A DNA stretch of 64,000 bases from Candidatus Peregrinibacteria bacterium Gr01-1014_25 (GTDB lineage Bacteria > Patescibacteriota > Gracilibacteria > Peribacterales > Peribacteraceae), in NCBI GenBank assembly GCA_007376205.1, contig VMFU01000005.1, positions 1-64,000 of the forward strand. Direction: 5' to 3'. Under the pieces are notes generated by a model, which saw only the letters and a list, made by a program, of their open reading frames with translations, ran no database searches and was not told the origin of the DNA. The position numbers were made by a program, and so were the translations under genes. Shown piece after piece: positions 1 to 64,000 of this stretch (position 1 is the first letter of the stretch; every line of letters begins with the position of its first letter).

Positions 1-35
1 CACGGCGCGGTATGGAGGAGGAATTGGCGGCGGTG

Positions 36-116
36 CACTTTCTTTGTCGTCCTTTCTTTGTTGCGGGGAGACAAAGAAAGGACGGGAAGATGTTGAAAGG
101 GCTGACAAAGAAAGTG
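36..116. repeat. Nested inverted repeat, relative of the CTTTCTTTG hairpin family
   Basis: Two perfect 13-bp inverted repeats are nested. The outer arms are CACTTTCTTTGTC (36-48) and GACAAAGAAAGTG (104-116). The inner arms are GTCCTTTCTTTGT (49-61) and ACAAAGAAAGGAC (71-83). The arm sequence is the same as the terminal hairpin of the 165-bp element found near 17.1, 30.5 and 33.4 kb, but the rest of that element is absent. It lies downstream of pyrK in the direction of pyrK transcription, so it may act as an mRNA 3' structure. Confidence 0.7.
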
Positions 117-153
117 GCGAAGGGGCTTCCGCCAGAAAGCAAGTACGCATCGT

Positions 154-1011
154 TCACTTCCCAAACTCCTTCTTCCTCCCTACATCATCCCGATGATACT
201 TCCCAAACTCTTCGATCTTCACACACACGTCATTCTTCACAACCGGCCCTTCGATGCACATCCGGATGCCGAGCGGATCGACGACGCAGTTCCCGCACAG
301 GCCGTAACCGCACTTCATGTACCGCTCCATCGAGAGCTGACTGGGAACGCCGTGCGCGGCGGTGATCTCGGACACGCGCTTGAGCATCAGCTCCGGGCCA
401 CAGGCGAACACCTGATCGATCGGGGAGCACTGCTTGCTTTTGGCATTCTTGGAATCGCGCGGGCAGCTCGAGAGGAGCTTTTCGAGAATGTCCGTGTTGA
501 ACCCCTTGTACCCGGCGGAGCCGTCGTTCGTCGCAACGTGCAGGGAGACGTGCGGCAGCGACTCCAACTCTTCAACATAGAGCAGGTGCTCCTTGCCCCG
601 CGCGCCGACGATGACTTCCAGCGTGCAGCCATGCTGCACCGTCTCCTTCGCGACGAAGTACATCGGCGCGGCGCCGTACCCGCCGGCGACCAGGACGATG
701 TGCTGGCCCGGGGACCATTCGTAGAACGTGCCGAAGGGACCCCGCAGTCCGACCAAATCCCCAACTCCCCGCCGCGCGAGCTCGTTGGTCATGTCCCCGA
801 CAGCGAAGAAGGTGATCTTCGTCCGCGCGCCGTCGTCGTACGCCACGCTCATCGGCACTTCGTCCACACCGGGCAGCCAGACCATGAGGCATTGCCCGGG
901 CTTGGCGCCGAGCGACCCGTCGAAGGTGTACGTGCGGACCATCTCTGTCTCCTGCTTCACCTCGACGATGCGGTACGTGCGCGGCAGCCGGCTCTGGAGG
1001 GAGATCGCCAT
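154..1011 (-). CDS. pyrK: Dihydroorotate dehydrogenase electron transfer subunit
   Basis: This 285-residue protein is the FAD and [2Fe-2S] subunit that passes electrons from class 1B dihydroorotate dehydrogenase to NAD+ in UMP synthesis. The N-terminal half reads as a ferredoxin-reductase-like barrel, followed by an NAD-binding stretch with VLVAGGYGAAPMYF. The C-terminal cluster-binding region has the spaced cysteines KCGYGLCGNCVVDPLGIRMC. It starts 3 bases after the pyrD stop codon, so the two are almost certainly co-transcribed and form the usual heterotetramer. The start MAISLQSR was chosen because it sits directly after pyrD; no clear Shine-Dalgarno sequence is visible. The length is slightly above the usual 250-265. 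Confidence 0.92.
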   Translation of the reverse strand: MAISLQSRLPRTYRIVEVKQETEMVRTYTFDGSLGAKPGQCLMVWLPGVDEVPMSVAYDDGARTKITFFAVGDMTNELARRGVGDLVGLRGPFGTFYEWSPGQHIVLVAGGYGAAPMYFVAKETVQHGCTLEVIVGARGKEHLLYVEELESLPHVSLHVATNDGSAGYKGFNTDILEKLLSSCPRDSKNAKSKQCSPIDQVFACGPELMLKRVSEITAAHGVPSQLSMERYMKCGYGLCGNCVVDPLGIRMCIEGPVVKNDVCVKIEEFGKYHRDDVGRKKEFGK

Positions 1012-1013
1012 AG

Positions 1014-2024
1014 TCAGGAAATGGGGGAAGCCACTGTCTGTTGTCCGCTTGCCCCTCGAAGCCTTGGCGAAGTGGGGCTGTCCGCTGTCTGCTTCGCCAG
1101 TTCCCTATGCATCCCGCCGACCATATCCGCGATGTCCCAGATGCCTTCGTTCGTGCACCACATCTGTATCTCCTCGCAGACCGCGCGGAAGACGCCGACG
1201 CCCCGTTCCCACACGGCGGTGCCGATACCGACCAGGCTGGCGCCCGCAAGCATCAGCTCGATGGCGTCCTCGCCCGTGTAGACGCCGCCCATGCCGATGA
1301 TCGGCAGTTTGCCGCCCGTCGCGGCGTAGATGTCCGCGATGCAGCGCACGGCGATCGGTTTGATGCCGGGGCCCGACAGGCCGCCGACGCGATTTGCCAG
1401 GATGGGCATGCGGCTGCGCAGGTCGATCGCCATGCCGGGACCCACGGTGTTGATCGCCGTGAACCCGTCCGCGCCCGCTTCCGCGCACGCGACGGCGACG
1501 GCTTTGATGTTCTCCACGTTCGGCGAAAGCTTGATCAGCACGGGCGTCTTCCCGCTCACGGCCTTCACCGCCTTCGTCACCGCCGCGGCATCGGGAGCGC
1601 TGCACGCGAACGGCTTGCCGAATTCGTCCTCGACATTCGGGCAGCTGATGTTCACTTCGAGCAGATCGGGCTTGAGCGGCAAAATCGCTTCGGCCGTCTT
1701 CGAGAAATTCTCGATGGATTCGGCGATGATGTTGGCTATGAGCGGGACGGGCTTGCCCGCGCTGTATGCGCCGATTTCCTCGCGCGCCTTCTCCGGCCCC
1801 GCATCCGGAACGCCGACGGCGTTGAGCGTCCAGTGATCGGTCGAAATGATGGTGGGGTTGGGGTGCCCCCGGTGTTCACGCAGCCAGAGGGACTTCGTCG
1901 TGATCGCTCCCGCGCCGTTCTCCGCGACCAAACGCCAACTACTCGCGGTGATCCCCATGATGCCCGAGGCGAGGACGGTGGGATTGGGGAACTGTACTCC
2001 GAGGATCGTCTGGGCAAGGTTCAT
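1014..2024 (-). CDS. pyrD: Dihydroorotate dehydrogenase, class 1B catalytic subunit
   Basis: It oxidises dihydroorotate to orotate with FMN, the fourth step of pyrimidine synthesis. Of 336 residues, the body follows the class 1 TIM barrel: N-terminal FPNPTVLASGIMG, the catalytic-cysteine loop EVNISCPNVED, and the phosphate-binding GMGGVYTGEDAIE and GIGTAVWERG. The partner pyrK follows immediately, which supports class 1B. The last 23 or so residues (from about 314, reading SPTSPRLRGASGQ) do not belong to the family. They are the translation of a short dispersed repeat that also interrupts uvrC and a glycosyltransferase gene in this window. The upstream TAGCAT lies close to the start, with little or no leader. 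Confidence 0.94.
   Translation of the reverse strand: MNLAQTILGVQFPNPTVLASGIMGITASSWRLVAENGAGAITTKSLWLREHRGHPNPTIISTDHWTLNAVGVPDAGPEKAREEIGAYSAGKPVPLIANIIAESIENFSKTAEAILPLKPDLLEVNISCPNVEDEFGKPFACSAPDAAAVTKAVKAVSGKTPVLIKLSPNVENIKAVAVACAEAGADGFTAINTVGPGMAIDLRSRMPILANRVGGLSGPGIKPIAVRCIADIYAATGGKLPIIGMGGVYTGEDAIELMLAGASLVGIGTAVWERGVGVFRAVCEEIQMWCTNEGIWDIADMVGGMHRELAKQTADSPTSPRLRGASGQQTVASPIS
1043..1089 (-). repeat. Coding-sequence repeat, copy 1 (C-terminus of pyrD)
   Basis: A roughly 45-bp repeat with core CCTTGGCGAAGTGGGGC, read on the minus strand inside the end of pyrD. It adds SPTSPRLRGASGQ to the protein tail. The same sequence recurs in uvrC (19181-19270, two tandem copies) and in a GT2 gene (19943-19988). 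The core contains an imperfect inverted repeat (GCCCC...GGGGC). Confidence 0.85.
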
Positions 2025-2035
2025 CGGCGGCTATG

Positions 2036-2890
2036 CTACACACTTCGGCGCTGCGGGAAAATGCGGGGGGCGCGCAACCAGATGACGACGAACAGAATGG
2101 TGCCAAACAGGATCAGACGCACCGGACCGATGATGCCCGCCGGCCATTGCAGAAGAGGGAGAGTTGTGTGGAGCGTGACGAGCAACACGGTGGCAAGAGC
2201 GACACCGAGAATGTTTCCCGGACCGCCTGCAATGACATACAACACCAGATTAATCAGAGCGGGGAATCCGTAGTCGCTCGGGTGCAGCAGGTGAATGTAC
2301 GGGGCGAACTGCAGATTGCTCAAGAGCGCCCCGAAGCCCGCCAGGAGAAACGCGGCGCACTGCATGCGAAAGCGGTTCACGCCGAGCGCAGATGCATGCC
2401 ATTCGTGCTCGGCCAGCGCAGCAAGCTGCCGGCCAAATGCCCGACGATGGAGCCAGAACAGCAGTCCCCCCCACGCCATGGCGACGCCCGTGGCAAGCAA
2501 TGCGACGCGCGGCAGCGACGTGATGAGCGGGAGCGACGGGATCTGCGGAACACCGAGCGCTCCGCGGGTGACGGAGGACCAGTTCAGGACGATGCTCACG
2601 ATACCCAGATGCACCGCAAGCGAGAGAACGCCGAAGCCATCGGGCTCCAGCCGCTGACTGATCCATGCAAACAGCACCGAGAGTAATGCGGCCCCAACGC
2701 ATCCCGCAGCGACCGCGATCCCCCAGCTTCCCGTGGCTTTGAGAAGCAGAAATATCAGGTATGCCGAGGCGAGCGACGTCGCGATCGGGCCGAAATGGAG
2801 AATCTTGCCTTTGCCGAACACGACGTTGTATCCCAATGCGGAAGGCATCTGAATCATGACGACGGCGAGGATGTGCCACAGGTAATTCAT
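2036..2890 (-). CDS. Branched-chain amino acid type ABC transporter permease (LivM-like)
   Basis: A 284-residue polytopic membrane protein with about eight hydrophobic segments. Features of the LivM family are NVVFGKGKILHFGPIA near the N-terminus, the EAA-like loop RRAFGRQLAALAEHEWHASALG, and the C-terminal VIAGGPGNILGVALATVLL. It would form the channel together with the LivH-like protein encoded 6 bases upstream, and both belong to a permease-permease-binding protein operon on the minus strand. The true substrate (amino acid, amide or urea) cannot be read from the sequence. It is shorter than many LivM proteins. Confidence 0.87.
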   Translation of the reverse strand: MNYLWHILAVVMIQMPSALGYNVVFGKGKILHFGPIATSLASAYLIFLLLKATGSWGIAVAAGCVGAALLSVLFAWISQRLEPDGFGVLSLAVHLGIVSIVLNWSSVTRGALGVPQIPSLPLITSLPRVALLATGVAMAWGGLLFWLHRRAFGRQLAALAEHEWHASALGVNRFRMQCAAFLLAGFGALLSNLQFAPYIHLLHPSDYGFPALINLVLYVIAGGPGNILGVALATVLLVTLHTTLPLLQWPAGIIGPVRLILFGTILFVVIWLRAPRIFPQRRSV

Positions 2891-2896
2891 CGGAGA

Positions 2897-3778
2897 TCAG
2901 GCGGTACGAAGGGGGCTGCCGAAGATGCCGTGCGGACGGACGAGGAGGAAACCGATGATCAAGAACAGCGCGACGGCGCTCTGGTACCCCGCGGGAATGG
3001 TGTATGCCCCGAACCACGTGACGCCCACGAGCAACTGTTCCAGCAGCGCGATGACGTATGCGCACAGAATCGCGCCGTATAAGCTTCCCCGTCCGCCGGC
3101 GATCACCGCGGCGTATGCTTTGATTGTCAACGGAAACGCCAGCGTCGGCGTCAAATTCTGATCGATGCCGATGAAGATGCCTCCGGCAGCGGCCAGCGTG
3201 CCACTAGCGATGAAGAGCATTTGACGAAGCCGCAGGGCATGGATGCCGAGACTCATCGCCGCATGCGGATGCTGCACGACCGCGCGGATCCGTCTGCCAT
3301 ACGCCGTCGCATGAAGGATGACGGCGAAGATCGCAAGCAAGCTCAATGTCGCGAGGATGAGGGTGATCTGCGACATTGTGAGCTGTCCGCCGAGAATGCG
3401 CACCGGCGATTCCAGGCCCGGCAGAATGCTCGCGGGCCGCTCCTGGAAGAGCAGCAGGATCAGTCCGTCCAGAATCATGCCCCATGCAATTGTCGTCACG
3501 ATCGGCAGCCAGCGGTGGTAGCGCACGAACGGTTCCACGAAGACACGGAAGGTCAGCCAGGACAGAAGCGCGCCGCAGCAAAGACCCAGAAGAATGCTCA
3601 CCGGGAGTGATTGGCCGAGCGATACGCGGAACCACCATGTCATGTATCCACCGAAAAGCGCCATTTGCCCCAGTGCCATGTTGAAGATCCCCATAACGCC
3701 GTACACGAGCGCCAGCCCCCCCGCGATCAGCGCAGCGAGGGAGCCGGCAATGAGGGCATTGAGAACGAGTTGGCTCAC
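2897..3778 (-). CDS. Branched-chain amino acid type ABC transporter permease (LivH-like)
   Basis: 293 residues with about eight membrane spans. The N-terminal NALIAGSLAALIAGGLALVYG and following IFNMALGQMALFGGYMTW are typical of LivH, as are the loop YGRRIRAVVQHPHAAMSLG and the C-terminal YAAVIAGGRGSLYGAILCA. It starts 4 bases after the binding-protein gene ends and is followed after 6 bases by the LivM-like gene, so the three are one operon. It acts in the cytoplasmic membrane as one half of the import channel. Confidence 0.88.
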   Translation of the reverse strand: MSQLVLNALIAGSLAALIAGGLALVYGVMGIFNMALGQMALFGGYMTWWFRVSLGQSLPVSILLGLCCGALLSWLTFRVFVEPFVRYHRWLPIVTTIAWGMILDGLILLLFQERPASILPGLESPVRILGGQLTMSQITLILATLSLLAIFAVILHATAYGRRIRAVVQHPHAAMSLGIHALRLRQMLFIASGTLAAAGGIFIGIDQNLTPTLAFPLTIKAYAAVIAGGRGSLYGAILCAYVIALLEQLLVGVTWFGAYTIPAGYQSAVALFLIIGFLLVRPHGIFGSPLRTA

Positions 3779-3782
3779 CCCC

Positions 3783-4898
3783 TTACTCTAGCGGAATGTC
3801 CTGCAGCGTGACGATCGCACCCTTCTGGAACTCCTTGAGTTGGAACGGAATGCCGATGACGTCGCCGTTCTCGTCGAAGGAAATCGTGCCGACGACACCC
3901 TTGTATTTGGGCAAGTCGTAGAGCGCATCGCGGATCGCCGGACCGTCCATCGCGCCGCCCCGCATGACAGTAGCCAGAATATTCACCGCATCGAACCCAT
4001 AGGCGCCCCAGACAACGCTGGCCTGCGGCTTGCCGTACTTCATCTCGTAATCCGTTGCGAATGTGCCACCGACGGACGACGGCACGTTAATGAACCGCAG
4101 CCCTTCCGCGGCCTCTCCGGCAACCTCGGGGATCACCATCGACTCTGCGACGTCATGGGAAATTGCCTCCTGCTTCAGACCCGCCTCACGCATCTGCTGG
4201 ATCATGACCGCCAGCACGGCATCGCTGTTCGGATTGAGCAGGATGACGTCGAAATCGACCTTCTTCAGGCGCGTGAAGAGCGTGCGGAAATCTTTCGTGC
4301 CGGGCTCGACGGTTTCGTCGAACACCGCCGCGGTCGCCGGCAGCTTTGCCTTGAGCGCGGTGCGGAAGCCCTGGCTGAAGTCCGTGTTCTCGCTGATCAG
4401 CGCCACACGGTCGTATCCCTTCTCTTTGAAGTACTTCGCCATCGCGACCGTCTTGAGCGCGTCGCTCGGATAGTTGCGGAAGATGAAATCACCCGCCTTC
4501 GTCACATCGGGATTGCTGCTGGCCGGAGAGAGCAGCACGACCTTGGCCGCCTCGGCGATCGGCGCTGCCGCCAGCGTGACGCCGCTGCACTCAGCGCTGA
4601 TGACCGCGGCGACCTTGTCGACGTTCACCAGCTTTTGCGCGGCCCCTGCGCCTTCGGCGCCTGTGCACTTGGTGTCCTGCACCACGAGTTCCAACTGCTT
4701 GCCGCCAACGCCGCCATCGGCGTTGATATTCTCGACCGCCCAGCGGACTCCGTTAAGGAGGTCGGCTCCCAGAGCCGCGGCATCGCCCGTGAGGGGCGCC
4801 ATGAGTCCGAGTTTGATCGCCTCACCGCCCTGCTGCACCGGCTGGCATGCACCGAGCAAGAGCGCGGGGACGATGAAGAGAGAGGACAATCGCTTCAT
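3783..4898 (-). CDS. ABC transporter substrate-binding lipoprotein (LivK-like, type I periplasmic fold)
   Basis: The chosen start MKRLSSL gives 371 residues with a lipoprotein signal ending in the lipobox LLGAC, which anchors it outside the membrane. The mature part is a Leu/Ile/Val-binding-protein fold: IKLGLMAPLTGDAAALG, then NADGGVGGKQLELVVQDTKC and the hinge region with VVLLSPASSNPDVT. An in-frame ATG 10 codons further upstream exists, but the residues between do not look like a signal peptide. It heads the operon with the two permeases and is divergent from the ATPase gene at 4989. No Shine-Dalgarno sequence is visible. The ligand cannot be assigned. Confidence 0.88.
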   Translation of the reverse strand: MKRLSSLFIVPALLLGACQPVQQGGEAIKLGLMAPLTGDAAALGADLLNGVRWAVENINADGGVGGKQLELVVQDTKCTGAEGAGAAQKLVNVDKVAAVISAECSGVTLAAAPIAEAAKVVLLSPASSNPDVTKAGDFIFRNYPSDALKTVAMAKYFKEKGYDRVALISENTDFSQGFRTALKAKLPATAAVFDETVEPGTKDFRTLFTRLKKVDFDVILLNPNSDAVLAVMIQQMREAGLKQEAISHDVAESMVIPEVAGEAAEGLRFINVPSSVGGTFATDYEMKYGKPQASVVWGAYGFDAVNILATVMRGGAMDGPAIRDALYDLPKYKGVVGTISFDENGDVIGIPFQLKEFQKGAIVTLQDIPLE

Positions 4899-4988
4899 AG
4901 AAGGAAGGGGTAAGAAACAGGCACACACCGTAGCAAGTGGGAGGGGTCATGCAAGGCAAAATCCTCCCCATCCTGATATCCTCCCCCC

Positions 4989-5723
4989 ATGTCCATTCTC
5001 TCCCTCCGCGACGTGACGCTCACCATCGAGCAGCAGCACATCCTCCGCGGGGTGACGTTCGACGTCGAACAGGGCGAAGTCATCGGCCTCATCGGCCCGA
5101 ACGGATCGGGCAAGACGACGCTGTTCAACGTGCTCTCCGGCTTCCTCCCGCCGACGCGCGGCACCGTCCATTTCAAGGGTGCGGATATCACCCGATTCTC
5201 CCCGACGGAGCGATCCCGCATCGGCATCGGCCGCGTATTCCAGAACTTCGGTATCTTCCGCGAAATGACGCTGGAGGAGAATGTACTCGTCGCCCTCGAG
5301 GCCCTGCCGCGTGAGCAGAGGGAAGTCCTGGGCGATCTGCGCAAAGCCGTACACGCGACCCTCGCGCTCGTCGGGCTGGAGCAGCATGCGAAGAGGAAAG
5401 CCGGGGCGCTCTCCGGTGGGCAGATGCGGCTCCTCGAAATCGCCCGCACGCTGAAGAGCGGCAAGGAGCTCTTCCTGCTCGACGAGCCGACGGCGGGCGT
5501 CTCGCCGAAGATGACGCAGGACGTCGCAACGTTGATCAGAACATTGAAGGAGAACGGAAAAACCGTGCTCATCGTCGAGCACGACCTGCCGTTCATCGCC
5601 CGCATCTGCGACCGCGTCATCGCCATGGACCTGGGCGCGATCGTCGTCACCGGCACGCCCGCGCAGGTGAAGCAATCGAAGGAACTCCGCGAAATGTATT
5701 TCGGGGCAGATCCCACCACGTAA
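4989..5723 (+). CDS. ABC transporter ATP-binding protein (LivG/LptB-like)
   Basis: A 244-residue ATPase with all motifs: Walker A GPNGSGKTT, Q-loop VFQNFGIF, signature LSGGQMRLLEIAR, Walker B LFLLDEPTAGVS and the switch histidine in LIVEHDLPF. The IFREMTLEENVLVALE stretch is typical of the LivG/LptB branch. It is divergently encoded, 90 bases from the binding-protein gene, and should power the importer. Classical systems have two ATPases (LivG and LivF); only one is present here, so it may work as a homodimer or use an ATPase encoded elsewhere. The LptB alternative is less likely given the neighbours. Confidence 0.88.
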   Translation: MSILSLRDVTLTIEQQHILRGVTFDVEQGEVIGLIGPNGSGKTTLFNVLSGFLPPTRGTVHFKGADITRFSPTERSRIGIGRVFQNFGIFREMTLEENVLVALEALPREQREVLGDLRKAVHATLALVGLEQHAKRKAGALSGGQMRLLEIARTLKSGKELFLLDEPTAGVSPKMTQDVATLIRTLKENGKTVLIVEHDLPFIARICDRVIAMDLGAIVVTGTPAQVKQSKELREMYFGADPTT

Positions 5724-5743
5724 AAGAACCCTGCGTTGCGGGG
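5722..5743 (-). terminator. Intrinsic terminator, minus strand
   Basis: Hairpin CCCTGCGTTGCGGGG (5729-5743) is followed on the minus strand by TTCTTTT. It is positioned to end transcription coming from the CTP synthase side or from the small transcript proposed between 5722 and 5945. It overlaps the livG-like stop codon. Confidence 0.55.
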
Positions 5744-5833
5744 CCATAAAGTGCCGACCGCGGGAGCGGTCGGCGGGTAGCGCGGGCGCCATCGTGGCGG
5801 TACACCAGGCACCATGCCTGGAGAGATATTGGA

Positions 5834-5878
5834 TCACCCCCCTTCCCGCAAAATGGGAGTTAGCATTCGAGTGAACAT
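5834..5878 (-). CDS. Possible 14-residue peptide with a perfect Shine-Dalgarno sequence
   Basis: The reading frame MFTRMLTPILREGG begins 3 bases after AGGAGGTGA (5882-5890), a full match to the 16S tail. That stands out in a window where most genes show no Shine-Dalgarno sequence. The frame stops at TGA after 14 codons and is followed by the hairpins described for the candidate transcript. It could be a leader peptide or a real micro-protein, or the motif could be chance. Confidence 0.25.
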   Translation of the reverse strand: MFTRMLTPILREGG

Positions 5879-5945
5879 ACGTCACCTCCTCTGTTTGGGG
5901 GAAGAGTAATGAAGGATCGGACACAGGCGCAGTTGCGCTGCAAGA

Positions 5946-5973
5946 ACTATGCGCCCGTCGCCGATGCAGTCAA
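5946..5973 (-). promoter_or_regulatory. Promoter-like pair for the candidate small transcript
   Basis: On the minus strand TTGACT (5968-5973) and CATAGT (5946-5951) are separated by 16 bases. They lie just after the pyrG stop codon and upstream of the strong Shine-Dalgarno sequence at 5882-5890. The -35 matches five of six consensus bases and the -10 four of six. Confidence 0.35.
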
Positions 5974-6015
5974 CGCATCGCTCTGGCAGGAAATCCACAA
6001 ATCGTATCCCGTAGA

Positions 6016-7761
<1,746 letters not shown>

Positions 7762-8001
7762 CTAGCAGAGCTCAACCGAATAACAAGCGCTCGTGCCCAA
7801 CTGCGGGGCTGGAGGAGCTTGATCCATCTGCTGCCGCCGTGCGGCTGCATGTCTGTGCGCAGCAAGAATCGCTTGAGCCTTCTCCGGGTACCGCTGGCAG
7901 AGCTTCCAGATATCCGCATTCACGTGGACATCCGGAGATGTGCTCTGCTCCGGGAGAGTCTCTGTGTCCACAGCCGCACTCGGTACAACCTCATCGGCCA
8001 T
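7762..8001 (-). CDS. Hypothetical small protein, 79 residues
   Basis: Not recognised. The N-terminal third is acidic and low in order (DEVVPSAAVDTETLPEQ). The middle is helical (IWKLCQRYPEKAQAILAAHRHAAARRQQ) and the tail is proline-rich. It is judged real because a good promoter faces it: TGGACA and TACACT with a 16-base spacer, the -10 ending about 10 bases before the ATG, giving an almost leaderless message. It is divergent from the ATP-grasp gene and separated from it by 90 bases that hold both promoters. Confidence 0.6.
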   Translation of the reverse strand: MADEVVPSAAVDTETLPEQSTSPDVHVNADIWKLCQRYPEKAQAILAAHRHAAARRQQMDQAPPAPQLGTSACYSVELC

Positions 8002-8010
8002 AACATGACA

Positions 8011-8038
8011 AGTGTACTTGCCTTTTCTGCTTTGTCCA
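8011..8038 (-). promoter_or_regulatory. Promoter of the 79-residue protein gene
   Basis: Minus-strand -35 TGGACA (8033-8038) and -10 TACACT (8011-8016) with a 16-base spacer. The expected transcription start falls within a few bases of the ATG at 8001. Confidence 0.55.
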
Positions 8039-8043
8039 GATCA

Positions 8044-8071
8044 TTGACAAAATGGTGGAAAAATGCAAAAT
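8044..8071 (+). promoter_or_regulatory. Promoter of the ATP-grasp gene
   Basis: A consensus -35 TTGACA (8044-8049) and a -10 CAAAAT (8066-8071) have a 16-base spacer. The start codon at 8092 would follow a leader of about 14 bases. It is back to back with the minus-strand promoter at 8011-8038. Confidence 0.5.
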
Positions 8072-8091
8072 ATGTGCAATTTGTTGGCTGT

Positions 8092-9435
8092 ATGCAGCTT
8101 TCTATGCAAACACGGGCACGCATCGATCTGCTCGAAGCAAACCGCACACCGCTGCAGGAGAGCCGGCCGCTCTCCATCGATCTCCCCTCGTACACGGATG
8201 TCACACGGGAGCGTTTGCGCAACGTGATCGTCAGCAACATCTGGTGGGAGGACCGCCTGGATGCGCGGCGGGTCTTCCGCCCGACCATGGACCGCCACGG
8301 ACCGGGGAGTCACTTGAGCATGCCGCTGTCGGCGTCCTGGATGTCGAGCGGACCGCAGGCAGACGGGAAGGACACGAACGTGGTTGCGTTCCCCACCGGC
8401 GTCGACCGGACATTCGTCGACTTCATGGAGCGGCTCGGCGTGCTGGGGCGTCATACCTTCGTGGACTTCTACAAACTGGGGCAGTTGAGTCGCGAGAGCG
8501 GCAAGCTCCTCTACAGCGTGGATGATCTGCCGAGTGCCTGGGATGCGGTCGCCATCAACCGGTCCGAAACGCACCGGCTGATCAACACGAAGAAGTTCCT
8601 GCGTCCGCTCTCCGCATGGGCGGCGCCGTACGAGACCGTTGATCTCACGCGGACGACCCCCGACGATTTCACGCGGGTGGGCGGCGGCGGACGCGTCTAC
8701 GTGAAGCTCAACAACACGGAGAATACGGGCGACGGCGTGCGGCCCGTCGACAGCGTCGAGCAGTACGTCGCGCTGGTGGCAGAGCTACGGGCGCACGCGA
8801 CCAAACACAACCTGGACACGGAGATCTGCCTGCAGACGCACATTCAGGGCCGCAATCACAGCTTCCAGTACGTCATGCGTCCGGGCGATACACGGCTTGG
8901 CCTGATCGCCTTGAGCAACCAGCGCGTGGAGGCCGATGGTGTGACGTACGCCGGCAACGAGAATCTCCCCCTCACGCCCGACATCCTCACGCCGGAGATC
9001 GCCGCCGTTATGACGGACATGGCCGCACGCATCCGCCGGATCGATCCGCAGGCCTTCGGCTGCGTCATGTGCGACTACTTCACCACCGAGGACGGACGCA
9101 CGCTGACGTTCGACCCCGGGCTGCGGCCGACCGGCAATACCGCGACCGCTCTGGCGCGCATGTTCATCGAAGAGCAGACGGGCAAGTCGCCCCTCGTGAG
9201 CGAGTTCTTCTTCGTCCCGACAACGCCGGCGGAGCGCGATTTCTCCGCGACCGTCTCGCCGCTCGGCGACCGGACGACGGTAGACAGTCTCGAGAAGCGC
9301 GGGTACGGCGTCCTCCCTTGGGGATACAACCAGTACGCGGGCCGCGGGCCGTGGATCGCCGTCGGCATGACGCAGGCGAAACTCCGCGAGGCCGTGGACG
9401 ACGCGACTGGTATCCTAAAGGCAGCGCATGGCTGA
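8092..9435 (+). CDS. ATP-grasp-like protein
   Basis: The start MQLSMQTRAR gives 447 residues; a second ATG lies four codons on. The middle and C-terminal parts look like an ATP-grasp ligase: a lysine strand RVYVKLNNTENTGDG, a strand pair EICLQTHIQGRNHSFQYVM, and the metal-binding end CDYFTTEDGRTLTFDPGLRPTGNT, where a D/E-N pair would bind Mg-ATP. Such enzymes join a carboxylate to an amine or thiol; the substrate is unknown. The next gene, a small hydrolase, overlaps it by 8 bases, so the products are probably made together. Family placement is from motif shape only. Confidence 0.6.
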   Translation: MQLSMQTRARIDLLEANRTPLQESRPLSIDLPSYTDVTRERLRNVIVSNIWWEDRLDARRVFRPTMDRHGPGSHLSMPLSASWMSSGPQADGKDTNVVAFPTGVDRTFVDFMERLGVLGRHTFVDFYKLGQLSRESGKLLYSVDDLPSAWDAVAINRSETHRLINTKKFLRPLSAWAAPYETVDLTRTTPDDFTRVGGGGRVYVKLNNTENTGDGVRPVDSVEQYVALVAELRAHATKHNLDTEICLQTHIQGRNHSFQYVMRPGDTRLGLIALSNQRVEADGVTYAGNENLPLTPDILTPEIAAVMTDMAARIRRIDPQAFGCVMCDYFTTEDGRTLTFDPGLRPTGNTATALARMFIEEQTGKSPLVSEFFFVPTTPAERDFSATVSPLGDRTTVDSLEKRGYGVLPWGYNQYAGRGPWIAVGMTQAKLREAVDDATGILKAAHG

Positions 9436-9973
9436 CGTTCTCCTGCTCCACGGCTTCAAGTGCACCTCCCAGAGTTACTTCCTGCCGTTCATCCGGCAGC
9501 ATTGCGCCGCGGCGGGTGTCACGGTGCACGCACCCGATCTTCCCGATCCCACCTCGCCGGACGTCGACCGATGGACCGCGGCGGTGGAGGCACTACCGGT
9601 GAAAACGTTCGACCTCGTCGTCGCGCACAGCCTGGGCGGGTGCTTCGCCTTGAGCCTGTTCTCGCGCCAGCGCATCACGGCCCGCAGCCTGATGCTCATC
9701 AGCACCTCGCCGGGACCGAAGGAACTGCCGGTCATGCAGTCGATGCTGAAGTACCCCCTCGACCTCGAGGTGGTCGCCGCGCGCATGCCACGCATTGTCA
9801 TTGTGCAATCGCTGGACGATCCGTGGATTTTTCCGGAGTACGGCATTGTGACGCTGCGACACATGAAAGGCCTGGCGATGTTCTACGCGGACAAAGGGCA
9901 TTTTGAAACTCCCGACCTGCCCGGTGACGTGGTGGCGATGATCGACCGGCTGATCGCGGGACAGCCCGCGTGA
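9428..9973 (+). CDS. Small alpha/beta serine hydrolase (RBBP9/YdeN-like)
   Basis: 181 residues with the alpha/beta hydrolase signature: oxyanion-side LLHGFKCTSQSYF, nucleophile elbow VVAHSLGGCFAL (Ser in GHSxGG-like context), acid residue in SLDDPWIFPE, and catalytic histidine in DKGHFETPDLPG. The size and the late H-F pair match the RBBP9/YdeN group. The start codon lies inside the end of the ATP-grasp gene, so translation is likely coupled. Its substrate is unknown; acting on a product of the upstream ligase is a reasonable guess only. Confidence 0.78.
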   Translation: MADVLLLHGFKCTSQSYFLPFIRQHCAAAGVTVHAPDLPDPTSPDVDRWTAAVEALPVKTFDLVVAHSLGGCFALSLFSRQRITARSLMLISTSPGPKELPVMQSMLKYPLDLEVVAARMPRIVIVQSLDDPWIFPEYGIVTLRHMKGLAMFYADKGHFETPDLPGDVVAMIDRLIAGQPA

Positions 9974-11140
9974 TCAGTGGACGACATCTGTTTTTGGCGC
10001 CACCGCATATTCTTTGAACATGTCGGTGCCGTCCTCGTACATCAGGTGCACGCGCAGCGGCGGTCCGTCAGCCTTGGCCTTGGGACCGAAGAGCTGCCTG
10101 CGGATGAGCTGGGCGACCTCGGCGGCGTTGCGCATGCTCTTGTCGTACGCCTCGTCGAAATGCCGGCTGTGATCCGCGGGCGTGTACTTCACGCCGAGGA
10201 GGGACTCCACCTTGCTGGGATAGACGGCGTACTGCACGCCGATTGTGCCGTCCTGCAGGTGCAAACGTTGATCGGTGATGGCCATCGGCACCAACCGATG
10301 GACGAATCCGTACTCGTATGCCTCAAGTTTCCTGAAGACATCGTCCGGTGGGCTCTTGTGACGCGCGCCGTCGGCAGGAGGCTCCATGAGCCACCGCGTC
10401 CCCTGCCGCACGCAATGCAGGATATGCTGCATGCTTTTGTGCGGGACCGCGGAGAACTTTGCTTCATGGTCGGCATACACGCGGTGAGCGCTGTTATCCA
10501 GCTTGTCGAGCAAACGCGGCAGGAGGGGCAGCACTTCTTCCGCGCTCTGCGGTTCCTGCTGCATCTCCCGCGGGGTCCCATTGCTGTGGAGGCGGATCGC
10601 TCCGTGCGCGAGCTCGTTGTGACGCTCCGCCCACCACGGAAGGGCGTCCCGCACGCTGCCATTGGTGCGCCGTAGCTCGTTCAACTTGTCCACGAACAAG
10701 TCCGCTCCATGCTGTGCATGCTGCTTGTGTTGTTCCTTGCACAACGTCTCCGGCAGAACGCCTTTGGGGAATTCGTAGCCGATGTCATGGAAGCGCGTCG
10801 CCAGCGTGACGGCGAGAACATCTTCAAACGACGCCTGCATGCGTGTGCCAAGGTGATAGACGCCCTTCGCCACCGTATCCATGTGATCCCACGAATGACG
10901 GTTGATCCATGCTTCCCTCAAGCGGGCATCGTTCCACTGCACGCGCTTCTTGAAGCAGGTACGGAGGTGCGCGTACGCGACGCCGCGCAGGAGATTCACA
11001 TCCGGAAGGAACCGATCCATCGGGACTCCCTGCACCCCATCAACCGCATGCTCCCCGCTCAAAACGGGGGGAGAAGATCTCTGCCAGGCCGTGAGGCCCT
11101 CTGTTGTGTCTACTCGTTCTGCGGCGGGGGGGACCTGCAT
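9974..11140 (-). CDS. HD-domain protein (predicted metal-dependent phosphohydrolase)
   Basis: The start MQVPPAAERV gives 388 residues; in-frame sequence further upstream is antisense to the PfkB gene and was discarded. The HD signature is spread over RHSWDHMDTVAKG (about residues 81-93) and TRFHDIGYEFP (HD at 118-119), followed by H-rich ERHNELAHGAI. This region would bind a divalent metal and hydrolyse a phosphate ester, often of a nucleotide. The C-terminal 150 residues are not recognised. A TATAGA box lies about 20 bases upstream of the start. It is convergent with the hydrolase gene and abuts its stop codon. Confidence 0.65.
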   Translation of the reverse strand: MQVPPAAERVDTTEGLTAWQRSSPPVLSGEHAVDGVQGVPMDRFLPDVNLLRGVAYAHLRTCFKKRVQWNDARLREAWINRHSWDHMDTVAKGVYHLGTRMQASFEDVLAVTLATRFHDIGYEFPKGVLPETLCKEQHKQHAQHGADLFVDKLNELRRTNGSVRDALPWWAERHNELAHGAIRLHSNGTPREMQQEPQSAEEVLPLLPRLLDKLDNSAHRVYADHEAKFSAVPHKSMQHILHCVRQGTRWLMEPPADGARHKSPPDDVFRKLEAYEYGFVHRLVPMAITDQRLHLQDGTIGVQYAVYPSKVESLLGVKYTPADHSRHFDEAYDKSMRNAAEVAQLIRRQLFGPKAKADGPPLRVHLMYEDGTDMFKEYAVAPKTDVVH

Positions 11141-11215
11141 GAACGGGGTTTGGAGGGATTCTATAGATCGCAAAAACCCTGTCAAGAGCATCGCGTTTCC
11201 CTGTAGGATGAAGCC

Positions 11216-12172
11216 ATGCGGCGCGTGCTCGTGACCGGAACAATGGCCTACGATCATCTCTTCTCCTACGACGCGTCGTTCCTGGAGAACCTCCGCAGCA
11301 TCGCGACGCTCGACGCGCTCTCCGTGTCTTTCTACACCCACCAGTACGCGAAGCGGCATGGGGGAACGGGCGTGAACATGGCGTGGAATCTGCAGCTCCT
11401 GGGCCGGTCCCCCCTGCTCGTCGCGGACGTCGGATCGGATGCGGAGGAGTACCTGGCGCTGCTGCAAAGTCAGCGCATCGACACGTCGCACATCACGATC
11501 CACGCCGGCGAGCTGACGTCGACGGGCGTGTCCTGTACGGACACCCGCCAGCATCAAATCTGGTTCTTCCATCGCGGCGCGGACAAGGCGGGGGCGTGGC
11601 CCGATCTCGCCGGCGTGCGGAGTAACATCGCCTACGCCATCGTGGGACAGCGGCATCCGCCGCTGATGCGCGACGCCGTGCTCTGGTGCAAGAAGAGCGG
11701 CCTTCCCGTGCTCTTCGACCCCGGTCAGGAGATCCGCAATTTCACCGAAGAACACCTGATCTCCGCCATCGACGCCAGCACCGGCATCATCACGAACGAG
11801 TACGAATGGGCGATGCTCCACGAGCGGCTGCGCTGCACGCCCGAGGAGTTGGCGAAGCGGGTTGCGTACGTCGTCGTGACCCAGGCGGAGCGCGGCCACT
11901 CCCTGTACACCCGCGAAGGTGGACGATCGTTCCCGCGCTGCGATTGCGACGTCTTCGTGAATCCAACGGGCGCGGGCGACGCGTTCCGCGCGGGCCTGCT
12001 GACCGGATTGACGGAGGGGTGGGCATTGGAGATCGCCGCGCGCCTCGGCGCCGCGCTCGCCTCCTTCGTTTGCCAGCAGGAAGGCACGCATCTGCAGACG
12101 GTCGATCTGGACAAGGTGTACGAGCGTGCCCGCGCCGCGTACGGTGAGGCGCTCCCGCCGCTCGCATCGTAA
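11216..12172 (+). CDS. PfkB-family carbohydrate/nucleoside kinase
   Basis: 318 residues. The N-terminal signature is VTGTMAYDHLFSY with the GG pair in KRHGGTGVNMAWNLQLLG, and the C-terminal signature is NPTGAGDAFRAGLLTGL, which carries the catalytic aspartate and anion hole. These place it in the ribokinase/adenosine kinase family. YDHL and the HQYAKRHGGTGVNMA stretch are more like adenosine kinase-type members, but the substrate cannot be fixed. AGGATGA 4 bases before the ATG is a plausible ribosome binding site. It is divergent from the HD gene. Confidence 0.85.
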   Translation: MRRVLVTGTMAYDHLFSYDASFLENLRSIATLDALSVSFYTHQYAKRHGGTGVNMAWNLQLLGRSPLLVADVGSDAEEYLALLQSQRIDTSHITIHAGELTSTGVSCTDTRQHQIWFFHRGADKAGAWPDLAGVRSNIAYAIVGQRHPPLMRDAVLWCKKSGLPVLFDPGQEIRNFTEEHLISAIDASTGIITNEYEWAMLHERLRCTPEELAKRVAYVVVTQAERGHSLYTREGGRSFPRCDCDVFVNPTGAGDAFRAGLLTGLTEGWALEIAARLGAALASFVCQQEGTHLQTVDLDKVYERARAAYGEALPPLAS

Positions 12173-12199
12173 AAAAGCCCTGGGAATGGTCCCCAGGGC
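12171..12199 (-). terminator. Rho-independent terminator, minus strand
   Basis: Stem GCCCTGGG (12177-12184) pairs with CCCAGGGC (12192-12199) and is followed on the minus strand by six T. It ends the 167-residue gene that stops at 12225 and also marks the convergent end of the PfkB gene. Confidence 0.85.
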
Positions 12200-12224
12200 A
12201 CGGGTTTGCCTGCGCGCACGAACG

Positions 12225-12728
12225 TCAGATGACTTGGCGACAGAGCCACGTACCTTCATCTTGCGTCACTACCGACAGCTTGCCACGAATGACCGAGATG
12301 GCGCATCTCGGCAGCTCAACACGCACATCCGGGATGGGGCTTTTTTCGCCTCCGATATCGCGTGTCTCCTTTGTCTGTGGCAGAGAGCCGGTGAGAATTT
12401 TCATGCAGACATTCCACTCACGCGGCCCGCGGGCGAACACCGTGAGGATCGTTTCCCTGTAATCATGGAGGACAAACACGTATGTGCCGTCCTCGCTCAC
12501 GGCGACCTTCTGCGTCGTACCGGGGATCAGGTTGCCGTGCCAGACGACCTTATCGCCCTCGAGCAGGTAGATGCCGGCGAGATCATCTGCCGCAACGACA
12601 AACTTGCCGTTGCGCGTTGCGAAGCACGCCGTCACTTTTCGCCCCCCTGTGGGGAGGCTCACGGCTTCACCGTCGACGAGCAATCGCCCGTCGCGGATCG
12701 CCGCTTTCTTCGTTGCTGTCTTGGTCAT
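12225..12728 (-). CDS. Hypothetical protein, 167 residues, beta-rich
   Basis: Start MTKTATKKAA. Not recognised. The protein alternates short strands (GRLLVDGEAVSL, FVVAADDLAGIYLL, KVAVSEDGTYVFVLHDY) in a manner like two or three blades of a beta-propeller (SEDGTYVFV resembles a WD40-type strand pair), but it is too short for a full propeller. No signal peptide or membrane span is seen. A perfect terminator follows. It is downstream of the IMPDH-family gene on the same strand, 113 bases away. Confidence 0.65.
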   Translation of the reverse strand: MTKTATKKAAIRDGRLLVDGEAVSLPTGGRKVTACFATRNGKFVVAADDLAGIYLLEGDKVVWHGNLIPGTTQKVAVSEDGTYVFVLHDYRETILTVFARGPREWNVCMKILTGSLPQTKETRDIGGEKSPIPDVRVELPRCAISVIRGKLSVVTQDEGTWLCRQVI

Positions 12729-12841
12729 GGAAAGACACTCCGAGCCACTGAAGGGATCCTGCGCGCGCAGGCTTGCCCCGGCCTGCATCTCCGTGAAGAC
12801 GCGGGCGGGAGGAAGGGCAGATGTTTCCAGAGAACAAAAGA

Positions 12842-14503
12842 TCACATTGCCGACTTTCCTAGCCCTTCGTGATAACCACTAGGGAATTGCAATCCAAGTG
12901 GGCCATCCTGCAATGCGCGCATATCCAGAGAATCGCAATATCCCGCTCCAGCAGTAATACCGTCACAAACCGCATGATGAACATCCGATGCCGTACGGAA
13001 GTCCGGATGCTGGTAGATTTTTATTGCCACTCCTTCAGACCGATGTCCAACAACATCGCGGAATTTTTGGAGCGACGTGCGATCTGTGCGACCGTGCATT
13101 CGAACTACTGATGAATTGCGATTCGCCATGCCCTGATGACCCTTGAACTCACCGGACTCATCGCGTTGCAATTCCGGGGGACTTTCTTTCACGGGGGCAA
13201 ATGGTGAACCTAGCATGACATAATCGGCTCCCGCGATTACGGCTTTTGCAGCATCGCCCGGGGCACGGTAGGGATTGATCCCGCCATCGGCCACCGCATA
13301 GACATCGTAAATGTGTGCTTCTTCGGCACAGTCGGCTACAGCGGACACCTGTGGCCTGCCCGCACCAGACATGAGACGAGTCGTGCAGACAAAACCTGGA
13401 CCGACACCGATTTTCACTCCGTTTGCGCCGGCGCCAATGGCACGTCGCACGGCATCGCGCGTCACCATATTGCCGACGAGAATATTCAGATGAGGACTGA
13501 TTTTCCGTACTTTCTCAAGGTTGTGATACGTCACGATTCCTTGATCGAAGTTCGCGGTGTCGAGGAGGATGTTTTGGACGCCGTGCTCCACGAGATACTG
13601 AACACGTCCGACGGGATCGCGATTGAGAGCACCGACAGTAACGATCATATTCAAGCCTCCATGTTCGCTATCTTCGTTCGGGCGATACCGGAGGAGCATG
13701 GCTGCGTGCTTCTTCGTCAAAATACCAACAACCTTGCCGTCCCGCCTGATCGGAAGAAAATGAATTCGTCGCTCTTCCATGAGATCCAACGCCTGCATTG
13801 GCGTGATGCCCTCTTCGGCAGTCACGATATCTCCTGATCGAACAAAGGCAGCAACGGGCTGATCTTCGTTAATGCCCATAGGCAAATCGGATGGGCTAAG
13901 AATACCCACCAGTTCTTCGTCGGACCCAAGGACAACCGCGGTATCTTCGACATCTCGTTTCTGCACATAACGGCGGAATTCATGAACCTTTGTGTCCATG
14001 GTAATCGATACCGGAGTCTGATAAATGACGTGGCGCGTGCGCATGTATTCAATGATGGACGTCATCTCGGTATCGCTCTTGTCTTGCGGGATAGCAGCGA
14101 TACCTCCAACGCGCGCAATTGCTTCCGCCATGCGTTTGCCCGTAACCGTATTCATGTTTGCAACGATAACCGGTGTCGTCGACAGACCTCCGCGAGGTGG
14201 GGTGAGATCCACTTCATCCCGAGAAAATCCTTTGCCAAGGCCATGGCGCAGGGCCAACTCCCGGTACAAAGCGTGATATTTCTGGAGAGCAATCGTCGCT
14301 GCAGTGCTGTTCACTGCAGATGGATCACGCAAGGCAATATCGCGGCTCCGTTCTCTATCAAGGGCCAAATCATTAATCTGTCTCATCTCCGCTGGTGTGG
14401 CAACTGACCGAACCGCTGCTTCGATGTCATTCGACGGCGGGATGTAGACATCCGCATATGTGACATCAGGGAACTGCGAGCGGTCGAAGAGGAATTTCGC
14501 CAT
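12842..14503 (-). CDS. IMP dehydrogenase / GMP reductase family protein with CBS pair
   Basis: 553 residues: a TIM barrel (IVANMNTVTGKRMAEAI) interrupted by two CBS domains (about residues 155-280), then the catalytic cysteine loop GVGPGFVCTTRLMSG and the flavin-free phosphate site VYAVADGGINPYRAPGDA. IMPDH makes XMP from IMP. However GRPQVSAVADCAEEA and MLGSPFAPVKESPPEL are closer to the CBS-containing GuaB1-type GMP reductases of actinobacteria than to classical GuaB, so the direction of the reaction is open. The DNA is visibly less GC-rich than its neighbours, which may mean later arrival. Confidence 0.85.
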   Translation of the reverse strand: MAKFLFDRSQFPDVTYADVYIPPSNDIEAAVRSVATPAEMRQINDLALDRERSRDIALRDPSAVNSTAATIALQKYHALYRELALRHGLGKGFSRDEVDLTPPRGGLSTTPVIVANMNTVTGKRMAEAIARVGGIAAIPQDKSDTEMTSIIEYMRTRHVIYQTPVSITMDTKVHEFRRYVQKRDVEDTAVVLGSDEELVGILSPSDLPMGINEDQPVAAFVRSGDIVTAEEGITPMQALDLMEERRIHFLPIRRDGKVVGILTKKHAAMLLRYRPNEDSEHGGLNMIVTVGALNRDPVGRVQYLVEHGVQNILLDTANFDQGIVTYHNLEKVRKISPHLNILVGNMVTRDAVRRAIGAGANGVKIGVGPGFVCTTRLMSGAGRPQVSAVADCAEEAHIYDVYAVADGGINPYRAPGDAAKAVIAGADYVMLGSPFAPVKESPPELQRDESGEFKGHQGMANRNSSVVRMHGRTDRTSLQKFRDVVGHRSEGVAIKIYQHPDFRTASDVHHAVCDGITAGAGYCDSLDMRALQDGPLGLQFPSGYHEGLGKSAM

Positions 14504-14567
14504 AGAAGCACAAGGGAAGAGGACGGCATTATCATACCGTCCCCACTTTTTGTCAACTTCGGCGCTC

Positions 14568-16655
14568 TCAACCTAGAATCCCGCCAACGGAGTACAACCC
14601 CGCGGTCAGCACCGCGACGATCGTCATCAGTTTGATGAGGATATTCAGCGACGGCCCGGAGGTGTCCTTGAAGGGGTCGCCCACGGTATCCCCGACGACG
14701 GCCGCCTTGTGGCAGTCGCTCTTCTTGCCGCCCAGGTGCCCCTGCTCGATGTACTTCTTCGCGTTGTCCCACGCGCCGCCGCTGTTCGCCATCGACATGC
14801 CGAGGAGGATCGACGACGCGAGCGTGCCGACGAGCAGGCCGCCGAGCGCCTCTTTCCCGAGGAGCAACCCCACGACAATCGGCGAGCACACGGCCAACAG
14901 ACCCGGCGCGACCATCTCGCGGATCGCCGCGTCTGTCGCGATCGCCACGCAGCGCGCGGGATCGCCTTCGGCCTTGCCCTCCATGAGTCCTTTGATTTGG
15001 CGGAACTGACGACGCACTTCCTCGATGATCGCCATCGCGGCGCGGCCGACCGCGCGCATCGTGAGCGATGAGAAAAGGAACGGAATCATGGCGCCCAGGA
15101 GGACGGCGATCAGCACCGGCGGATTCGTCACGTCGACGGAGACGATGCCGGCCTTCTCCTTATATGCGGTGAACAGCGCGAGGCACATCAGGCCTCCCAT
15201 CCCGAACGCGAAGCCTTTGCCGATGGCCGCGGTCGTGTTGCCCGCGGCGTCCAGGGCGTCCGTGCGGTCGCGCACCTGGGACGGGAGATGCGACATCTCC
15301 GCGATGCCGCCCGCGTTGTCGGCGACGGGTCCGAAAGCATCGATCGCCAGAACCATCGCGAGCGTCGCGAGCATGCCGACGCTGCCCACGGCGATGCCGT
15401 ACATGCCCGCGAAGACGTAGGCCACGGCGATGGCGACGCCGATGCAGAGGATCGGCAGCGCGACAGAGAGGTAGCCGAGAGCGAGTCCTTCGATCAGCAC
15501 CGTCGCCGGTCCCGTCTTGCTGGCGTCCGCGAGCGAGCGGACCGGGCGGTAGCTGTGCGACGTGTAGTACTCGGTGAGCAGGCCGATCGCCACGCCTGCG
15601 AGCAGGCCGGCGGCGACGCCGATGAAGATGCCCATCGCACGCTCGGCCGGGAGCATCGCCTGACTCAAAAAGAATGCTCCGACGAGGAACAGGGCCGACG
15701 CGAGGAGCATGCCCGACTTCAGCGCAGGCTGGACCTTCTTCGGCGTCGACGCGCGTACGACAAGCATTCCCAGGACGCTCGCGACCGCGCCGACGAGGGC
15801 GAGCAGCAGCGGGTAGATCACCAGAGCGTCGCCCTCCCCCTCTATAGAGACGGAAAGACCGACGATCATCGTCGCCAGGATCGCGCCGACGTAGCTCTCG
15901 AAGAGATCCGCTCCCATGCCTGCCACGTCGCCGACGTTGTCGCCGACGTTGTCTGCGATCACCGCCGGATTGCGCGGGTCATCCTCCGGGATTCCCGCTT
16001 CGATCTTGCCGACCAGGTCGCCGCCCACATCCGCCGCCTTCGTGTAGATGCCGCCGCCGACGCGCGCGAACATCGCCACCGAGGACGCGCCGAACGTGAA
16101 TCCCGTCGCCGCTTCCATCGCCGCAGGCAGGCTCATGCCGCCCTCCGTCAGGAGAACCAGCAGGACGCCGGCAAAGCCGAGCAATGCCAATCCGACAACG
16201 GCCAAGCCCATCGTCGCGCCACTCAAGAAGGCGATGCGCAGGGCGCCCGCGAGCCCCTTCTGCGCCGCGCTTGCCGTCCGCACATTCGCGGCGGTCGCAG
16301 AGCGCATACCGATGAATCCCGCGAGCAGCGAGCACACCGCACCGGCGACAAAGCTCATCGCCGTCCACGGCTCGCCCCACAATCCCGCCCGCATGTTCGC
16401 AAATCCCGTATCCAGGAAGACGAAGAGCAATGCCGCGGCGATCACGATGAAGATGCCGATGAGCCGGTATTCGCGTCCGAGGAACGCCATCGCTCCCGCG
16501 CGGATCTTGGCGGCGATCGCCTGCATTTTCTGATTGCCCGGCGACTCACGCCCGATGACGAACTGGAATACTCCGGCGAGCGCGAGCGCCGCTGCGGCGC
16601 CCACGATCACGATCTGGAGAACGACGATGAGGGAAAGCGTGGATAGCGCAAACAT
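14568..16655 (-). CDS. hppA: Membrane-bound pyrophosphatase, K+-dependent type
   Basis: The start MFALSTLSL gives 695 residues with about 16 membrane spans. It hydrolyses pyrophosphate and pumps H+ or Na+ out of the cytoplasm. Catalytic motifs are present: [36 protein letters not shown] and the C-terminal [15 protein letters not shown]. The alanine in [10 protein letters not shown], in place of lysine, marks the K+-dependent subfamily; whether it moves Na+ or H+ cannot be decided from this alone. A TACACT box lies 25 bases before the start. Confidence 0.93.
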
Positions 16656-16680
16656 AGGGAGACGGGGAAGTGTCCGGTGG

Positions 16681-16686
16681 AGTGTA
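16681..16686 (-). promoter_or_regulatory. -10 box of hppA
   Basis: Minus-strand TACACT, expected to start transcription about 18 bases before the ATG at 16655. No Shine-Dalgarno sequence is visible in the short leader. Confidence 0.45.
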
Positions 16687-16718
16687 TCGGAGAGGAAGCC
16701 GAGGAAACAGATCATCTG

Positions 16719-17030
16719 CTATCTCTTCCTCTTCATCTTCTTCTTCCCCTGATCGACGTACCCCTGCAGCTCCTTTCCCCACACGTCGGCCTGCTTGGCC
16801 ACGTATGTCTTCGCCTTCTTCAGCTGCGTTTGAACTTCGTCGCTCTCGACGAACTTCTGCACCTCTTTCGCCAGCTTCTTGCCGTCATGGCTCAAGTGCT
16901 TCCCCAGCGTCTTCGCCGCGGCCTCCGCATCCTTGGCCTTGGCAAGCTCCGCGCGGAGCTTGTTGTTGTTGAAGATGTAACCGGCGAGCGCGCCGCCGAG
17001 GGTACCGAGGAGGAGGGGGAGCTTTTTCAT
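16719..17030 (-). CDS. YtxH-like small membrane-anchored helical protein
   Basis: 103 residues from MKKLPLLLGT. One glycine-rich N-terminal membrane segment (LLGTLGGALAGYIF) is followed by a charged, lysine-rich helical domain (KLAKEVQKFVESDEVQTQLKK) and a basic tail KKKMKRKR. This is the layout of the YtxH/DUF883-like stress or envelope proteins; the function is unknown. TATACT (17058-17063 on the minus strand) lies about 28 bases before the start. It is followed by hppA's end region and preceded by a 165-bp structured repeat. Confidence 0.7.
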   Translation of the reverse strand: MKKLPLLLGTLGGALAGYIFNNNKLRAELAKAKDAEAAAKTLGKHLSHDGKKLAKEVQKFVESDEVQTQLKKAKTYVAKQADVWGKELQGYVDQGKKKMKRKR

Positions 17031-17096
17031 GGCGCTTGTAAGGGGAGGAACACTTGGAGTATACGCGCGAGGATATAGAGAGCAATGACTCCATGC

Positions 17097-17261
17097 GCCA
17101 CTTTCTTTGTCACCACACAAAGAAAGTAGCCAAAGAAAAGTCTCCGCCGTCTGACGTTCCAGCCGGGCATGAGGAAGAAGGAAAGGACGTGGAACCATCG
17201 TGTATGGATGGAAAGCACGCTGGTCCCTTCGGGACCCCTACGGGGCCGCGCGACGGCGGGG
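17097..17261 (-). repeat. Structured intergenic repeat, copy A (165 bp)
   Basis: One of three near-identical 162-165 bp copies (others at 30438-30602 and 33310-33471). Read on the minus strand it begins CCCCGCCGTCGCGCGG, contains the hairpin GGTCCC-TTC-GGGACC (about 17221-17236), continues through GGAACGTCAGACGGCGGAGA, and ends in a 12-bp hairpin built from TACTTTCTTTGT and ACAAAGAAAGTG. CCGCCGTC near the 5' end is complementary to GACGGCGG near the 3' end, so the whole unit could fold as one closed structure. It lies in the largest gene-free stretch of the window (17031-17343), which also holds the YtxH-like gene's TATACT box and nothing else recognisable. Confidence 0.88.
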
Positions 17262-17343
17262 AAATGACAGCGCAATGACGACTCTCAATGTCACACACAT
17301 ACTGGTATATGGGTGATCTACGGCAGAGCCCTTCCGAAGGGAA

Positions 17344-19773
17344 TCACTGAAGATGCTCCCGCAATGCCTTCAGTTGTCCGGCGTTCACGATGCGCAGCAA
17401 TTCGTCATCCGCCGCGGCGCGCACGCCGTCGACCGAACCGAAGCGCCGCAGAAGCTCGCGGCGGGTCGTCGGGCCAATGCCGGGCACGGTGTCGAGCGTC
17501 GAACGGACAGCGGCCGTTTTGGCCCGTCGCTCGCGGTGTCGGTTCGCGAAGCGGTGGGCTTCGTCGCGCAGCCGTTGGAGAAGGAAACGCGCCGGCGCAT
17601 CGGGCGGAAGTGCCACCGGCTCGCTGCTGCCGGGCACGAAGATCTCCTCCTCACGCTTGGCGAGGCTGGCGACGGAAATCGTCAGCCCAAGGGATGCGAG
17701 CACATCCACCGCCACGCCGAGCTGCCCCTTGCCGCCGTCGATGAGCAGAAGGTCGGGCATCGCCGAGAGCGAGGCATCCGTCTTGTGTTGCGCGGCGTCG
17801 TAGACCAAAACCGTACGCCGGAGGACATTGGGGTCCACACTGCACGCCTCGGCCAGCATCTTCTGGAAGAGCGGCGGATCTTTCAGTATATGCCGGAAGC
17901 CGATGTCGGCGTAGTACGCCTCCAGCTGGGGAACGACGCGCACGTAGATCTTGCCCTTCGTTTTCGACAAAAGCAGACGGGCAAGGACATGACCCAGCTT
18001 CTTGCCGCGCAGCGCGGGGTCGATCCAGAGTCCCGACATTTCCTGCAGCCCCCCTTCGTGCGTTCGCAGTCGCACGCACCCGATGATCGCATCATTCCTG
18101 CGCGCCACAAGGAATGAACGGTATTCGATGTCTTTGCGCGATAATTCCGCCTCGGACGCGAGAATCTCTTCCAGTCGCCCCTGCTCGGCTTTGCGCGCCT
18201 TGCCGAAGGTCACGCCGGCCGCGCCCCACTGCTCGGTGTCCCGCCGCACTCCTCCCGCAAGGTGCCGCAATCGCCGCGTGAGCACTTCGCGCAGCGAGCG
18301 GTAATCGTCGACGTCGCCCCTGGCGACGCTTTGCACGGTGAAGGAGCGATACTGGTCGTTGGCCGCCTTGCCGCCGAGCAGGACGACCATGCTCCCGACG
18401 GTCTCGGTGCCGCCGAGGTGGGAGATGTCGTACCCCTCGATGCGCCGCGGCGGTTTTTGGAGTCCGAGGACGCTCTGCAGCTGGCCCAGAGCATCGTCGA
18501 CGTTGCGCGATTCGGACTCCCACTTCGCCTCCATGTGCCGCGCCTTCTCGTGGGCGTTCTTCTCGGCGAGCATCAGGAGCTTCGATTTTTCCCCGCGCTC
18601 GGGCACGCGCAAATGCACGGCACGTCCGGCGCGCTCGCGGAGCCACGTTTCGATGAGCGTGCGGTCGCCGGGCTCCTCGCCCAGGATGATGAGCGGCGGG
18701 ATCTCCGGCACGTCGGCGTAGTACTGCGGCAGGAACGACGTGAGCGCATCGCGGACATCGGTCACCTGCCCCTGGAGCGCGAAGCTCGCATCGTCGACGA
18801 GGCGGCCGTCGCGGCGGCGGAACACGACGACGTGCGCGCGGCCGGAGAGGACGGCCACGCCGATCACGTCCGCATCCTCGCCCGATGCATCGGAGATCAG
18901 CTGCTTCTCCTGCAGACGCTCGATCGTCTGGAGCTGATCGCGGATCGCGGCGGCGCGCTCGAACTGCCGCGCGGCGACGGCTTGCGCCATCTGCTCCTTG
19001 AGCACCGCCGTGACCGCGGCGTGATCGCCACGCAGGAACTTCAGCACGGGATCGATCGCGCACGACCGGTACTCCTCCGGCGTCACCGCGCCGATGCATG
19101 GCGCGCAGCATTGGCCGATGTGGTGATCGAGACACGGTGTCGCACGGTCTTTGTTCTTGCACACCACCTCGATGGGGATCCGCTGCCCGCTTGCCCCTCG
19201 AAGCCTTGGCGAAGTGGGGCTGCTCGCTTGCCCCTCGAAGCCTTGGCGAAGTGGGGCTGTCCGCTGCCCCATTTCTATCGTCATCCTGCACGTCCGAAAC
19301 GGGAAGAACCGCCGGAGATTGGCCAGAGTTTCCCGTACGTCGCCCGCGCTCGTCTTGGGACCGATGTACTCGGACTGGTCGTCCTCGACCTTGCGCACGA
19401 CATCGATGCGGGGAAAGGGATCCTGGGTCGTGACCTGGACGTAGACGTAGTTCTTGTCGTCCTTCATCAGGATGTTGTACTTGGGACGGTGCTCTTTAAT
19501 GAGATTCGTCTCGAGGAGGTACGCCTCCAGTTCCGTCTGCGTGACGGTGATGTCCACGTCGCGCGTCGCGCGCAGCATCGCCTGCTTCCACGGCCCGTGC
19601 GTCTTCCATGCCGCCGGCGCGACGTAACTGCGAAGCCGGTCGCGCAGGTTCTTCGCCTTGCCAATGTAAAGCACCACGCCGTCCTCATTCAGCCACCGGT
19701 AGACGCCCGGCCCCGTCGAGGCCTTGGCGACGCGCGTACGGAGCTGCCGAAGGTGATCGGGGGCATCCGCCAT
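17344..19773 (-). CDS. uvrC: UvrC excinuclease with GNAT-like domain inserted in the nuclease region
   Basis: UvrC makes both incisions around a DNA lesion with UvrAB. The start MADAPDHLRQ gives 809 residues, about 200 more than usual. Order: GIY-YIG nuclease (GPGVYRWLNEDGVVLYIGKA, about 21-40), a repeat-derived insert (about 169-198), the cysteine cluster region, a UVR motif (ARQFERAAAIRDQLQ, about 268-282), and the RNase H-like nuclease. That domain is split: GYDISHLGGTETVGS and YRSLREVLTRRLRHL come first, then about 163 extra residues (about 509-671), then PDLLLIDGGKGQLG and a C-terminal HhH pair (TVPGIGPTTRRELL). The extra block reads as a GNAT acetyltransferase: LWIDPALRGKKLGHVLARLL and AYYADIGFRHI. 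TACACT (19783-19788) nearly touches the start. Confidence 0.93.
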   Translation of the reverse strand: MADAPDHLRQLRTRVAKASTGPGVYRWLNEDGVVLYIGKAKNLRDRLRSYVAPAAWKTHGPWKQAMLRATRDVDITVTQTELEAYLLETNLIKEHRPKYNILMKDDKNYVYVQVTTQDPFPRIDVVRKVEDDQSEYIGPKTSAGDVRETLANLRRFFPFRTCRMTIEMGQRTAPLRQGFEGQASSPTSPRLRGASGQRIPIEVVCKNKDRATPCLDHHIGQCCAPCIGAVTPEEYRSCAIDPVLKFLRGDHAAVTAVLKEQMAQAVAARQFERAAAIRDQLQTIERLQEKQLISDASGEDADVIGVAVLSGRAHVVVFRRRDGRLVDDASFALQGQVTDVRDALTSFLPQYYADVPEIPPLIILGEEPGDRTLIETWLRERAGRAVHLRVPERGEKSKLLMLAEKNAHEKARHMEAKWESESRNVDDALGQLQSVLGLQKPPRRIEGYDISHLGGTETVGSMVVLLGGKAANDQYRSFTVQSVARGDVDDYRSLREVLTRRLRHLAGGVRRDTEQWGAAGVTFGKARKAEQGRLEEILASEAELSRKDIEYRSFLVARRNDAIIGCVRLRTHEGGLQEMSGLWIDPALRGKKLGHVLARLLLSKTKGKIYVRVVPQLEAYYADIGFRHILKDPPLFQKMLAEACSVDPNVLRRTVLVYDAAQHKTDASLSAMPDLLLIDGGKGQLGVAVDVLASLGLTISVASLAKREEEIFVPGSSEPVALPPDAPARFLLQRLRDEAHRFANRHRERRAKTAAVRSTLDTVPGIGPTTRRELLRRFGSVDGVRAAADDELLRIVNAGQLKALREHLQ
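19181..19270 (-). repeat. Coding-sequence repeat, copies 2 and 3 in tandem (inside uvrC)
   Basis: Two head-to-tail copies of the core CCTTGGCGAAGTGGGGC, about 33 bases apart and therefore in different reading frames relative to the unit. They are translated as TAPLRQGFEGQAS and SPTSPRLRGASGQR. The uvrC frame is kept open through both. The block lies in the linker between the GIY-YIG domain and the cysteine cluster, where UvrC proteins vary in length. Confidence 0.9.
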
Positions 19774-19795
19774 TCGCGCTATAGTGTAGCTGCAT

Positions 19796-19840
19796 CCTCG
19801 GTTTCCTTGGTTGCTTTGGTTTCCTTCGTTTCGTTCGTTC
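19796..19840. repeat. Degenerate short-word repeat between uvrC and the GT2 gene
   Basis: A pyrimidine-biased run made of variants of GGTTGCTTTGGTTTCCTT. It resembles the patch at 31066-31131 (TTGGTTGCCTTGGTTTCC). It sits in the 72-base divergent gap between the uvrC and glycosyltransferase starts. Confidence 0.65.
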
Positions 19841-19845
19841 CCCCC

Positions 19846-20688
19846 GTGACTTTGGCCTCTGCATCCGTCTCCGCCATCGTGCTGAATTACCGCACTCCGC
19901 GGTACGTCCTCGCGTGCGTGGAAGCGTTGCGACGAGCGGGCGGCCCCACTTCGCCAAGGCTTCGAGGGGCAAGCGGACAGCGGACAGCGATGGAAATCTT
20001 CGTCATCGACAACCACTCCTGCGACGAGTCGATCCAGTGGATCCGCAATCGCCTGCGCGACGATCCGCAGGTACGCATCATCGAATCCCCTCTCAATCGC
20101 GGCTACGCGGGGGGGAACGCGATGGGCATCCGCCGGGCGCGCGGGACGTATCTGCTCATCATCAATCCCGACAACGCGCTGCAGCCGGGCGCACTGGAGA
20201 AGATGGTCGCGCTCATGGAAACGAACCCCGACATCGGGATCGTGGCCCCCAAGCTCCTCCACGAAGACGGCACGGTGCGGGATTCCGTCCGACGCTTTCC
20301 CTCTCCCATCGACGTTCTGCTCAAACGCTCCTTCCTGCAGCGCATCTTCCCCGGACGCGTGCGGCGGTACCTCGCCCTGGACGAGGACGCGAACCGCCAG
20401 CGCGACGTCGATTGGGCCGTCGGCGCCTGCTTGCTAATTCGGCAGGGCCTCTACGAGGAACTCGGTGGATTCGACGAGCGCTTCTTCCTTTTCTTCGAGG
20501 ACATGGATCTGTGCCGCCGGTGCTGGCAAACCGGAAAGAGGGTCGTCTACCTGCCGTCCGCGGTCGCAACGGACCGCAAGACGCGTTTGAGCGAGGGGGG
20601 GGCTCTGTCCCTGCTCCTCAAACGCGCCGGCCGCGAGCACCTCAAAAGCGCCGTGCGGTACTTCTGGAAGTGGAGGAAAGGGCGCTAA
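19846..20688 (+). CDS. Family 2 glycosyltransferase (rhamnosyltransferase-like)
   Basis: From the GTG start (VTLASASVSAIVLNY) the protein has 280 residues. It has a GT-A fold: SAIVLNYRTPRYVLAC, nucleotide-binding EIFVIDNHSCDES, NRGYAGGNAMGIRRA, DxD-like LLIINPDNALQPGA, and the acceptor-side GGFDERFFLFFEDMDLCRR. This matches GT2 enzymes that add deoxyhexoses to surface glycans, acting at the inner membrane. Residues 32-47 are a repeat-derived insertion (PTSPRLRGASGQR) between the first helix and the second strand. The alternative start is TTG two codons on. No clear Shine-Dalgarno sequence. Confidence 0.85.
   Translation: MTLASASVSAIVLNYRTPRYVLACVEALRRAGGPTSPRLRGASGQRTAMEIFVIDNHSCDESIQWIRNRLRDDPQVRIIESPLNRGYAGGNAMGIRRARGTYLLIINPDNALQPGALEKMVALMETNPDIGIVAPKLLHEDGTVRDSVRRFPSPIDVLLKRSFLQRIFPGRVRRYLALDEDANRQRDVDWAVGACLLIRQGLYEELGGFDERFFLFFEDMDLCRRCWQTGKRVVYLPSAVATDRKTRLSEGGALSLLLKRAGREHLKSAVRYFWKWRKGR
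19943..19988 (+). repeat. Coding-sequence repeat, copy 4 (inside the GT2 gene)
   Basis: Core GCCCCACTTCGCCAAGG on the plus strand, in the same direction and frame relative to the host gene as the pyrD copy. It is translated as PTSPRLRGASGQR. A short direct duplication GCGGACA follows at its 3' edge. Confidence 0.88.
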
Positions 20689-20732
20689 TCCCCTTGTCGT
20701 CTTCGTTTTCCCGCGCTACCCTCTGCGAACCC

Positions 20733-21404
20733 ATGGACATGGTCCCCCTCCAGGCATCGGCACGGACGACGAAAGAGAAAGCCGGCGCATTGCGCCGCGC
20801 GCAGCGCGTGCCGTGCGTGCTCTACGGCAACAAGACCGAGAACACCCTCCTGCACTGTGAGGAGAAGTCCGTGCGCCGCGCCTACCAGAAAGCCGGCGAA
20901 AGCACGCTTGTCGAGCTGGACCTTGATGGCCGCAAAATCCCCGTGCTGATCCACGCCCTCGCCGCGGACCCCGTGACGGACCGCATCGCCCACGTGGACT
21001 TCTACGCCGTCGACATGACGAAGGAAGTCGAAACGCACGTCCCGATCCGGCTTGACGGCGAATCGCTGGCGATCAAAGAGCTCGGTGCGATCCTCGTGAC
21101 GCCGCTGGCTCACGTGCGCATCCGCTGCCTCCCCGCGCGCTTGCCCCACGAACTGGTCGCGAGCCTGACCTCGCTGCAGAACTTCCATGATTCCCTCACC
21201 GTCGCCAATCTCCGCGCCCCTGAAGGCGTCACCATCCTCGACGATCCGACCAACGTCATCGCCACCGTTCAGGAGCCGCGCGCGGAGGAAGTCGCGCCAC
21301 CGCCGGCGACGGAGGCCGAGGCAGGTGCCGCTCCTACGGAGGGTGCCGCCGCAGAAGGTACCGAACCCGCCGCAACGCCGGCGGGAGAAAAGACCGAAGC
21401 GTGA
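20733..21404 (+). CDS. rplY: Ribosomal protein L25 (general stress protein Ctc type)
   Basis: 223 residues from MDMVPLQASARTTKEK. The N-terminal 5S rRNA-binding L25 domain includes LRRAQRVPCVLYGNKTE and IPVLIHALAADPVTDRIAHVDFYAVD. The C-terminal TL5/Ctc domain follows (KEVETHVPIRLDGESLA), with a low-complexity acidic and alanine-rich tail of about 45 residues (EEVAPPPATEAEAG...). It binds 5S rRNA in the large ribosomal subunit. The GT2 gene ends 44 bases upstream, and TACCCT close to the ATG may be the -10. The next gene starts by GTGA overlap. Confidence 0.92.
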   Translation: MDMVPLQASARTTKEKAGALRRAQRVPCVLYGNKTENTLLHCEEKSVRRAYQKAGESTLVELDLDGRKIPVLIHALAADPVTDRIAHVDFYAVDMTKEVETHVPIRLDGESLAIKELGAILVTPLAHVRIRCLPARLPHELVASLTSLQNFHDSLTVANLRAPEGVTILDDPTNVIATVQEPRAEEVAPPPATEAEAGAAPTEGAAAEGTEPAATPAGEKTEA

Positions 21405-22456
21405 TTCCCCCCTCCCGTACGCACCGGCAGTGGATTGCGCGTGTCTGCGGATGGCGCATCGGCCTCTATGTGGCATTCGGCGCATGCATCGCCCTGCTTT
21501 GGGCGGCCGGATTCACATCGCTCGTCCGCGACGCCGGTTCCCCGACGACGCAGCAGTCCTCCCCCGCCCCACTCGCATCGAAAGCGTGGGGGCTGCAATC
21601 GCTCCAACTCTCCCCTCCCCTCGCCAAACGGGGACGCCCCACGCTTGCCGTCATCATCGAGAACCACGAAGACGCACGTGCACTGCAACGCGGATTGGAT
21701 GACGCGCTGCTGATCCTCGAGTTCATCGTGGAGGGAGGTATCACGCGATTCGCGGCGATCTTCGACGCACAACATCTGCCGCCGGTGATCGGACCCGTCC
21801 GTTCTCTGCGCCCCTACGTCGTCGATGCGCTGCAACCGTGGACGGGATTGGTGCTGCATGCAGGAGGGAGTCCCGAGGCTTTTGAGCATGCGGACCGCGC
21901 GAAGCATTTGGTCGCGGTGAATACGCTCCTCGGACAATTCGCGCACTTCACGAAACGCACGGACGACCCCGCGCCCCACAACCTCGTCACGACCGACGCG
22001 CTCTTGACCGAGATGCTCGATGGCCGCGACGTGCCCGACGTGCGGTGGCCGCCGTATGCCATCGGCCCGGTGGCCTCCGGGTCGGGCGCGAGCGCGATCT
22101 ACGCCAATTTCTACAGCACGCTGCACAACATCGACTACGCCTACGACCGCGTCGCCTCGGTGTACCGCCGCACGAGCGGGGGCATCGAGAGCGCCGCCGC
22201 ACCGCGCAACGTCGTCTTCCTGGAAATACCGATCACGGCGGTCGGAGAGCACGGCCGTCTGACCATCCCCGTCATCGGCAAGGGTCGGCTGCTCCTCTTC
22301 GGCGCCGGCCGCGTCATTCACGGCACGTGGAAGAAAACGGCGACGGATGAGCCCTTCCTTTTCCTCGACCAGGACGGTTCCTCGCTCCGCCTCGCTGCAG
22401 GACAGACGTGGATCACGGCTCTGCCGACGCTGGATCGCGTCACGTGGAGGGAGTGA
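21401..22456 (+). CDS. DUF3048 (YerB-like) membrane-anchored protein
   Basis: 351 residues from a GTG that overlaps the L25 stop by 4 bases, suggesting coupled translation. An N-terminal membrane anchor (IGLYVAFGACIALLWAAGF) precedes a proline-rich linker. The DUF3048 domain begins LAVIIENHEDARALQRGLDDA and continues with FIVEGGITRFAAIF and PPVIGPVRSLRPY, the family's most conserved stretch. The C-terminal domain matches the second YerB module. The role is unknown in the family; it faces the outside of the cell. The linker (SPPLAKRGR) is encoded by a GC-rich hairpin-forming stretch. The 3' end overlaps the converging ligase gene by 17 bases. Confidence 0.85.
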   Translation: MIPPSRTHRQWIARVCGWRIGLYVAFGACIALLWAAGFTSLVRDAGSPTTQQSSPAPLASKAWGLQSLQLSPPLAKRGRPTLAVIIENHEDARALQRGLDDALLILEFIVEGGITRFAAIFDAQHLPPVIGPVRSLRPYVVDALQPWTGLVLHAGGSPEAFEHADRAKHLVAVNTLLGQFAHFTKRTDDPAPHNLVTTDALLTEMLDGRDVPDVRWPPYAIGPVASGSGASAIYANFYSTLHNIDYAYDRVASVYRRTSGGIESAAAPRNVVFLEIPITAVGEHGRLTIPVIGKGRLLLFGAGRVIHGTWKKTATDEPFLFLDQDGSSLRLAAGQTWITALPTLDRVTWRE

Positions 22457-24815
22457 GGAGCCACTTCGGCAACAAGACCGGTGCATGGATCCCCGGGACG
22501 GCTTCCACGCGTTCCAGATCTTCCAAGGCAATGCGCCCGGCGAAAATCCGTCGCACGTCTCCGCCACCCGCGACAAACTGTTCGATCGCGCGCAAGCCGC
22601 GCAGATAGACCAGGGTCTTCGTAAACGCGCCGTGTTCGGACGTGTCCCCAAGGCCGCGCTTCAGGATGATTGCCTTTCCCAGCGCCTTCTCGGCTGTGTA
22701 ACCCAATTCCTCGACGAGGTACCGCCGCAGGGGAACGAAACCATGAGTCAGCGCATGCGCCACGGCGAGGACACTTCGCGCGGGACCGCGACGTTTCGTG
22801 TGATGCGGGGAAAGAATGCGATTCTGCTGGTACACCGCCAAGCCCTCCTGCGTGTCGAGATAGTTGGCGCAACCGGTGCGGAAGATACGGAAGGGTTGGT
22901 GGGCACCGTTCTCCGCCGTGATAATGTGTGTCTCGATTTCATGCGCGATCAGCGAATCGACATGCATGCGCGAGAACCGCGCGCCAGCTCGAACGTGCAT
23001 TGTCCGTCCGCCGACGGCGCAATCGGCGACGATCGACGACCGGACGGCGACGCGCCACTCCGTCAATCCGTACCCGTCGAGCGCCTCGCGGAACAATTCC
23101 GCCGCTTCCTCTGCGGAGAGCGTCTCGCGCGGTTCGATATCGCATGCCGTCTGATCGCGGAGGACCGCTTCCGCCGCGGCCAGCAACACGGACGTCGGAC
23201 TGCCGAAGAGCGCCTGCGACGCCTCGCTGAAACGGCGCGCGTCTCCGCGGGCCTGCAGCAACGACAGGCGCAGCAACAATTCCTGGCGCTTGCGGTTGAG
23301 CAGGTCGCCGAGCGGAGAATTGTCGGGCGCGCATGCGAGCAGCCGCTGCTCCAGCTGCAATACCTCGGACGACAGCGGCGCGTAGGTGAAGGTTGGCGCA
23401 TAGTTCTCGTCTTGTTCGGCGCGCGCGCGTTCCTGAAGCAGATTCATCGGCTTGAGATGTGCGAGGAGCGGAAGCAATCGGTCTGCCTCCCAGAGAAGAC
23501 GATCCGCGGCCCGCAGGTCGTCGCGCGGCGACGTCTGCGACGGCAACACGGTGTGGCGCTTCTGCGGATCCAGCAGGAATCCCCGGATATCTCTCCGCCC
23601 AATGCGCATCCGCACACGGGGCTGGGCGATGGCGCCCGCATGAACGACTGTCTGAATCTTCTGCCCGCCCAGCACGCCCTTGATGCGGAACCAACCGTCC
23701 TCCGTCGGCTCGGCGCATCCTTCGCGCGTGAGTTCCGCCAGAAGATCGGGCGTGCAGATGCTCCGCTCGACGCTCGGATCGACGATGCAGGGGATGTCGA
23801 CGCGGACGCCTGCACCGGTCACGAGGAATGTCTCGGTCAGGCCAAGAATCGGCCGCTCGGGAACATCGTTCTTCGATCGCTCCAGGCGCTCACCGAAGAG
23901 TTCCTGTGCAAGGCGAACGCCCTTCTCGGGGGAACTGACACGCAGGCCAGCGACGCGTTCCAAGCGCGAACGAAGCGGCGCGAGGTTCGCGACTTGCACC
24001 ATCAATCCCGCACGGGCATTCACCTCGAGGAGCACCGGTCCCTGCTCGCGATCGAGCGTCAGATCAACGGCAAGGTAGCCGATGTTCGTGATGTACTGGA
24101 TGCGGGAAGCGATGAGCAAAAGCTCCTCCCAACGCGGAATGACGTGTCCTGCCGGCGAGCCGCCGTGCGGCAGCGATGCGATGACACGGTTGTACTGCGT
24201 CGCATGCGTGGTCACTCCTTTCGCCAGATCGATGCCGATGCCGAATCCTCCTTGATGCACGTTGGCTTTGCCTTCGCTCTCCGCCGTCGGCACGCGGAGC
24301 ATCGCCATCACCGGAACGAGGTTGAAGACGATGATGCGGATGTCCGGTAATCCCAGCGGGCGGAAGGCCGTAAAGCAGTTGTCGGGCTCCAGCAATTTTT
24401 CGAAGAACGCGGTGTCGGGGAGACCCGTCACGGAGAAGCGTCCATCGAGGATGTCCTCGATGTGCGCCCGCAGGATGTCTGCGGTGACCACCCTGTGCTG
24501 CTGATCGAGGAAATCCCCATCCCGATTCCGTCCACGGAGAATGATGATGCCTTCACCGCCGAATCCCGCGTTCGGTTTCAGAACGCACGTGTCGGGCAGT
24601 GACCGGAAATCGAATGTTCGCAGCGCTCGCCTGTCCTCGATCGTCGCGAACACTTTGGCAACGGGAATGCCACGGGATCCCAGGTACGCCTTGGTCCGGC
24701 GCTTGTCATCCGCGAACGCGACGGCGCGGCGGGGATTGTACGGCTTGATGTAGAGCAAATTCCGCGCGTTGAGCCCGAGAACTCCGCCGGTGGGATGGAA
24801 GAGGTGGGAGAACAT
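22440..24815 (-). CDS. RimK-like ATP-grasp ligase fused to DUF1704 (QEGLA) metallopeptidase
   Basis: 791 residues. The N-terminal part (about 1-330) is an alpha-L-glutamate-ligase-like ATP-grasp: VLGLNARNLLYIKPYNPR, lysine strand CVLKPNAGFGGEGIIIL, RIIVFNLVPVMAMLRVP and metal site GPVLLEVNARAGLMVQ. From about residue 430 it is DUF1704, the family of the tubulin carboxypeptidase MATCAP: the zinc motif HEIETH at about residue 625 and TQEGLAVYQQ at about 655. One half can make an isopeptide or amide bond and the other can cut one. The gene for a 7TM UUP1-like protein lies 84 bases upstream in the same direction. A related ligase/7TM pair is a known conserved neighbourhood; the fusion is the unusual part. 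Confidence 0.82.
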   Translation of the reverse strand: MFSHLFHPTGGVLGLNARNLLYIKPYNPRRAVAFADDKRRTKAYLGSRGIPVAKVFATIEDRRALRTFDFRSLPDTCVLKPNAGFGGEGIIILRGRNRDGDFLDQQHRVVTADILRAHIEDILDGRFSVTGLPDTAFFEKLLEPDNCFTAFRPLGLPDIRIIVFNLVPVMAMLRVPTAESEGKANVHQGGFGIGIDLAKGVTTHATQYNRVIASLPHGGSPAGHVIPRWEELLLIASRIQYITNIGYLAVDLTLDREQGPVLLEVNARAGLMVQVANLAPLRSRLERVAGLRVSSPEKGVRLAQELFGERLERSKNDVPERPILGLTETFLVTGAGVRVDIPCIVDPSVERSICTPDLLAELTREGCAEPTEDGWFRIKGVLGGQKIQTVVHAGAIAQPRVRMRIGRRDIRGFLLDPQKRHTVLPSQTSPRDDLRAADRLLWEADRLLPLLAHLKPMNLLQERARAEQDENYAPTFTYAPLSSEVLQLEQRLLACAPDNSPLGDLLNRKRQELLLRLSLLQARGDARRFSEASQALFGSPTSVLLAAAEAVLRDQTACDIEPRETLSAEEAAELFREALDGYGLTEWRVAVRSSIVADCAVGGRTMHVRAGARFSRMHVDSLIAHEIETHIITAENGAHQPFRIFRTGCANYLDTQEGLAVYQQNRILSPHHTKRRGPARSVLAVAHALTHGFVPLRRYLVEELGYTAEKALGKAIILKRGLGDTSEHGAFTKTLVYLRGLRAIEQFVAGGGDVRRIFAGRIALEDLERVEAVPGIHAPVLLPKWLLTPST

Positions 24816-24825
24816 ATGGGCGGTG

Positions 24826-24902
24826 AGCGATCAGTGGCCAGCGAACAGTGCGAATGTCAGGGGAGGAATGCTGATCGCTGCCCGCTGTCCACTGACCGCT
24901 AT
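24826..24902. repeat. Degenerate inverted short-word repeat
   Basis: GATCAGTGGCCAGCGAACAG near 24830 is repeated in inverted form at the right edge as AGCGGTCAGTGGACAGCGGG on the other strand. It fills the gap between the 7TM gene's end and the ligase gene's start and so lies in an operon spacer. A similar word (GGCCAGCGAACAGC) occurs inside the TMTC-like gene near 56915. Confidence 0.55.
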
Positions 24903-26419
24903 TCCTCCTGCAAGTGTCGAAAGACCTCGCGGAAGCGGAAGTACTCCGTCAGGCGCAGGCCCGTCCACCGGCCGAGCGCCACATTGGCGACGAACGTGAG
25001 CAGCACGAGTTCGGGGTATGCCAAGATGACCGACTGGAACGCCGCCCACTGCACGAGGGCGACGCAGAGCAGCGCGGCAAGGATCGTCTCCAGCGTCCCG
25101 AGTGTCGCTGCGTACCATCCCTCCTCCGCCTTGAGCGTGAGGAAGCTCTCGGAGAGCGTCGATAGCACGAGGAGGATGAGCACCGTGTCGCGCGAGAACG
25201 GCACGCCCGCGAATGTCGCCACCCCGAGAAGGAGCAACAGTACGAAACTCACCATCGTGAGAATGATGGCCATCTTCGGAATGTGCAGCAGACGCCACCG
25301 GCGCATGAGCCGTCGCGTTCCGTAGCTGACCGCGAGAATGCACGCCAGAGACACCAGGCCGATCGCCCATCCGAGGGCGAGGAAGCTGATCGCGACGACG
25401 GCGGGCGTGTACAAGCCGAACGTGGTGATGCCGACGACCTGCTTGAGGAACGCGAGGATCGTCGCGATGAAGGGGAGCATGAGCAGGATGACGATGACCT
25501 CGGAACCCACGCCGCGGACCCGCATCGCGTTGACGAGCGTCGACAGGGCGTTCCACGGCATGAGACGCGCCGTCTCTGCATTCACCAACGCCACGTCGAT
25601 GTCGCGTTGCAGCAGCTCTCCGAGCAGGGCATCGGGGGCAAGGCCGGTGAGGAGCGGTGGCAGCGCCTCGGGACGCGTCACAAGAATCTGGAGCGGACGG
25701 ATCACGGAGAACGGTCCCCGTGCCGTGCGCGCGAGCGTGTTGATGCCGCGATCGGTCAAGAGAAGGATCGTCTGGTTCCGCAGCGCCGCGAGCATATCGG
25801 GGTCCGATTGCGCGGCGCGCTGCAACGCCTGGAGCGAGGTAATGCCGTCGCCCCACAGCACCACCGCTTCGGCGCCGACGAACGCCGACCGCTGCTCCGC
25901 GAACAGCTGCACGATGGCATCCTCGCCGCCGAGACGGCCGCTGACGTCGCCCACGGCGATGGTGCGGAGGAACAGCCCCGCCTCTTCGGCGTTCTTGCGA
26001 TGCGTGTCGATCCTGTCCGCCGCGATCGACGGCCCCGCGACCAGCACGATCTTGCGGCGGTACGCCATCACCGTATGTCGCACCTCGGACCGGCGCCTGC
26101 CGTCAGCGGATTCCAGAACGAGGCGATACTCCAGCATGCCGGGTTGGTCGGGTGTGGCGACGATTTCCACGCTCCGGCTGATCGCGGTCCGGCTGTCGCC
26201 CAGATACCACGCGTACCGCACGCGCTCGCCGTCCGTCCGGCTCAAGCCCGCGTTCAAGACGACCGTCCGTCCGACGGGAACGTCCGTCGGGCCGCTGATG
26301 ACCGCCTGGAACGGCGCGTCGGACACAATGGCCCCCGTACCCGCCTGCTGCGCGAGAACGATGACGGGCCATAGGCCCGCGACCACGGCTGCGCCGATGG
26401 CGACGCGGAAACATCGCAT
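24899..26419 (-). CDS. PKD-like domain plus 7TM protein (UUP1 / inactive transglutaminase-type 7TM family)
   Basis: The start MRCFRVAIG gives 506 residues with an N-terminal signal (AVVAGLWPVIVLA). Residues about 40-125 look like a PKD/Ig-type domain (VVLNAGLSRTDGERVRYAWYLGD). A middle extracytoplasmic domain follows, then seven membrane spans from EVIVILLMLPFIATILAFLK. VVGITTFGLYTPAVVAISF is the hallmark of the 7TM domain that accompanies RimK-like ligases in Gammaproteobacteria. It probably works with the downstream ligase-peptidase fusion at the membrane. It starts 4 bases after the hibernation factor gene ends. Confidence 0.75.
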   Translation of the reverse strand: MRCFRVAIGAAVVAGLWPVIVLAQQAGTGAIVSDAPFQAVISGPTDVPVGRTVVLNAGLSRTDGERVRYAWYLGDSRTAISRSVEIVATPDQPGMLEYRLVLESADGRRRSEVRHTVMAYRRKIVLVAGPSIAADRIDTHRKNAEEAGLFLRTIAVGDVSGRLGGEDAIVQLFAEQRSAFVGAEAVVLWGDGITSLQALQRAAQSDPDMLAALRNQTILLLTDRGINTLARTARGPFSVIRPLQILVTRPEALPPLLTGLAPDALLGELLQRDIDVALVNAETARLMPWNALSTLVNAMRVRGVGSEVIVILLMLPFIATILAFLKQVVGITTFGLYTPAVVAISFLALGWAIGLVSLACILAVSYGTRRLMRRWRLLHIPKMAIILTMVSFVLLLLLGVATFAGVPFSRDTVLILLVLSTLSESFLTLKAEEGWYAATLGTLETILAALLCVALVQWAAFQSVILAYPELVLLTFVANVALGRWTGLRLTEYFRFREVFRHLQEE

Positions 26420-26423
26420 TGGC

Positions 26424-26762
26424 TTAGCGGCGGCGGCCGGCATGGACGCCGCTGGCGCTGTGCATATCCTTGTATCGCTGAAGCTGCGGCTCAAGCTTCT
26501 CCACGCACCGGTCGACCGCCTCCACGACGTCCGAGCGCCGCGATTCCGCGCGGAGGATTTTCTTCGGCAGCTCCACTGTCACCATGACTTTCACCGCATC
26601 ACGCTCTTTCTTCGTCGGCCTGCGTTCGGCCTCGATACGGATCAGGGAACTCTCGTCCTTCACCCGCTTGCAATGCGTGGCGAGGGCGCCGATTTTCCGG
26701 ACGATGAGGAGAAGATCGCGGTCGGTGTAGTGAACGCCGCGTTCAAAGTGCTGGACGCGCAT
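26424..26762 (-). CDS. Ribosome hibernation promoting factor / RaiA family protein
   Basis: 112 residues from MRVQHFERGV. HYTDRDLLLIVRKIGALATHCKRV followed by IRIEAERR and the strand VKVMVTVELPKKILRAE shows the beta-alpha-beta-beta-beta-alpha RaiA fold, ending in VVEAVDRCVEKLEPQLQRYKD. These proteins bind the 30S decoding region and silence ribosomes in starvation. Length matches the short form without the dimerisation domain. It heads a minus-strand operon with the 7TM protein and the ligase-peptidase fusion, separated by 4 bases from the former. Confidence 0.82.
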   Translation of the reverse strand: MRVQHFERGVHYTDRDLLLIVRKIGALATHCKRVKDESSLIRIEAERRPTKKERDAVKVMVTVELPKKILRAESRRSDVVEAVDRCVEKLEPQLQRYKDMHSASGVHAGRRR

Positions 26763-26801
26763 GGAAGGGGCGGAATGGTACGTTTGAAGGCTACCGCCTC
26801 C

Positions 26802-26830
26802 TTGAAGAAAAGGCAATTTTCCGCTACAAT
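26802..26830 (+). promoter_or_regulatory. Promoter of the 26.8-30.4 kb operon
   Basis: TTGAAG (26802-26807) and TACAAT (26825-26830) with an exact 17-base spacer. The start codon at 26842 lies 11 bases after the -10, so the mRNA leader is at most a few bases. Confidence 0.7.
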
Positions 26831-26841
26831 AGTAGGATTTC

Positions 26842-28101
26842 ATGCACAAGCCTTCGCATCGCATCACCGCGCGCGAACACCGCCTCCTGTGGGACACGCC
26901 GCCGGAGAACCGGCCGAATCCTCCGCAGAGCCTTCCGGATGCAAACGGCAACACCGTACCGAATGCTCCCGCGAGTCCGTTGGACCAGCTTCCCGCGCCC
27001 AGGCCCGACGTCACCATCGAGCAGATCCGCCAGTGGCAGATGCGCATGGCGCAGCTCAAGCAGGGGTATGAGAGCGACAAGGACCGTGCAAGCCTGAAGT
27101 CGCAGGAGCGCCTTGACATCATGAGCGGCATTCAGACTCAACTCGCCAATTTGCAGAAGGAAATGCCCCAGCCGGGCACCCCGGAGTTCACGAAGACCGC
27201 GCAGCTGCACAAGGAAGCCGTCGACCTGCAGAACAAAGTCGCCGCGCGCATCACGCGTCTGCAGGAATACACGCGCAACAGCATCTACCAGATCATCGAA
27301 GGCAACAGCATCCTCGCCCTCCCCTTCCAGGTCGCAGGGACATTCTTGGAGAAGAGCATGCCAGCGTTCAAGGACGCCGGAACGCTCATCGGCCCGACGC
27401 TCAAGCAGATCTGGCGGCCGATCGAAGGCGCGGGGTCGAGCGTGCTCAATTTCCTCGGCGACATGCTGGGGCACTTGAGCCCCAATTTGCGCGACGCGTT
27501 CAAGCAGCGCGCCCAGCTCAAGCGGGAGAAAGAGCAGCTCATGAACGCCGTCGACTACCAGCTCAAACGCATGGGCATCCAGATCGCCCAGCAGGATGAC
27601 GAAGCGACCGAGGACGACCTGCTCAACCTGCTTCAGATTCAGAAAGACAGCGGGCAGAACCCGCGCGTCTTCGCTGCGAAAGTTACAGCGCAGCTGCGCA
27701 TCAAGGCAGGCCAGGCGATTCCCTTGGGGGAACTTGTCACGGCCGCCGAGCGCGCGTTCCCCGTCGATTCTCTCGCCGCGTCGACGAACGCCCAGAACAC
27801 TCTCCCCCCGCCCACCCCCGTCGACATCGACGGACTCAACGGTAGGGAAGAAACCTTGAGCCAGTTCAGCGGCGGCGACGTGCGCATCACCAAGCTGACG
27901 CCGCAGGCGAAGATCACGGTGGACGGGCAGGTTGTCGCAGCAGCGCAAACCAGCGCCGTCGGCGCGTTCCAGTGCATACGCACCTCCCCGGACGTCCTGA
28001 CCGTGAAAATCCCCGCCAATGCCACCAACCGGCAGTTCGCCATCGAGGTGGAACAGGGGGCCAGCAAAAAGAAATTCACCCTCAATATCGTCAGTCGTTA
28101 G
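26842..28101 (+). CDS. Unrecognised 419-residue helical protein with REHRLL N-terminus
   Basis: Not recognised. After ITAREHRLLWDTPPE and a proline/asparagine-rich stretch comes a long helical part (about 60-250) with QEYTRNSIYQIIEGNSILALPF, a weakly hydrophobic stretch, and charged helices. The C-terminal 90 residues are beta-rich (KITVDGQVVAAAQTSAVG, FAIEVEQGASKKKFTLN). The N-terminal REHRLL block recurs in the otherwise different protein at 46664-47923. It heads a set of four co-directional genes with a strong near-leaderless promoter. It could be a cytoplasmic scaffold for the membrane proteins that follow; this is a guess. Confidence 0.7.
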   Translation: MHKPSHRITAREHRLLWDTPPENRPNPPQSLPDANGNTVPNAPASPLDQLPAPRPDVTIEQIRQWQMRMAQLKQGYESDKDRASLKSQERLDIMSGIQTQLANLQKEMPQPGTPEFTKTAQLHKEAVDLQNKVAARITRLQEYTRNSIYQIIEGNSILALPFQVAGTFLEKSMPAFKDAGTLIGPTLKQIWRPIEGAGSSVLNFLGDMLGHLSPNLRDAFKQRAQLKREKEQLMNAVDYQLKRMGIQIAQQDDEATEDDLLNLLQIQKDSGQNPRVFAAKVTAQLRIKAGQAIPLGELVTAAERAFPVDSLAASTNAQNTLPPPTPVDIDGLNGREETLSQFSGGDVRITKLTPQAKITVDGQVVAAAQTSAVGAFQCIRTSPDVLTVKIPANATNRQFAIEVEQGASKKKFTLNIVSR

Positions 28102-28130
28102 GCGATCTGGCCAAAATATCGATAAAATGC

Positions 28131-28136
28131 TACAAT
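28131..28136 (+). promoter_or_regulatory. -10 box of the second gene in the operon
   Basis: TACAAT 14 bases before the ATG at 28151, giving a leader of about 8 bases. The -35 is weak (TGGCCA at the right distance). The flanking context (CTACAATA) is the same as at 26824. Confidence 0.5.
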
Positions 28137-28150
28137 ACTAAAAAACACCC

Positions 28151-28645
28151 ATGAGCCACCTCATCGAAAAACTCCAGAGGCAGCAGGAAACGATCGACGA
28201 CAATGACGTGTCGGATATGTTTTTGGTCGACGCACACAACAGGATCCACAATCTCAAACGCGACGAACTGCTCGCCGTCAGCAAAGGCATCGAACAGCAG
28301 CGGGGCAAGGCAGAAGTCACGGACAACGCCAAAGAGAAGCTGCGCATCCTACAGCAGACCGTCGACGCGCGCATCAAGGCGGACGCGGATTTTCACATGG
28401 ATACCGCCGACATTCTCGCCACGCCCAACCGCGTGCTGAAGGCAACCGGCCGCGGTCTGGCCTCCGAGACGTACACAGGCGGCATGCTGCGCGGAGCGGT
28501 GATCCTCGGTGCTTTGGCCGCCTTCTTCGGGCCCATGCGCCGCGCGATCGCGTATCCGTTCCGCAAGTTGACCGGATGGATGCGCGGCAGAAACGCAACA
28601 CCCACCATCCCGCCGCCGCCCGCCGCGACCCCCCCGCACCCATGA
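28151..28645 (+). CDS. Unrecognised helical protein with one membrane segment (paralogue 1)
   Basis: 164 residues. An N-terminal helical domain (MSHLIEKLQRQQETIDDNDVS, then LKRDELLAVSKGIEQ and LRILQQTVDARIKAD) is followed by a single hydrophobic segment (MLRGAVILGALAAFFG) and a proline-rich tail. The next protein shows the same order of short motifs (MS-LI-K, DVS, DEL, L-x2-V-x2-RI), so the two are probably paralogues. The downstream start overlaps this stop as ATGA. Confidence 0.65.
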   Translation: MSHLIEKLQRQQETIDDNDVSDMFLVDAHNRIHNLKRDELLAVSKGIEQQRGKAEVTDNAKEKLRILQQTVDARIKADADFHMDTADILATPNRVLKATGRGLASETYTGGMLRGAVILGALAAFFGPMRRAIAYPFRKLTGWMRGRNATPTIPPPPAATPPHP

Positions 28646-29202
28646 GCGAACTCATCAACAAAATCCGGCAGCCGACCGTCCCTCTCGAGGAGCAGGACGT
28701 GAGCGGCGAGAAAATGACCGAGGCGATGAAGCGCATCACGGTCATCGCCTCGATCGATGAACTGCGCACGTTGCGCGACGCCATCGACAAGCGCATGACC
28801 GCGAGCGTCCACCGAAACATCCGCGACCAGCTCGGCTACCTCAAGCTGATGGTCGGGGACCGCATCAGCGCGAAAGATCCGCTCTACACCACATCAGTCC
28901 GCGACGCGGCTAAAACGGTTCCGAGGCTTGCCGATAGCGGCATGAAGAGCGTCTACCGCGGCATGGCCGGCAACGAGACGGGCATGGGGGCGGCGCGCGT
29001 CCTCGGTCTCGGCGCCATGGCGACGGGGATATTCGTTTGGATCAAGAACCTCATGCGACTCAAGGGGAAAGCGAAACCGACAGAGGAAGTTCTCGACGTG
29101 CTGCCCGTTGAAGAAAAACCGAAGCCGAAGAAAGAGAGACGGAAAAAGAAGGAGAAAGCACCCGAAGTGAAACGCGAAGATCTGATCACCGATCGCGATT
29201 AG
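28642..29202 (+). CDS. Unrecognised helical protein with one membrane segment (paralogue 2)
   Basis: 186 residues from MSELINKIRQPTVPLEEQDVS, chosen because the ATG overlaps the preceding stop by 4 bases. SIDELRTLRDAIDKR and LGYLKLMVGDRISAKD align with the upstream paralogue. One membrane segment (VLGLGAMATGIFVWIKNL) is followed by a highly basic tail (KPKPKKERRKKKEK) that should face the cytoplasm or bind nucleic acid or phospholipid. Confidence 0.65.
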   Translation: MSELINKIRQPTVPLEEQDVSGEKMTEAMKRITVIASIDELRTLRDAIDKRMTASVHRNIRDQLGYLKLMVGDRISAKDPLYTTSVRDAAKTVPRLADSGMKSVYRGMAGNETGMGAARVLGLGAMATGIFVWIKNLMRLKGKAKPTEEVLDVLPVEEKPKPKKERRKKKEKAPEVKREDLITDRD

Positions 29203-29215
29203 TTTCCTCCATGCT

Positions 29216-30412
29216 ATGAATTACTCCAACGCCCCCGCCGAGAATCCCGCCGAGATCGAGCAGCGCCTCTCCGCGGCGATCGATTCGAACGACATTGCCG
29301 AGGACCACGTGAATTACGCCAAGCTCAAGGTCCATCACCTCGCCGAAACCCAACGGCAGGGACTCAAGGACAAGATCCAGCTGCGCATCCTGCAAATCAG
29401 CACGGGCAACGCGAACATCCTGACGCTCGATGCGACGACCAAACCCGAGGACGTGCAGAAGAAGATGAAGGAAGTCGAGGGGCGGCTGCTGCGGATGCAG
29501 GAAGTCATCCAGCCGTCGCGCACGATTGGTGCTCTTGATGAAAAACTGCGCGCATCGCCGATTGCGAGCGGCGCCGTGGCCGTCGGAGGCATTCTGGGCA
29601 TGGCGATGATTATCAAGAACTGGGCGCAGAAAACTGTCGATGCAAGTAAGAAGGAAGGGGTCTTCCCAAAAATCCTGCGTTTGAGTGGCCTCGCTGTACT
29701 TTTCGGTCTTGTCCTGCGCAGCACGACGACATTCGTCGAGCGCAGCGAACTCAAGCGCGCAGCGGAGCGCGTGGAGAGCGGCGAATTTTGGAAGGCGATC
29801 GAGGGGAACCCCGACATCGCCGATCCGCGACTGAAGGACAAGAGCCTGCTCGCAATCCCCGAGGGTCGAAACATCCTCGTCAACGGCAAAGAAGTAGTCT
29901 TCAAACGGACAGGCAAAGGCGTGCACATCGTCGTCGGCAAGGGAGATCAGGCGAAGGAATACCGCATGGGCATGAACATCGAGCGCGACGCATCCCACGA
30001 CAGCTGGGGTGCGTGGTCGTCGCTGAAGACGTCGACGCTGCGCGGCCTGACGAGCGAGAAGAAATTGCCGAGCGGCCGAACCGACCTGCACCTGGAATTG
30101 AGCAAAATTCTCCATGGGGGAGACGTGCGATCGAGCGGCAATGGTGCCGTCCTGGCGCTGCCCGCAGCCGGCAACCATACGCTGTCCATCCCGCAGGACC
30201 AGCTCGGCACACTTGTTGATGCGCTCGCGGCGAACACGCAACCGACGATGACCGCATCGTTGCAAAATTGCACGATGTCGCGCGAAGGGGCCACGCCGAC
30301 GGTCGTCAGTCCGACGATGACCTGCGCACTCATCCCACAGGCTCCCAAGACCCAACCGCCGCAGACCACGTCGCCAAAGGCCCCAAAGTCGACGGACAAA
30401 GACAAACTCTAG
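29216..30412 (+). CDS. Unrecognised 398-residue membrane-associated protein (paralogue 3-like)
   Basis: The N-terminal 130 residues are helical with features like the two preceding proteins (LKVHHLAETQRQGLKDKIQ). Two hydrophobic segments follow (SGAVAVGGILGMAMIIKNW and LSGLAVLFGLVLRS). After residue 190 there is a beta-rich domain (ILVNGKEVVFKRTGKGVHIVV) and a threonine/proline-rich tail with two cysteines. No family was recognised. It ends the operon and is followed by copy B of the 165-bp structured repeat. Confidence 0.65.
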   Translation: MNYSNAPAENPAEIEQRLSAAIDSNDIAEDHVNYAKLKVHHLAETQRQGLKDKIQLRILQISTGNANILTLDATTKPEDVQKKMKEVEGRLLRMQEVIQPSRTIGALDEKLRASPIASGAVAVGGILGMAMIIKNWAQKTVDASKKEGVFPKILRLSGLAVLFGLVLRSTTTFVERSELKRAAERVESGEFWKAIEGNPDIADPRLKDKSLLAIPEGRNILVNGKEVVFKRTGKGVHIVVGKGDQAKEYRMGMNIERDASHDSWGAWSSLKTSTLRGLTSEKKLPSGRTDLHLELSKILHGGDVRSSGNGAVLALPAAGNHTLSIPQDQLGTLVDALAANTQPTMTASLQNCTMSREGATPTVVSPTMTCALIPQAPKTQPPQTTSPKAPKSTDKDKL

Positions 30413-30418
30413 GGAGGG

Positions 30419-30602
30419 GTCCGCCGCCACAATCCCTCCCCGCCGTCGCGCGGCCCCGTAGGGGTCCCGAAGGGACCAGCTTTCTCAACGCACATACACG
30501 GTCGTTCCACGTCCTTTTCGATTGCCCAATGCCCGGCTGGGACGTCAGACGGCGGAGACTTTTCTTTTGCCACTTTCTTTGTGTGGTGACAAAGAAAGTG
30601 GC
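30419..30602 (+). repeat. Structured intergenic repeat, copy B
   Basis: The 165-bp core spans 30438-30602, with a short extension GTCCGCCGCCACA shared only with copy C. It carries the hairpin GGTCCC-GAA-GGGACC, the complementary pair CCGCCGTC / GACGGCGG, and a perfect 12-bp end hairpin CACTTTCTTTGT / ACAAAGAAAGTG. It is oriented like both flanking genes. In this copy both hairpin arms carry the matching base where copies A and C have one mismatch. Confidence 0.88.
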
Positions 30603-30614
30603 AAAGGGTAGGTC

Positions 30615-30620
30615 TATACT
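30615..30620 (+). promoter_or_regulatory. -10 box of the DUF212 gene
   Basis: TATACT ends 6 bases before the ATG at 30627, which predicts a leaderless mRNA. It lies right after the end hairpin of repeat copy B. Confidence 0.5.
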
Positions 30621-30626
30621 CCCCAC

Positions 30627-31049
30627 ATGTCCGACCTCTCCACTCTCCTCCGCACCTACCTCTTCATCATCCCTCTCGCAGTCCTCCTCATGAGCGAAGT
30701 TGCGAAAGGATTCGTCGAAGCGACGCGCAGCGGCACCTGGCACACGCACCTGTTCCGCCCGGGCGGCATGCCCAGCTCGCACTCTGCATTCGTCACATCG
30801 CTCCTCATCGTGGTCGGCCGCGTGAGCGGCATCGATTCGACGGCCTTCGCGCTGGCGGTGGCCATCGCGTGCCTGACATGGTACGACGCGATGGGTTCGC
30901 GCCGGGCGCTCGGCGAGCAGGCCAAAGTGCTCAACCGGCTGCAGCACTGGCAGCACCTCACCGAACGCCTCGGCCACTCCGGGAAAGAAGTCCTCGCCGG
31001 CATCATCTTCGGCGCCGCCGTGACGGAGATCGGTATCTTGTTAAGCTAA
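30627..31049 (+). CDS. Divergent PAP2 / DUF212 family membrane protein
   Basis: 140 residues with about four membrane spans. RPGGMPSSHSAFVTSLLIVVG is the family signature, resembling the PSSH motif of acid phosphatases, and YDAMGSRRALGEQAKVLN follows. A C-terminal LGHSGKEVLAGIIFG completes the DUF212 pattern. Related proteins are thought to act on lipid phosphates, without proof. The predicted message is leaderless (TATACT at 30615). It is flanked by repeat copy B and a short-word repeat patch. Confidence 0.88.
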   Translation: MSDLSTLLRTYLFIIPLAVLLMSEVAKGFVEATRSGTWHTHLFRPGGMPSSHSAFVTSLLIVVGRVSGIDSTAFALAVAIACLTWYDAMGSRRALGEQAKVLNRLQHWQHLTERLGHSGKEVLAGIIFGAAVTEIGILLS

Positions 31050-31065
31050 GCCCATCATCCTCTTC

Positions 31066-31131
31066 TTCCTTGGTTGCCTTGGTTTCCTCGGTTGCTTTGA
31101 TTTCCTCGTTTGCCTTGGTTGCCTTCATTGC
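31066..31131. repeat. Degenerate short-word repeat between convergent genes
   Basis: Eight or so imperfect units of the type TTGGTTGCCTTGGTTTCC. It is related to the patch at 19796-19840. It fills the space between the convergent ends of the DUF212 and VIT genes and encodes nothing. Confidence 0.7.
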
Positions 31132-31143
31132 TTCGCTCCCCCA

Positions 31144-31887
31144 TCACACCATCTCCGCAACGCTCTTGAGGAAGACCCCCACGGCATACGCCACCGCCGC
31201 TCCCGCCGCCCCGACGCCGAGCACTTCGATGGGACCGCGCAGGAGTCGCTCGCGCGTCACGTAACTTCTCGTGAAACCGAGGAACAGGAGGGCGATCGCT
31301 GTCGACCAAGCGGCGACCGTGAAGCGGTTTTCCCGCGCAAGGCCGATCACGTACGGCACCAGCGGCACGGCTCCGAAAACAACAAAAGATGCGAACGTCA
31401 TGAATCCGTGCAGTGCCGGCTTCGCCGACGCCTCGCGCGCGAGTCCGTGCTCCTCCAGCATCATCGTGTCGGCCCAGACATCGCGATTGCTGGTGATGAC
31501 TTCCGTCACTCGCTCCAGTTCCGCGCCGGTGAAGCCCTTGCCGCGGTAGATCTCGCGGATTTCCTCGCGCTCCATGTCCGGCATCGCGACGATTTCTTCC
31601 AGCTCTTCCTTGCGCAGGCGTTCGTACTGGTCGAGCTCGGATTTGAGCGACAGGTAGGCGCCGGTCGCCATCGACGTGCCGTCGGCGAGCAGGTTGGCCA
31701 ATCCCAGAATGATGATGATGCCGTGCGGCAAATCCGCACCGACCGTGCCCGCGACCACCGCGAACGTGGTGACGATGCCGTCGTTGCCTCCGTAGACGAT
31801 GTCATGGATGAACGGCCCCAGGCGGTGCCCGTGGATATCCGCCCGTTGGTGCGCGACGAGCGACGGCGACGGTCCTTCGTGCGTCAT
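31144..31887 (-). CDS. VIT1/CCC1 family transporter
   Basis: 247 residues. [22 protein letters not shown] and [17 protein letters not shown] mark the VIT1/CCC1 family of iron or manganese transporters. A charged cytoplasmic helix pair ([23 protein letters not shown]...) follows, as in members with a metal-binding insertion, then three more membrane spans. It probably moves Fe2+ or Mn2+ across the cytoplasmic membrane. Its -10 box is half of a palindrome shared with the divergent gene at 31914, and the start codon falls at the predicted transcription start. Confidence 0.88.
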
Positions 31888-31890
31888 AGC

Positions 31891-31904
31891 GGGAGTATAC
31901 TCCC
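31891..31904. promoter_or_regulatory. Palindromic bidirectional -10 region
   Basis: GGGAGTATACTCCC is a perfect 14-bp palindrome. Read on either strand it gives TATACT: 31896-31901 for the plus gene at 31914 and 31894-31899 for the minus gene at 31887. Leaders would be about 6 and 0 bases. RNA polymerase could use only one direction at a time. Confidence 0.6.
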
Positions 31905-31913
31905 GGCCTCTCC

Positions 31914-32366
31914 ATGCACGCCTTCTCTTTTCTGCTCGGCTCGGGATGGAGCACGGTCTGGTACCTGCTCTTCTACCTGGTCGTACTGACGCCGCTCATC
32001 GCCTCGCTGCGCGGCATGCGGCGCGGCGCGGCGTCCGGCGGTCACCAGGAACTGACGATCCTATGGTACGTGATCGGCACGACCGGCCTCGTCCTCTTCT
32101 CCAGCGTCCATGTCATCCTCCTCGCGTCGGCATGGCACCTGTTCCTGCCCCTCAAAGTCGCCGCCATCGCCGCCTGCACGCTCATCGTCGCCGCCATCGC
32201 GTGGAGCCTGCTGCCGCAGTGGGTGCTGCGGCCCACGGCACGGGCGGTCGTCGCGGCGTACACGATCGTGCTCTTGCTGCTGACCGCGAACCTGTGGTCG
32301 CTCTGGATCATCCGCGTGCGCGATGACCGACCCGCGACTCCGACCACCTCTCCGCAGATACCATGA
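31914..32366 (+). CDS. Unrecognised four-span membrane protein, 150 residues
   Basis: Four hydrophobic segments ([75 protein letters not shown]) and a short polar tail. No family was recognised. It is divergent from the VIT gene and overlaps the kinase-like gene by ATGA, so the two are translated together. Confidence 0.7.
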
Positions 32367-33271
32367 CGCCCCCCGCCGCTCTGGAGGCGGAGCTGCAGCG
32401 CTACGCCCTGCGTACGGGAAGCATGCCGGCCTCGGCGCCGATTCGTGATCTGCTGGCGCCGTACGTTCTCACACCGATCGGCGGCGGCGTCTTCCACCGC
32501 GTGTACCGCGTCACCGGCACGCCGTGGGTGGTGAAGGAGGGGCGCTGGCATCTCTCCATCCCCATTCATTGCTGGTCCTTTCCCGTCCACGCGCGGCTGA
32601 TCCATCCGCTGCTCGCCGCATGGGGATCAGGGTGCAAGCCAACAGCACGCGAGGCACAGCGGCAGTACGAACACTATCTCGTGTTTGCAGAGTACCTGGG
32701 GCACTTCGACACGCTGCCCGACGCGTATCCCGACGGCCAGGTTCTCGCGCGGACCCAGCGGCTCATCCGCGACTCCCTGCCGCAGGCGCTGACCCGCATC
32801 GAGGCATATTATGGGAGACGCCTTCCGCCGTCAGTGCAACGCATCGTCGACTCCCCGCTTCGCCTGCATAACTTCCTGCCGAGGGAATATCTCCTCTTCG
32901 GCACAAGCCTGGATGCGGGCGAACACACATCTTTCCTGTTCCAGGAATTCACCGAGGGAACGCCGCTGCACGACATCGACGTGCCGACACTAGCGCCGCA
33001 ACGGCGCGATGAGATGATTCTCCTCTCCGTCCTCCTGCTTCTCCTGCGGATGGAGACTGGCATCGTACCGGACACGCGCCCGCGCGATTTCCTGCTCCAC
33101 CATGATTGGTTCACGAAAACCGATAACATCCTCGTCGGACCGCATGGTGTGACCATGGTCGACACGCGCTGGTTCTGGGAGTCGCGCGAGAACGTCATCC
33201 GCCGCGGCATCGTGCTCCCCGAATGGATCGCCCGGTGTCTATGGAAGTATCTGGGGAATGCTGGATGGTAA
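32363..33271 (+). CDS. Kinase-fold-like protein (aminoglycoside/protein kinase superfamily, tentative)
   Basis: 302 residues. IGGGVFHRVYRV resembles a glycine-rich loop and TPWVVKEG supplies a lysine at the right distance. LFQEFTEGTPLHDI looks like the hinge, and LLHHDWFTKTDNILVGPHGVTMVD resembles an HxD...N catalytic loop followed by the metal-binding aspartate. The order and spacing suit a small-molecule or protein kinase, though no subfamily is recognised. It is co-translated with a small membrane protein, so the substrate may be a lipid or envelope component. Copy C of the structured repeat follows. Confidence 0.55.
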   Translation: MTPPAALEAELQRYALRTGSMPASAPIRDLLAPYVLTPIGGGVFHRVYRVTGTPWVVKEGRWHLSIPIHCWSFPVHARLIHPLLAAWGSGCKPTAREAQRQYEHYLVFAEYLGHFDTLPDAYPDGQVLARTQRLIRDSLPQALTRIEAYYGRRLPPSVQRIVDSPLRLHNFLPREYLLFGTSLDAGEHTSFLFQEFTEGTPLHDIDVPTLAPQRRDEMILLSVLLLLLRMETGIVPDTRPRDFLLHHDWFTKTDNILVGPHGVTMVDTRWFWESRENVIRRGIVLPEWIARCLWKYLGNAGW

Positions 33272-33289
33272 TGGCAGTACCGTGGAAAG

Positions 33290-33471
33290 GTCCGCCGCCA
33301 CAGTCTTTACCCCGCCGTCGCGCGGCCCGCAGGGTCCCGAAGGGACCAGCGTGCTCTGCGTCCGAAACCGTCGACCACGTCCTTTCCTTACTTCCCAATG
33401 CCCGGCTGGAACGTCAGACGGCGGAGACTTTTCTTTGGCTACTTTCTTTGTGTGGTGACAAAGAAAGTGGC
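33290..33471 (+). repeat. Structured intergenic repeat, copy C
   Basis: The 162-bp core (33310-33471) has three bases fewer than copies A and B, within CCCGCAGGGTCCCGAAGGGA. It keeps the end-to-end complementarity CCGCCGTC / GACGGCGG and the terminal CTTTCTTTG hairpin. The leading extension GTCCGCCGCCACA is shared with copy B. It is oriented with the flanking genes. Confidence 0.88.
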
Positions 33472-33522
33472 GAATGAAGAAGGTAGAGAAATCACGCTCT
33501 GTAACAACCCCCGCATTCTCGC

Positions 33523-33528
33523 TACACT
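33523..33528 (+). promoter_or_regulatory. -10 box of the sigma factor gene
   Basis: TACACT 9 bases before the ATG at 33537. TGTAAC lies 17 bases further upstream as a weak -35. The leader would be about 2 bases. Confidence 0.5.
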
Positions 33529-33536
33529 ACCCAAAC

Positions 33537-34052
33537 ATGATCCGCGCCTCCAACAACCCCGAATCCGCCTTCCTCGCTGCGTATGAGGAGCACGCCGATG
33601 CCATCTTCCGGCACTGCGCGTTCCGCCTGTTCAACCGCGAGCGCGCCAAGGAACTCATGCAGGACACGTTCTGCAAAGCGTGGGAATACATCGCCAAAGG
33701 CAACGACATCGATAACGTGAAGGCGTTCCTCTACCGCACCGCGGACAACCTTATCGTCGACGAGGTGCGCAGGCGCGAACGCCGGCCCGAGACGTCCCTG
33801 GAGGATCTCATGGAATCCGGATGGGAACCGCCCGCCGACGATACGCAAAGTCCGCAGGATGCAACCGAGCTCTCGCGCATCCGTGACGCGCTGACACAGG
33901 TGGAAGAGCCCTACCGGTCGGCCCTCGTCATGCGCTACGTCGACGGTTTGAGTCCAGCCGAGATCGCCGAGATGACCGGCGAATCGCCGAACACGATCTC
34001 GGTCCGCCTGCACCGCGGCCTCAAATCCCTCCGCTCCCGCGTCGACGCATGA
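33537..34052 (+). CDS. ECF-type RNA polymerase sigma factor
   Basis: The start MIRASNNPES gives 171 residues; a start 21 codons earlier is less likely because the -10 box lies between. Region 2 (FLAAYEEHADAIFRHCAFRLF, MQDTFCKAWEYI, NLIVDEVRRRE) and region 4 (YRSALVMRYVDGLSPAEIAEMTG, ISVRLHRGLKSLRS) match group 4 sigma factors, with a linker of about 45 residues. The next gene overlaps by ATGA and encodes a membrane-anchored DUF5667 protein, the probable regulator or partner of this sigma factor. Confidence 0.92.
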   Translation: MIRASNNPESAFLAAYEEHADAIFRHCAFRLFNRERAKELMQDTFCKAWEYIAKGNDIDNVKAFLYRTADNLIVDEVRRRERRPETSLEDLMESGWEPPADDTQSPQDATELSRIRDALTQVEEPYRSALVMRYVDGLSPAEIAEMTGESPNTISVRLHRGLKSLRSRVDA

Positions 34053-35005
34053 TGGACCCGGAAACCTTCTTCGGCCCAGCAAGGCGCCTGCGGCTTACAC
34101 CGGAGGAAAAAGCCAAAACGATGGCTTTTCTGCGAAATCATGTAAGAAAAGTGCCCGTGGAGCGTCAATATGAGCAGATGAACGCGCACGGCCACTCATT
34201 CGCGGCAAGTCAAAAAATGGCGCAAGACCTGCACTTGACGCCGCAGGAGCGTGCCGACGCGCGGGCGGTGCTGCGATCATGGATGGCCGCACATCCTGTG
34301 CGTGAGCATGTCTCACTCATCGATCGCCTCTTTGCATTCACCCACCATCCCGCGATGTCCGCGGCGGTCTTCCTGATCGCCATCGTCGCCGGCGGCGGGG
34401 GCCTGGCGTACGCAGCCGAGAACACCGCGCCGGGCGACACGCTCTACGCGATCAAGCGCGCGGTGAACGAGCGCTTCATGCGACGCATGCTGTCACCCGA
34501 CGAGTGGGAGGCCCGCGCGCTGGAACGCCGGATGCAGGAAGACGCTCTGCTCGCCCGCCGCGGCGCGCCGCGGCAGTCCCGCCGTCTGCTCGTCCAGGAA
34601 GTGAAGGAACACCGTACCGCGCTCGTGGCCCTGCGGCAGCAAGCGCAGGAAAAACGCCGCCTAGCGCGCATCAATGCCGTCATCGCCCAGGCGGAGACGT
34701 TCGAGCGCGAGCTGGCAGACGATGATGATGCGACGCTCATCGCCGCACGCGGGGTGGGAGACGCCGCAGCGCCGATGACGACGATGACCGCGCAGCAATC
34801 AGCGTCACCCGACGTAGGACGGAGTGCATCGGCGGGAAATAGCACCGCAGTCGAATCCGCCCTGCGCGCAGTGTCGACGTCTTCCGCTGCAGCCACAGCG
34901 ACGGGCTCGGCGATCACTTCCTCGTCCTCCTCTGTCTCCAAGCCAAAAATCCCTCTGAAAATCATCCCGCCTGGTCCTCCAAGACCGATGGGGCGCTTTG
35001 AGTAA
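34049..35005 (+). CDS. DUF5667 membrane protein, probable anti-sigma-type partner
   Basis: 318 residues. The N-terminal 100 residues are cytoplasmic and helical (LRLTPEEKAKTMAFLRNHV and a second related copy LHLTPQERADARAVLRSWM). One membrane span follows (AVFLIAIVAGGGGLAYAA), then the DUF5667 pattern AENTAPGDTLYAIKRAVNE, an external helical part and a serine/alanine/threonine-rich tail. The layout, cytoplasmic helices then one span, and the ATGA overlap with the sigma gene, suggest control of the sigma factor. The DUF itself has no proven function. Confidence 0.78.
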   Translation: MMDPETFFGPARRLRLTPEEKAKTMAFLRNHVRKVPVERQYEQMNAHGHSFAASQKMAQDLHLTPQERADARAVLRSWMAAHPVREHVSLIDRLFAFTHHPAMSAAVFLIAIVAGGGGLAYAAENTAPGDTLYAIKRAVNERFMRRMLSPDEWEARALERRMQEDALLARRGAPRQSRRLLVQEVKEHRTALVALRQQAQEKRRLARINAVIAQAETFERELADDDDATLIAARGVGDAAAPMTTMTAQQSASPDVGRSASAGNSTAVESALRAVSTSSAAATATGSAITSSSSSVSKPKIPLKIIPPGPPRPMGRFE

Positions 35006-35065
35006 AGTGCGGAGTGCGTAATGCCATCGGACACTCTTGCACTTCGCATTGTGCCCGCTGCGATT
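35006..35065. repeat. Degenerate short-word repeat
   Basis: AGTGCGGAGTGCGTAATGCC and its inverted partner CACTTCGCATTGTGCCCGC flank a short middle. It fills the space between the convergent ends of the DUF5667 and Sua5 genes. Confidence 0.5.
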
Positions 35066-36058
35066 TCACACAGATGCTCTCATCAACCGGTCCCGGATCG
35101 CCGTCCACGACGGATGATCGGGGGGCAGCGTCACGATGATGCGATCCACCCCCGCGGCGTCGAGCGCGTGGAGCATGTCATACAGGACCGCGGCAGCGCG
35201 TTCGGGGTCGCCCGGCAGCGGCTGCTGGCGCATGGCGGATGATGGGACGGCTGCACCGAGCGGCACGAAACCGACGCGCAGTCCCTGGGACGCCAGGTCC
35301 TCCGTGCGCCGGAGCGCGTCCGCATTCGACAGGCACAATTCCAGCGGCGTGCGCGGCGCGTAGTGCTTGGCGAGCATGCCGGGCGATAGCAAAGCATCTC
35401 CGCCTCCCGCCTCCCTCCTGCGAAGGGGCACTCCCAATACTTCTTCAATCCGTGCGTGCGGCAAAAGTCCCGGCCGCAGGAGGACCGGCTCGTCGCCGGA
35501 GACGTCAACGACGGTTGATTCGATACCTCCCGGCGCTGGCCCGGCGTCGAGAATGAGGGCAACAGTGTCCCCCAACCCCTCGATCACGTGCTCCGCACGC
35601 GTGGGCGACAGTCGCATGGACGGATTGGCGCTGGGCGCGGCGATGGGAACATCCGCCGCTTCGAGCAGCGCGAGGGCGACCGGATGCGCGGGCACGCGGA
35701 CGGCGACGGTCTGGCCCCCTCCGGTTACCACGGACGGCACGATGTCGCGCTTGGGCAGCACGAGCGTGAGCGGCCCGGGCCAGAATCTCTTGGCGAGGCG
35801 TTCGGCCGCGGCGGGGATGGACGACGCGACATCCTCGGCGGAGAGGAGATCGGGAACGTGGACGATGATCGGATTGCGTGGCGGCCTGCCCTTCGCGGCG
35901 AAAATGCGCTCCACAGCATCGGCATCGAGCGCGTGCGCCCCCAGCCCGTACACCGTCTCCGTCGGAAACGCGACGAGCTTCCCCGCGCGCAGCAGCTCCG
36001 CCGCCTCGGCGATGGCGGCGGGATCGGGACGGCGGGGGTCGATGGAGAGAATGCGCAT
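35066..36058 (-). CDS. L-threonylcarbamoyladenylate synthase (Sua5/YwlC type)
   Basis: 330 residues: a YrdC domain (KLVAFPTETVYGLGAHALD, KGRPPRNPIIVHV, VAVRVPAHPVALALLEAAD, PSANPSMRLSPT) and a C-terminal Sua5 domain (LLSPGMLAKHYAPRTPLELC). It makes the threonylcarbamoyl-AMP used for t6A37 in ANN-decoding tRNAs. The two-domain length separates it from the one-domain TsaC. TACGTT lies about 10 bases upstream of the start on the minus strand. Confidence 0.93.
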   Translation of the reverse strand: MRILSIDPRRPDPAAIAEAAELLRAGKLVAFPTETVYGLGAHALDADAVERIFAAKGRPPRNPIIVHVPDLLSAEDVASSIPAAAERLAKRFWPGPLTLVLPKRDIVPSVVTGGGQTVAVRVPAHPVALALLEAADVPIAAPSANPSMRLSPTRAEHVIEGLGDTVALILDAGPAPGGIESTVVDVSGDEPVLLRPGLLPHARIEEVLGVPLRRREAGGGDALLSPGMLAKHYAPRTPLELCLSNADALRRTEDLASQGLRVGFVPLGAAVPSSAMRQQPLPGDPERAAAVLYDMLHALDAAGVDRIIVTLPPDHPSWTAIRDRLMRASV

Positions 36059-36119
36059 GGAATCAACGTACCATCTTCCCTCCGGAAGGCGTACACTCCC
36101 TGCTCACCCCCTTCCGTCA

Positions 36120-37352
36120 ATGACCCAGAACATTCCCCGGCATCCCGCGAGCTTCGGCGCCCTGCCGATCGCTCCGAACCTGCTGCGCATGCTCGAGCAG
36201 CGCAAACTGACGTCTCCCACGCCGATCCAACATCAGGCCATTCCGATCGCGTTGGAAGGCAAGGACATCATCGGCATCGCGCAGACCGGCACCGGCAAGA
36301 CGTTGGCTTTCGGCATTCCGATGCTCCAGCGCCTGGCCCAGCAGGGAGGACGCGGTCTCGTGATCGTGCCCACCCGCGAACTCGCCTACCAGGTGGAGGA
36401 CGCGCTCATCCCTTTCGCGACGCCGCTCAACATCCGCACGGCCGTCTTCGTCGGCGGCGCGTCGATGGAACGGCAGCTGCAGATGCTCCGTAACGATCCA
36501 CGCATCCTCGTCGCCACGCCCGGCCGCCTCAACGACCACCTCGAGAGGCGCACCGTGACGCTGCGCGAGGTTCGCATCCTCGTGCTCGACGAAGCCGACC
36601 AGATGCTTGACATGGGCTTCAAGCCGCAGATCGAGCGCATCCTGCACCACGTCCCCAAGCAGCGTCAGACGATGCTCTTCTCCGCGACCATGCCGCCGGA
36701 GATCGTGAAGCTGGCGGCCGCGCACATGGACCTCCCGCTGCGTATCGAAGTCGCTCCCGCGGGCACCGCCGCCGAGAAAGTCGAGCAGGAGCTCTTCATC
36801 GTGAAACGTGAGGACAAACTCGCGCTGCTCGAGAAGCTCCTCGGGGAATACGCGGGAACGGTCCTCGTCTTCTCGCGGACGAAGCACGGCGCGAAGAAGA
36901 TCACCCGCATGGTCAGGGCGATGGGCCACAGCGCCGCGGAGATCCACGCGAACCGGTCGCTCGCCCAGCGCCGCGAGGCGCTCGAGGGGTTCAAGACGGG
37001 CAAGTACCGCATCCTCGTCGCCACCGACATCGCGGCGCGCGGCATCGACGTCACCGGCATCGCCGTGGTAATCAATTTCGACCTGCCGGACGACGCCAAC
37101 GATTACGTCCACCGCATCGGCCGCACCGCGCGGGCCGGCCGCGAGGGGCGCGCCATCTCCTTCGCCAGCCCCGACCAGGCCGCCGGCGTCCGCGGCATCG
37201 AACGCCTTCTCCGGATGCCCATCCGCCGCCTGCCGCTCCCCACGCTCCCCGCACGCCGTGCGCCGCCGGCGGCGAGCGAGGAACCGGCGCAGCATCATCG
37301 TCCACGATATCCCTCCGCCCGCGGCGGCCATCAGCGGCGGCGATTCCGATAA
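36120..37352 (+). CDS. DEAD-box RNA helicase
   Basis: 410 residues from MTQNIPRHPASFG. The full motif set is present: Q motif TSPTPIQHQAIP, I AQTGTGKT, Ia PTRELAYQ, II VLDEADQMLDMGF, III SATMP, V ATDIAARGIDV and VI HRIGRTARAGREG. The short basic C-terminus (RRPPAASEEPAQHHRPRYPS-like) resembles RhlE/CshA-type helicases that act in RNA decay or ribosome assembly. TACACT at 36092-36097 is the likely -10, with a leader of about 16 bases. Confidence 0.93.
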   Translation: MTQNIPRHPASFGALPIAPNLLRMLEQRKLTSPTPIQHQAIPIALEGKDIIGIAQTGTGKTLAFGIPMLQRLAQQGGRGLVIVPTRELAYQVEDALIPFATPLNIRTAVFVGGASMERQLQMLRNDPRILVATPGRLNDHLERRTVTLREVRILVLDEADQMLDMGFKPQIERILHHVPKQRQTMLFSATMPPEIVKLAAAHMDLPLRIEVAPAGTAAEKVEQELFIVKREDKLALLEKLLGEYAGTVLVFSRTKHGAKKITRMVRAMGHSAAEIHANRSLAQRREALEGFKTGKYRILVATDIAARGIDVTGIAVVINFDLPDDANDYVHRIGRTARAGREGRAISFASPDQAAGVRGIERLLRMPIRRLPLPTLPARRAPPAASEEPAQHHRPRYPSARGGHQRRRFR

Positions 37353-37362
37353 TGCCCCGAGA

Positions 37363-37380
37363 ACGGCTGTTTCCAGCCGT
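37363..37380 (+). terminator. Hairpin after the helicase gene
   Basis: Perfect 7-bp stem ACGGCTG / CAGCCGT with a TTTC loop, 10 bases after the helicase stop. There is no T-run after it, so it may be a weak terminator or an mRNA-stabilising hairpin. Confidence 0.35.
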
Positions 37381-37511
37381 CCATTGAGCATTGCATCACG
37401 CACCGTGCCGTCCTATCCTCCGCGCAAGAGGAAGGTCCTGGATGAGTACCACAACGGCGTGCGTGCTCTTTCACATCAGGACAGGACTCGGTACCAAGGG
37501 AGGTAGCAGCC

Positions 37512-38450
37512 ATGTCACGACTGTGTGTTTGTCTGGGCGCGCTCCTCGCGCTCACCACGCAAAGCATTGGGAATCCGGTTCCCCCGGATGTCCCCAGCAA
37601 ACCCTCGTACCCCGACGTCGAGGTACGGTGCGTCGACGGATCGATGTTGAAACTCCAACTCATGGATCCGAAGATCGAGTTCCGTACGGCGTACGGAACC
37701 CTGTGGATCCCGGTAACGGCGATCCGCAAGATCGAGTTCGCGACGCGGACCCCGTCCGACGTCAGCGTGCGTATCAGTAAGGCCATCACGGACTTGGCCG
37801 ACCGCCAATACAAAGTCCGCGAGAAAGCGACTGACGAGCTCAAGCAGATCGGAGAGCGAGCGTACGCTCCGGCTCTTACCGCGATCCACAGCACGGATGC
37901 GGAAACGTCTTCGCGCGCCAAGCGCGTCGTGCACCACCTGGAAGGTGCGTACACGGCCGCCCAGCTCGATCACCGCCCGTGGGACGTGGTGTACACGGCG
38001 GACTCGAAGATCACGGGGACTATCGTCACTCCCGTGCTGCTCGTCCGGACCAACCAGTTCGGCGATCAGAAGCTGGACATGTGCGCTGCCGCGTCGCTGG
38101 TGTCCGCCGCGGAGAAGATCGCCGTGCAACTGGCGAAGACACCGGAGGCGCCAGTGAATCTCACGGCGCATCAGAATGAACGCGATAAGGAATTCGTGTT
38201 CAAGGTCACCGGGCCGGACCCGAGGGCGCAGTCGCTGGGGTCGGTCTGGGGCACGGGCGTGTACACCGCGGATTCGAACGTGGCGGCGGCCGCGCTCCAC
38301 GCAGGCGTCGTTCGGCCGGCGAGAACCGTCGTCGTCCGCGTGAAGATCGTGCAGTCCCCCGCCCAGTTCGTCGGCTCCGCGCAGAACGGAGTCACATCCC
38401 AGAACTACAACAGCAGCTATCCCGCTGCATTCCTCTTCCTCGAACCGTAG
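37512..38450 (+). CDS. Secreted LCCL-domain protein with planctomycete-like features
   Basis: 312 residues with a signal peptide (LCVCLGALLALTTQSIG). A small beta module (VRCVDGSMLKLQLMDP, YGTLWIPVTAIRKIEFATR) comes first, then a short helical repeat (YKVREKATDELKQIGERA), both of a style common in Planctomycetes. The C-terminal 90 residues match an LCCL domain (LGSVWGTGVYTADSNVAAAALHAGVV, VGSAQNGVTSQNYNSSYPAAF). Unlike most neighbours it has a good Shine-Dalgarno sequence (GGGAGGT, 8 bases before ATG) and its own terminator, which suggests acquisition by transfer. Confidence 0.8.
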   Translation: MSRLCVCLGALLALTTQSIGNPVPPDVPSKPSYPDVEVRCVDGSMLKLQLMDPKIEFRTAYGTLWIPVTAIRKIEFATRTPSDVSVRISKAITDLADRQYKVREKATDELKQIGERAYAPALTAIHSTDAETSSRAKRVVHHLEGAYTAAQLDHRPWDVVYTADSKITGTIVTPVLLVRTNQFGDQKLDMCAAASLVSAAEKIAVQLAKTPEAPVNLTAHQNERDKEFVFKVTGPDPRAQSLGSVWGTGVYTADSNVAAAALHAGVVRPARTVVVRVKIVQSPAQFVGSAQNGVTSQNYNSSYPAAFLFLEP

Positions 38451-38489
38451 AGAGGAGGAATCCGTACCGATGTCCCCCTTCCCCTAACA

Positions 38490-38516
38490 CCCCCCGCCAC
38501 GCGCGGGGGGATTTTT
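38490..38516 (+). terminator. Rho-independent terminator after the LCCL gene
   Basis: Stem CCCCCCGC / GCGGGGGG (38490-38510) followed by ATTTTT. It lies 40 bases after the stop codon. Confidence 0.9.
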
Positions 38517-38579
38517 ACATGCACACCGTCCCGCCCCGTGTACAACGACCGCCGTTCGGAATACGATGGCCCGCGGATC

Positions 38580-39026
38580 ATGCGTCGCTTCCTCGCATCA
38601 GCGTGGTATCCCCTCCTCATCGCCCTCACGCTCGCGGGAGCGGCGACGGGCGCGCACGCGGGCTTGCCCACGCTCGACAGCGGCGTCAGCAACACGCAAC
38701 TCCTCGATGCATTCCGGATCGCCGGCTGGGCCGCGGGAGCGGTGATGGGCATCGTTTCGTTCCTGCTTATGGGCGTGCTCAATCTCCTGCGCCGTATGTT
38801 CCGTCTGCGCAAGATCGCCGTCCTTCATCCGATCATCGTCCTCGTCGGCGTCACGCCATGGCTCGCGTGGGGATGGCAGCTCCTCTTCGTCGAGCCGCGC
38901 TTCACGCCGTTCGCTCGCCTCGCCATCGACGTCATCGGCCGTCCGATGTTCGTCGGCTCGGCCGTCGCCAGCCTCCTCGCCATTGTCCTTGCCCTGGTGC
39001 TTCTGCTTCCCGTCAAACACTCATGA
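38580..39026 (+). CDS. Unrecognised membrane protein, 148 residues
   Basis: The start MRRFLASAWY was preferred over a GTG 14 codons upstream because a TACGAT box lies 12 bases before it. A signal-like first segment (LLIALTLAGAATGAHAG) is followed by three spans (AGWAAGAVMGIVSFLLMGVL, VLHPIIVLVGVTPWLAWGW, VASLLAIVLALVLLLPV). The next gene, a lipoprotein, overlaps by ATGA. The two probably act together in the envelope; no family was recognised. Confidence 0.7.
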   Translation: MRRFLASAWYPLLIALTLAGAATGAHAGLPTLDSGVSNTQLLDAFRIAGWAAGAVMGIVSFLLMGVLNLLRRMFRLRKIAVLHPIIVLVGVTPWLAWGWQLLFVEPRFTPFARLAIDVIGRPMFVGSAVASLLAIVLALVLLLPVKHS

Positions 39027-40363
39027 GGAAATTCCCCCTCGCTTTCGCCGTCGGCTCTTCCCTCCTCCTCACCGGCTGCCTCGGCGATGTGATGTCCATC
39101 TTCTGCGAGGTCGGCGAGGACAGCGATCACTGTTATCAGGCCGTCGCCGTCCAGGAAGAGCAGCCCGAGGACTGTTCCAAGATCGAATTCGGCCCGCCGC
39201 GCGACAAATGCCACCTGATGATCGCCGAGAACACCGGCGACCCCACCGCGTGCGACGGGATGGAGGGCGGCATGATGGGCTATTCGAAGGAGGAATGTCT
39301 CGCGGGCGTCTGGAAGAACCATATGCCCGACGATTGCGCGGGCCGCGACAACGAGCTCGACTGCCGCAACGCGTACGCGAAGCACGGCAAGGGTTGCGGC
39401 GAAGGCTACATGCGCAGCAAATCCACGGGCGACTGCGCGAAGGTCCCGACCAAAGAGGAGTGCGAGGGCGCGCAGAAGCTCAACCCGTTCTGCGAGGGCA
39501 CTGATGATGACATCGAGGACAAAGCGGCCAACGACCTGAACACCATGAAAGACGCCGCGACCGGGAAGTATATGGAGCTGCTGACGCAGGCCATCGACGA
39601 CGAGAAAGACCCCGGCAAGCTGGCGGGGCTGCAGGCCTACAAGGAATTCCTGGAGAAATCCGGCGAAACGCTCGAGAGCGTGACCGCCACCGTCGACACG
39701 CTCAAGGAATTGAAGAAGATCTTCCTGGACGCCTACGACCCGTCGATGGACATTGAGCACATGCCGGTCGACAAGATCCTCGCGCCGGGCCTCGTCGATA
39801 AAATTTCCGGCGCGCTCTTCGGACAGGACCCGCCGGATAACCGCTCGCGGGCGGAGGACGGGCTCTCCGTCTACGAAGCGATGCTGAAGCGGCAGGGGGA
39901 TATCGACTATCTGAAGAAGGAAAAACTCGGCCGGCTCGGAGATGCGATATCGTCGACGTTGAAGGACAAAGCGACCGGCCAGTTGCAGGAAGCCGCGGAG
40001 GGCATCGCCGAAGGCATCGCGGGGACGGCGTTCGCCACGGTCGGCATCGTCGACCACGCACTCACGTCGTTCAAGGAAGCGGCGCAGAAAGAAATGTTCG
40101 TCGGCCTCGCCGCGGCGTATAACCGCCGTCGCGACGCGATCGAACAGAGCAGCCCGGGCCTGTCGCCCGAAGAGATCCACGCACGGACCGTCGCCCAGGT
40201 GAAGGACGATCCGTACCAGGACAATCCCAACAGCGGCTTCGTGAAGTACGGCAATCTGCTCGAGAATCAGGACTGCCAGGACTCATCGAATCCCCTCTGC
40301 ATCGACAACCGCGTGTTCTGGACCGCGATGGACAAGACGTACAGGCACACGAAGGGTAAATAG
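39023..40363 (+). CDS. Cysteine-rich N-terminal lipoprotein, 446 residues
   Basis: A lipoprotein signal (LAFAVGSSLLLTGC) anchors the protein outside. The first 130 mature residues hold about 15 cysteines in a repeating pattern of the C-Y-x2-V-A...C...RDKC type (DHCYQAVAVQEEQPEDC, DKCHLMIAENTGDPTAC), seen in other archaeal and CPR surface lipoproteins. The rest is helical and acidic, with a hydrophobic AEGIAEGIAGTAFATVGIVDH stretch. Function unknown. The start overlaps the membrane-protein stop by 4 bases. Confidence 0.75.
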   Translation: MRKFPLAFAVGSSLLLTGCLGDVMSIFCEVGEDSDHCYQAVAVQEEQPEDCSKIEFGPPRDKCHLMIAENTGDPTACDGMEGGMMGYSKEECLAGVWKNHMPDDCAGRDNELDCRNAYAKHGKGCGEGYMRSKSTGDCAKVPTKEECEGAQKLNPFCEGTDDDIEDKAANDLNTMKDAATGKYMELLTQAIDDEKDPGKLAGLQAYKEFLEKSGETLESVTATVDTLKELKKIFLDAYDPSMDIEHMPVDKILAPGLVDKISGALFGQDPPDNRSRAEDGLSVYEAMLKRQGDIDYLKKEKLGRLGDAISSTLKDKATGQLQEAAEGIAEGIAGTAFATVGIVDHALTSFKEAAQKEMFVGLAAAYNRRRDAIEQSSPGLSPEEIHARTVAQVKDDPYQDNPNSGFVKYGNLLENQDCQDSSNPLCIDNRVFWTAMDKTYRHTKGK

Positions 40364-40403
40364 GGTGCTTACCCTACGTACCCCATTGACCCTACTTCCC
40401 TTC
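40363..40403. repeat. Short-word repeat of the TACCCTAC type
   Basis: Iterations of TACCCTAC/TTACCC-like words in the gap between the convergent lipoprotein and cupredoxin genes. The same words recur after glnA (63901-63956). Confidence 0.5.
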
Positions 40404-40404
40404 A

Positions 40405-41385
40405 TTACTCCACCACGATCGTTCCCTGGTGCGCGGCGCGGAGGTGGTTGTGGTATCCCCAGCTGCCGAGCTGCGTGAACGTGTGCGCGTACGTCTCGCC
40501 CTGCGCGAATCCCTTCAGTGCATCGAAGTTCGGGAGGAGGGTATGCGTGGGATGCTGGTCGCTCGCCACCCACATCTCCGTCGTCGTGTCGTTGCGGAAC
40601 GTCACCGCCTCGCCCTTCTTGATCGTCAGGACGCGCGGAGAGAATCCGTCGTTCGTGTACACCACGAGATTGGCCTCGGTCTGGGCATCCCCCTCTTGCT
40701 GTGTCGGCGCGCGGCCCGCCCCGGGCGTGCCGTACATCGCGCGGGCATTGATGATCATCTTCGCCACTTCCGCGCGGTTGATGTCCGCGTTCGGACGGAA
40801 CGTGCCGGTCGCCTGTCCATCGACGTCCGTGTCGCCGGACACGACCTCGTCGCGACTCAAGACGGCGATCGCCGTCGCGAAGTCGGTATTCGCTTTGACG
40901 TCTGTGTAGCGGTTGTCGAGTTCGACCGCGGTGTTCAAGCGAAAGGCGGCGGTGATGAGTGCGGCGACTTCGGCGCGCGTGGCGTTCCGATCGATGTTCC
41001 CGCCACGGCCGACGACAGGAAATCCTTCTGCCTTGGCGACGGACACATAGGAAGACGACCAATGCGTCACGCCGCTGTTCACCTGCAACGCATACGCCTC
41101 TTCGTCATACCCCGCTCCTTCGGCGGCGATTTTCAGCGACTCGGCGACAGTGATGGTATTCGAAGGGCCGAACTTGCCTGTGAGATTGCCTCGCCGGTCC
41201 TTGTACCCGTTGACGATCCCCGCGTTGGCCGCTTGCTGGACGTACGTTGCAAACCATGCGGATTGCGGCACGTCGGAGAATACGATGGCGCGGCCGTCGA
41301 TGATGACCTGGACGCCGAAGGCTTGCGCGGCAAGCGGTACGAGGGCGAGCAACGATGCCACTGCTGTGCGGAGGGTTGTGCGCAT
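40405..41385 (-). CDS. SLH-domain protein with C-terminal cupredoxin-like domain
   Basis: 326 residues with a signal peptide (SLLALVPLAAQAFG). Two or three SLH repeats follow (FSDVPQSAWFATYVQQAANAG, TRAEVAALITAAF, NRAEVAKMIINARAMYG), which tether the protein to cell-wall polymer. The last 100 residues are a cupredoxin fold: VYTNDGFSPRVLTIKKGEAV, VTFRNDTTTEMWVASDQHPTH and LGSWGYHNHLRAAHQGTIVV. Histidines are present, but the usual copper-ligand cysteine in the Y-x-C position is replaced (YHNH), so it may bind copper differently or not at all. Confidence 0.82.
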   Translation of the reverse strand: MRTTLRTAVASLLALVPLAAQAFGVQVIIDGRAIVFSDVPQSAWFATYVQQAANAGIVNGYKDRRGNLTGKFGPSNTITVAESLKIAAEGAGYDEEAYALQVNSGVTHWSSSYVSVAKAEGFPVVGRGGNIDRNATRAEVAALITAAFRLNTAVELDNRYTDVKANTDFATAIAVLSRDEVVSGDTDVDGQATGTFRPNADINRAEVAKMIINARAMYGTPGAGRAPTQQEGDAQTEANLVVYTNDGFSPRVLTIKKGEAVTFRNDTTTEMWVASDQHPTHTLLPNFDALKGFAQGETYAHTFTQLGSWGYHNHLRAAHQGTIVVE

Positions 41386-41508
41386 AATAATGAGGGGAGA
41401 AACAATGGTGCGTCTGCACTACTATTGACGCTTGGGGCAGGCAAATCTTACACGTTGTGCACGTGCTCCGGCAGCGCGTATGCTCCAAGAAACCGTTCCC
41501 CCCTCCCC

Positions 41509-41967
41509 ATGCCCGATGCCCTGAAGCACACGGCCGCGCTCGAACAGTGGCTCGCGCCCGTCTTCCGCAAGGCTCCGCACCTCCCGCCGAAAGCCCGGCA
41601 GACCCTCGTGACCATCGCCCCGTGGCTCGCGCTCGTGTTCGGCGTTCTCGGCGTCCTGGCCATCCTCTCGACGGGCATGCTCGCGTCGATGTTCTTCTCG
41701 TTCACCATGATGCTCGGCGGCATGACCTCCATCGCCTTGCTCATCGCCCTCCTCGCATCGCTCCTCTCGGCCATCCTGGAACTCCTCGCCGTGAAGCCGC
41801 TCCTCGCCCGCAGGAAGACGGGGTGGAACCTCCTCTTCTACGGCATGCTCGTGAGCACGCTCTCGTTCATCGCCAACGCGATCATCGGCTACGGCTCGCT
41901 CGTCGGCGTCGTCGCCCTCGTCATCGGCTACTGGCTGCTCTTCGAAGTGCGCGAGGAGTACCGGTGA
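41509..41967 (+). CDS. Unrecognised multi-span membrane protein, 152 residues
   Basis: The start MPDALKHTAALEQWL gives about four spans (LALVFGVLGVLAILSTGMLA, MMLGGMTSIALLIALLASLLS, LLFYGMLVSTLSFIANAII, SLVGVVALVIGYWLLF). A TTGACG -35 (41425-41430) is followed by a weak -10. It is divergent from the SLH-cupredoxin gene. No family recognised. Confidence 0.7.
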   Translation: MPDALKHTAALEQWLAPVFRKAPHLPPKARQTLVTIAPWLALVFGVLGVLAILSTGMLASMFFSFTMMLGGMTSIALLIALLASLLSAILELLAVKPLLARRKTGWNLLFYGMLVSTLSFIANAIIGYGSLVGVVALVIGYWLLFEVREEYR

Positions 41968-41979
41968 TACCGACGTTGC

Positions 41980-42321
41980 ATGATTGGCAGCCCCGCGTTG
42001 CCAAGTTGCGAACTATCTCCTACCGACGCTGATCGACTGGTACAGGATTTTACGAGCATTGCCGCTTGGGGAAACATCGGTCTTCTGATGAATCGCATCA
42101 TCTCCAACAGCGAATTAATCTGCTCACATATGGCTGTTGAGGTGCAAGACCTAGGAGAATCGATGCCCGACGATCTAGGTAACCTCTCCGAGGCCGAGGT
42201 CAAGGCACTTCGCAGGAAGATTGCAGAACGGGCAAAGCGAGTCCGCAAGGAGCTGTACGATAACGCTGCTATCGGCGGTGGCCGTCCCATGATCGTGCGT
42301 AACATGGCAGAGGGAGAATGA
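41980..42321 (+). CDS. Hypothetical soluble protein, 113 residues
   Basis: Not recognised. It is mainly helical (IAAWGNIGLLMNRIISNSELI, then NLSEAEVKALRRKIAERAKRVRKELYDNA). Base composition is visibly lower in GC than most of the window, as is that of the RNase III-like gene that converges on it, so the 42-43 kb block may have a separate origin. It starts 12 bases after the membrane protein gene. Confidence 0.6.
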   Translation: MIGSPALPSCELSPTDADRLVQDFTSIAAWGNIGLLMNRIISNSELICSHMAVEVQDLGESMPDDLGNLSEAEVKALRRKIAERAKRVRKELYDNAAIGGGRPMIVRNMAEGE

Positions 42322-42347
42322 TCAACAAGAAATAGACTGAGACAGTC

Positions 42348-43115
42348 CTAATCGGGCCATGTAGATTTGTTCGCCCATGCATTGATGGCTGCACGCTGCT
42401 TGGCCTCCTGCTTGGAAGATGCTTTTCCAACACCTAATAGCCGGCCTGCATAGTACACGCTAATGACGAAATGCCGGCTCCCTTTTTCCCCAGGAGCAAG
42501 TGCTTCCCTGCACTCAAACGTACTTGCACCGTATTTCTTACGCGCTAGTTCAACGCATTTCGACACAGCAATCCGCCGTACTGAAGCTCTACCCGCTGCG
42601 TAGTACGCTATACGTTTATTGAAATCCATGAGCAACCACGACCAAGCTTTTGCTGAGGCAACCTCGGGGCCTTGATCTTCTTGCAATCCACCTATGACCC
42701 CACAGAGTGCTTTGCGGAGAAGGTCGATGTGCAACTCGGATCTGGCTTTTTCTAGCTCCGGAGGAAGAAACAGCAGACTACCCATGCTCCGATCCGACGC
42801 AACTTTCGAGAGGTTCTCTCTGCTAGCGGTGTTTTCCTCGATCGAAATGATCTGATGATCTTTCACAAAGTGCAACGCAGATGTCGCGTCTGCTCTCAAG
42901 TCCCGTACGTGATGAGCCACAGTCTGAACAACAACCGCGTCGCCGATAAGCGAAAATTGCGTGAAGGAATCGGCTAGATCCATCACGGCGGACGGGTGAG
43001 TCAGTGCTCGACGCAATAGAGCGCGCGACTTGAATGTAATTTCCAGCAATTCTTCGGCTCTATTCAGCCTCAGTTCATCTATCTGTAACCTCCTTGCTTC
43101 GTCGAGCATGAACAC
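42348..43115 (-). CDS. RNase III-like protein with dsRNA-binding domain, catalytic residues replaced
   Basis: 255 residues. The N-terminal domain matches RNase III in outline: ITFKSRALLRRALTHPSAV, then FSLIGDAVVVQTVAHHV in place of the family's E-x2-E-F-L-G-D-A. The aspartate of GD is kept but both glutamates are lost. LLRKALCGVIGG takes the place of D-x2-E-A-L-I-G-A, again without the catalytic glutamate. The C-terminal 65 residues are a good dsRNA-binding domain (GVGKASSKQEAKQRAAINAW). It probably binds double-stranded RNA without cutting. Lower GC than the surroundings. Confidence 0.65.
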   Translation of the reverse strand: MFMLDEARRLQIDELRLNRAEELLEITFKSRALLRRALTHPSAVMDLADSFTQFSLIGDAVVVQTVAHHVRDLRADATSALHFVKDHQIISIEENTASRENLSKVASDRSMGSLLFLPPELEKARSELHIDLLRKALCGVIGGLQEDQGPEVASAKAWSWLLMDFNKRIAYYAAGRASVRRIAVSKCVELARKKYGASTFECREALAPGEKGSRHFVISVYYAGRLLGVGKASSKQEAKQRAAINAWANKSTWPD

Positions 43116-43189
43116 AAATTACTTATACATTCTCAAAGAGTCCAAAATCGCGAGGGGTGATACGCAATTGCCGACAACTTTTCTTTACG

Positions 43190-43264
43190 TGGCAGCCCCA
43201 CGGGGAATCGAACCCCGATTTCCAGGATGAGAACCTGGTGTCCTAACCGTTAGACGATAGGGCC
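43190..43264 (-). tRNA. tRNA-Glu (CTC)
   Basis: A full cloverleaf: acceptor GGCCCTA with TGGGGCT, D arm CGTCTAACGGTTAGGA, anticodon stem CCAGG/CCTGG with loop TTCTCAT (anticodon CTC), T arm CGGGG-TTCGATT-CCCCG, discriminator G and an encoded CCA. It reads GAG codons, frequent in this GC-rich DNA. Confidence 0.95.
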
Positions 43265-43352
43265 GTGGTGTGAAGAAACCGACGAGGCCGGAGTATAGAG
43301 AGGGCATGCGCGGCGGGCAATCCGCCGCCCGCCCATCGGTTACACTGCATCC

Positions 43353-43613
43353 ATGCCCCACTTCTTCTACCTCGCGCGGTGCGCCGATGGGTCGCTGTAC
43401 GCGGGGACGTGCGTCGACGTGCGGGCGCGGGAGGCGAAGCACAACGAGGGAAAGGGCGCGAAGTACACGCGGTCCAGGCTCCCCGTGACCATCGTCTACA
43501 CCGAGGAATTCTCACTGCTCACTGAAGCGCGCCGGCGGGAGGCGCAGGTCAAAACGTGGAGTAAAGCCGAAAAGGAGCGCCTCTCCACGCCCCGGCGCTC
43601 ACGGAAACGATGA
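43353..43613 (+). CDS. GIY-YIG domain protein (YhbQ/UPF0213-like)
   Basis: 86 residues. HFFYLARCADGSLYAGTCVDVRAREAKHNEGKGAKYT holds the GIY-YIG pair (here FYL and YAG) and the arginine helix; PVTIVYTEEFSLLTEARRREAQVK matches the UPF0213 subfamily. These are small single-domain putative nucleases. TACACT at 43341-43346 ends 6 bases before the ATG, predicting a leaderless message. Confidence 0.88.
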   Translation: MPHFFYLARCADGSLYAGTCVDVRAREAKHNEGKGAKYTRSRLPVTIVYTEEFSLLTEARRREAQVKTWSKAEKERLSTPRRSRKR

Positions 43614-43623
43614 CGGAACCGAC

Positions 43624-43653
43624 AAAGGCAGGACCCCCGCGAGGAGGCCCTGC
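43624..43653 (-). terminator. Probable terminator, minus strand
   Basis: GCAGGGCCTCC and GGGGGTCCTGC (minus strand) pair over about 11 positions with wobbles, followed by CTTTGTC. It lies just after the large SLH protein gene. Confidence 0.5.
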
Positions 43654-43673
43654 ACTTTGAGAGACCGAAGGCG

Positions 43674-45626
43674 CTATTCCTGTTCCACCTGCCCGCGAAT
43701 CTCGCCGTCCGGATGCGCTTGCGTATGCACGTTCACGTAGATGTCCTCATTGAGAAGATCGTCACGTTCGTCGGTCGTGAGTCCGCTCCACGTACCGGTC
43801 GCGCGCGTCCCGCCATTGAAGTTGATGGGCTCGAGCACCGGACCGTTCGTGCCCAGGGAGCCGCGGTGGAAGTGCGCGGCGGTGATGAGTGAACCGGAGA
43901 GGTTGCGCACGGTGATGTCATACGCCAGGCCCGATGCCGTGAGGGTGAACGTTCCCGTACCGGTCGCGGAGGTTGAGGGGATGATGGCGGGAACCTGCCA
44001 CTGGCCGGAGAGCATCACGCGGAAGCGAACCGCCGACGGCGCATAGAGGAACGTGCCGTCATCCGAGAACTGCACGCCGTCTTCCGTCAGGAGATCCGCC
44101 GCGATCACCAGATATTCGCGCTGCGCTTGCAAGGCTTCGTTTAGCGTCAGCTCCACCACCCTGCTGCTCGTGCGATCGGCGAAGGCGATGGGGAGATTGC
44201 GGCTGTTGCCGCTCACGCGGTAGCGGAACGATTGCTCGGCGCGCCCTTCGTCGAGGTCGGCATTGAACGTCATTTGAATGCGCGTCGGCGAGAGGGCGAA
44301 CACGCTGATCATCGCGGGAGAGGCCTCGTCCATGATGAGCGTTGCGCTATCCGTGAATTCCACGCCGGCGTCCGTGCGCAGCTTCTCGGCGGTGAGGGTA
44401 TAGCGCATCTGTCCGGTGAGCGACCGCGCAAGTTCCAAGTCGACCGTGCGGTCGTCGACGATGACGGCGCGATCGACATCGATCACGTTGCCATCGGCGT
44501 CGCGACGGACGAGGTAGCGGAACGCGTCATCGGCCCGCCCCAGATCCAGGTCTGCGGTGAAACGAACCCGCACCATATCCGGCTCGCGCACGGTGATCGT
44601 GCTGATCTCCACGCCCATGCCGGGGAAGACGAACGTGATGCTGTCGGCGAACACGCGGCCGTCGGCCGTTTCCATGTCACGGACGGTAAGCCGGTAACTG
44701 ACATCGGCGCTCATCGCGGATCCCAGCGCGAGATCGACCGTGCGATCGTCGACGCTCGCAACATCCGTCACATCAATGGTATTGCCTCCGACGCGCATCA
44801 GCGCATAACGGAATGCGTCGTTCGCGAAGGAGGAATCGAGGTCGGCGGAGAAGCGCACGCGGATGCGTCGGTCCGTCGTCGTCGTCACGCTGATGATCTC
44901 CGCCGCGGCGGGAATGTCATCGCCGCAATCAATGCCGTACTCCAGATTCTGGGAGGCACGGTGGAACATGGCGACCATTTCCGCGCGGTTCATGAAGGCG
45001 GCCGGCCGCACGTTGCCCGTGCGATCGTCACCCTGGAGGATGCAGTGATCGGCGGCGGTTTGGATCGGCTCGAAGTACCACGCATTCCGGCGGTTATCCG
45101 GGAAGACGGGGGCAGTCGCGTCGTAGGAGAGCGCATACGCCCGTCCGAGGAGAATCGCCATTTCGGCGCGGTTGACGCCGTCGGCCGGTCGCGCGGTGCA
45201 CGGCCGGAATTGTTCGTAGCAATTCTTGTCGCCGCGAATGAGCCCGGCGCGCGCCGCCGTCTCGACGTAGGGGTAGTACCACGTCGTACGCGGGACGTCG
45301 TCGAAGCTCGGCCGGCTCGGGGAGATGAGGGTGTGCCCGTAGAGATGGACGAGCATCTTCATCACTTCCGCGCGCGTGGCGAGGTCGCCCGGGCGGAGAC
45401 GGGACTCGCTCCGATCCAGCGCGCCGGATGCGAGGAGCGCCGCAGCCGCATCCTCGTACCAGGCGCCGGCTTCAATGTCGCTGTAATGGGTTTGTCGCGC
45501 CTGCGCATGTGCGCGTCCCGTTGTCGCGACGAGGATCAACAGGATCGCCACGCTCGCCGTGAAGAGCGTTGCCAGGAATGTGAAGAGAAACGATGGCCGA
45601 TAGGCGAAGGACTCAATGCGTTCCAT
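43674..45626 (-). CDS. Large SLH surface protein with Ig-like repeats and CHRD domain
   Basis: The start MERIESFAYR gives 650 residues. After a signal anchor (ATLFTASVAILLILVATTG) come three SLH modules (SDIEAGAWYEDAAAALLASGA, NRAEMAILLGRAYAL, NRAEMVAMFHRASQN). Three or four repeats of about 90 residues follow, of the type VRFSADLDSSFANDAFRYAL...VDDRTVDLAL, similar to bacterial Ig-like Big_5 domains. A C-terminal CHRD domain (FTLTASGLAYDITVRNLSG, AHFHRGSLGTNGPVLEPI, PDGEIRGQVEQE) ends the chain. It is a probable S-layer-associated protein tethered to the wall. Confidence 0.88.
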   Translation of the reverse strand: MERIESFAYRPSFLFTFLATLFTASVAILLILVATTGRAHAQARQTHYSDIEAGAWYEDAAAALLASGALDRSESRLRPGDLATRAEVMKMLVHLYGHTLISPSRPSFDDVPRTTWYYPYVETAARAGLIRGDKNCYEQFRPCTARPADGVNRAEMAILLGRAYALSYDATAPVFPDNRRNAWYFEPIQTAADHCILQGDDRTGNVRPAAFMNRAEMVAMFHRASQNLEYGIDCGDDIPAAAEIISVTTTTDRRIRVRFSADLDSSFANDAFRYALMRVGGNTIDVTDVASVDDRTVDLALGSAMSADVSYRLTVRDMETADGRVFADSITFVFPGMGVEISTITVREPDMVRVRFTADLDLGRADDAFRYLVRRDADGNVIDVDRAVIVDDRTVDLELARSLTGQMRYTLTAEKLRTDAGVEFTDSATLIMDEASPAMISVFALSPTRIQMTFNADLDEGRAEQSFRYRVSGNSRNLPIAFADRTSSRVVELTLNEALQAQREYLVIAADLLTEDGVQFSDDGTFLYAPSAVRFRVMLSGQWQVPAIIPSTSATGTGTFTLTASGLAYDITVRNLSGSLITAAHFHRGSLGTNGPVLEPINFNGGTRATGTWSGLTTDERDDLLNEDIYVNVHTQAHPDGEIRGQVEQE

Positions 45627-45858
45627 GGGAAGAGGGGGAAAAATGAGCGGTGACAGGTATCGTGACGAACGACGGAGCCTCTTCTTACACAAATCGGCAT
45701 CTTGTGGGTTGCGCCGCGTGAAAATATGCGCGGAAGGCAATGTTTGCAGAATGGCAAAGAAGCCTCAAAAAAAGGCGTGAATCGACGAATATAGCTAGTA
45801 TCCTTCCGTCAACCGACCATGTAAGGCAGTATCACCAGCCTCGTTCCTCCCATCCGCA

Positions 45859-46215
45859 ATGAACGAACACAAAGGATTCAATCCGGAATACTGCTACCTG
45901 GAGAATCCAGAGATCCTCGCGATGCAACTGCTTGTCGATACCATCATCGGGGAGAAGAAATATCGAAAAAGAAATCTGGCGATGCTGCAGAAGAAGTTAG
46001 ACATCTTCTATGCACAATGCACATCGACCACGAACAGTCAGGCACTGCCGGGCTTCATCGCGTTCATCAAAGACACTCAGAAGTTTTTGGATAAAGGCGG
46101 AATGAATCTTGGACGCTCGGCAATCGACGGCGTCATCAATGCTGTGCGACAACGCATTATCGCGGACGGGTTGGATAGCGAATGGGATGCGGAGGGAAAC
46201 CCGAGACTGTTCTAG
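45859..46215 (+). CDS. Hypothetical protein, 118 residues
   Basis: Not recognised. Helical throughout, with a lysine-rich stretch (GEKKYRKRNLAMLQKKLDIFY) and a C-terminal DGLDSEWDAEGNPRLF. Codon use is less GC-biased than in its neighbours. The 230 bases upstream hold TAGTAT near 45795 as a possible -10 and no other clear signal. It is convergent with a coiled-coil gene, 3 bases away. Confidence 0.6.
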   Translation: MNEHKGFNPEYCYLENPEILAMQLLVDTIIGEKKYRKRNLAMLQKKLDIFYAQCTSTTNSQALPGFIAFIKDTQKFLDKGGMNLGRSAIDGVINAVRQRIIADGLDSEWDAEGNPRLF

Positions 46216-46218
46216 CGC

Positions 46219-46656
46219 TCAATCCTTCTTCGTTTGCTTGAGCGATTGGCGGATCTGCTCGGCTTCCGCCGCATCGGGGGCGGCCGCAAGCATCTGTTCC
46301 AAGTCGGCATCGAGCGAGCGCTCGGTCGCCAGGGTCTTCTGCTGGAACGAGGCGACGGAGGCATCCAAATGCTGCTGGAGATCGGCGAGAACCTGCTGCT
46401 CTTGGGGCGCGATGGCGGCCTGCTCGCGGTCGAGCGTCTGCCGGGCTTCGTCGCGCAGCGTCTCGAGTTCGGCGATGTGCTCGCCGATCGCCGTTGCCTC
46501 GCGCTCCATGGCGGAAGCAAGCGCCTCGCGCATCGCCGGAGTGAGCGCATTGGCTTCGAGCGCCGCGATGTACCGCTCCTTCTCTTCCTCCGTCAGCGTC
46601 GTCATGCTGCGGATGAGGTCGAGGACATGAGCCGTGAGGGGCGTGGTGTTCGGCAT
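46219..46656 (-). CDS. Coiled-coil protein, 145 residues
   Basis: Not recognised by family. Almost all of it after residue 20 is a charged heptad pattern (MEREATAIGEHIAELETLRD, QQVLADLQQHLDASVASFQQ), ending in LKQTKKD. It lies 7 bases downstream of the 419-residue REHRLL protein gene in the same direction, so the two form an operon that resembles the 26.8-30.4 kb set. Confidence 0.68.
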   Translation of the reverse strand: MPNTTPLTAHVLDLIRSMTTLTEEEKERYIAALEANALTPAMREALASAMEREATAIGEHIAELETLRDEARQTLDREQAAIAPQEQQVLADLQQHLDASVASFQQKTLATERSLDADLEQMLAAAPDAAEAEQIRQSLKQTKKD

Positions 46657-46663
46657 ACGATAT

Positions 46664-47923
46664 CTATGGAAGTTTCTCGCTATGGAACGTGACCGCGGTG
46701 GGCGAGGGCGCAGTGCCCTCGGTCTTCAGTTTCCAGTACTCCTTCTGCCCCGCCCCGTTCTGGAACACAAGGTACGCAGTTCCCTTGGCTGCTTCGCTGT
46801 CGTCGATGATGAACAGGGAGGGCGTACCCCCGGAGCGCAGCGTGGTCAGACTGCCCTGACGCTTGGCGACGGCCATGACGTGCGGTGTGCCGCCGATGTC
46901 GATGCGCACTTCCTGGCCGACGGGCAGCGACTGAAGACGCTTGAGACGATTGACGAGTCCGGCGGGATTGAGGTCTTGCCTCTCGAGCAGCTTCGCCTTG
47001 TACCAGTCTGCGGCGACCGCCTTGTGTGTGTCGCGATTGCGCCAGCCGCGGAAACTCCATTTGTCGTTGCCGCTCATCTGCCGCGCGATCGTCAGGAGGA
47101 TGTTCTCGACGCTCCTGTCCAGCTTTGCAGCTTTGATGTCTTTCTCCAGAAGCGACTGCCCGGGCGCCGCGACGATGTTCTGACGGATGCGATCGTCCAG
47201 ATTCGCGAGGAGTTGCGGCGCGTAGGCGACGATCCATTCACGCAGACGCTCCTCCATGTGATCGAGCGTCGCGGGAATCGGTGTTTTTTCGCGGGCGTCC
47301 TTGCGCTCCTGCTCCGCTACCCGTTGCTGCGATTCCACGACGGACTTGCGTCTCTGCATCTCGCCGATTTCCTTTTCGATGCCCTTCACGACGTTTACAT
47401 TCGCCCCGCCGCGGAGCGTTGCCGCCGTCCTCACGAACTCGTCGCGGCGCATCGTGAGCTCCTCAATCTGCGCGTCGTACCACAGCACCGCTTCTTTGCA
47501 CGCATCGACTTTCGCCTGGAGGAACGTGAGGGAATGCTTGGCGCGCTGCGCATGGCCGAGAATGGCATCCAGCGTCGCGTCTTTTGCCGCGACGAGCGAC
47601 GTTTCGGCTGCCTGTACCTTGCTGTCTGCATTGCTCCGCAACTCCTCGCCGAGGAGCGCCGAGGCGGTCTTCACTCTCTTGTTGCTGCGAACGATGAAGG
47701 CGTGATAGGCGTTCTCCTTGAGTTTGCCCAAGCGGGAGTGCCCGTTTTCAAACGCGGCGTCGACGCCTTTGCCGGCCTGCGCCACGGCCGTGTCGACCTT
47801 GGGCGTCGGCTCGTGCGCTTTCGCCTCATCCGCCGCGGCGTCGAGCGCCGCATTCAGCTCGTCGGCCTTCTTCGTATCCACGAAGAGCAGGCGGTGTTCC
47901 CTGTCGGAAAAATGTGTTTGCAT
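46664..47923 (-). CDS. Unrecognised 419-residue helical protein with REHRLL N-terminus (second member)
   Basis: The start MQTHFSDREHRLLFVD was chosen because a TATACT box lies just upstream. The N-terminal REHRLL block is shared with the protein at 26842-28101. The middle is a long coiled coil (NADSKVQAAETSLVAAKDA, IEKEIGEMQRRKSVVESQQR). The C-terminal 80 residues are beta-rich (VRIDIGGTPHVMAVAKRQG, SLFIIDDSEAAKGTAYLVF). No membrane segment is visible. Function unknown. Confidence 0.68.
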   Translation of the reverse strand: MQTHFSDREHRLLFVDTKKADELNAALDAAADEAKAHEPTPKVDTAVAQAGKGVDAAFENGHSRLGKLKENAYHAFIVRSNKRVKTASALLGEELRSNADSKVQAAETSLVAAKDATLDAILGHAQRAKHSLTFLQAKVDACKEAVLWYDAQIEELTMRRDEFVRTAATLRGGANVNVVKGIEKEIGEMQRRKSVVESQQRVAEQERKDAREKTPIPATLDHMEERLREWIVAYAPQLLANLDDRIRQNIVAAPGQSLLEKDIKAAKLDRSVENILLTIARQMSGNDKWSFRGWRNRDTHKAVAADWYKAKLLERQDLNPAGLVNRLKRLQSLPVGQEVRIDIGGTPHVMAVAKRQGSLTTLRSGGTPSLFIIDDSEAAKGTAYLVFQNGAGQKEYWKLKTEGTAPSPTAVTFHSEKLP

Positions 47924-47931
47924 TTCCAAAT

Positions 47932-47937
47932 AGTATA
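47932..47937 (-). promoter_or_regulatory. Extended -10 of the 47.9 kb operon
   Basis: Minus-strand TGGTATACT places TATACT 8 bases before the ATG at 47923. TG one base upstream makes it an extended -10, and the message would be almost leaderless. Confidence 0.55.
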
Positions 47938-47966
47938 CCAGAAAACGAGGCATGTGGGAATGGCCC

Positions 47967-48455
47967 CTAACCCCTCACCCTACTCCCGAATCCTTCATGG
48001 TGATATCCGCTCCCTTTGGCGATTTCTCCGGCGCGGTAGAGCTGCTCAAGGAAGACGAGGCGGCAGAGCTCGTGCGGGAACGTCATGTCAGACAGGCGCA
48101 GGAGCTGGCCGGATTGTCGCACGGCATCATTCACGCCGTACGCCCCGCCGAGGAGGAACGTCAGCTTGTCGCCACGATCGCGGGCTTTGCCGATGAGCTC
48201 GGCGAAGGCGGGCGACGTCACGCGCAATCCCCGCTCATCCAAAATCCACCGCTGCCCGGGGAAACGGTCGGCGGCGATGAGGAGCCGGACCGATTCGTCC
48301 GCAACCTGCCGCTGTGGATCGCGCTCGCGGCTATCGGCGATTTCCACGACCTGCACATCGATGTCGCGGCCGAAGCGGCGCAGATACTCCTCGCATCCCG
48401 CCTCGATCCATCGAGCCTTGGGGTGGCCAATACAAAGAAGAGTTATTCTCTGCAT
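47967..48455 (-). CDS. rlmH: 23S rRNA pseudouridine-1915 N3-methyltransferase
   Basis: 162 residues, the usual length. The SPOUT fold shows LDERGLRVTSPAFAELIG, the knot FLLGGAYGVND and the C-terminal LSDMTFPHELCRLVFLEQLYRA plus GSGYHHEG. It methylates pseudouridine 1915 in helix 69 of 23S rRNA. A four-helix-bundle cassette is inserted upstream, between this gene and rlmD on the same strand. Confidence 0.93.
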   Translation of the reverse strand: MQRITLLCIGHPKARWIEAGCEEYLRRFGRDIDVQVVEIADSRERDPQRQVADESVRLLIAADRFPGQRWILDERGLRVTSPAFAELIGKARDRGDKLTFLLGGAYGVNDAVRQSGQLLRLSDMTFPHELCRLVFLEQLYRAGEIAKGSGYHHEGFGSRVRG

Positions 48456-48456
48456 G

Positions 48457-48486
48457 CTATGAGCTGTGAGCTTTGAGCTTTGAGTG
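48457..48486. repeat. Short-word repeat at the left edge of the S23 cassette
   Basis: GCTATGAGCTGTGAGCTTTGAGC and continuation, made of TGAGCT-type words. The right-edge patch at 48857-48888 carries the same words in inverted orientation, so they bracket the four-helix-bundle gene. Confidence 0.65.
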
Positions 48487-48816
48487 AAACGAATGGAGCA
48501 TTTTGCTCAAGGCATCAATGGATTCCCTAACCGCGCTGAAATCACTTTTGGGAACGTATCCAAACGTATGAGCGAGGGTGATTTGCGTAAGCAATTCTGC
48601 CAGTGACCCTTTTGCCACGAGTAGAAAATTTGCGAATTCCCGATCGGATGTGCGCTGACTGCCTTCGGCGATATTGGAAGGTATAGATACAGCAGCACGG
48701 CGAAGCTGCGAAACGAGACCGTACTGCTCCTCTTTCGGAAATTTTTTCGTTAATGCATAGACATGCTCTGCGAGCAACATAGCTCGTTGCCACACCTGTA
48801 ATTTTTCAAAATGCAT
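48457..48816 (-). CDS. Four-helix-bundle protein, S23/IVP family
   Basis: 119 residues from MHFEKLQVWQRAMLLAEHVY. The signature is clear: KFPKEEQYGLVSQLRRAAVSIPSNIAEGS, then REFANFLLVAKGSLAELLTQI. The family was first seen in 23S rRNA intervening sequences and forms pentamers that bind nucleic acid; its function here is unknown. The DNA is AT-richer than its neighbours, and inverted short-word repeats flank it, which fits a small mobile cassette. It sits between rlmD and rlmH. Confidence 0.9.
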   Translation of the reverse strand: MHFEKLQVWQRAMLLAEHVYALTKKFPKEEQYGLVSQLRRAAVSIPSNIAEGSQRTSDREFANFLLVAKGSLAELLTQITLAHTFGYVPKSDFSAVRESIDALSKMLHSFHSKLKAHSS

Positions 48817-48856
48817 CGCAAGCATAGTCGCGGAGGATATCACCATTTTTGCCGTA

Positions 48857-48888
48857 CTCATAGCTCACAGCCAATAGCTCAAAGCTGT
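48857..48888. repeat. Short-word repeat at the right edge of the S23 cassette
   Basis: CTCATAGCTCACAGCCAATA followed by GCTCAAAGCTGTG. It is the inverted counterpart of the patch at 48457-48486 and abuts the end of rlmD. Confidence 0.65.
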
Positions 48889-48889
48889 G

Positions 48890-50368
48890 CTATTTCCGCT
48901 GCAACAAACTCACCATCTCAATGTGCGCGGTGTGCGGGAACATATCGACGGGCTGGACGGTCCGCAGCTCGTATCCCGCCTTCAGGAACGCGCCCAGATC
49001 GCGCGCGAACGTCGCGGCGTTGCACGAGACGTAGACGATCTTCGCCGGCTTGTGCGCGAGAACGGCCTCGACGGCGTCCGGATGCAATCCCGCGCGCGGC
49101 GGATCGACCACGATGACGTCGAACGTGTACTTCGCGCCCGGTTTCAATTGCGATGCGAGCACCTGCTCGGTGCGGCCGCGGTAGAAGCTGATGTTGCCGA
49201 TGCGATTGTGACCGGCACTCTTGAGCGCGTCTTCGACGGCCGAGGGGTGGCTCTCGATGCCCACCACCCGCTGACAGAAGCGCGCGAGGTACTGTCCGAT
49301 CGTCCCCATCCCGCAGTACGCGTCCAGCACGGTGTCGCGGTCGGTGAGGTCCGCCGCCTGCCGTATGCCCTCGTAGAGCTTCTCCGCGCCCAGCGTGTTC
49401 GTCTGGAAGAAGGAGAACGGCGAAATGTCGAACGTGAGATCGAAGAGGCGCTCGGCGATCGTCGTCTTGCCGACGAGCGGATGGATTTTGGGTTGCTCGG
49501 GTTTGTCATTCAGGCCCGTGTTCTCGATGACCATCAGCGACGCCAGCCCGGGCCGGCCGGCGAAGCGCATGAAGTACTGGAACAGCGGCTCCAACTCCTT
49601 CTTCCGCGCATTCACCAGGAAGCAGATCATGTGCTCGCCCGTGTGGATGCCGCGCCGCAGGAGCAATGTGCGCAGAAGCCCCTTGTGCGTCTTGGGGTTG
49701 TGGACGGTGAGCTTTGTCTCCTGGATGAACCGGCGGATGTCCATGAGGAGCGTCCCGATCTGCTCGTCGTACAGGTGGCACTCGGTGATCGGCAGCACCG
49801 TGGACCACTGGCCAGGCTGGTGGAAGCCGATGGTGGGGTTCTCGTCGAAGTACACCCGGCGGCCCGAGCGCTCCTCCGCTCGCATCGATGCAAAGCCGAA
49901 AGACATCTCCAATTTGTTGCGGTAGTGGAACACCTGCGGGCTCGGCATGATGGTCAGAACCCGACCGGGCAGCGTGCGCCGCACGTCGGCATCGGCGGGA
50001 GTGAGGTGCTCGAGGGTTTCGCGGATGATCTCTTCCTTATAGAGAAGCTGCTTGTCGTAGGGCAGATTCTGCCAGGTGCAACCGCCGCAATCGTGGAAGT
50101 GCTGGCACCGCGGCTGAATCTCGCCCGGTGCTCGCCGCAGCACACGCTCCACTTTCGCCTCGGCGTACCGCTCTCGGCGTTTCGTGAGGGTGATCGCCAC
50201 CTCCTGGCCGGGGATGGCGTCGGCGACGAACACCGGCAAGCCGTCAATGTGGGCCAATCCCGCTCCTCCGTGCGTCACCTTCTCGATGACGACCGTATGT
50301 TGCTGGCCGGGATGCACTTCAGTAGCGCCTTTGGACGCTTGCGCGGGTGCGTCGTCGGTATTTGACAT
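48890..50368 (-). CDS. 23S rRNA (uracil-5-)-methyltransferase, RlmD/RumA family
   Basis: 492 residues: an N-terminal TRAM domain (HTVVIEKVTHGGAGLAHIDG), an iron-sulfur cysteine cluster (CQHFHDCGGC), and a SAM-dependent methyltransferase domain with DAYCGMGTIGQYLA, VVDPPRAGLHPDA and the catalytic cysteine in YVSCNAATFARD. It makes m5U in 23S rRNA (U1939 in E. coli); the exact site here is not known. It is divergent from the metallopeptidase gene across 46 AT-rich bases. Confidence 0.92.
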   Translation of the reverse strand: MSNTDDAPAQASKGATEVHPGQQHTVVIEKVTHGGAGLAHIDGLPVFVADAIPGQEVAITLTKRRERYAEAKVERVLRRAPGEIQPRCQHFHDCGGCTWQNLPYDKQLLYKEEIIRETLEHLTPADADVRRTLPGRVLTIMPSPQVFHYRNKLEMSFGFASMRAEERSGRRVYFDENPTIGFHQPGQWSTVLPITECHLYDEQIGTLLMDIRRFIQETKLTVHNPKTHKGLLRTLLLRRGIHTGEHMICFLVNARKKELEPLFQYFMRFAGRPGLASLMVIENTGLNDKPEQPKIHPLVGKTTIAERLFDLTFDISPFSFFQTNTLGAEKLYEGIRQAADLTDRDTVLDAYCGMGTIGQYLARFCQRVVGIESHPSAVEDALKSAGHNRIGNISFYRGRTEQVLASQLKPGAKYTFDVIVVDPPRAGLHPDAVEAVLAHKPAKIVYVSCNAATFARDLGAFLKAGYELRTVQPVDMFPHTAHIEMVSLLQRK

Positions 50369-50414
50369 GAAAGAATAAATATGGTAATAATATCACCTTT
50401 TGCCTCCTGGCACG

Positions 50415-51212
50415 ATGCGGAAAGCGGCATACCTCCCACTCATCGGCCTTCTGCTGGCCATCGCTCCCGTCGCGCGGCCTGTGCCTGCAAGTGTAGTACG
50501 AAGCGTCTCCGACGCAAGGCAAAGCGAGCTGTTTGCACTGCACGCGGCGCCCACACGGAAAAGCGCCCGCCCGCTGCCCGCCGCGCTGGCGCACCGCGAT
50601 ATCCCTGCATCCTTGCGAGGCGTTCTCGCGGAGACGTTGGAAGCGCTGCCCGGCTGCCGCAAGACGCTGCGCAACGTGTTCATCCGCAGTGACGGCAGCA
50701 TCCCGCGCGCGTTCGGCGGTGACAAGAGCATCCTGCTCAACGGCAATCTCCCCGTCGACGAAGTGCGCGCGCTCTTCATCCACGAGTGCGGGCACGTCAC
50801 GGACCTGGGTTGGCTGCGCGGCTCGGCCGCCGCGGCACCGAGCGGCTTCCGGGACGGCAGCATCGTCATCCGGGCGGACGATCCCAGCGTGGACTTCTAT
50901 CGCATCTCCTGGACCGATGAACGCACGCATCGACAGGGTGTGAGCGACGAGGATTTCGTCTCCGAGTACAGCTCGTGGGATCCGTGGGAAGATTTCGCGG
51001 AGAGCTATACGTACTACTTCCTGCACGAGGAGGATTTCCGCCGCCGCGCGCAGGAGAACGACGCCCTGCGCCGCAAGCTCGACTGGCTGGAAACGCACGT
51101 CTTCACGGACTTCACACCCGTCGCCACGGGACTCTACGTCGCGGACGGGAGGGTGCCGTGGGATGTGACGCTGTTGCCGTACAAGTGGGAACATCCGAAC
51201 GCAAACCCATAA
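50415..51212 (+). CDS. Secreted zinc metallopeptidase-like protein
   Basis: The start MRKAAYLPLIGLLLAIAP gives 265 residues with a signal peptide. LFIHECGHVTDLG is a zincin HExxH motif, and the acidic DPWEDFAESYTYYF could supply the third ligand, as in gluzincins. NVFIRSDGSIPRAFGG precedes it. It probably acts outside the membrane; the substrate is not known. Upstream AT-rich TATGGTAATAATATC may hold its -10 and that of rlmD on the other strand. Confidence 0.72.
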   Translation: MRKAAYLPLIGLLLAIAPVARPVPASVVRSVSDARQSELFALHAAPTRKSARPLPAALAHRDIPASLRGVLAETLEALPGCRKTLRNVFIRSDGSIPRAFGGDKSILLNGNLPVDEVRALFIHECGHVTDLGWLRGSAAAAPSGFRDGSIVIRADDPSVDFYRISWTDERTHRQGVSDEDFVSEYSSWDPWEDFAESYTYYFLHEEDFRRRAQENDALRRKLDWLETHVFTDFTPVATGLYVADGRVPWDVTLLPYKWEHPNANP

Positions 51213-51214
51213 AC

Positions 51215-51250
51215 TGTCAAAATCGAATTTCGCATTTCGAGTTTCGCACA
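51215..51250. repeat. Short-word repeat, TTTCGCATTTCGAG type
   Basis: CGAATTTCGCATTTCGAGTT contains three TTTCG words. It lies between the metallopeptidase gene and the polyprenyl-transferase-like gene. Confidence 0.45.
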
Positions 51251-51271
51251 TGCAGAGTTACCCTTGGTCCT

Positions 51272-52075
51272 GTGCGTCGTGTCCTCCTCACGCTCCTCTG
51301 GCTTGTCACGGATTCCATCGTCTACCTCGCCGCGTACGGCCTGGCATACGGCGTGAAGGTGGGTTGGATTCTGTCGACGGATCTGCCCGTCGATACCTAC
51401 CTGTCGGCGGTCGCCATTACCGTTCCGGGCTGGCTCTTCGTCATGGTCACCATGCGCAACTTCAGCTTGAGCCGCGGGCAGGCAACGGCGAAGAACCTGG
51501 CCTACATCGCCTACGCCTGCGTCATCGGCATGGCGGGAGTGGCGCTGGTCTTCTACTTCCTCAACCAGCTGCTCTTCAGCAGGGAACTCTTGCTCCTCGG
51601 CGGCATGTTCTCCGTGGGCGGCGTCTTCGTCTGGCACGCGACGTTCGACCACCTGCAACGGTGGCTGCTGCGCATGGGGCCGCCGACCTATCCCCTGCTC
51701 ATCATCGGCACGAACCGTGAGGCGCAGCGTCTCGTGGAACTCCTGCAACGCGAGCGTTCGCCGATCACGCCTGTCGCCATCCTCGACGGCCGCGGCGGAG
51801 GGCCGAAGAGCGTCGCGGGTATTCCCGTCGTCGGCAAGCTCAATGCGCTCGAGGAGACGATCCGCCGCTTTCACATCACGCACCTCGTACAATGCGACCA
51901 GCTGGAGCAGAGCATCAACCTGGTGAGCGTCTGCCGCGCGCACGGCCTGACGTACCTCCTTCTGCCCTTCACGCTCGGCGTCGTCGAGCCGTACGTCCCG
52001 ACCGAAACCCTCGGCGGCAAACCGGTCATCGCCGTCCACCCGCGCAACGCGTGGTGGGAGTGGTTTTTTCGGTAA
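51272..52075 (+). CDS. Polyprenyl sugar-phosphotransferase N-terminal half, lacking the catalytic domain
   Basis: From GTG (VRRVLLTLLWLV) the protein has 267 residues. Four membrane spans are followed by a Rossmann-type CoA-binding-3 domain (YPLLIIGTNREAQRLVELLQ, IPVVGKLNALEETIRRFHIT). This is the N-terminal half of WbaP/PglC-type enzymes that start glycan synthesis on undecaprenyl phosphate. The chain stops at PRNAWWEWFFR, about where the catalytic bacterial sugar transferase domain should begin, and no such domain follows in any frame. It may be a truncated gene or a regulator. The next gene, a sugar nucleotidyltransferase, fits glycan work. Confidence 0.7.
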   Translation: MRRVLLTLLWLVTDSIVYLAAYGLAYGVKVGWILSTDLPVDTYLSAVAITVPGWLFVMVTMRNFSLSRGQATAKNLAYIAYACVIGMAGVALVFYFLNQLLFSRELLLLGGMFSVGGVFVWHATFDHLQRWLLRMGPPTYPLLIIGTNREAQRLVELLQRERSPITPVAILDGRGGGPKSVAGIPVVGKLNALEETIRRFHITHLVQCDQLEQSINLVSVCRAHGLTYLLLPFTLGVVEPYVPTETLGGKPVIAVHPRNAWWEWFFR

Positions 52076-52153
52076 CGCGGAAGGGCCACCCCTGGTGTCC
52101 CTCCCGCGAACCCACCCTTCCTCATAAGGAGTCCTCCATGCACGGGGCCCACG

Positions 52154-52180
52154 AGACCCGCGCTGTCGGACGGGTCTTTC
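52154..52180 (+). terminator. Possible terminator before the nucleotidyltransferase gene
   Basis: 7-bp stem AGACCCG / CGGGTCT with a 10-base loop, followed by TTC. Weak T-run; it is 78 bases after the preceding stop. Confidence 0.35.
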
Positions 52181-52208
52181 GATCTGCTATTCTCCAGTGC
52201 CTACTATT

Positions 52209-53159
52209 ATGCGCGCATTCATCCTCGCCGGCGGCTTTGCCACCCGCCTCTGGCCGCTCACGGAAAAGCGGGCGAAGCCGCTGCTGCCGCTCGCCGGTGT
52301 TCCGCTGCTCACGCGGCTGGTCGACGCCGTGCCGCCGCACATCCCCGTCACTGTCAGCACAAACGCGGCTTTCGCGGACGGTTTTGCGGCGTGGCGCGCG
52401 ACGATGCGGCGCCCGGACATCGACGTGATCATCGAACAGACGGTGCATGAAGGCGAGAAGCTCGGCGCTCTCGGCGCCGTCGCGCAGTGGATTGCAGCGA
52501 CCGGCGTGGACGAAGGCCTCCTTCTCCTCACGGGCGACAACTACCTGGGGTTCCGGATGGACGACTTTCTCGCGGCGTACGACGGCAACGTTCCCCTCCT
52601 CGCGGCACACGACTTGGGAGACGTCGCGCGCGCCAGGGCGTTCGGGACGGTGGTGCTCGATGCCGACGGCCGGAGCGTTCGCTCGTTCGAAGAGAAGCCC
52701 GCCAAGCCGAAGAGCAGCCTGGTGAATACGGGGTGCTCTGCGTTGCCGGCGAAGACATTGCCGCTGCTCGTGGAGCATGCCCGGAAGCACCCCGACAATG
52801 TCGGCGGCGTCTTCGAAGCCCTCCTCGCCGCGGGATGGGCGGTGCACTGCTTCCAGTTCCACGAGCCGTGGTTCGACATCGGTTCGTTCGACGCCTACCT
52901 CGAAGCGACTCGCGCGCTCGTCGGCGATGCCGTGGTCGGTGACGCTTCCGCCATGACGGGGACGACGTGCGCGGGCAGCGTGGTCCTGGGTAATGCCTCA
53001 CGGGTCTCGGGCAGCAGCCTGCGCAATGTGGTCCTCTTCGAACGCTGCAGTGTGGAAGATTGCGTCCTGGAAGATTGCGTCGTGGACGACGACTGCGTCC
53101 TCAAAGGCATCGATCTACGCGGCAAGATGCTGCGGGCGGGGACGGTGTTGCGGGATTAG
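52209..53159 (+). CDS. Sugar-nucleotidyltransferase (NDP-sugar pyrophosphorylase family)
   Basis: The start MRAFILAGGFATRLWPLT gives 316 residues. The signature LAGGFATRLWPLTEKRAKPLLPLAG is complete, and GDNYLGFRMDDFLAAY and FDIGSFDAYLEA are family landmarks. A short left-handed helix domain with hexapeptides (TTCAGSVVLGNASRVSGSSL) ends the chain. It activates a sugar-1-phosphate with NTP. TATTCT at 52188-52193 is a likely -10, with a short leader. It is co-directional with the polyprenyl-transferase-like gene. Confidence 0.9.
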   Translation: MRAFILAGGFATRLWPLTEKRAKPLLPLAGVPLLTRLVDAVPPHIPVTVSTNAAFADGFAAWRATMRRPDIDVIIEQTVHEGEKLGALGAVAQWIAATGVDEGLLLLTGDNYLGFRMDDFLAAYDGNVPLLAAHDLGDVARARAFGTVVLDADGRSVRSFEEKPAKPKSSLVNTGCSALPAKTLPLLVEHARKHPDNVGGVFEALLAAGWAVHCFQFHEPWFDIGSFDAYLEATRALVGDAVVGDASAMTGTTCAGSVVLGNASRVSGSSLRNVVLFERCSVEDCVLEDCVVDDDCVLKGIDLRGKMLRAGTVLRD

Positions 53160-53184
53160 GGCCCTCTCCCTACACTCATGACCC

Positions 53185-53847
53185 ATGCGTTATGCCATAG
53201 CGGCGGGCTTCGCCGCACTTCTTCTGACCACCGGCTGCAGCGGCAATACCGTCGTCCGGTACAAGCTGACCTTCGACACGCCGGGCGCGGGCGACCAACA
53301 GGAGCTGACCCTGGCCTCCATCCGTACCATCGAACGGCGCCTGGAGAGCATGGGAGAGCAGTTGGTCGATAAGGAGGTCACCGTGGAGAGCGGCTCATCG
53401 CTTCTGACCATCACCGTGGCGGACCGCACGATCGCCGATCTTCTGACGGAAGACCTGACCCAGCCACTCCAGTTCCGCATCATGGAACAGGCACCGGAGG
53501 CGCAGGCCGACACCGTCGTCATCGGACACGGCGGTTTCCGCGAGACCGGCATCGACGATCGCTCTCTCTACAGCGCATCGGCCAGTGAGGACGCGGAGAA
53601 GAAAGGCATCATCCAGCTCGCCTTCACCGACCAGGGTCGCACGGCGCTAGCGGGCGTGTTCCGCCGGAACAAAGGGGCGTATATCGGCCTCTTCGTCCGC
53701 GGCCGGCTGGCGAGCAAACTGTTAGTCGAGAGCGACACGCTCCGCGAGCACATCGTCATCCGCGACCTGCCCACAAGCGAGATCGCCCGCGTCTTCGCCG
53801 ACGATCTGAACGTCGGCATCCATGTGACGTTTACGCGCCTCCCCTGA
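53185..53847 (+). CDS. SecD periplasmic-domain-like lipoprotein
   Basis: 220 residues with a lipobox (LLLTTGC). The mature part follows the soluble domain of SecD: VVRYKLTFDTPGAGDQQ, SIRTIERRLESMG, FRIMEQAPEAQ, FTDQGRTALAGVFRRNKGAYIGLFV and IVIRDLPTSEIARVFADDLNVG. No membrane channel segments are present. It lies 7 bases before secD and is transcribed with it; TACACT (53171-53176) is 8 bases before the start. It might be a gene-duplication product that binds exported proteins next to SecD. Confidence 0.65.
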   Translation: MRYAIAAGFAALLLTTGCSGNTVVRYKLTFDTPGAGDQQELTLASIRTIERRLESMGEQLVDKEVTVESGSSLLTITVADRTIADLLTEDLTQPLQFRIMEQAPEAQADTVVIGHGGFRETGIDDRSLYSASASEDAEKKGIIQLAFTDQGRTALAGVFRRNKGAYIGLFVRGRLASKLLVESDTLREHIVIRDLPTSEIARVFADDLNVGIHVTFTRLP

Positions 53848-53854
53848 TCCATCA

Positions 53855-56278
53855 ATGCAGCGCCGTTCTCCCATCGTCACCAAGGCCGCACTCGCTATCG
53901 CAAGCGTGTTGATCGTGCTCTTCGCCATTCCGCAGTCGTGGCGCGGCTTCCTTCCGGGCATTCTCGGTTCCGCGAATTTCCGCTTCGGGCTGGATCTGGC
54001 GGGAGGAACGCAACTCGATTTCCGCATTTCCGAGGATGAGATCGCCCAGCAGCTTGCGCAACTCGATGCCGAGGAAGCCGCTCTCGGTTCCGCTACCGGA
54101 GACCGTCGCAATGAGATCGCATTCCAGCGCCAGGTCCTGCGGGATCAGCAAAGCAACATCGTCGAAGCGATCCGCACGGTGCTGGAGCGCCGCATCAACG
54201 CGCTTGGCGTCAGCGAGGCGACGATCACTCCATCGTACGTCGGCAATGAGAAGCATTTGCTCGTGGAATGCCCAGGCGTCATCGACGTGCAGAAATGCAT
54301 CGAAACCGTCGGGAAGACGATCCAACTGGAATTCAAGGAAGAGCACACGGAAGCGACGGCGGCCTTCGAGACCTCCGTTCGCGCCAAGGCGGATCAGGCC
54401 ATGTCCCGCATCCGCGCAGGGGAAACGCTGCAAGCCGTCGGACAGGATATGGGTGATGAGCTTGGCATGTCCTACACCGAGGAGCGGCAGTACTTCCGTG
54501 AGCAGTTGCCCAAGGGCCTGGAGGAACTCTTCCAGCGCTCTCCGGCCGCCGGCATCCTGCGACGGGAGGTGACGGTCACGGTGGCCCAGCCACAAGAAGA
54601 CGGCACGACGGAGCAGCGCGAGATCAAAGGCGTTGCGCTCGCCGAACTGACCCAGCCACGATCGACCGCGGAGCGCGGACTCAATCGCGCCGACGAAGCT
54701 TTTCCTCTCCTCGCGCAGCAGGAGAAGGATCTCTCGTACCGCCAGAGTAAAGAAGAGCGTTTGACGTCCGCCTCCCCCGCGCGTCTCGCCGCCGCACTCA
54801 AAAGCATGAAGCCGGGCGAACTCCGCGCGGTGGGCATGGAGGACGGCTCCGCGCACGTGCTCTTCCTGCGCCTGTTCACCCCGGGCCGCGAAGAAATGGC
54901 CGCGAGCCATATCCTCGTGAGTTATCGCGGCGCCGCGCAGGCGGATCCGTCCGTGACACGTACCAAGGAAGAGGCTCTTGCCCGCGCTCAGGAGCTCAAG
55001 CGGCAGTTGGACGCCGGTGCCAGCTTCCCCCGTCTCGCGACAGCCGCCTCCGACGGTCCGTCGGGCAAGACCGGCGGCAGCCTCGGCACGTTCGGACGCG
55101 GAACGATGGTGCCGGAATTCGAGAGGATCGCGTTTGCCTTGCCGAAGGGCGCCATCAGCGCTCCCGTCGAGACGCCATTCGGTTATCACCTCATCCGCGC
55201 CGACTCCTCGCCCACGACGTCTCCCGACGTGGTCTCGTACGACGACCTGCGGATTCCCGCTGGCCCGGATGCGGAGATGCGCGGCAACGGCATCATCGGC
55301 AAGCTGCAATCGGGCCTCGTCAAAAAGCAGGAGCCGGTCGTCACCGCCCGTCTCCTCTTCTTCTCCCTCGTCCCAAGCGGATGGCAGGACACGCAGCTCG
55401 ACGGCAAGCACTTCCGTTCGGCCGCCGTCACGACGGACCCCACGACGAACTTCCCGGTGGTGCAGATCCTCTTCGACAGCGAGGGCGGCCGCCTTTTCCA
55501 GGAGCTCACGAAACGCAACATCGAGAAGCGCATCGCCATTTTCGTCGGCGGAGAACTGGTATCGGCCCCGGTCGTGCGCGAGGAGATCGCGGGCGGGTCG
55601 GCGGTCATTTCCGGCAGCACCTCCTTCGATGAGGCACGGCAGCTGGCCACGGACCTCAACACCGGCGCGATCCCCGCTCCCATCCACCTCGTCGGACAGC
55701 GCACCGTTGAGCCGACCCTGGGAGCCGACGCGCTCCGCACTTCCGCGCTCGCCGGGTTCTTCGGCATTCTCGTCGTCATGCTCTACATGCTCGTGATGTA
55801 CCGTGTGTTCGGCATCCTGGCGAACATCTCCCTTGCCGTCTATGCCCTGCTCTTCCTCACCATCCTCAAGCTCCCGCTCTTCCTCGTCACGGGACAGTAC
55901 ATCGTCCTGACGCTCGCGGGCGCGGCCGGCCTGATCCTGTCCATCGGCATGGCCGTGGACACGAACGTGCTGATCTTCGAGCGCATCCGCGAAGAATTGC
56001 GGCGCGGTAAGCCCCTGAAAACAAGCATCGAAACGGGCTTCACCCGCTCCTGGCCGAGCATCCGCGACTCGAACGTCGCCACGATCATCACGTGCTCGCT
56101 TCTCTTCATCATCGGCACATCGATCGTCCGCGGTTTCGCCGTCACGCTTGGCATGGGCGTCGTCATCTCCATGTTCACGGGCATCACCGTCACGCGCTGG
56201 ATCTGCCGCTGGGTTGCTTCTTCTGCCTACGCACATCTACTGCTGCCGCGCGTGAGCACGGTCAGCCAGCAGGCATAA
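53855..56278 (+). CDS. secD: SecD with a parvulin (PpiC) domain inserted in the periplasmic region
   Basis: 807 residues, far above the usual 400-620. SecD parts: first span, FRFGLDLAGGTQLDF (about 43-57), ERRINALGVSEATI, LLVECPGV, then later FDSEGGRLFQELT, VISGSTSFDEARQLATDL, the TM2-6 block and SIGMAVDTNVLIFERIREEL. Residues about 345-450 are a parvulin peptidyl-prolyl isomerase (AASHILVSYRG, GGSLGTFGRGTMVPEFERIA, PVETPFGYHLIRAD), and residues about 178-245 look like a degenerate second one. SecD uses the proton or sodium gradient to pull proteins out of the Sec channel. No secF follows; the next gene points the other way. Confidence 0.9.
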   Translation: MQRRSPIVTKAALAIASVLIVLFAIPQSWRGFLPGILGSANFRFGLDLAGGTQLDFRISEDEIAQQLAQLDAEEAALGSATGDRRNEIAFQRQVLRDQQSNIVEAIRTVLERRINALGVSEATITPSYVGNEKHLLVECPGVIDVQKCIETVGKTIQLEFKEEHTEATAAFETSVRAKADQAMSRIRAGETLQAVGQDMGDELGMSYTEERQYFREQLPKGLEELFQRSPAAGILRREVTVTVAQPQEDGTTEQREIKGVALAELTQPRSTAERGLNRADEAFPLLAQQEKDLSYRQSKEERLTSASPARLAAALKSMKPGELRAVGMEDGSAHVLFLRLFTPGREEMAASHILVSYRGAAQADPSVTRTKEEALARAQELKRQLDAGASFPRLATAASDGPSGKTGGSLGTFGRGTMVPEFERIAFALPKGAISAPVETPFGYHLIRADSSPTTSPDVVSYDDLRIPAGPDAEMRGNGIIGKLQSGLVKKQEPVVTARLLFFSLVPSGWQDTQLDGKHFRSAAVTTDPTTNFPVVQILFDSEGGRLFQELTKRNIEKRIAIFVGGELVSAPVVREEIAGGSAVISGSTSFDEARQLATDLNTGAIPAPIHLVGQRTVEPTLGADALRTSALAGFFGILVVMLYMLVMYRVFGILANISLAVYALLFLTILKLPLFLVTGQYIVLTLAGAAGLILSIGMAVDTNVLIFERIREELRRGKPLKTSIETGFTRSWPSIRDSNVATIITCSLLFIIGTSIVRGFAVTLGMGVVISMFTGITVTRWICRWVASSAYAHLLLPRVSTVSQQA

Positions 56279-57845
56279 TTTCCGACTGCAATCTCAAGAG
56301 CTCCTCGTGTCCGGGCACGTTTTCCAGCGCTTCCCGGATGATTTGCCGCGCCTCGGGGATCTTGCCGTCCTCGCGCAACATCGTCGCCAGGGCGACCGCG
56401 GCATCCGTCTCCAACGGGCTTGCCCGTAGGGCCCGCGCGAACGCAATCATCGCCAACTGTCTCTTGCCCTGCGCCCGCAGAATCTGGCCGACGTTGTACA
56501 GTGTCGTCGCATCCTCGCGGATCTCCAGCGCCTTGCGGAATTCCTCCAGACCGCCGTTCACGTCGCCCCGCCGAACGAGGATCACGCCCAAATTCGTGTG
56601 CGCCACGTAGGCATTTGGATAGTGGCGTGCGGTGTGTCGGAAGAGCGTCTCGGTGTCGCGCCAGACGAGGGATTGACGGTAGGCCAGCACCGCAAAGCCG
56701 CACGCGATGACCACAAACGCAGCGACGCCTATGGAACGCTTCCACCGCTCGAGCAGCGCGATGCCCCCGCCGGCGGCGAGGAACGCCGCTACCGATGGCA
56801 GATACGCGTACCGATCCGAGGCGAAGTACGCGTCGAGGAGTTCGTTGTGCCCCTTGGCGACCGTTCCGAACGTGGGGGCGAGCAGGAGAAGATAAGCTGC
56901 CCAAGCGGCCAGCGGCCAGCGAACAGCATTGCGAGCTCCGAGAATCACCAACGCGATGGTCATCGTGACAATCGCGGCAAGACTCAAGAGCAAATCCGGC
57001 GTGAGGATGCCAATGGGCTTCGTATAGGGATACAAAACCGACAGCCCCGTGGGGATGACGAGTTTGCCGAGGTAAAACACGGTCGCCTTGGCGCCGAGCA
57101 GCAATTTGTCGGTCAGGAGTGCACCGCCGCCTTCCTTGCCCCAGACAGCGACAGCGAAGAACACGACGCTCGCGAGGACGAAGGGCGCTATCTCCGCCAA
57201 CGTCCGACGGGTGATCGGACGCCGGTGCATCCAATCGATCAGCAAATACACGGCGGGTAACAGGAGCGGCGTGACCTTGGAGAGCAGCGCCGCGAGGAAG
57301 AGCCCAAGGCTTGCGGCGTAGAAGGCGGTCCGCTGCGTCGACCGGTACTGCAGAAACGCGACTGTGCTGGCAAGCGAGAACAGCACCGACAGAACGTCCT
57401 TGCGCGCGCTCGCCCATGCGACGGCCTCGGTGTGGAGCGGGTGGAGGAGGAAGAGGAGACCGACGACGAACGCGGGAATCGGGAATCGGGAAGAGGACTT
57501 CGGAAGCAAGAGGAACGCCGTCCATGCCACCAGAAGCGCATTGATCACATGGAGCAGCAGATTTCCGAAGTGAAACGCCCACGGCTGGACGCCGGCGGCG
57601 AGCGTGGTGAGCTGGTAACTGACGAACGTCAGCGGAATGTAGAGCTCCGGGTCGTACGTCGTGAACGCGCGCCACAGCATCGCCCACGAGGGATCGGTGA
57701 CGATGGGATTCGCCGTGATGAGCAGGTGGTCGTCCCACTCCACGAATGCATTGCCGAGCGACCGGCCGTAGACCACAAGGCCGATGAGAAGGAAGGCGGC
57801 GGCGAGGAGGCCGGCGTCCCTCCAACGCGCGCGATCGGTGATCAT
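56262..57845 (-). CDS. TMTC-like membrane protein with TPR tail
   Basis: 527 residues. About ten membrane spans carry GNAFVEWDDHLLITANPIV, HPLHTEAVAWASARKDVLSV and YPYTKPIGILTP, features of the TMTC/GT-C-like family (DUF1736). The end carries tetratricopeptide repeats (AYVAHTNLGVILVRRGDVNGG, TTLYNVGQILRAQGKRQLA). Related eukaryotic TMTC proteins are O-mannosyltransferases; in bacteria the role is unknown, with glycosylation of exported proteins a fair guess. It converges on secD, overlapping its end by 17 bases. Confidence 0.85.
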   Translation of the reverse strand: MITDRARWRDAGLLAAAFLLIGLVVYGRSLGNAFVEWDDHLLITANPIVTDPSWAMLWRAFTTYDPELYIPLTFVSYQLTTLAAGVQPWAFHFGNLLLHVINALLVAWTAFLLLPKSSSRFPIPAFVVGLLFLLHPLHTEAVAWASARKDVLSVLFSLASTVAFLQYRSTQRTAFYAASLGLFLAALLSKVTPLLLPAVYLLIDWMHRRPITRRTLAEIAPFVLASVVFFAVAVWGKEGGGALLTDKLLLGAKATVFYLGKLVIPTGLSVLYPYTKPIGILTPDLLLSLAAIVTMTIALVILGARNAVRWPLAAWAAYLLLLAPTFGTVAKGHNELLDAYFASDRYAYLPSVAAFLAAGGGIALLERWKRSIGVAAFVVIACGFAVLAYRQSLVWRDTETLFRHTARHYPNAYVAHTNLGVILVRRGDVNGGLEEFRKALEIREDATTLYNVGQILRAQGKRQLAMIAFARALRASPLETDAAVALATMLREDGKIPEARQIIREALENVPGHEELLRLQSEIMPAG

Positions 57846-57852
57846 GCGGCCA

Positions 57853-58509
57853 CTATACCGCCAGTGCGTGGTCGGGCGCCTCCTCTTCGAGCACTGCCTT
57901 CTGCAGAGCCACGATGTCCCCGGAGTGCAGGGCCTGCTTCAGTCGTGTCTCCCCGACAATGGCGGCGACGCGCTTCCACGTCCGCTTGTGCTCCAGATAC
58001 TCCGGCGTCAAATCACCGTCCTCGTTCTCCTGCGTCGCCTCCCCTTCGATCAGTTCCTCGACCTCCACGCCCTGCATCGCGCCGCTCGCATCCGTGTAGG
58101 CGAGAGCATCCGCATTGTGTTCATCTGCCTGCTCCGCATGGATCTTCTCGTGCTTGCCCACCCGCTCCCAGTATCCGGCATCGTCCGGCTCGGCATCCAT
58201 CGCCTCGTCATCGATGGCAATGTCCCCGCTGGCCACGTCATAGACGCCCGCATTGCCGTCCTTCGCTGTATCGGCGACATGCATGTCCGGGTCGAGAATG
58301 TTCGCTTTTGTCTCGCTGTAACTCCGCGCTTCCTCCATCGCTTCATCGAGCTCGGGCGGCAGCGAGTCGCCGACGATCTCGCGCATCGCATCAATACGTT
58401 CGCGCACGTTGTCCTCGACGTTCTTTGTGAACTCCCCGACACTTTCGGGAGAATTTTTCACCTTTTCCTGCTCGTCCCGCACGGCCGATTCCACGATAGC
58501 GTTCGTCAT
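57853..58509 (-). CDS. Hypothetical acidic protein, 218 residues
   Basis: The start MTNAIVESAVRDEQEK was chosen; an earlier frame start would add unlikely residues. Not recognised. Highly acidic and helical (LPPELDEAMEEARSYSE, VGKHEKIHAEQADEHNADAL). KHEKIHAEQADEH resembles a metal-ligand-like helix, but no fuller zinc-peptidase pattern is visible. It is 7 bases from the TMTC-like gene on the same strand. The 127 bases upstream hold nothing recognisable. Confidence 0.6.
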   Translation of the reverse strand: MTNAIVESAVRDEQEKVKNSPESVGEFTKNVEDNVRERIDAMREIVGDSLPPELDEAMEEARSYSETKANILDPDMHVADTAKDGNAGVYDVASGDIAIDDEAMDAEPDDAGYWERVGKHEKIHAEQADEHNADALAYTDASGAMQGVEVEELIEGEATQENEDGDLTPEYLEHKRTWKRVAAIVGETRLKQALHSGDIVALQKAVLEEEAPDHALAV

Positions 58510-58636
58510 AGTGCGCTCATTGTCGTCATTTTTTTGGCACTGCCCAGCGAGGAGGGGGGGGCAAGTCGAAGAGTGAAGACTTTTTGGCTTCAATAAGATG
58601 AAAATACGATATGCGTGAAATGAACAATTGCTGGAG

Positions 58637-59131
58637 TTACTTCTTCCTCTCGTAGGTCAGAAACGTGAACGCATGCGCGTGCTTTTCATCGGCGGGATGC
58701 TCCTCGCGTGCGACCTCGCGCCACGCGTCCGGATCGATTGTTGGAAATGTCACATCGCCGTCGGTCGTGGTATGCACGCGCGTGAGATATATCACGTCGG
58801 CCAGACGCGCTGCGTCACGGTAGATTTCCCCGCCTCCGATGACGAATGCCTCCTGGGCTCCCGACTCGCGCGCAATGCGCAACGCATCATCGAGCGAAGC
58901 CACAACGGTGCAACCCTCGATGATAAGTTTCGACTGCCGCGTGATCACGATGTTCAAACGTTCGGGCAGCGGCCGTCCGATGGACGCGTAGGTTTTCCTG
59001 CCCATGATCACCGGATGTCCTTTGGTCAGGTCTCGAAAATGCTTCCAATCATCCGGCAAATGCCACGGAAGCGTTCCATTTTTTCCGATGACATCGTTCT
59101 CGCTGGCCGCGACGATCAGGGAAATGCGCAT
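58637..59131 (-). CDS. folA: Dihydrofolate reductase
   Basis: 164 residues from MRISLIVAASENDVIG. The pattern is complete: NGTLPWHLPDDWKHFRDLT, VIMGRKTYASIGRPLPERLNIVITR, FVIGGGEIYRDAARLAD and IYLTRVHTTTDGDVTFP. It makes tetrahydrofolate, and here supports the nearby thymidylate synthase, which consumes methylene-tetrahydrofolate. TACTCT about 20 bases upstream of the start may be its -10. Confidence 0.95.
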   Translation of the reverse strand: MRISLIVAASENDVIGKNGTLPWHLPDDWKHFRDLTKGHPVIMGRKTYASIGRPLPERLNIVITRQSKLIIEGCTVVASLDDALRIARESGAQEAFVIGGGEIYRDAARLADVIYLTRVHTTTDGDVTFPTIDPDAWREVAREEHPADEKHAHAFTFLTYERKK

Positions 59132-59208
59132 GATTGAAGAGTAGCAGAGGTGTATGGATTCGTGATGACCCGCTAGATCAGCACCGCACGCAGTGCTACC
59201 GTCGAAAC

Positions 59209-59739
59209 ATGGCCAAGAGCGACGGTATGCATTGGGCAGGAGATGCACGCGAAGCGGATGCAGAATGGCAACGGCTGAAACCGATCATTCGACAGCAACT
59301 TGCGGATGAAAAGGAAGTTGCCCTCATGGAAGTACAACGGACGGGATTGCAATTCATGACGCCGGAATTCGAAGGCGAAACGGATAGCACGCTCCGGGTG
59401 ACCCTCTTCCCCGCAACCATAGACGAGGTGCGCTCCCGGGTGGGAATGGAAACCTACTATATCGATCAAATTATCGCGCAGAATGCGCAGAGTCTGCAGC
59501 GCTTCATCTTGGATGCGAGGCACGTGCCACAGATGTCATCAACGCACTGGAAGCAATTCATCGGCACAATCAGCAAGGCCCGCCGCGCCTTGCGAAAGGA
59601 TACGCTGGACACCACGCACCAAGTCTCCTGCGAGAACCTGCCAGCACACATCATTGAAGTGGCACGTCTGACGCTCATCCACAAGATCGCCGATTTGCAT
59701 GAGCTCGGCGCGGACTTCACACCGCAATCGGCGCCTTGA
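59209..59739 (+). CDS. Hypothetical protein, 176 residues
   Basis: Start [19 protein letters not shown]. Not recognised. A mixed fold with several strands ([34 protein letters not shown]) and helices. It is the divergent neighbour of folA and converges on thyA with a 23-base overlap of coding ends. Codon bias is weaker than in the enzyme genes nearby. Confidence 0.6.
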
Positions 59740-60640
59740 TCGCGGGATGCGGGTCGTAACCTTCGATCGTGATATCTTCGAACCTGAAACCGTCGATGCT
59801 TGTCGCGGCGGGGTTCAGCGTGAGCGTGGGAAGCGCCTTCGGTTCGCGCGAAAGCTGCTCGTGAACTTGGTCGAAATGATTCTTGTAGATGTGCGCGTCG
59901 CCGAACGTGTGAATGAAGAACCCGGGCTTGAGCCCGCAAACCTGCGCGACCATGTGCGTGAGCAGGCTGTAGCTGGCGATGTTGAACGGCACGCCGAGGA
60001 ACGCATCCGCGCTGCGCTGGTAGAGTTGGCAAGACAGGCGCCCGTCGCCATGCACGTAGAACTGGAACAGCGTGTGACATAGCGGCGGCGCGGACTTGGT
60101 ATGGCTGTACACATCCGCAACGTTCCACGCCGAGACGAGGATGCGGCGCGACGTCGGACTCTTCTTGATCTGCTCGATGGCCGCGGCGATCTGGTCGTAT
60201 GTCTTCCCATCCGGACCCGTCCACCTGCGCCACTGCTTGCCGTACACCGGCCCCAGATCGCCCCACTGCCGCGCGAAATCGCCGTCATCCTTGATCCGCT
60301 GCACGAAGCGCTCCAGCTCGGCCTTCCACTCCTCCGAGTACCGCGGGAATTTTTCGGCGAGGCCGCTGGTCCGCAGGTAGTCGTCGAACGGCCACTCGTT
60401 CCAGATTTTCACGTCGTGATCGACGAGCGCCTTGATGTTCGTATCACCGGCGAGGAACCAAAGGAGCTCGCGCACGATCGCCTTCGTCGCCATTTTCTTC
60501 GTCGTGAGCAGCGGGAACCCTTCGGCGAGATCGATGCGCATCTGGTACCCGAACACGCTGGTCGTCCCCACGCCCGTCCGGTCGTCGCGGATCTCGCCAC
60601 GGTCGAGGATGTGCTGGAGGAGGTCGTGGTACTGCTTCAT
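59717..60640 (-). CDS. thyA: Thymidylate synthase
   Basis: 307 residues from [16 protein letters not shown]. The core is intact: [41 protein letters not shown], the catalytic cysteine in [32 protein letters not shown] and [13 protein letters not shown]. It methylates dUMP using methylene-tetrahydrofolate and releases dihydrofolate for the nearby dihydrofolate reductase. The last 8 codons overlap the convergent hypothetical gene. Confidence 0.96.
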
Positions 60641-60795
60641 CACCGGCAGTGTACCGAGTACGGAACCCACCGGCATCCGATGACGTGACATGAAGAAAAT
60701 TGACAAGATAAAAAATATATGCTTCTATGGCATCAGGTCATTCAGAACACCGCTGGTTACCTTTCGGATCACCAAACTCAAATGGAGATTTAGAG

Positions 60796-61356
60796 ATGAA
60801 CGATACGCTTTCGACGATTTCCGGAGTCGTTTTTCTCGCCGGTTTTGCCCCGTACATTGCAGCAATTCTTCGCCGTAAGGCGAAACCATCAAAAGCATCC
60901 TGGCTCATTTGGGCCGCACTCGACTGGATCATGTTCATCGGCCTGCTACATAAGCATGCCGTGAACGGCCTCATTGTCGGCGCGCTCATTGGCGCCACAC
61001 TGGTTGCCATTCTGTCGCTGCGCTACGGGATGCCGGGTTGGACGGCATTGGATATTACATGCGCCATCGGTGCCACCGCCGGCGTCGCTCTCTGGCTCCT
61101 GCTCGACAATGCCAATGCATGCATCATTGCATGCGCGATCACGATGTTTATCGGATCGTTCCCCACATTCGCATCCGCATGGAAGGACCCGAAGAGGGAA
61201 AGCAGGGAGGCGTGGCTGCTGTATTTCATCGCTTGCGTGATCGGTCTCCTCGCTGTTCCGCAATGGACGATCGCTCACGCTGCAGTACCTGTCTCGTGGA
61301 CAGCGACGGAGAGCATCATGATGTTTCTCCTTTTCCTTCGGCCTCACTGGAAGTGA
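60796..61356 (+). CDS. Membrane protein with two related halves (PQ-loop-like)
   Basis: The start MNDTLSTISGVVFLAG gives 186 residues; an ATG 23 codons earlier lies too close to the TTGACA at about 60699-60704 to be in the transcript. GGAG 12 bases before this ATG could serve as ribosome binding site. There are six spans. FAPYIAAILRRKAKPSKASWL and FPTFASAWKDPKRESREAWLL are two related motifs, one in each half, as in PQ-loop/SWEET-type carriers. The function is unknown. A strong terminator follows. Confidence 0.7.
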   Translation: MNDTLSTISGVVFLAGFAPYIAAILRRKAKPSKASWLIWAALDWIMFIGLLHKHAVNGLIVGALIGATLVAILSLRYGMPGWTALDITCAIGATAGVALWLLLDNANACIIACAITMFIGSFPTFASAWKDPKRESREAWLLYFIACVIGLLAVPQWTIAHAAVPVSWTATESIMMFLLFLRPHWK

Positions 61357-61375
61357 AACCTCACCAGCGGTATAG

Positions 61376-61400
61376 CCCCTTGCATCACTGCAAGGGGTTT
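61376..61400 (+). terminator. Rho-independent terminator
   Basis: Perfect 9-bp stem CCCCTTGCA / TGCAAGGGG with a TCAC loop and a short TTT tail, 20 bases after the membrane protein stop. The hairpin touches the end of the convergent regulator gene. Confidence 0.8.
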
Positions 61401-62181
61401 ACCATGTCATCCGTTTCTTCGGCCGTCGCATCCCAGCGTACCGCCATGCCATCTCGAAGATTTGCTTCTGCGTTTCCGCGACTTCCTTGCTCTCCATGAT
61501 GACACCGAACATATCACGGTTGCCTTTGAGTCCGGAGTCGAACGAGCAAATGGCGACCTTGTGGTCGTAGATGTTGATTTCATTGCGAAAGTCGAAGTCC
61601 TTTGCCGGAACCAGACGGATTTCCCGCAGTCGCCTGCGGTCCTCCCCGTGCACGCGCCGACCCGCGGCGTCATCGGGAGCGATTCCCCGCAGACGAATTC
61701 CTCGCTTCACGCGTTCGGCGACGTATTCGTCGTCGTACCCCGGCCAGTATGTACGGACGAGGGCGGAGTTTGCGAAGTTGAGAATCTCCGTCTGCGCCGT
61801 GAGTGTGTCGGAGTAGACGTGCCGTATGCCTTCCCAACCCTCGAAGAAGCGCACGCGCGGCTTGCGGTACTTCGCCGCCTGCAGAGATCGCAATTCCGGC
61901 AGGGCGCGTTCCAGGGCCTCGACATTCTTCCGAGCCTCGACGGCGATGTACTCCGGCGCGATCGGCGCATACCATTTCGAGCGCACTTTCCGGATCACCG
62001 TGAAATAGCCTTGCCGCACGAGATTCTCGAGCAGGTTGTAGGATGTGATGCGATTGAGTCCGGTCGCTTTGGCGTACTCCGATGCCGGCGCCGTTCCCAT
62101 CTGTAAACCACGCGTGTAGAGCTGCGCCTGCTCATCGGTGAATCCCACCGCTTCGAGAATGTGGATGATGTCTTTCGCCAT
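61399..62181 (-). CDS. TrmB-family transcriptional regulator
   Basis: 260 residues. The N-terminal winged helix (LEAVGFTDEQAQLYTRGLQ, ATGLNRITSYNLLENLVRQGYF) is the TrmB DNA-binding domain. A helix (ARKNVEALERALPELRSLQAA) leads to a C-terminal sensor domain (VRFFEGWEGIRHVYSDTL, EINIYDHKVAICSF). It is divergent from glnA and may control it or itself; the inducing ligand is unknown. Confidence 0.9.
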   Translation of the reverse strand: MAKDIIHILEAVGFTDEQAQLYTRGLQMGTAPASEYAKATGLNRITSYNLLENLVRQGYFTVIRKVRSKWYAPIAPEYIAVEARKNVEALERALPELRSLQAAKYRKPRVRFFEGWEGIRHVYSDTLTAQTEILNFANSALVRTYWPGYDDEYVAERVKRGIRLRGIAPDDAAGRRVHGEDRRRLREIRLVPAKDFDFRNEINIYDHKVAICSFDSGLKGNRDMFGVIMESKEVAETQKQIFEMAWRYAGMRRPKKRMTW

Positions 62182-62281
62182 GAGATCGCAGGGGAAACAA
62201 CGTGTTATGCCGATGAACAGCAGATCGGAACGGCGGGAGAATGGCGGCTACTCGGGGGTACAGTAGCGTATTTTTTTGTGT

Positions 62282-62298
62282 TGTTCAAAAAAAGAACA
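62282..62298. promoter_or_regulatory. Inverted repeat in the glnA/regulator gap, possible operator
   Basis: TGTTC and GAACA flank a run of seven A. It lies in the 225-base gap between the TrmB-like gene and glnA, within AT-rich DNA that stands out from its surroundings. It is about 85 bases upstream of the glnA -10. No other similar site was seen in the window. Confidence 0.4.
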
Positions 62299-62381
62299 GT
62301 CACAATTCTTTACTCAATCAACACCTTGTAGGGGGGAGGGTCGTGTTCGTACAACGAGCGTGTCTCTGTCCATGCTCTGCC

Positions 62382-62387
62382 TACTAT
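62382..62387 (+). promoter_or_regulatory. -10 box of glnA
   Basis: TACTAT 19 bases before the ATG at 62407, predicting a leader of about 13 bases. Confidence 0.45.
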
Positions 62388-62406
62388 TTCTTCCACACCC
62401 TCTCCC

Positions 62407-63900
62407 ATGAATCCCTCCGCGGCGGCGGCCCCCCGCCTGCTCCCCGGCCTCCTCCGTTTCCCGCACGGCGGACCCGATATCGACTTCACCCCCGCAATAC
62501 AAACCGCCGATGACATGCTGGCATTCGCGAAGAAGCATGCCTGCACCATCCTCGATCTGACATTCGTCGATGTTCCCGGAACGCTCCAGCACACGAGCAA
62601 GCCGCTGCATGAACTGGAGGACGTTGCCGACGGCGGCGCCGGATTCGACGGCAGCAGCATCCGCGGGTTCAAGCAGATCAACGAATCCGACATGCTGCTC
62701 ATTCCCGATCCTGTGACGGCGATGCTCGATCCGTTCCAGGCAGAACCCACGCTCTCCGTTCTGTGCGACGTGAAAGATCCTCTCTCGGGGGATTTCTTCG
62801 ATTCGAGCCCGCGCACCATCGCGCGGCGCGCGGTGAAGCACCTGCAAGATAGCGGCATCGCCGATACCGCATACTTCGGCCCCGAGGCCGAGTTCTTCAT
62901 TTTCGACTCTGTGCGCTACGAACAGGGCCAGCGCGGAGCGTTCTACGACGTCGACAGCTCTGAAGGCATTTGGAACACCGGGAAGGAAGGTGGACTCGGG
63001 TACAAGATCCGGAATAAGGAAGGATACTTCCCCTCCGCGCCGTTCGACACGCAACAGGACATCCGCAGCGAGATGGTGCGCGAGATGGAACGGGCGGGCA
63101 TCAAGATCGAGACGTTCCACCACGAAGTGGCGACGGCCGGCCAGGCGGAAATCGATATGGAACGCGACGCGCTCGTCACCATGGCGGACAAACTGATGCG
63201 GTACAAGTACATCGTCCGCAACGTCGCGCGCCGCTTCGGCAAGACGGCGACGTTCATGCCCAAACCCCTCTTCGGTGACAACGGATCGGGGATGCACGTG
63301 CACCAGAGCTTGTGGAAAGAGGGCAAGCCCCTCTTCGCAGGCAAGGAGTACGCGGGCTTGAGTGAGCTCGCATTGCACTACATCGCTGGCCTTCTAAAGC
63401 ACGCCCCCGCCCTCTGCGCGCTCTGCAACCCGACGACGAACAGTTACAAGCGGCTCGTCCCCGGCTTCGAGGCGCCGGTGAATCTCATCTACTCCGCGCG
63501 TAACCGCTCGGCCGCGATCCGCATCCCGACCTACTCGCAGAACCCGAAGGCCAAGCGCGTCGAGTTCCGCATGCCCGATGCGACATGCAATCCGTACCTT
63601 GCCTTCTCGGCCTTGCTCCTCGCGGGACTCGACGGCATCAACCGCAAACTTTCGCCCGGTGCGCACACCGATCAGAATCTCTACGAGATGGACGACACGT
63701 CATTGGCGAAGATCCCCCATGCCCCTGCGGACCTCTCCGCCGCCCTCGACGCCCTGGAAACCGATCACGCATTCCTCACCGAATCCGGCGTCTTCTCCGA
63801 GGATTTCCTCGCCGCCTACATCGCCGGCAAGCGGGCGGAAGTCAGCGAGGAACGCATGCGCCCGACCCCGAGCGAGTATTTCAAGTACTTCGACGCCTAA
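62407..63900 (+). CDS. glnA: Glutamine synthetase, type I
   Basis: 497 residues. Landmarks: TILDLTFVDVPGTLQH, FDGSSIRGFKQINESDMLL, AYFGPEAEFFIFDSV, KPLFGDNGSGMHVHQS, and RIPTYSQNPKAKRVEFRMPDA. It condenses ammonia and glutamate and supplies the glutamine that CTP synthase uses. NLYEMDD contains the tyrosine position modified by adenylylation in type I-beta enzymes. The N-terminus is about 20 residues longer than typical; a later start is possible. The divergent TrmB-like regulator is a candidate controller. Confidence 0.95.
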   Translation: MNPSAAAAPRLLPGLLRFPHGGPDIDFTPAIQTADDMLAFAKKHACTILDLTFVDVPGTLQHTSKPLHELEDVADGGAGFDGSSIRGFKQINESDMLLIPDPVTAMLDPFQAEPTLSVLCDVKDPLSGDFFDSSPRTIARRAVKHLQDSGIADTAYFGPEAEFFIFDSVRYEQGQRGAFYDVDSSEGIWNTGKEGGLGYKIRNKEGYFPSAPFDTQQDIRSEMVREMERAGIKIETFHHEVATAGQAEIDMERDALVTMADKLMRYKYIVRNVARRFGKTATFMPKPLFGDNGSGMHVHQSLWKEGKPLFAGKEYAGLSELALHYIAGLLKHAPALCALCNPTTNSYKRLVPGFEAPVNLIYSARNRSAAIRIPTYSQNPKAKRVEFRMPDATCNPYLAFSALLLAGLDGINRKLSPGAHTDQNLYEMDDTSLAKIPHAPADLSAALDALETDHAFLTESGVFSEDFLAAYIAGKRAEVSEERMRPTPSEYFKYFDA

Positions 63901-63956
63901 ACCCACCTACTTACCCTACCTACCTTACCTCCCTTACCCCCGTCCTCCCCTCACCC
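63901..63956. repeat. Short-word repeat of the TACCTTACC type
   Basis: Iterations of TACCCTACCTACCTTACC-like words directly after the glnA stop. It has the same words as the patch at 40363-40403. Confidence 0.55.
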
Positions 63957-63958
63957 CC

Positions 63959-64000
63959 ATGGACCCCTCCCTCGTTCCCGCCATCAATGCCGGCGACACA
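63959..64000 (+). CDS. Start of a gene cut by the window edge
   Basis: ATG followed by 13 open codons (MDPSLVPAINAGDT) to the end of the window. Codon use (GTT/GTC, GCC, GGC) fits the surrounding genes, and it lies 58 bases after glnA on the same strand. Too short to identify. Confidence 0.4.
   Translation, partial: MDPSLVPAINAGDT

Follow-up and report, generated by a model that had tools for sequence, protein, structure and literature searches.

A GNAT-fold domain inserted in the RNase H-like nuclease domain of UvrC from Peregrinibacteria, at a loop where other enzyme domains are also found

UvrC is a near-universal repair nuclease. In the window, the whole stretch of 64,000 nucleotides from Candidatus Peregrinibacteria bacterium Gr01-1014_25 that we analyzed, its 5'-incision domain is split by about 165 residues with the hallmarks of a GNAT acetyltransferase. 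The computational analyses document this architecture together with its ancient origin, the re-use of the same site by other domains, purifying selection on the insert, and the retention or loss of the GNAT motif. We consider it reasonably probable that the loop between helix α1 and strand β4 of the RNase H-like domain is a permissive docking loop that captures enzyme domains, the GNAT domain being an old and retained module.

The host genome consists of 12 contigs with a total of 1.12 Mb, and its closest named kin are Candidatus Peregrinibacteria and Candidatus Peribacter. Peregrinibacteria are minute bacteria that are not in culture. The uvrC gene lies in one continuous open reading frame on the minus strand (17344-20262), in which we assigned the following features:

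17347-19773, minus strand: uvrC coding region of 809 amino acids, a complete ORF with its start (MADAPDHL) at 19773 and its stop codon at 17344-17346
19474-19707, minus strand: GIY-YIG nuclease domain for 3' incision, residues 23-100 (PF01541, E 1.1e-10)
19171-19270, minus strand: separate insertion of ~33 amino acids, residues 169-201, made of two tandem in-frame copies of a dispersed palindromic repeat
18262-18444, minus strand: RNase H-like 5'-incision domain, first part (β1-β3, α1), residues 444-504, with catalytic D449 (PF08459; DSSP of the model)
17758-18261, minus strand: inserted GNAT domain, residues 505-672 (Pfam, AF2, Foldseek and motif alignment)
17533-17757, minus strand: RNase H-like domain, part after the insert, with D679 and H740 (PF08459; alignment to 2nrt)
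17359-17499, minus strand: C-terminal helix-hairpin-helix DNA-binding region, residues 759-805 (PF14520, E 7.6e-6; model helices)

The protein scores 486 bits against NCBIfam TIGR00194 (cut-off 285) and contains the GIY-YIG domain, the Cys-rich and UVR motifs, the RNase H-like domain and the HhH region, the PF14520 match of the last being slightly below the cut-off (26.8 bits against 27). The GIY-YIG residues Y25, Y36, R46, E83 and N90 are kept in at least 90% of 61 relatives, and the RNase H-like catalytic residues D449, D679 and H740, which align to those of 2nrt, are invariant among them. UvrA and UvrB are encoded as well, and no second UvrC is present in the genome. By its domains, its catalytic residues and the uvrA/uvrB context, the window protein is a UvrC excinuclease with predicted dual incision. 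In some lineages of the class uvrC reads through many TGA codons, as is expected for Gracilibacteria-type bacteria.

The smaller insertion, located between the GIY-YIG and Cys-rich regions, is of a different nature. It is derived from a 37-nt palindromic repeat with the core CCTCGAAGCCTTGGCGAAG, which has 15 matches in the genome (0 for a reversed-pattern control), often as tandem pairs 37 nt apart, and which also occurs in the window at 1034-1086 and 19935-19987. Residues 173-195 have a pLDDT below 50 and are predicted to be disordered. Such an in-frame palindromic repeat is reminiscent of the Rickettsia palindromic elements; a phage similarity search with the repeat-bearing stretch gave no match. 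In addition, a 166-nt inverted repeat pair of 88% identity (17097-17262 and 30437-30602) and an 81-nt direct repeat with an inner hairpin (CACTTTCTTTGT...ACAAAGAAAGTG; 30525-30605 and 33394-33474) make up a second dispersed repeat family.

The large insert is a folded domain. The RNase H-like part breaks off after YRSLREVLTRRLRH and restarts at PDLLLIDGGKGQLG, and the PF08459 match is accordingly split in two pieces around residues 505-672. The sequence-only reading had described a block of about 163 residues at 509-671, equivalent to these boundaries, in an unbroken frame, and had proposed a GNAT identity for it; both hold, as the frame is continuous and three Pfam models (Acetyltransf_7, _10 and _1) match the insert over their cut-offs, with E ~1e-7 in the protein and 3e-8 for the insert alone. 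A whole-genome scan likewise placed a PF00583 match of 33.9 bits in the insert, and 53-55 of 58 inserts of relatives match GNAT models on their own (E 0.01). AlphaFold2 predicted a GNAT fold for the insert alone with a pLDDT of 94.7 (58 homologous inserts), which rules out disordered filler. In the full-length model, where pLDDT is ~82-96 by block, the module is again confidently folded and sits between helix 490-506 (α1) and strand 675-679 (β4), the latter ending in catalytic D679. The best solved Foldseek matches of the insert are of the N-acetylglutamate synthase/ArgA type, with Naa50 and GCN5 lower in the ranking (probability 1.00, TM 0.5-0.65). The window insert retains the motif residues, namely the acetyl-CoA loop R589-G-K-K-L-G594, Y610, Y620/Y621, G625 and F626 (YYADIGF); its RGKKLG agrees with the pyrophosphate-binding motif [RQ]-x-x-G/x-x-[GA], with Lys in place of the first Gly. 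Sequence models, predicted fold and motif together assign the insert to the GNAT superfamily, with acetyl transfer as a predicted activity. Pfam scans of the protein and of the insert gave no Hint or intein match, and an intein was therefore rejected.

To place the insert in context, we measured the gap between the two RNase H-like halves with profile HMMs for the two flanks. The gap is 3-39 residues in 70 UvrCs that represent Chloroflexota, Clostridia, Rokubacteria and other groups, ~4 residues in the UvrC of T. maritima (2nrt), and 141-179 residues in six named Peregrinibacteria. The insertion is found throughout the Peregrinibacteria part of the class, with ~80 distinct window-type inserts in ~20 family codes, and the block occupies the identical site in ~20 genera of the window's family and in many other families. 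This identical junction in many independent genomes, shared also by the GenBank contigs L125-L130, rules out an assembly chimera. Among 332 sampled genomes of the phylum, only one outside the class (G218) had a GNAT in UvrC. When 153 genomes were scanned with an insert-free UvrC, most matches from outside the class were contiguous; none of the other UvrC ORFs listed from there had a large insert at this position. With the 70 controls at 3-39 residues and G218 alone outside the class, a general bacterial or phylum-wide feature is ruled out; the long ORFs with GNAT matches in G424 and G463 are not UvrC. The G218 protein (L212), from another class of the phylum, carries a window-type GNAT, and by its UvrC core it joins the window's family (support 80), a possible case of whole-gene transfer.

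The domain is also absent from a few relatives (L091, L093 and L100). Within the window's family, L091 and L093 are without it and L092 has just 87 residues; the linkers of the three end in KPDRSFS, KPDVSLI and HRSDPSLS. Since these linkers resemble the KxDxSF tail of the domain, the three look like losses. The inserts of f17 (L103), f28 (L111) and Ca. Peribacter are too diverged for a GNAT call by sequence.

We then compared the history of the insert with that of its host protein. A tree built from the UvrC core without the insert gathers the GNAT-bearing proteins in a single large group, which the three insert-free proteins interrupt; the sister lineages f6 and the TGA-recoded f22, as well as L090 (f8) and L111 (f28), are unresolved at its edge. 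At least six changes separate the window-type GNAT from all else on this tree, the rooting of which, like the single origin of the main GNAT, depends on weakly supported deep branches. Insert and core distances are correlated (Mantel r 0.66; 0 of 999 permutations as high), as expected for descent. Superimposed on this are signs of exchange. L019 matches its genus mates L047 and L048 at ~70-100% in most core windows and at 22-56% in the insert, and its insert is nearest that of L012 from another genus (56%; core 53%). The insert tree pairs L012 with L019 and L016 with L035 (SH-aLRT 98-99), and the core rejects the grouping of L012 and L019 (p-AU 7e-71). Exchange of inserts within the window's family is thus likely, though short of proven because AU tests on the insert alone did not reject the groupings of the core (p 0.25 and 0.15). 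Silent-site divergence rises inside the insert from 0.50 to 0.82 between L043 and L125; between L032 and L041 it shows no such jump, and rapid protein change suffices.

In two further families, the sister family f6 and f8, other enzymes occupy the same α1-β4 site, with the frame uninterrupted:

GNAT type B: L110, L205, L206 and L291, in three genera (L291 assigned by eye)
GNAT type C: L109
Aminoglycoside-adenylyltransferase-like nucleotidyltransferase: L105 (PF10706, E 2e-6)
DUF559 endonuclease-like domain: L106 (PF04480, E 8e-35)
Serine (α/β-) hydrolase: L090, f8 (PF06821, E 8e-12)

The independence of the type C GNAT from the window type is uncertain because generic GNATs look alike. The hydrolase, nucleotidyltransferase and DUF559 cases come from one metagenome-assembled genome each, and their catalytic motifs were recognized by eye (THSIGG, HEDFD and EIDGIQH, respectively). 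Close relatives of the replacement cases have an ordinary linker of 11-14 residues: the site is empty in L207 and holds the nucleotidyltransferase in L105, both of which are coded as genus g29. The 314-residue insert of L089 matches GNAT models in its first half and is GNAT-like in its second, an apparent tandem duplicate of the module. The DUF559 domain of L106 is flanked by LPLLLGEGGGEV and SPHPDPLPEGEG in low-complexity linker that looks like translated dispersed repeats, and the insert of L020 contains the similar LPSPVATGEGSGVRAE; repeats may help to capture domains.

The cofactor site has decayed in part of the inserts. Scoring the acetyl-CoA loop leniently ([RQ]-x4-[GA]) in aligned columns, we found it intact in 58 of 82 inserts, that is, in 54 of the 78 of window type after setting aside four GNATs of f6, and nearly all of these 54 retain the Y-x4-GF segment. 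The other 24 have lost the loop, mostly at a still GNAT-like length. Because the degenerate inserts of f26 and f5 can be aligned to the GNAT family over the full length of the domain (hhalign, 99%), the fold outlives the motif. The dN/dS of the insert, estimable in 12 of 19 pairs, is 0.04-0.38, with values for degenerate inserts of 0.19 (f26), 0.30 (f5) and 0.17 (Peribacter). The insert is under purifying selection, the tested degenerate pairs included. These ratios, with the conserved catalytic residues of both nucleases, speak against a pseudogene or a relaxed passenger.

According to the explanation that we favor, a complete GNAT gene segment would have been captured in frame at the α1-β4 loop in the ancestor of most Peregrinibacteria and inherited since, with occasional loss, degeneration and exchange, and different enzymes would have been captured at this loop in the sister lineages. 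From the fold topology we infer that the loop, at the start of β4, lies away from the catalytic ends of the strands; because of this position, the nuclease is expected to work normally with the module off its side. Acetyl-CoA should still be bound by the module in the window protein and in about two thirds of its relatives, and there the module may transfer acetyl groups to UvrC itself, to partners of UvrC, or to a small molecule; the other third would carry a pseudo-acetyltransferase, acting through shape or contacts alone. The most economical common function is non-catalytic: the module would offer a surface for contacts with protein or DNA and so adjust the recruitment of UvrC or its incision, acetyl-CoA binding being a ligand-dependent addition in the majority. 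Such a shared role is likelier than obligatory acetylation because a third of the inserts have lost the cofactor loop and the sisters carry other enzymes. The window lineage has probably kept acetyl-CoA binding and perhaps acetyl transfer as well. The built-in modification or cofactor-sensing activity proposed from the sequence alone is thus plausible for this protein, with RGKKLG and YYADIGF intact, but cannot serve as a general explanation, given the constrained inserts without the loop and the unrelated enzymes of the sisters. That proposal had the layout and the GNAT right and missed the ancient, class-wide presence and the re-use of the site.

Other explanations were weighed. A bolder reading, which we consider possible but less likely than not, makes the loop an exchangeable cassette site, where whole enzymes (GNATs at least twice, a serine hydrolase, a nucleotidyltransferase and a DUF559 nuclease) would be captured in frame and swapped between species independently of the core, and would tie the nuclease of 5' incision to acetyl-CoA or to further ligands. 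It is unlikely that the domain is an active acetyltransferase or acetyl-CoA sensor whose catalysis controls nucleotide excision repair, say through acetylation of UvrC, of UvrB or of proteins bound to DNA at the incision site, with the motif-less inserts as secondary degenerations. The loop of the 54 window-type inserts, nearly always with Y-x4-GF, the acetyl-CoA-bound ArgA, Naa50 and GCN5 as top structural matches, and the strong constraint in close pairs all suit this view; however, the 24 inserts without the loop are mostly of GNAT length and constrained in the pairs tested, unrelated enzymes hold the site elsewhere, and L091, L093 and L100 have no insert.

Less likely still is a neutral passenger: the loop would simply put up with inserts, and genes captured there would remain and decay while giving UvrC no advantage. 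Varied domains at one site, losses, degeneration and the apparent tandem duplicate speak for it, but the insert has a dN/dS far under 1 even where it is degenerate (f26, f5, Peribacter), part of which a folding constraint could explain, and it has been kept across the entire class, with a folded-domain length in most degenerate copies. A mobile or homing-type in-frame element, comparable to inteins and homing endonucleases, with DUF559 as the nuclease form and the other domains as cargo, is very improbable. The DUF559 nuclease domain between low-complexity linkers in L106 and the two discordant pairs of the insert tree, one of which the core rejects, speak for it, but the majority of inserts are not nucleases, the Pfam scans contain no intein domain, the AU tests on the insert alone do not reject the core grouping, and a non-systematic look revealed no terminal repeats. 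With the junction shared among independent genomes and GenBank contigs, we assign a negligible probability to an assembly chimera or annotation artefact. The docking loop with an old, retained GNAT module is our preferred reading.

From a class-wide GNAT within the 5' nuclease, and from the different enzymes that replace it at this loop, it would follow that UvrC is able to take up plug-in modules; the pattern points to a docking site, so far undescribed, through which this enzyme gains additional functions. The natural UvrCs with, without and with swapped domains offer a way to ask if acetyl-CoA or contacts between proteins are what repair is linked to. A loop able to accommodate a folded domain of 165 residues would also help in building tags or sensors into UvrC. 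How UvrC becomes activated is an open question (PMC7835731). As in the sequence-only reading, which knew of no such layout, we found no published description of a UvrC with a GNAT insert in the open-licence literature; acetyltransferases are absent from the 2006 survey of GIY-YIG and UvrC architectures (PMC1564403), and Uvr genes go unmentioned in the Peribacteria genome paper.

Orthodox UvrC, of which T. maritima 2nrt is an example (domain table in PMC1564403), comprises GIY-YIG, Cys-rich, UvrB-binding, RNase H/EndoV-like and HhH regions. The window protein has the full standard set of domains in the usual order, with their catalytic residues, whereas the orthodox proteins are without the ~165-residue GNAT between α1 and β4. 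The insert has the fold, the R-G-x-x-L-G loop and the Y-x4-GF segment in common with GNATs of the ArgA/NAGS and ElaA types (3d2p, 5yge, 5yo2, 5z6n); it differs from them in its identity of 15-20% (Foldseek), in an extra N-terminal helix, and in a C-terminal segment that ends in KxDxSF and leads the chain back to β4 of UvrC. A lineage-specific insertion in UvrC is also known from Deinococcus as a signature indel of 16 amino acids (PMC5867870), which is a short loop in contrast to the folded enzyme domain described here. Domains are likewise inserted in the RNase H-like fold of PARN (R3H) and of Hermes, and α1-β4 insertions are relatively rare in this superfamily (PMC3985635); unlike those cases, the α1-β4 position of UvrC takes several unrelated enzyme domains in related lineages.
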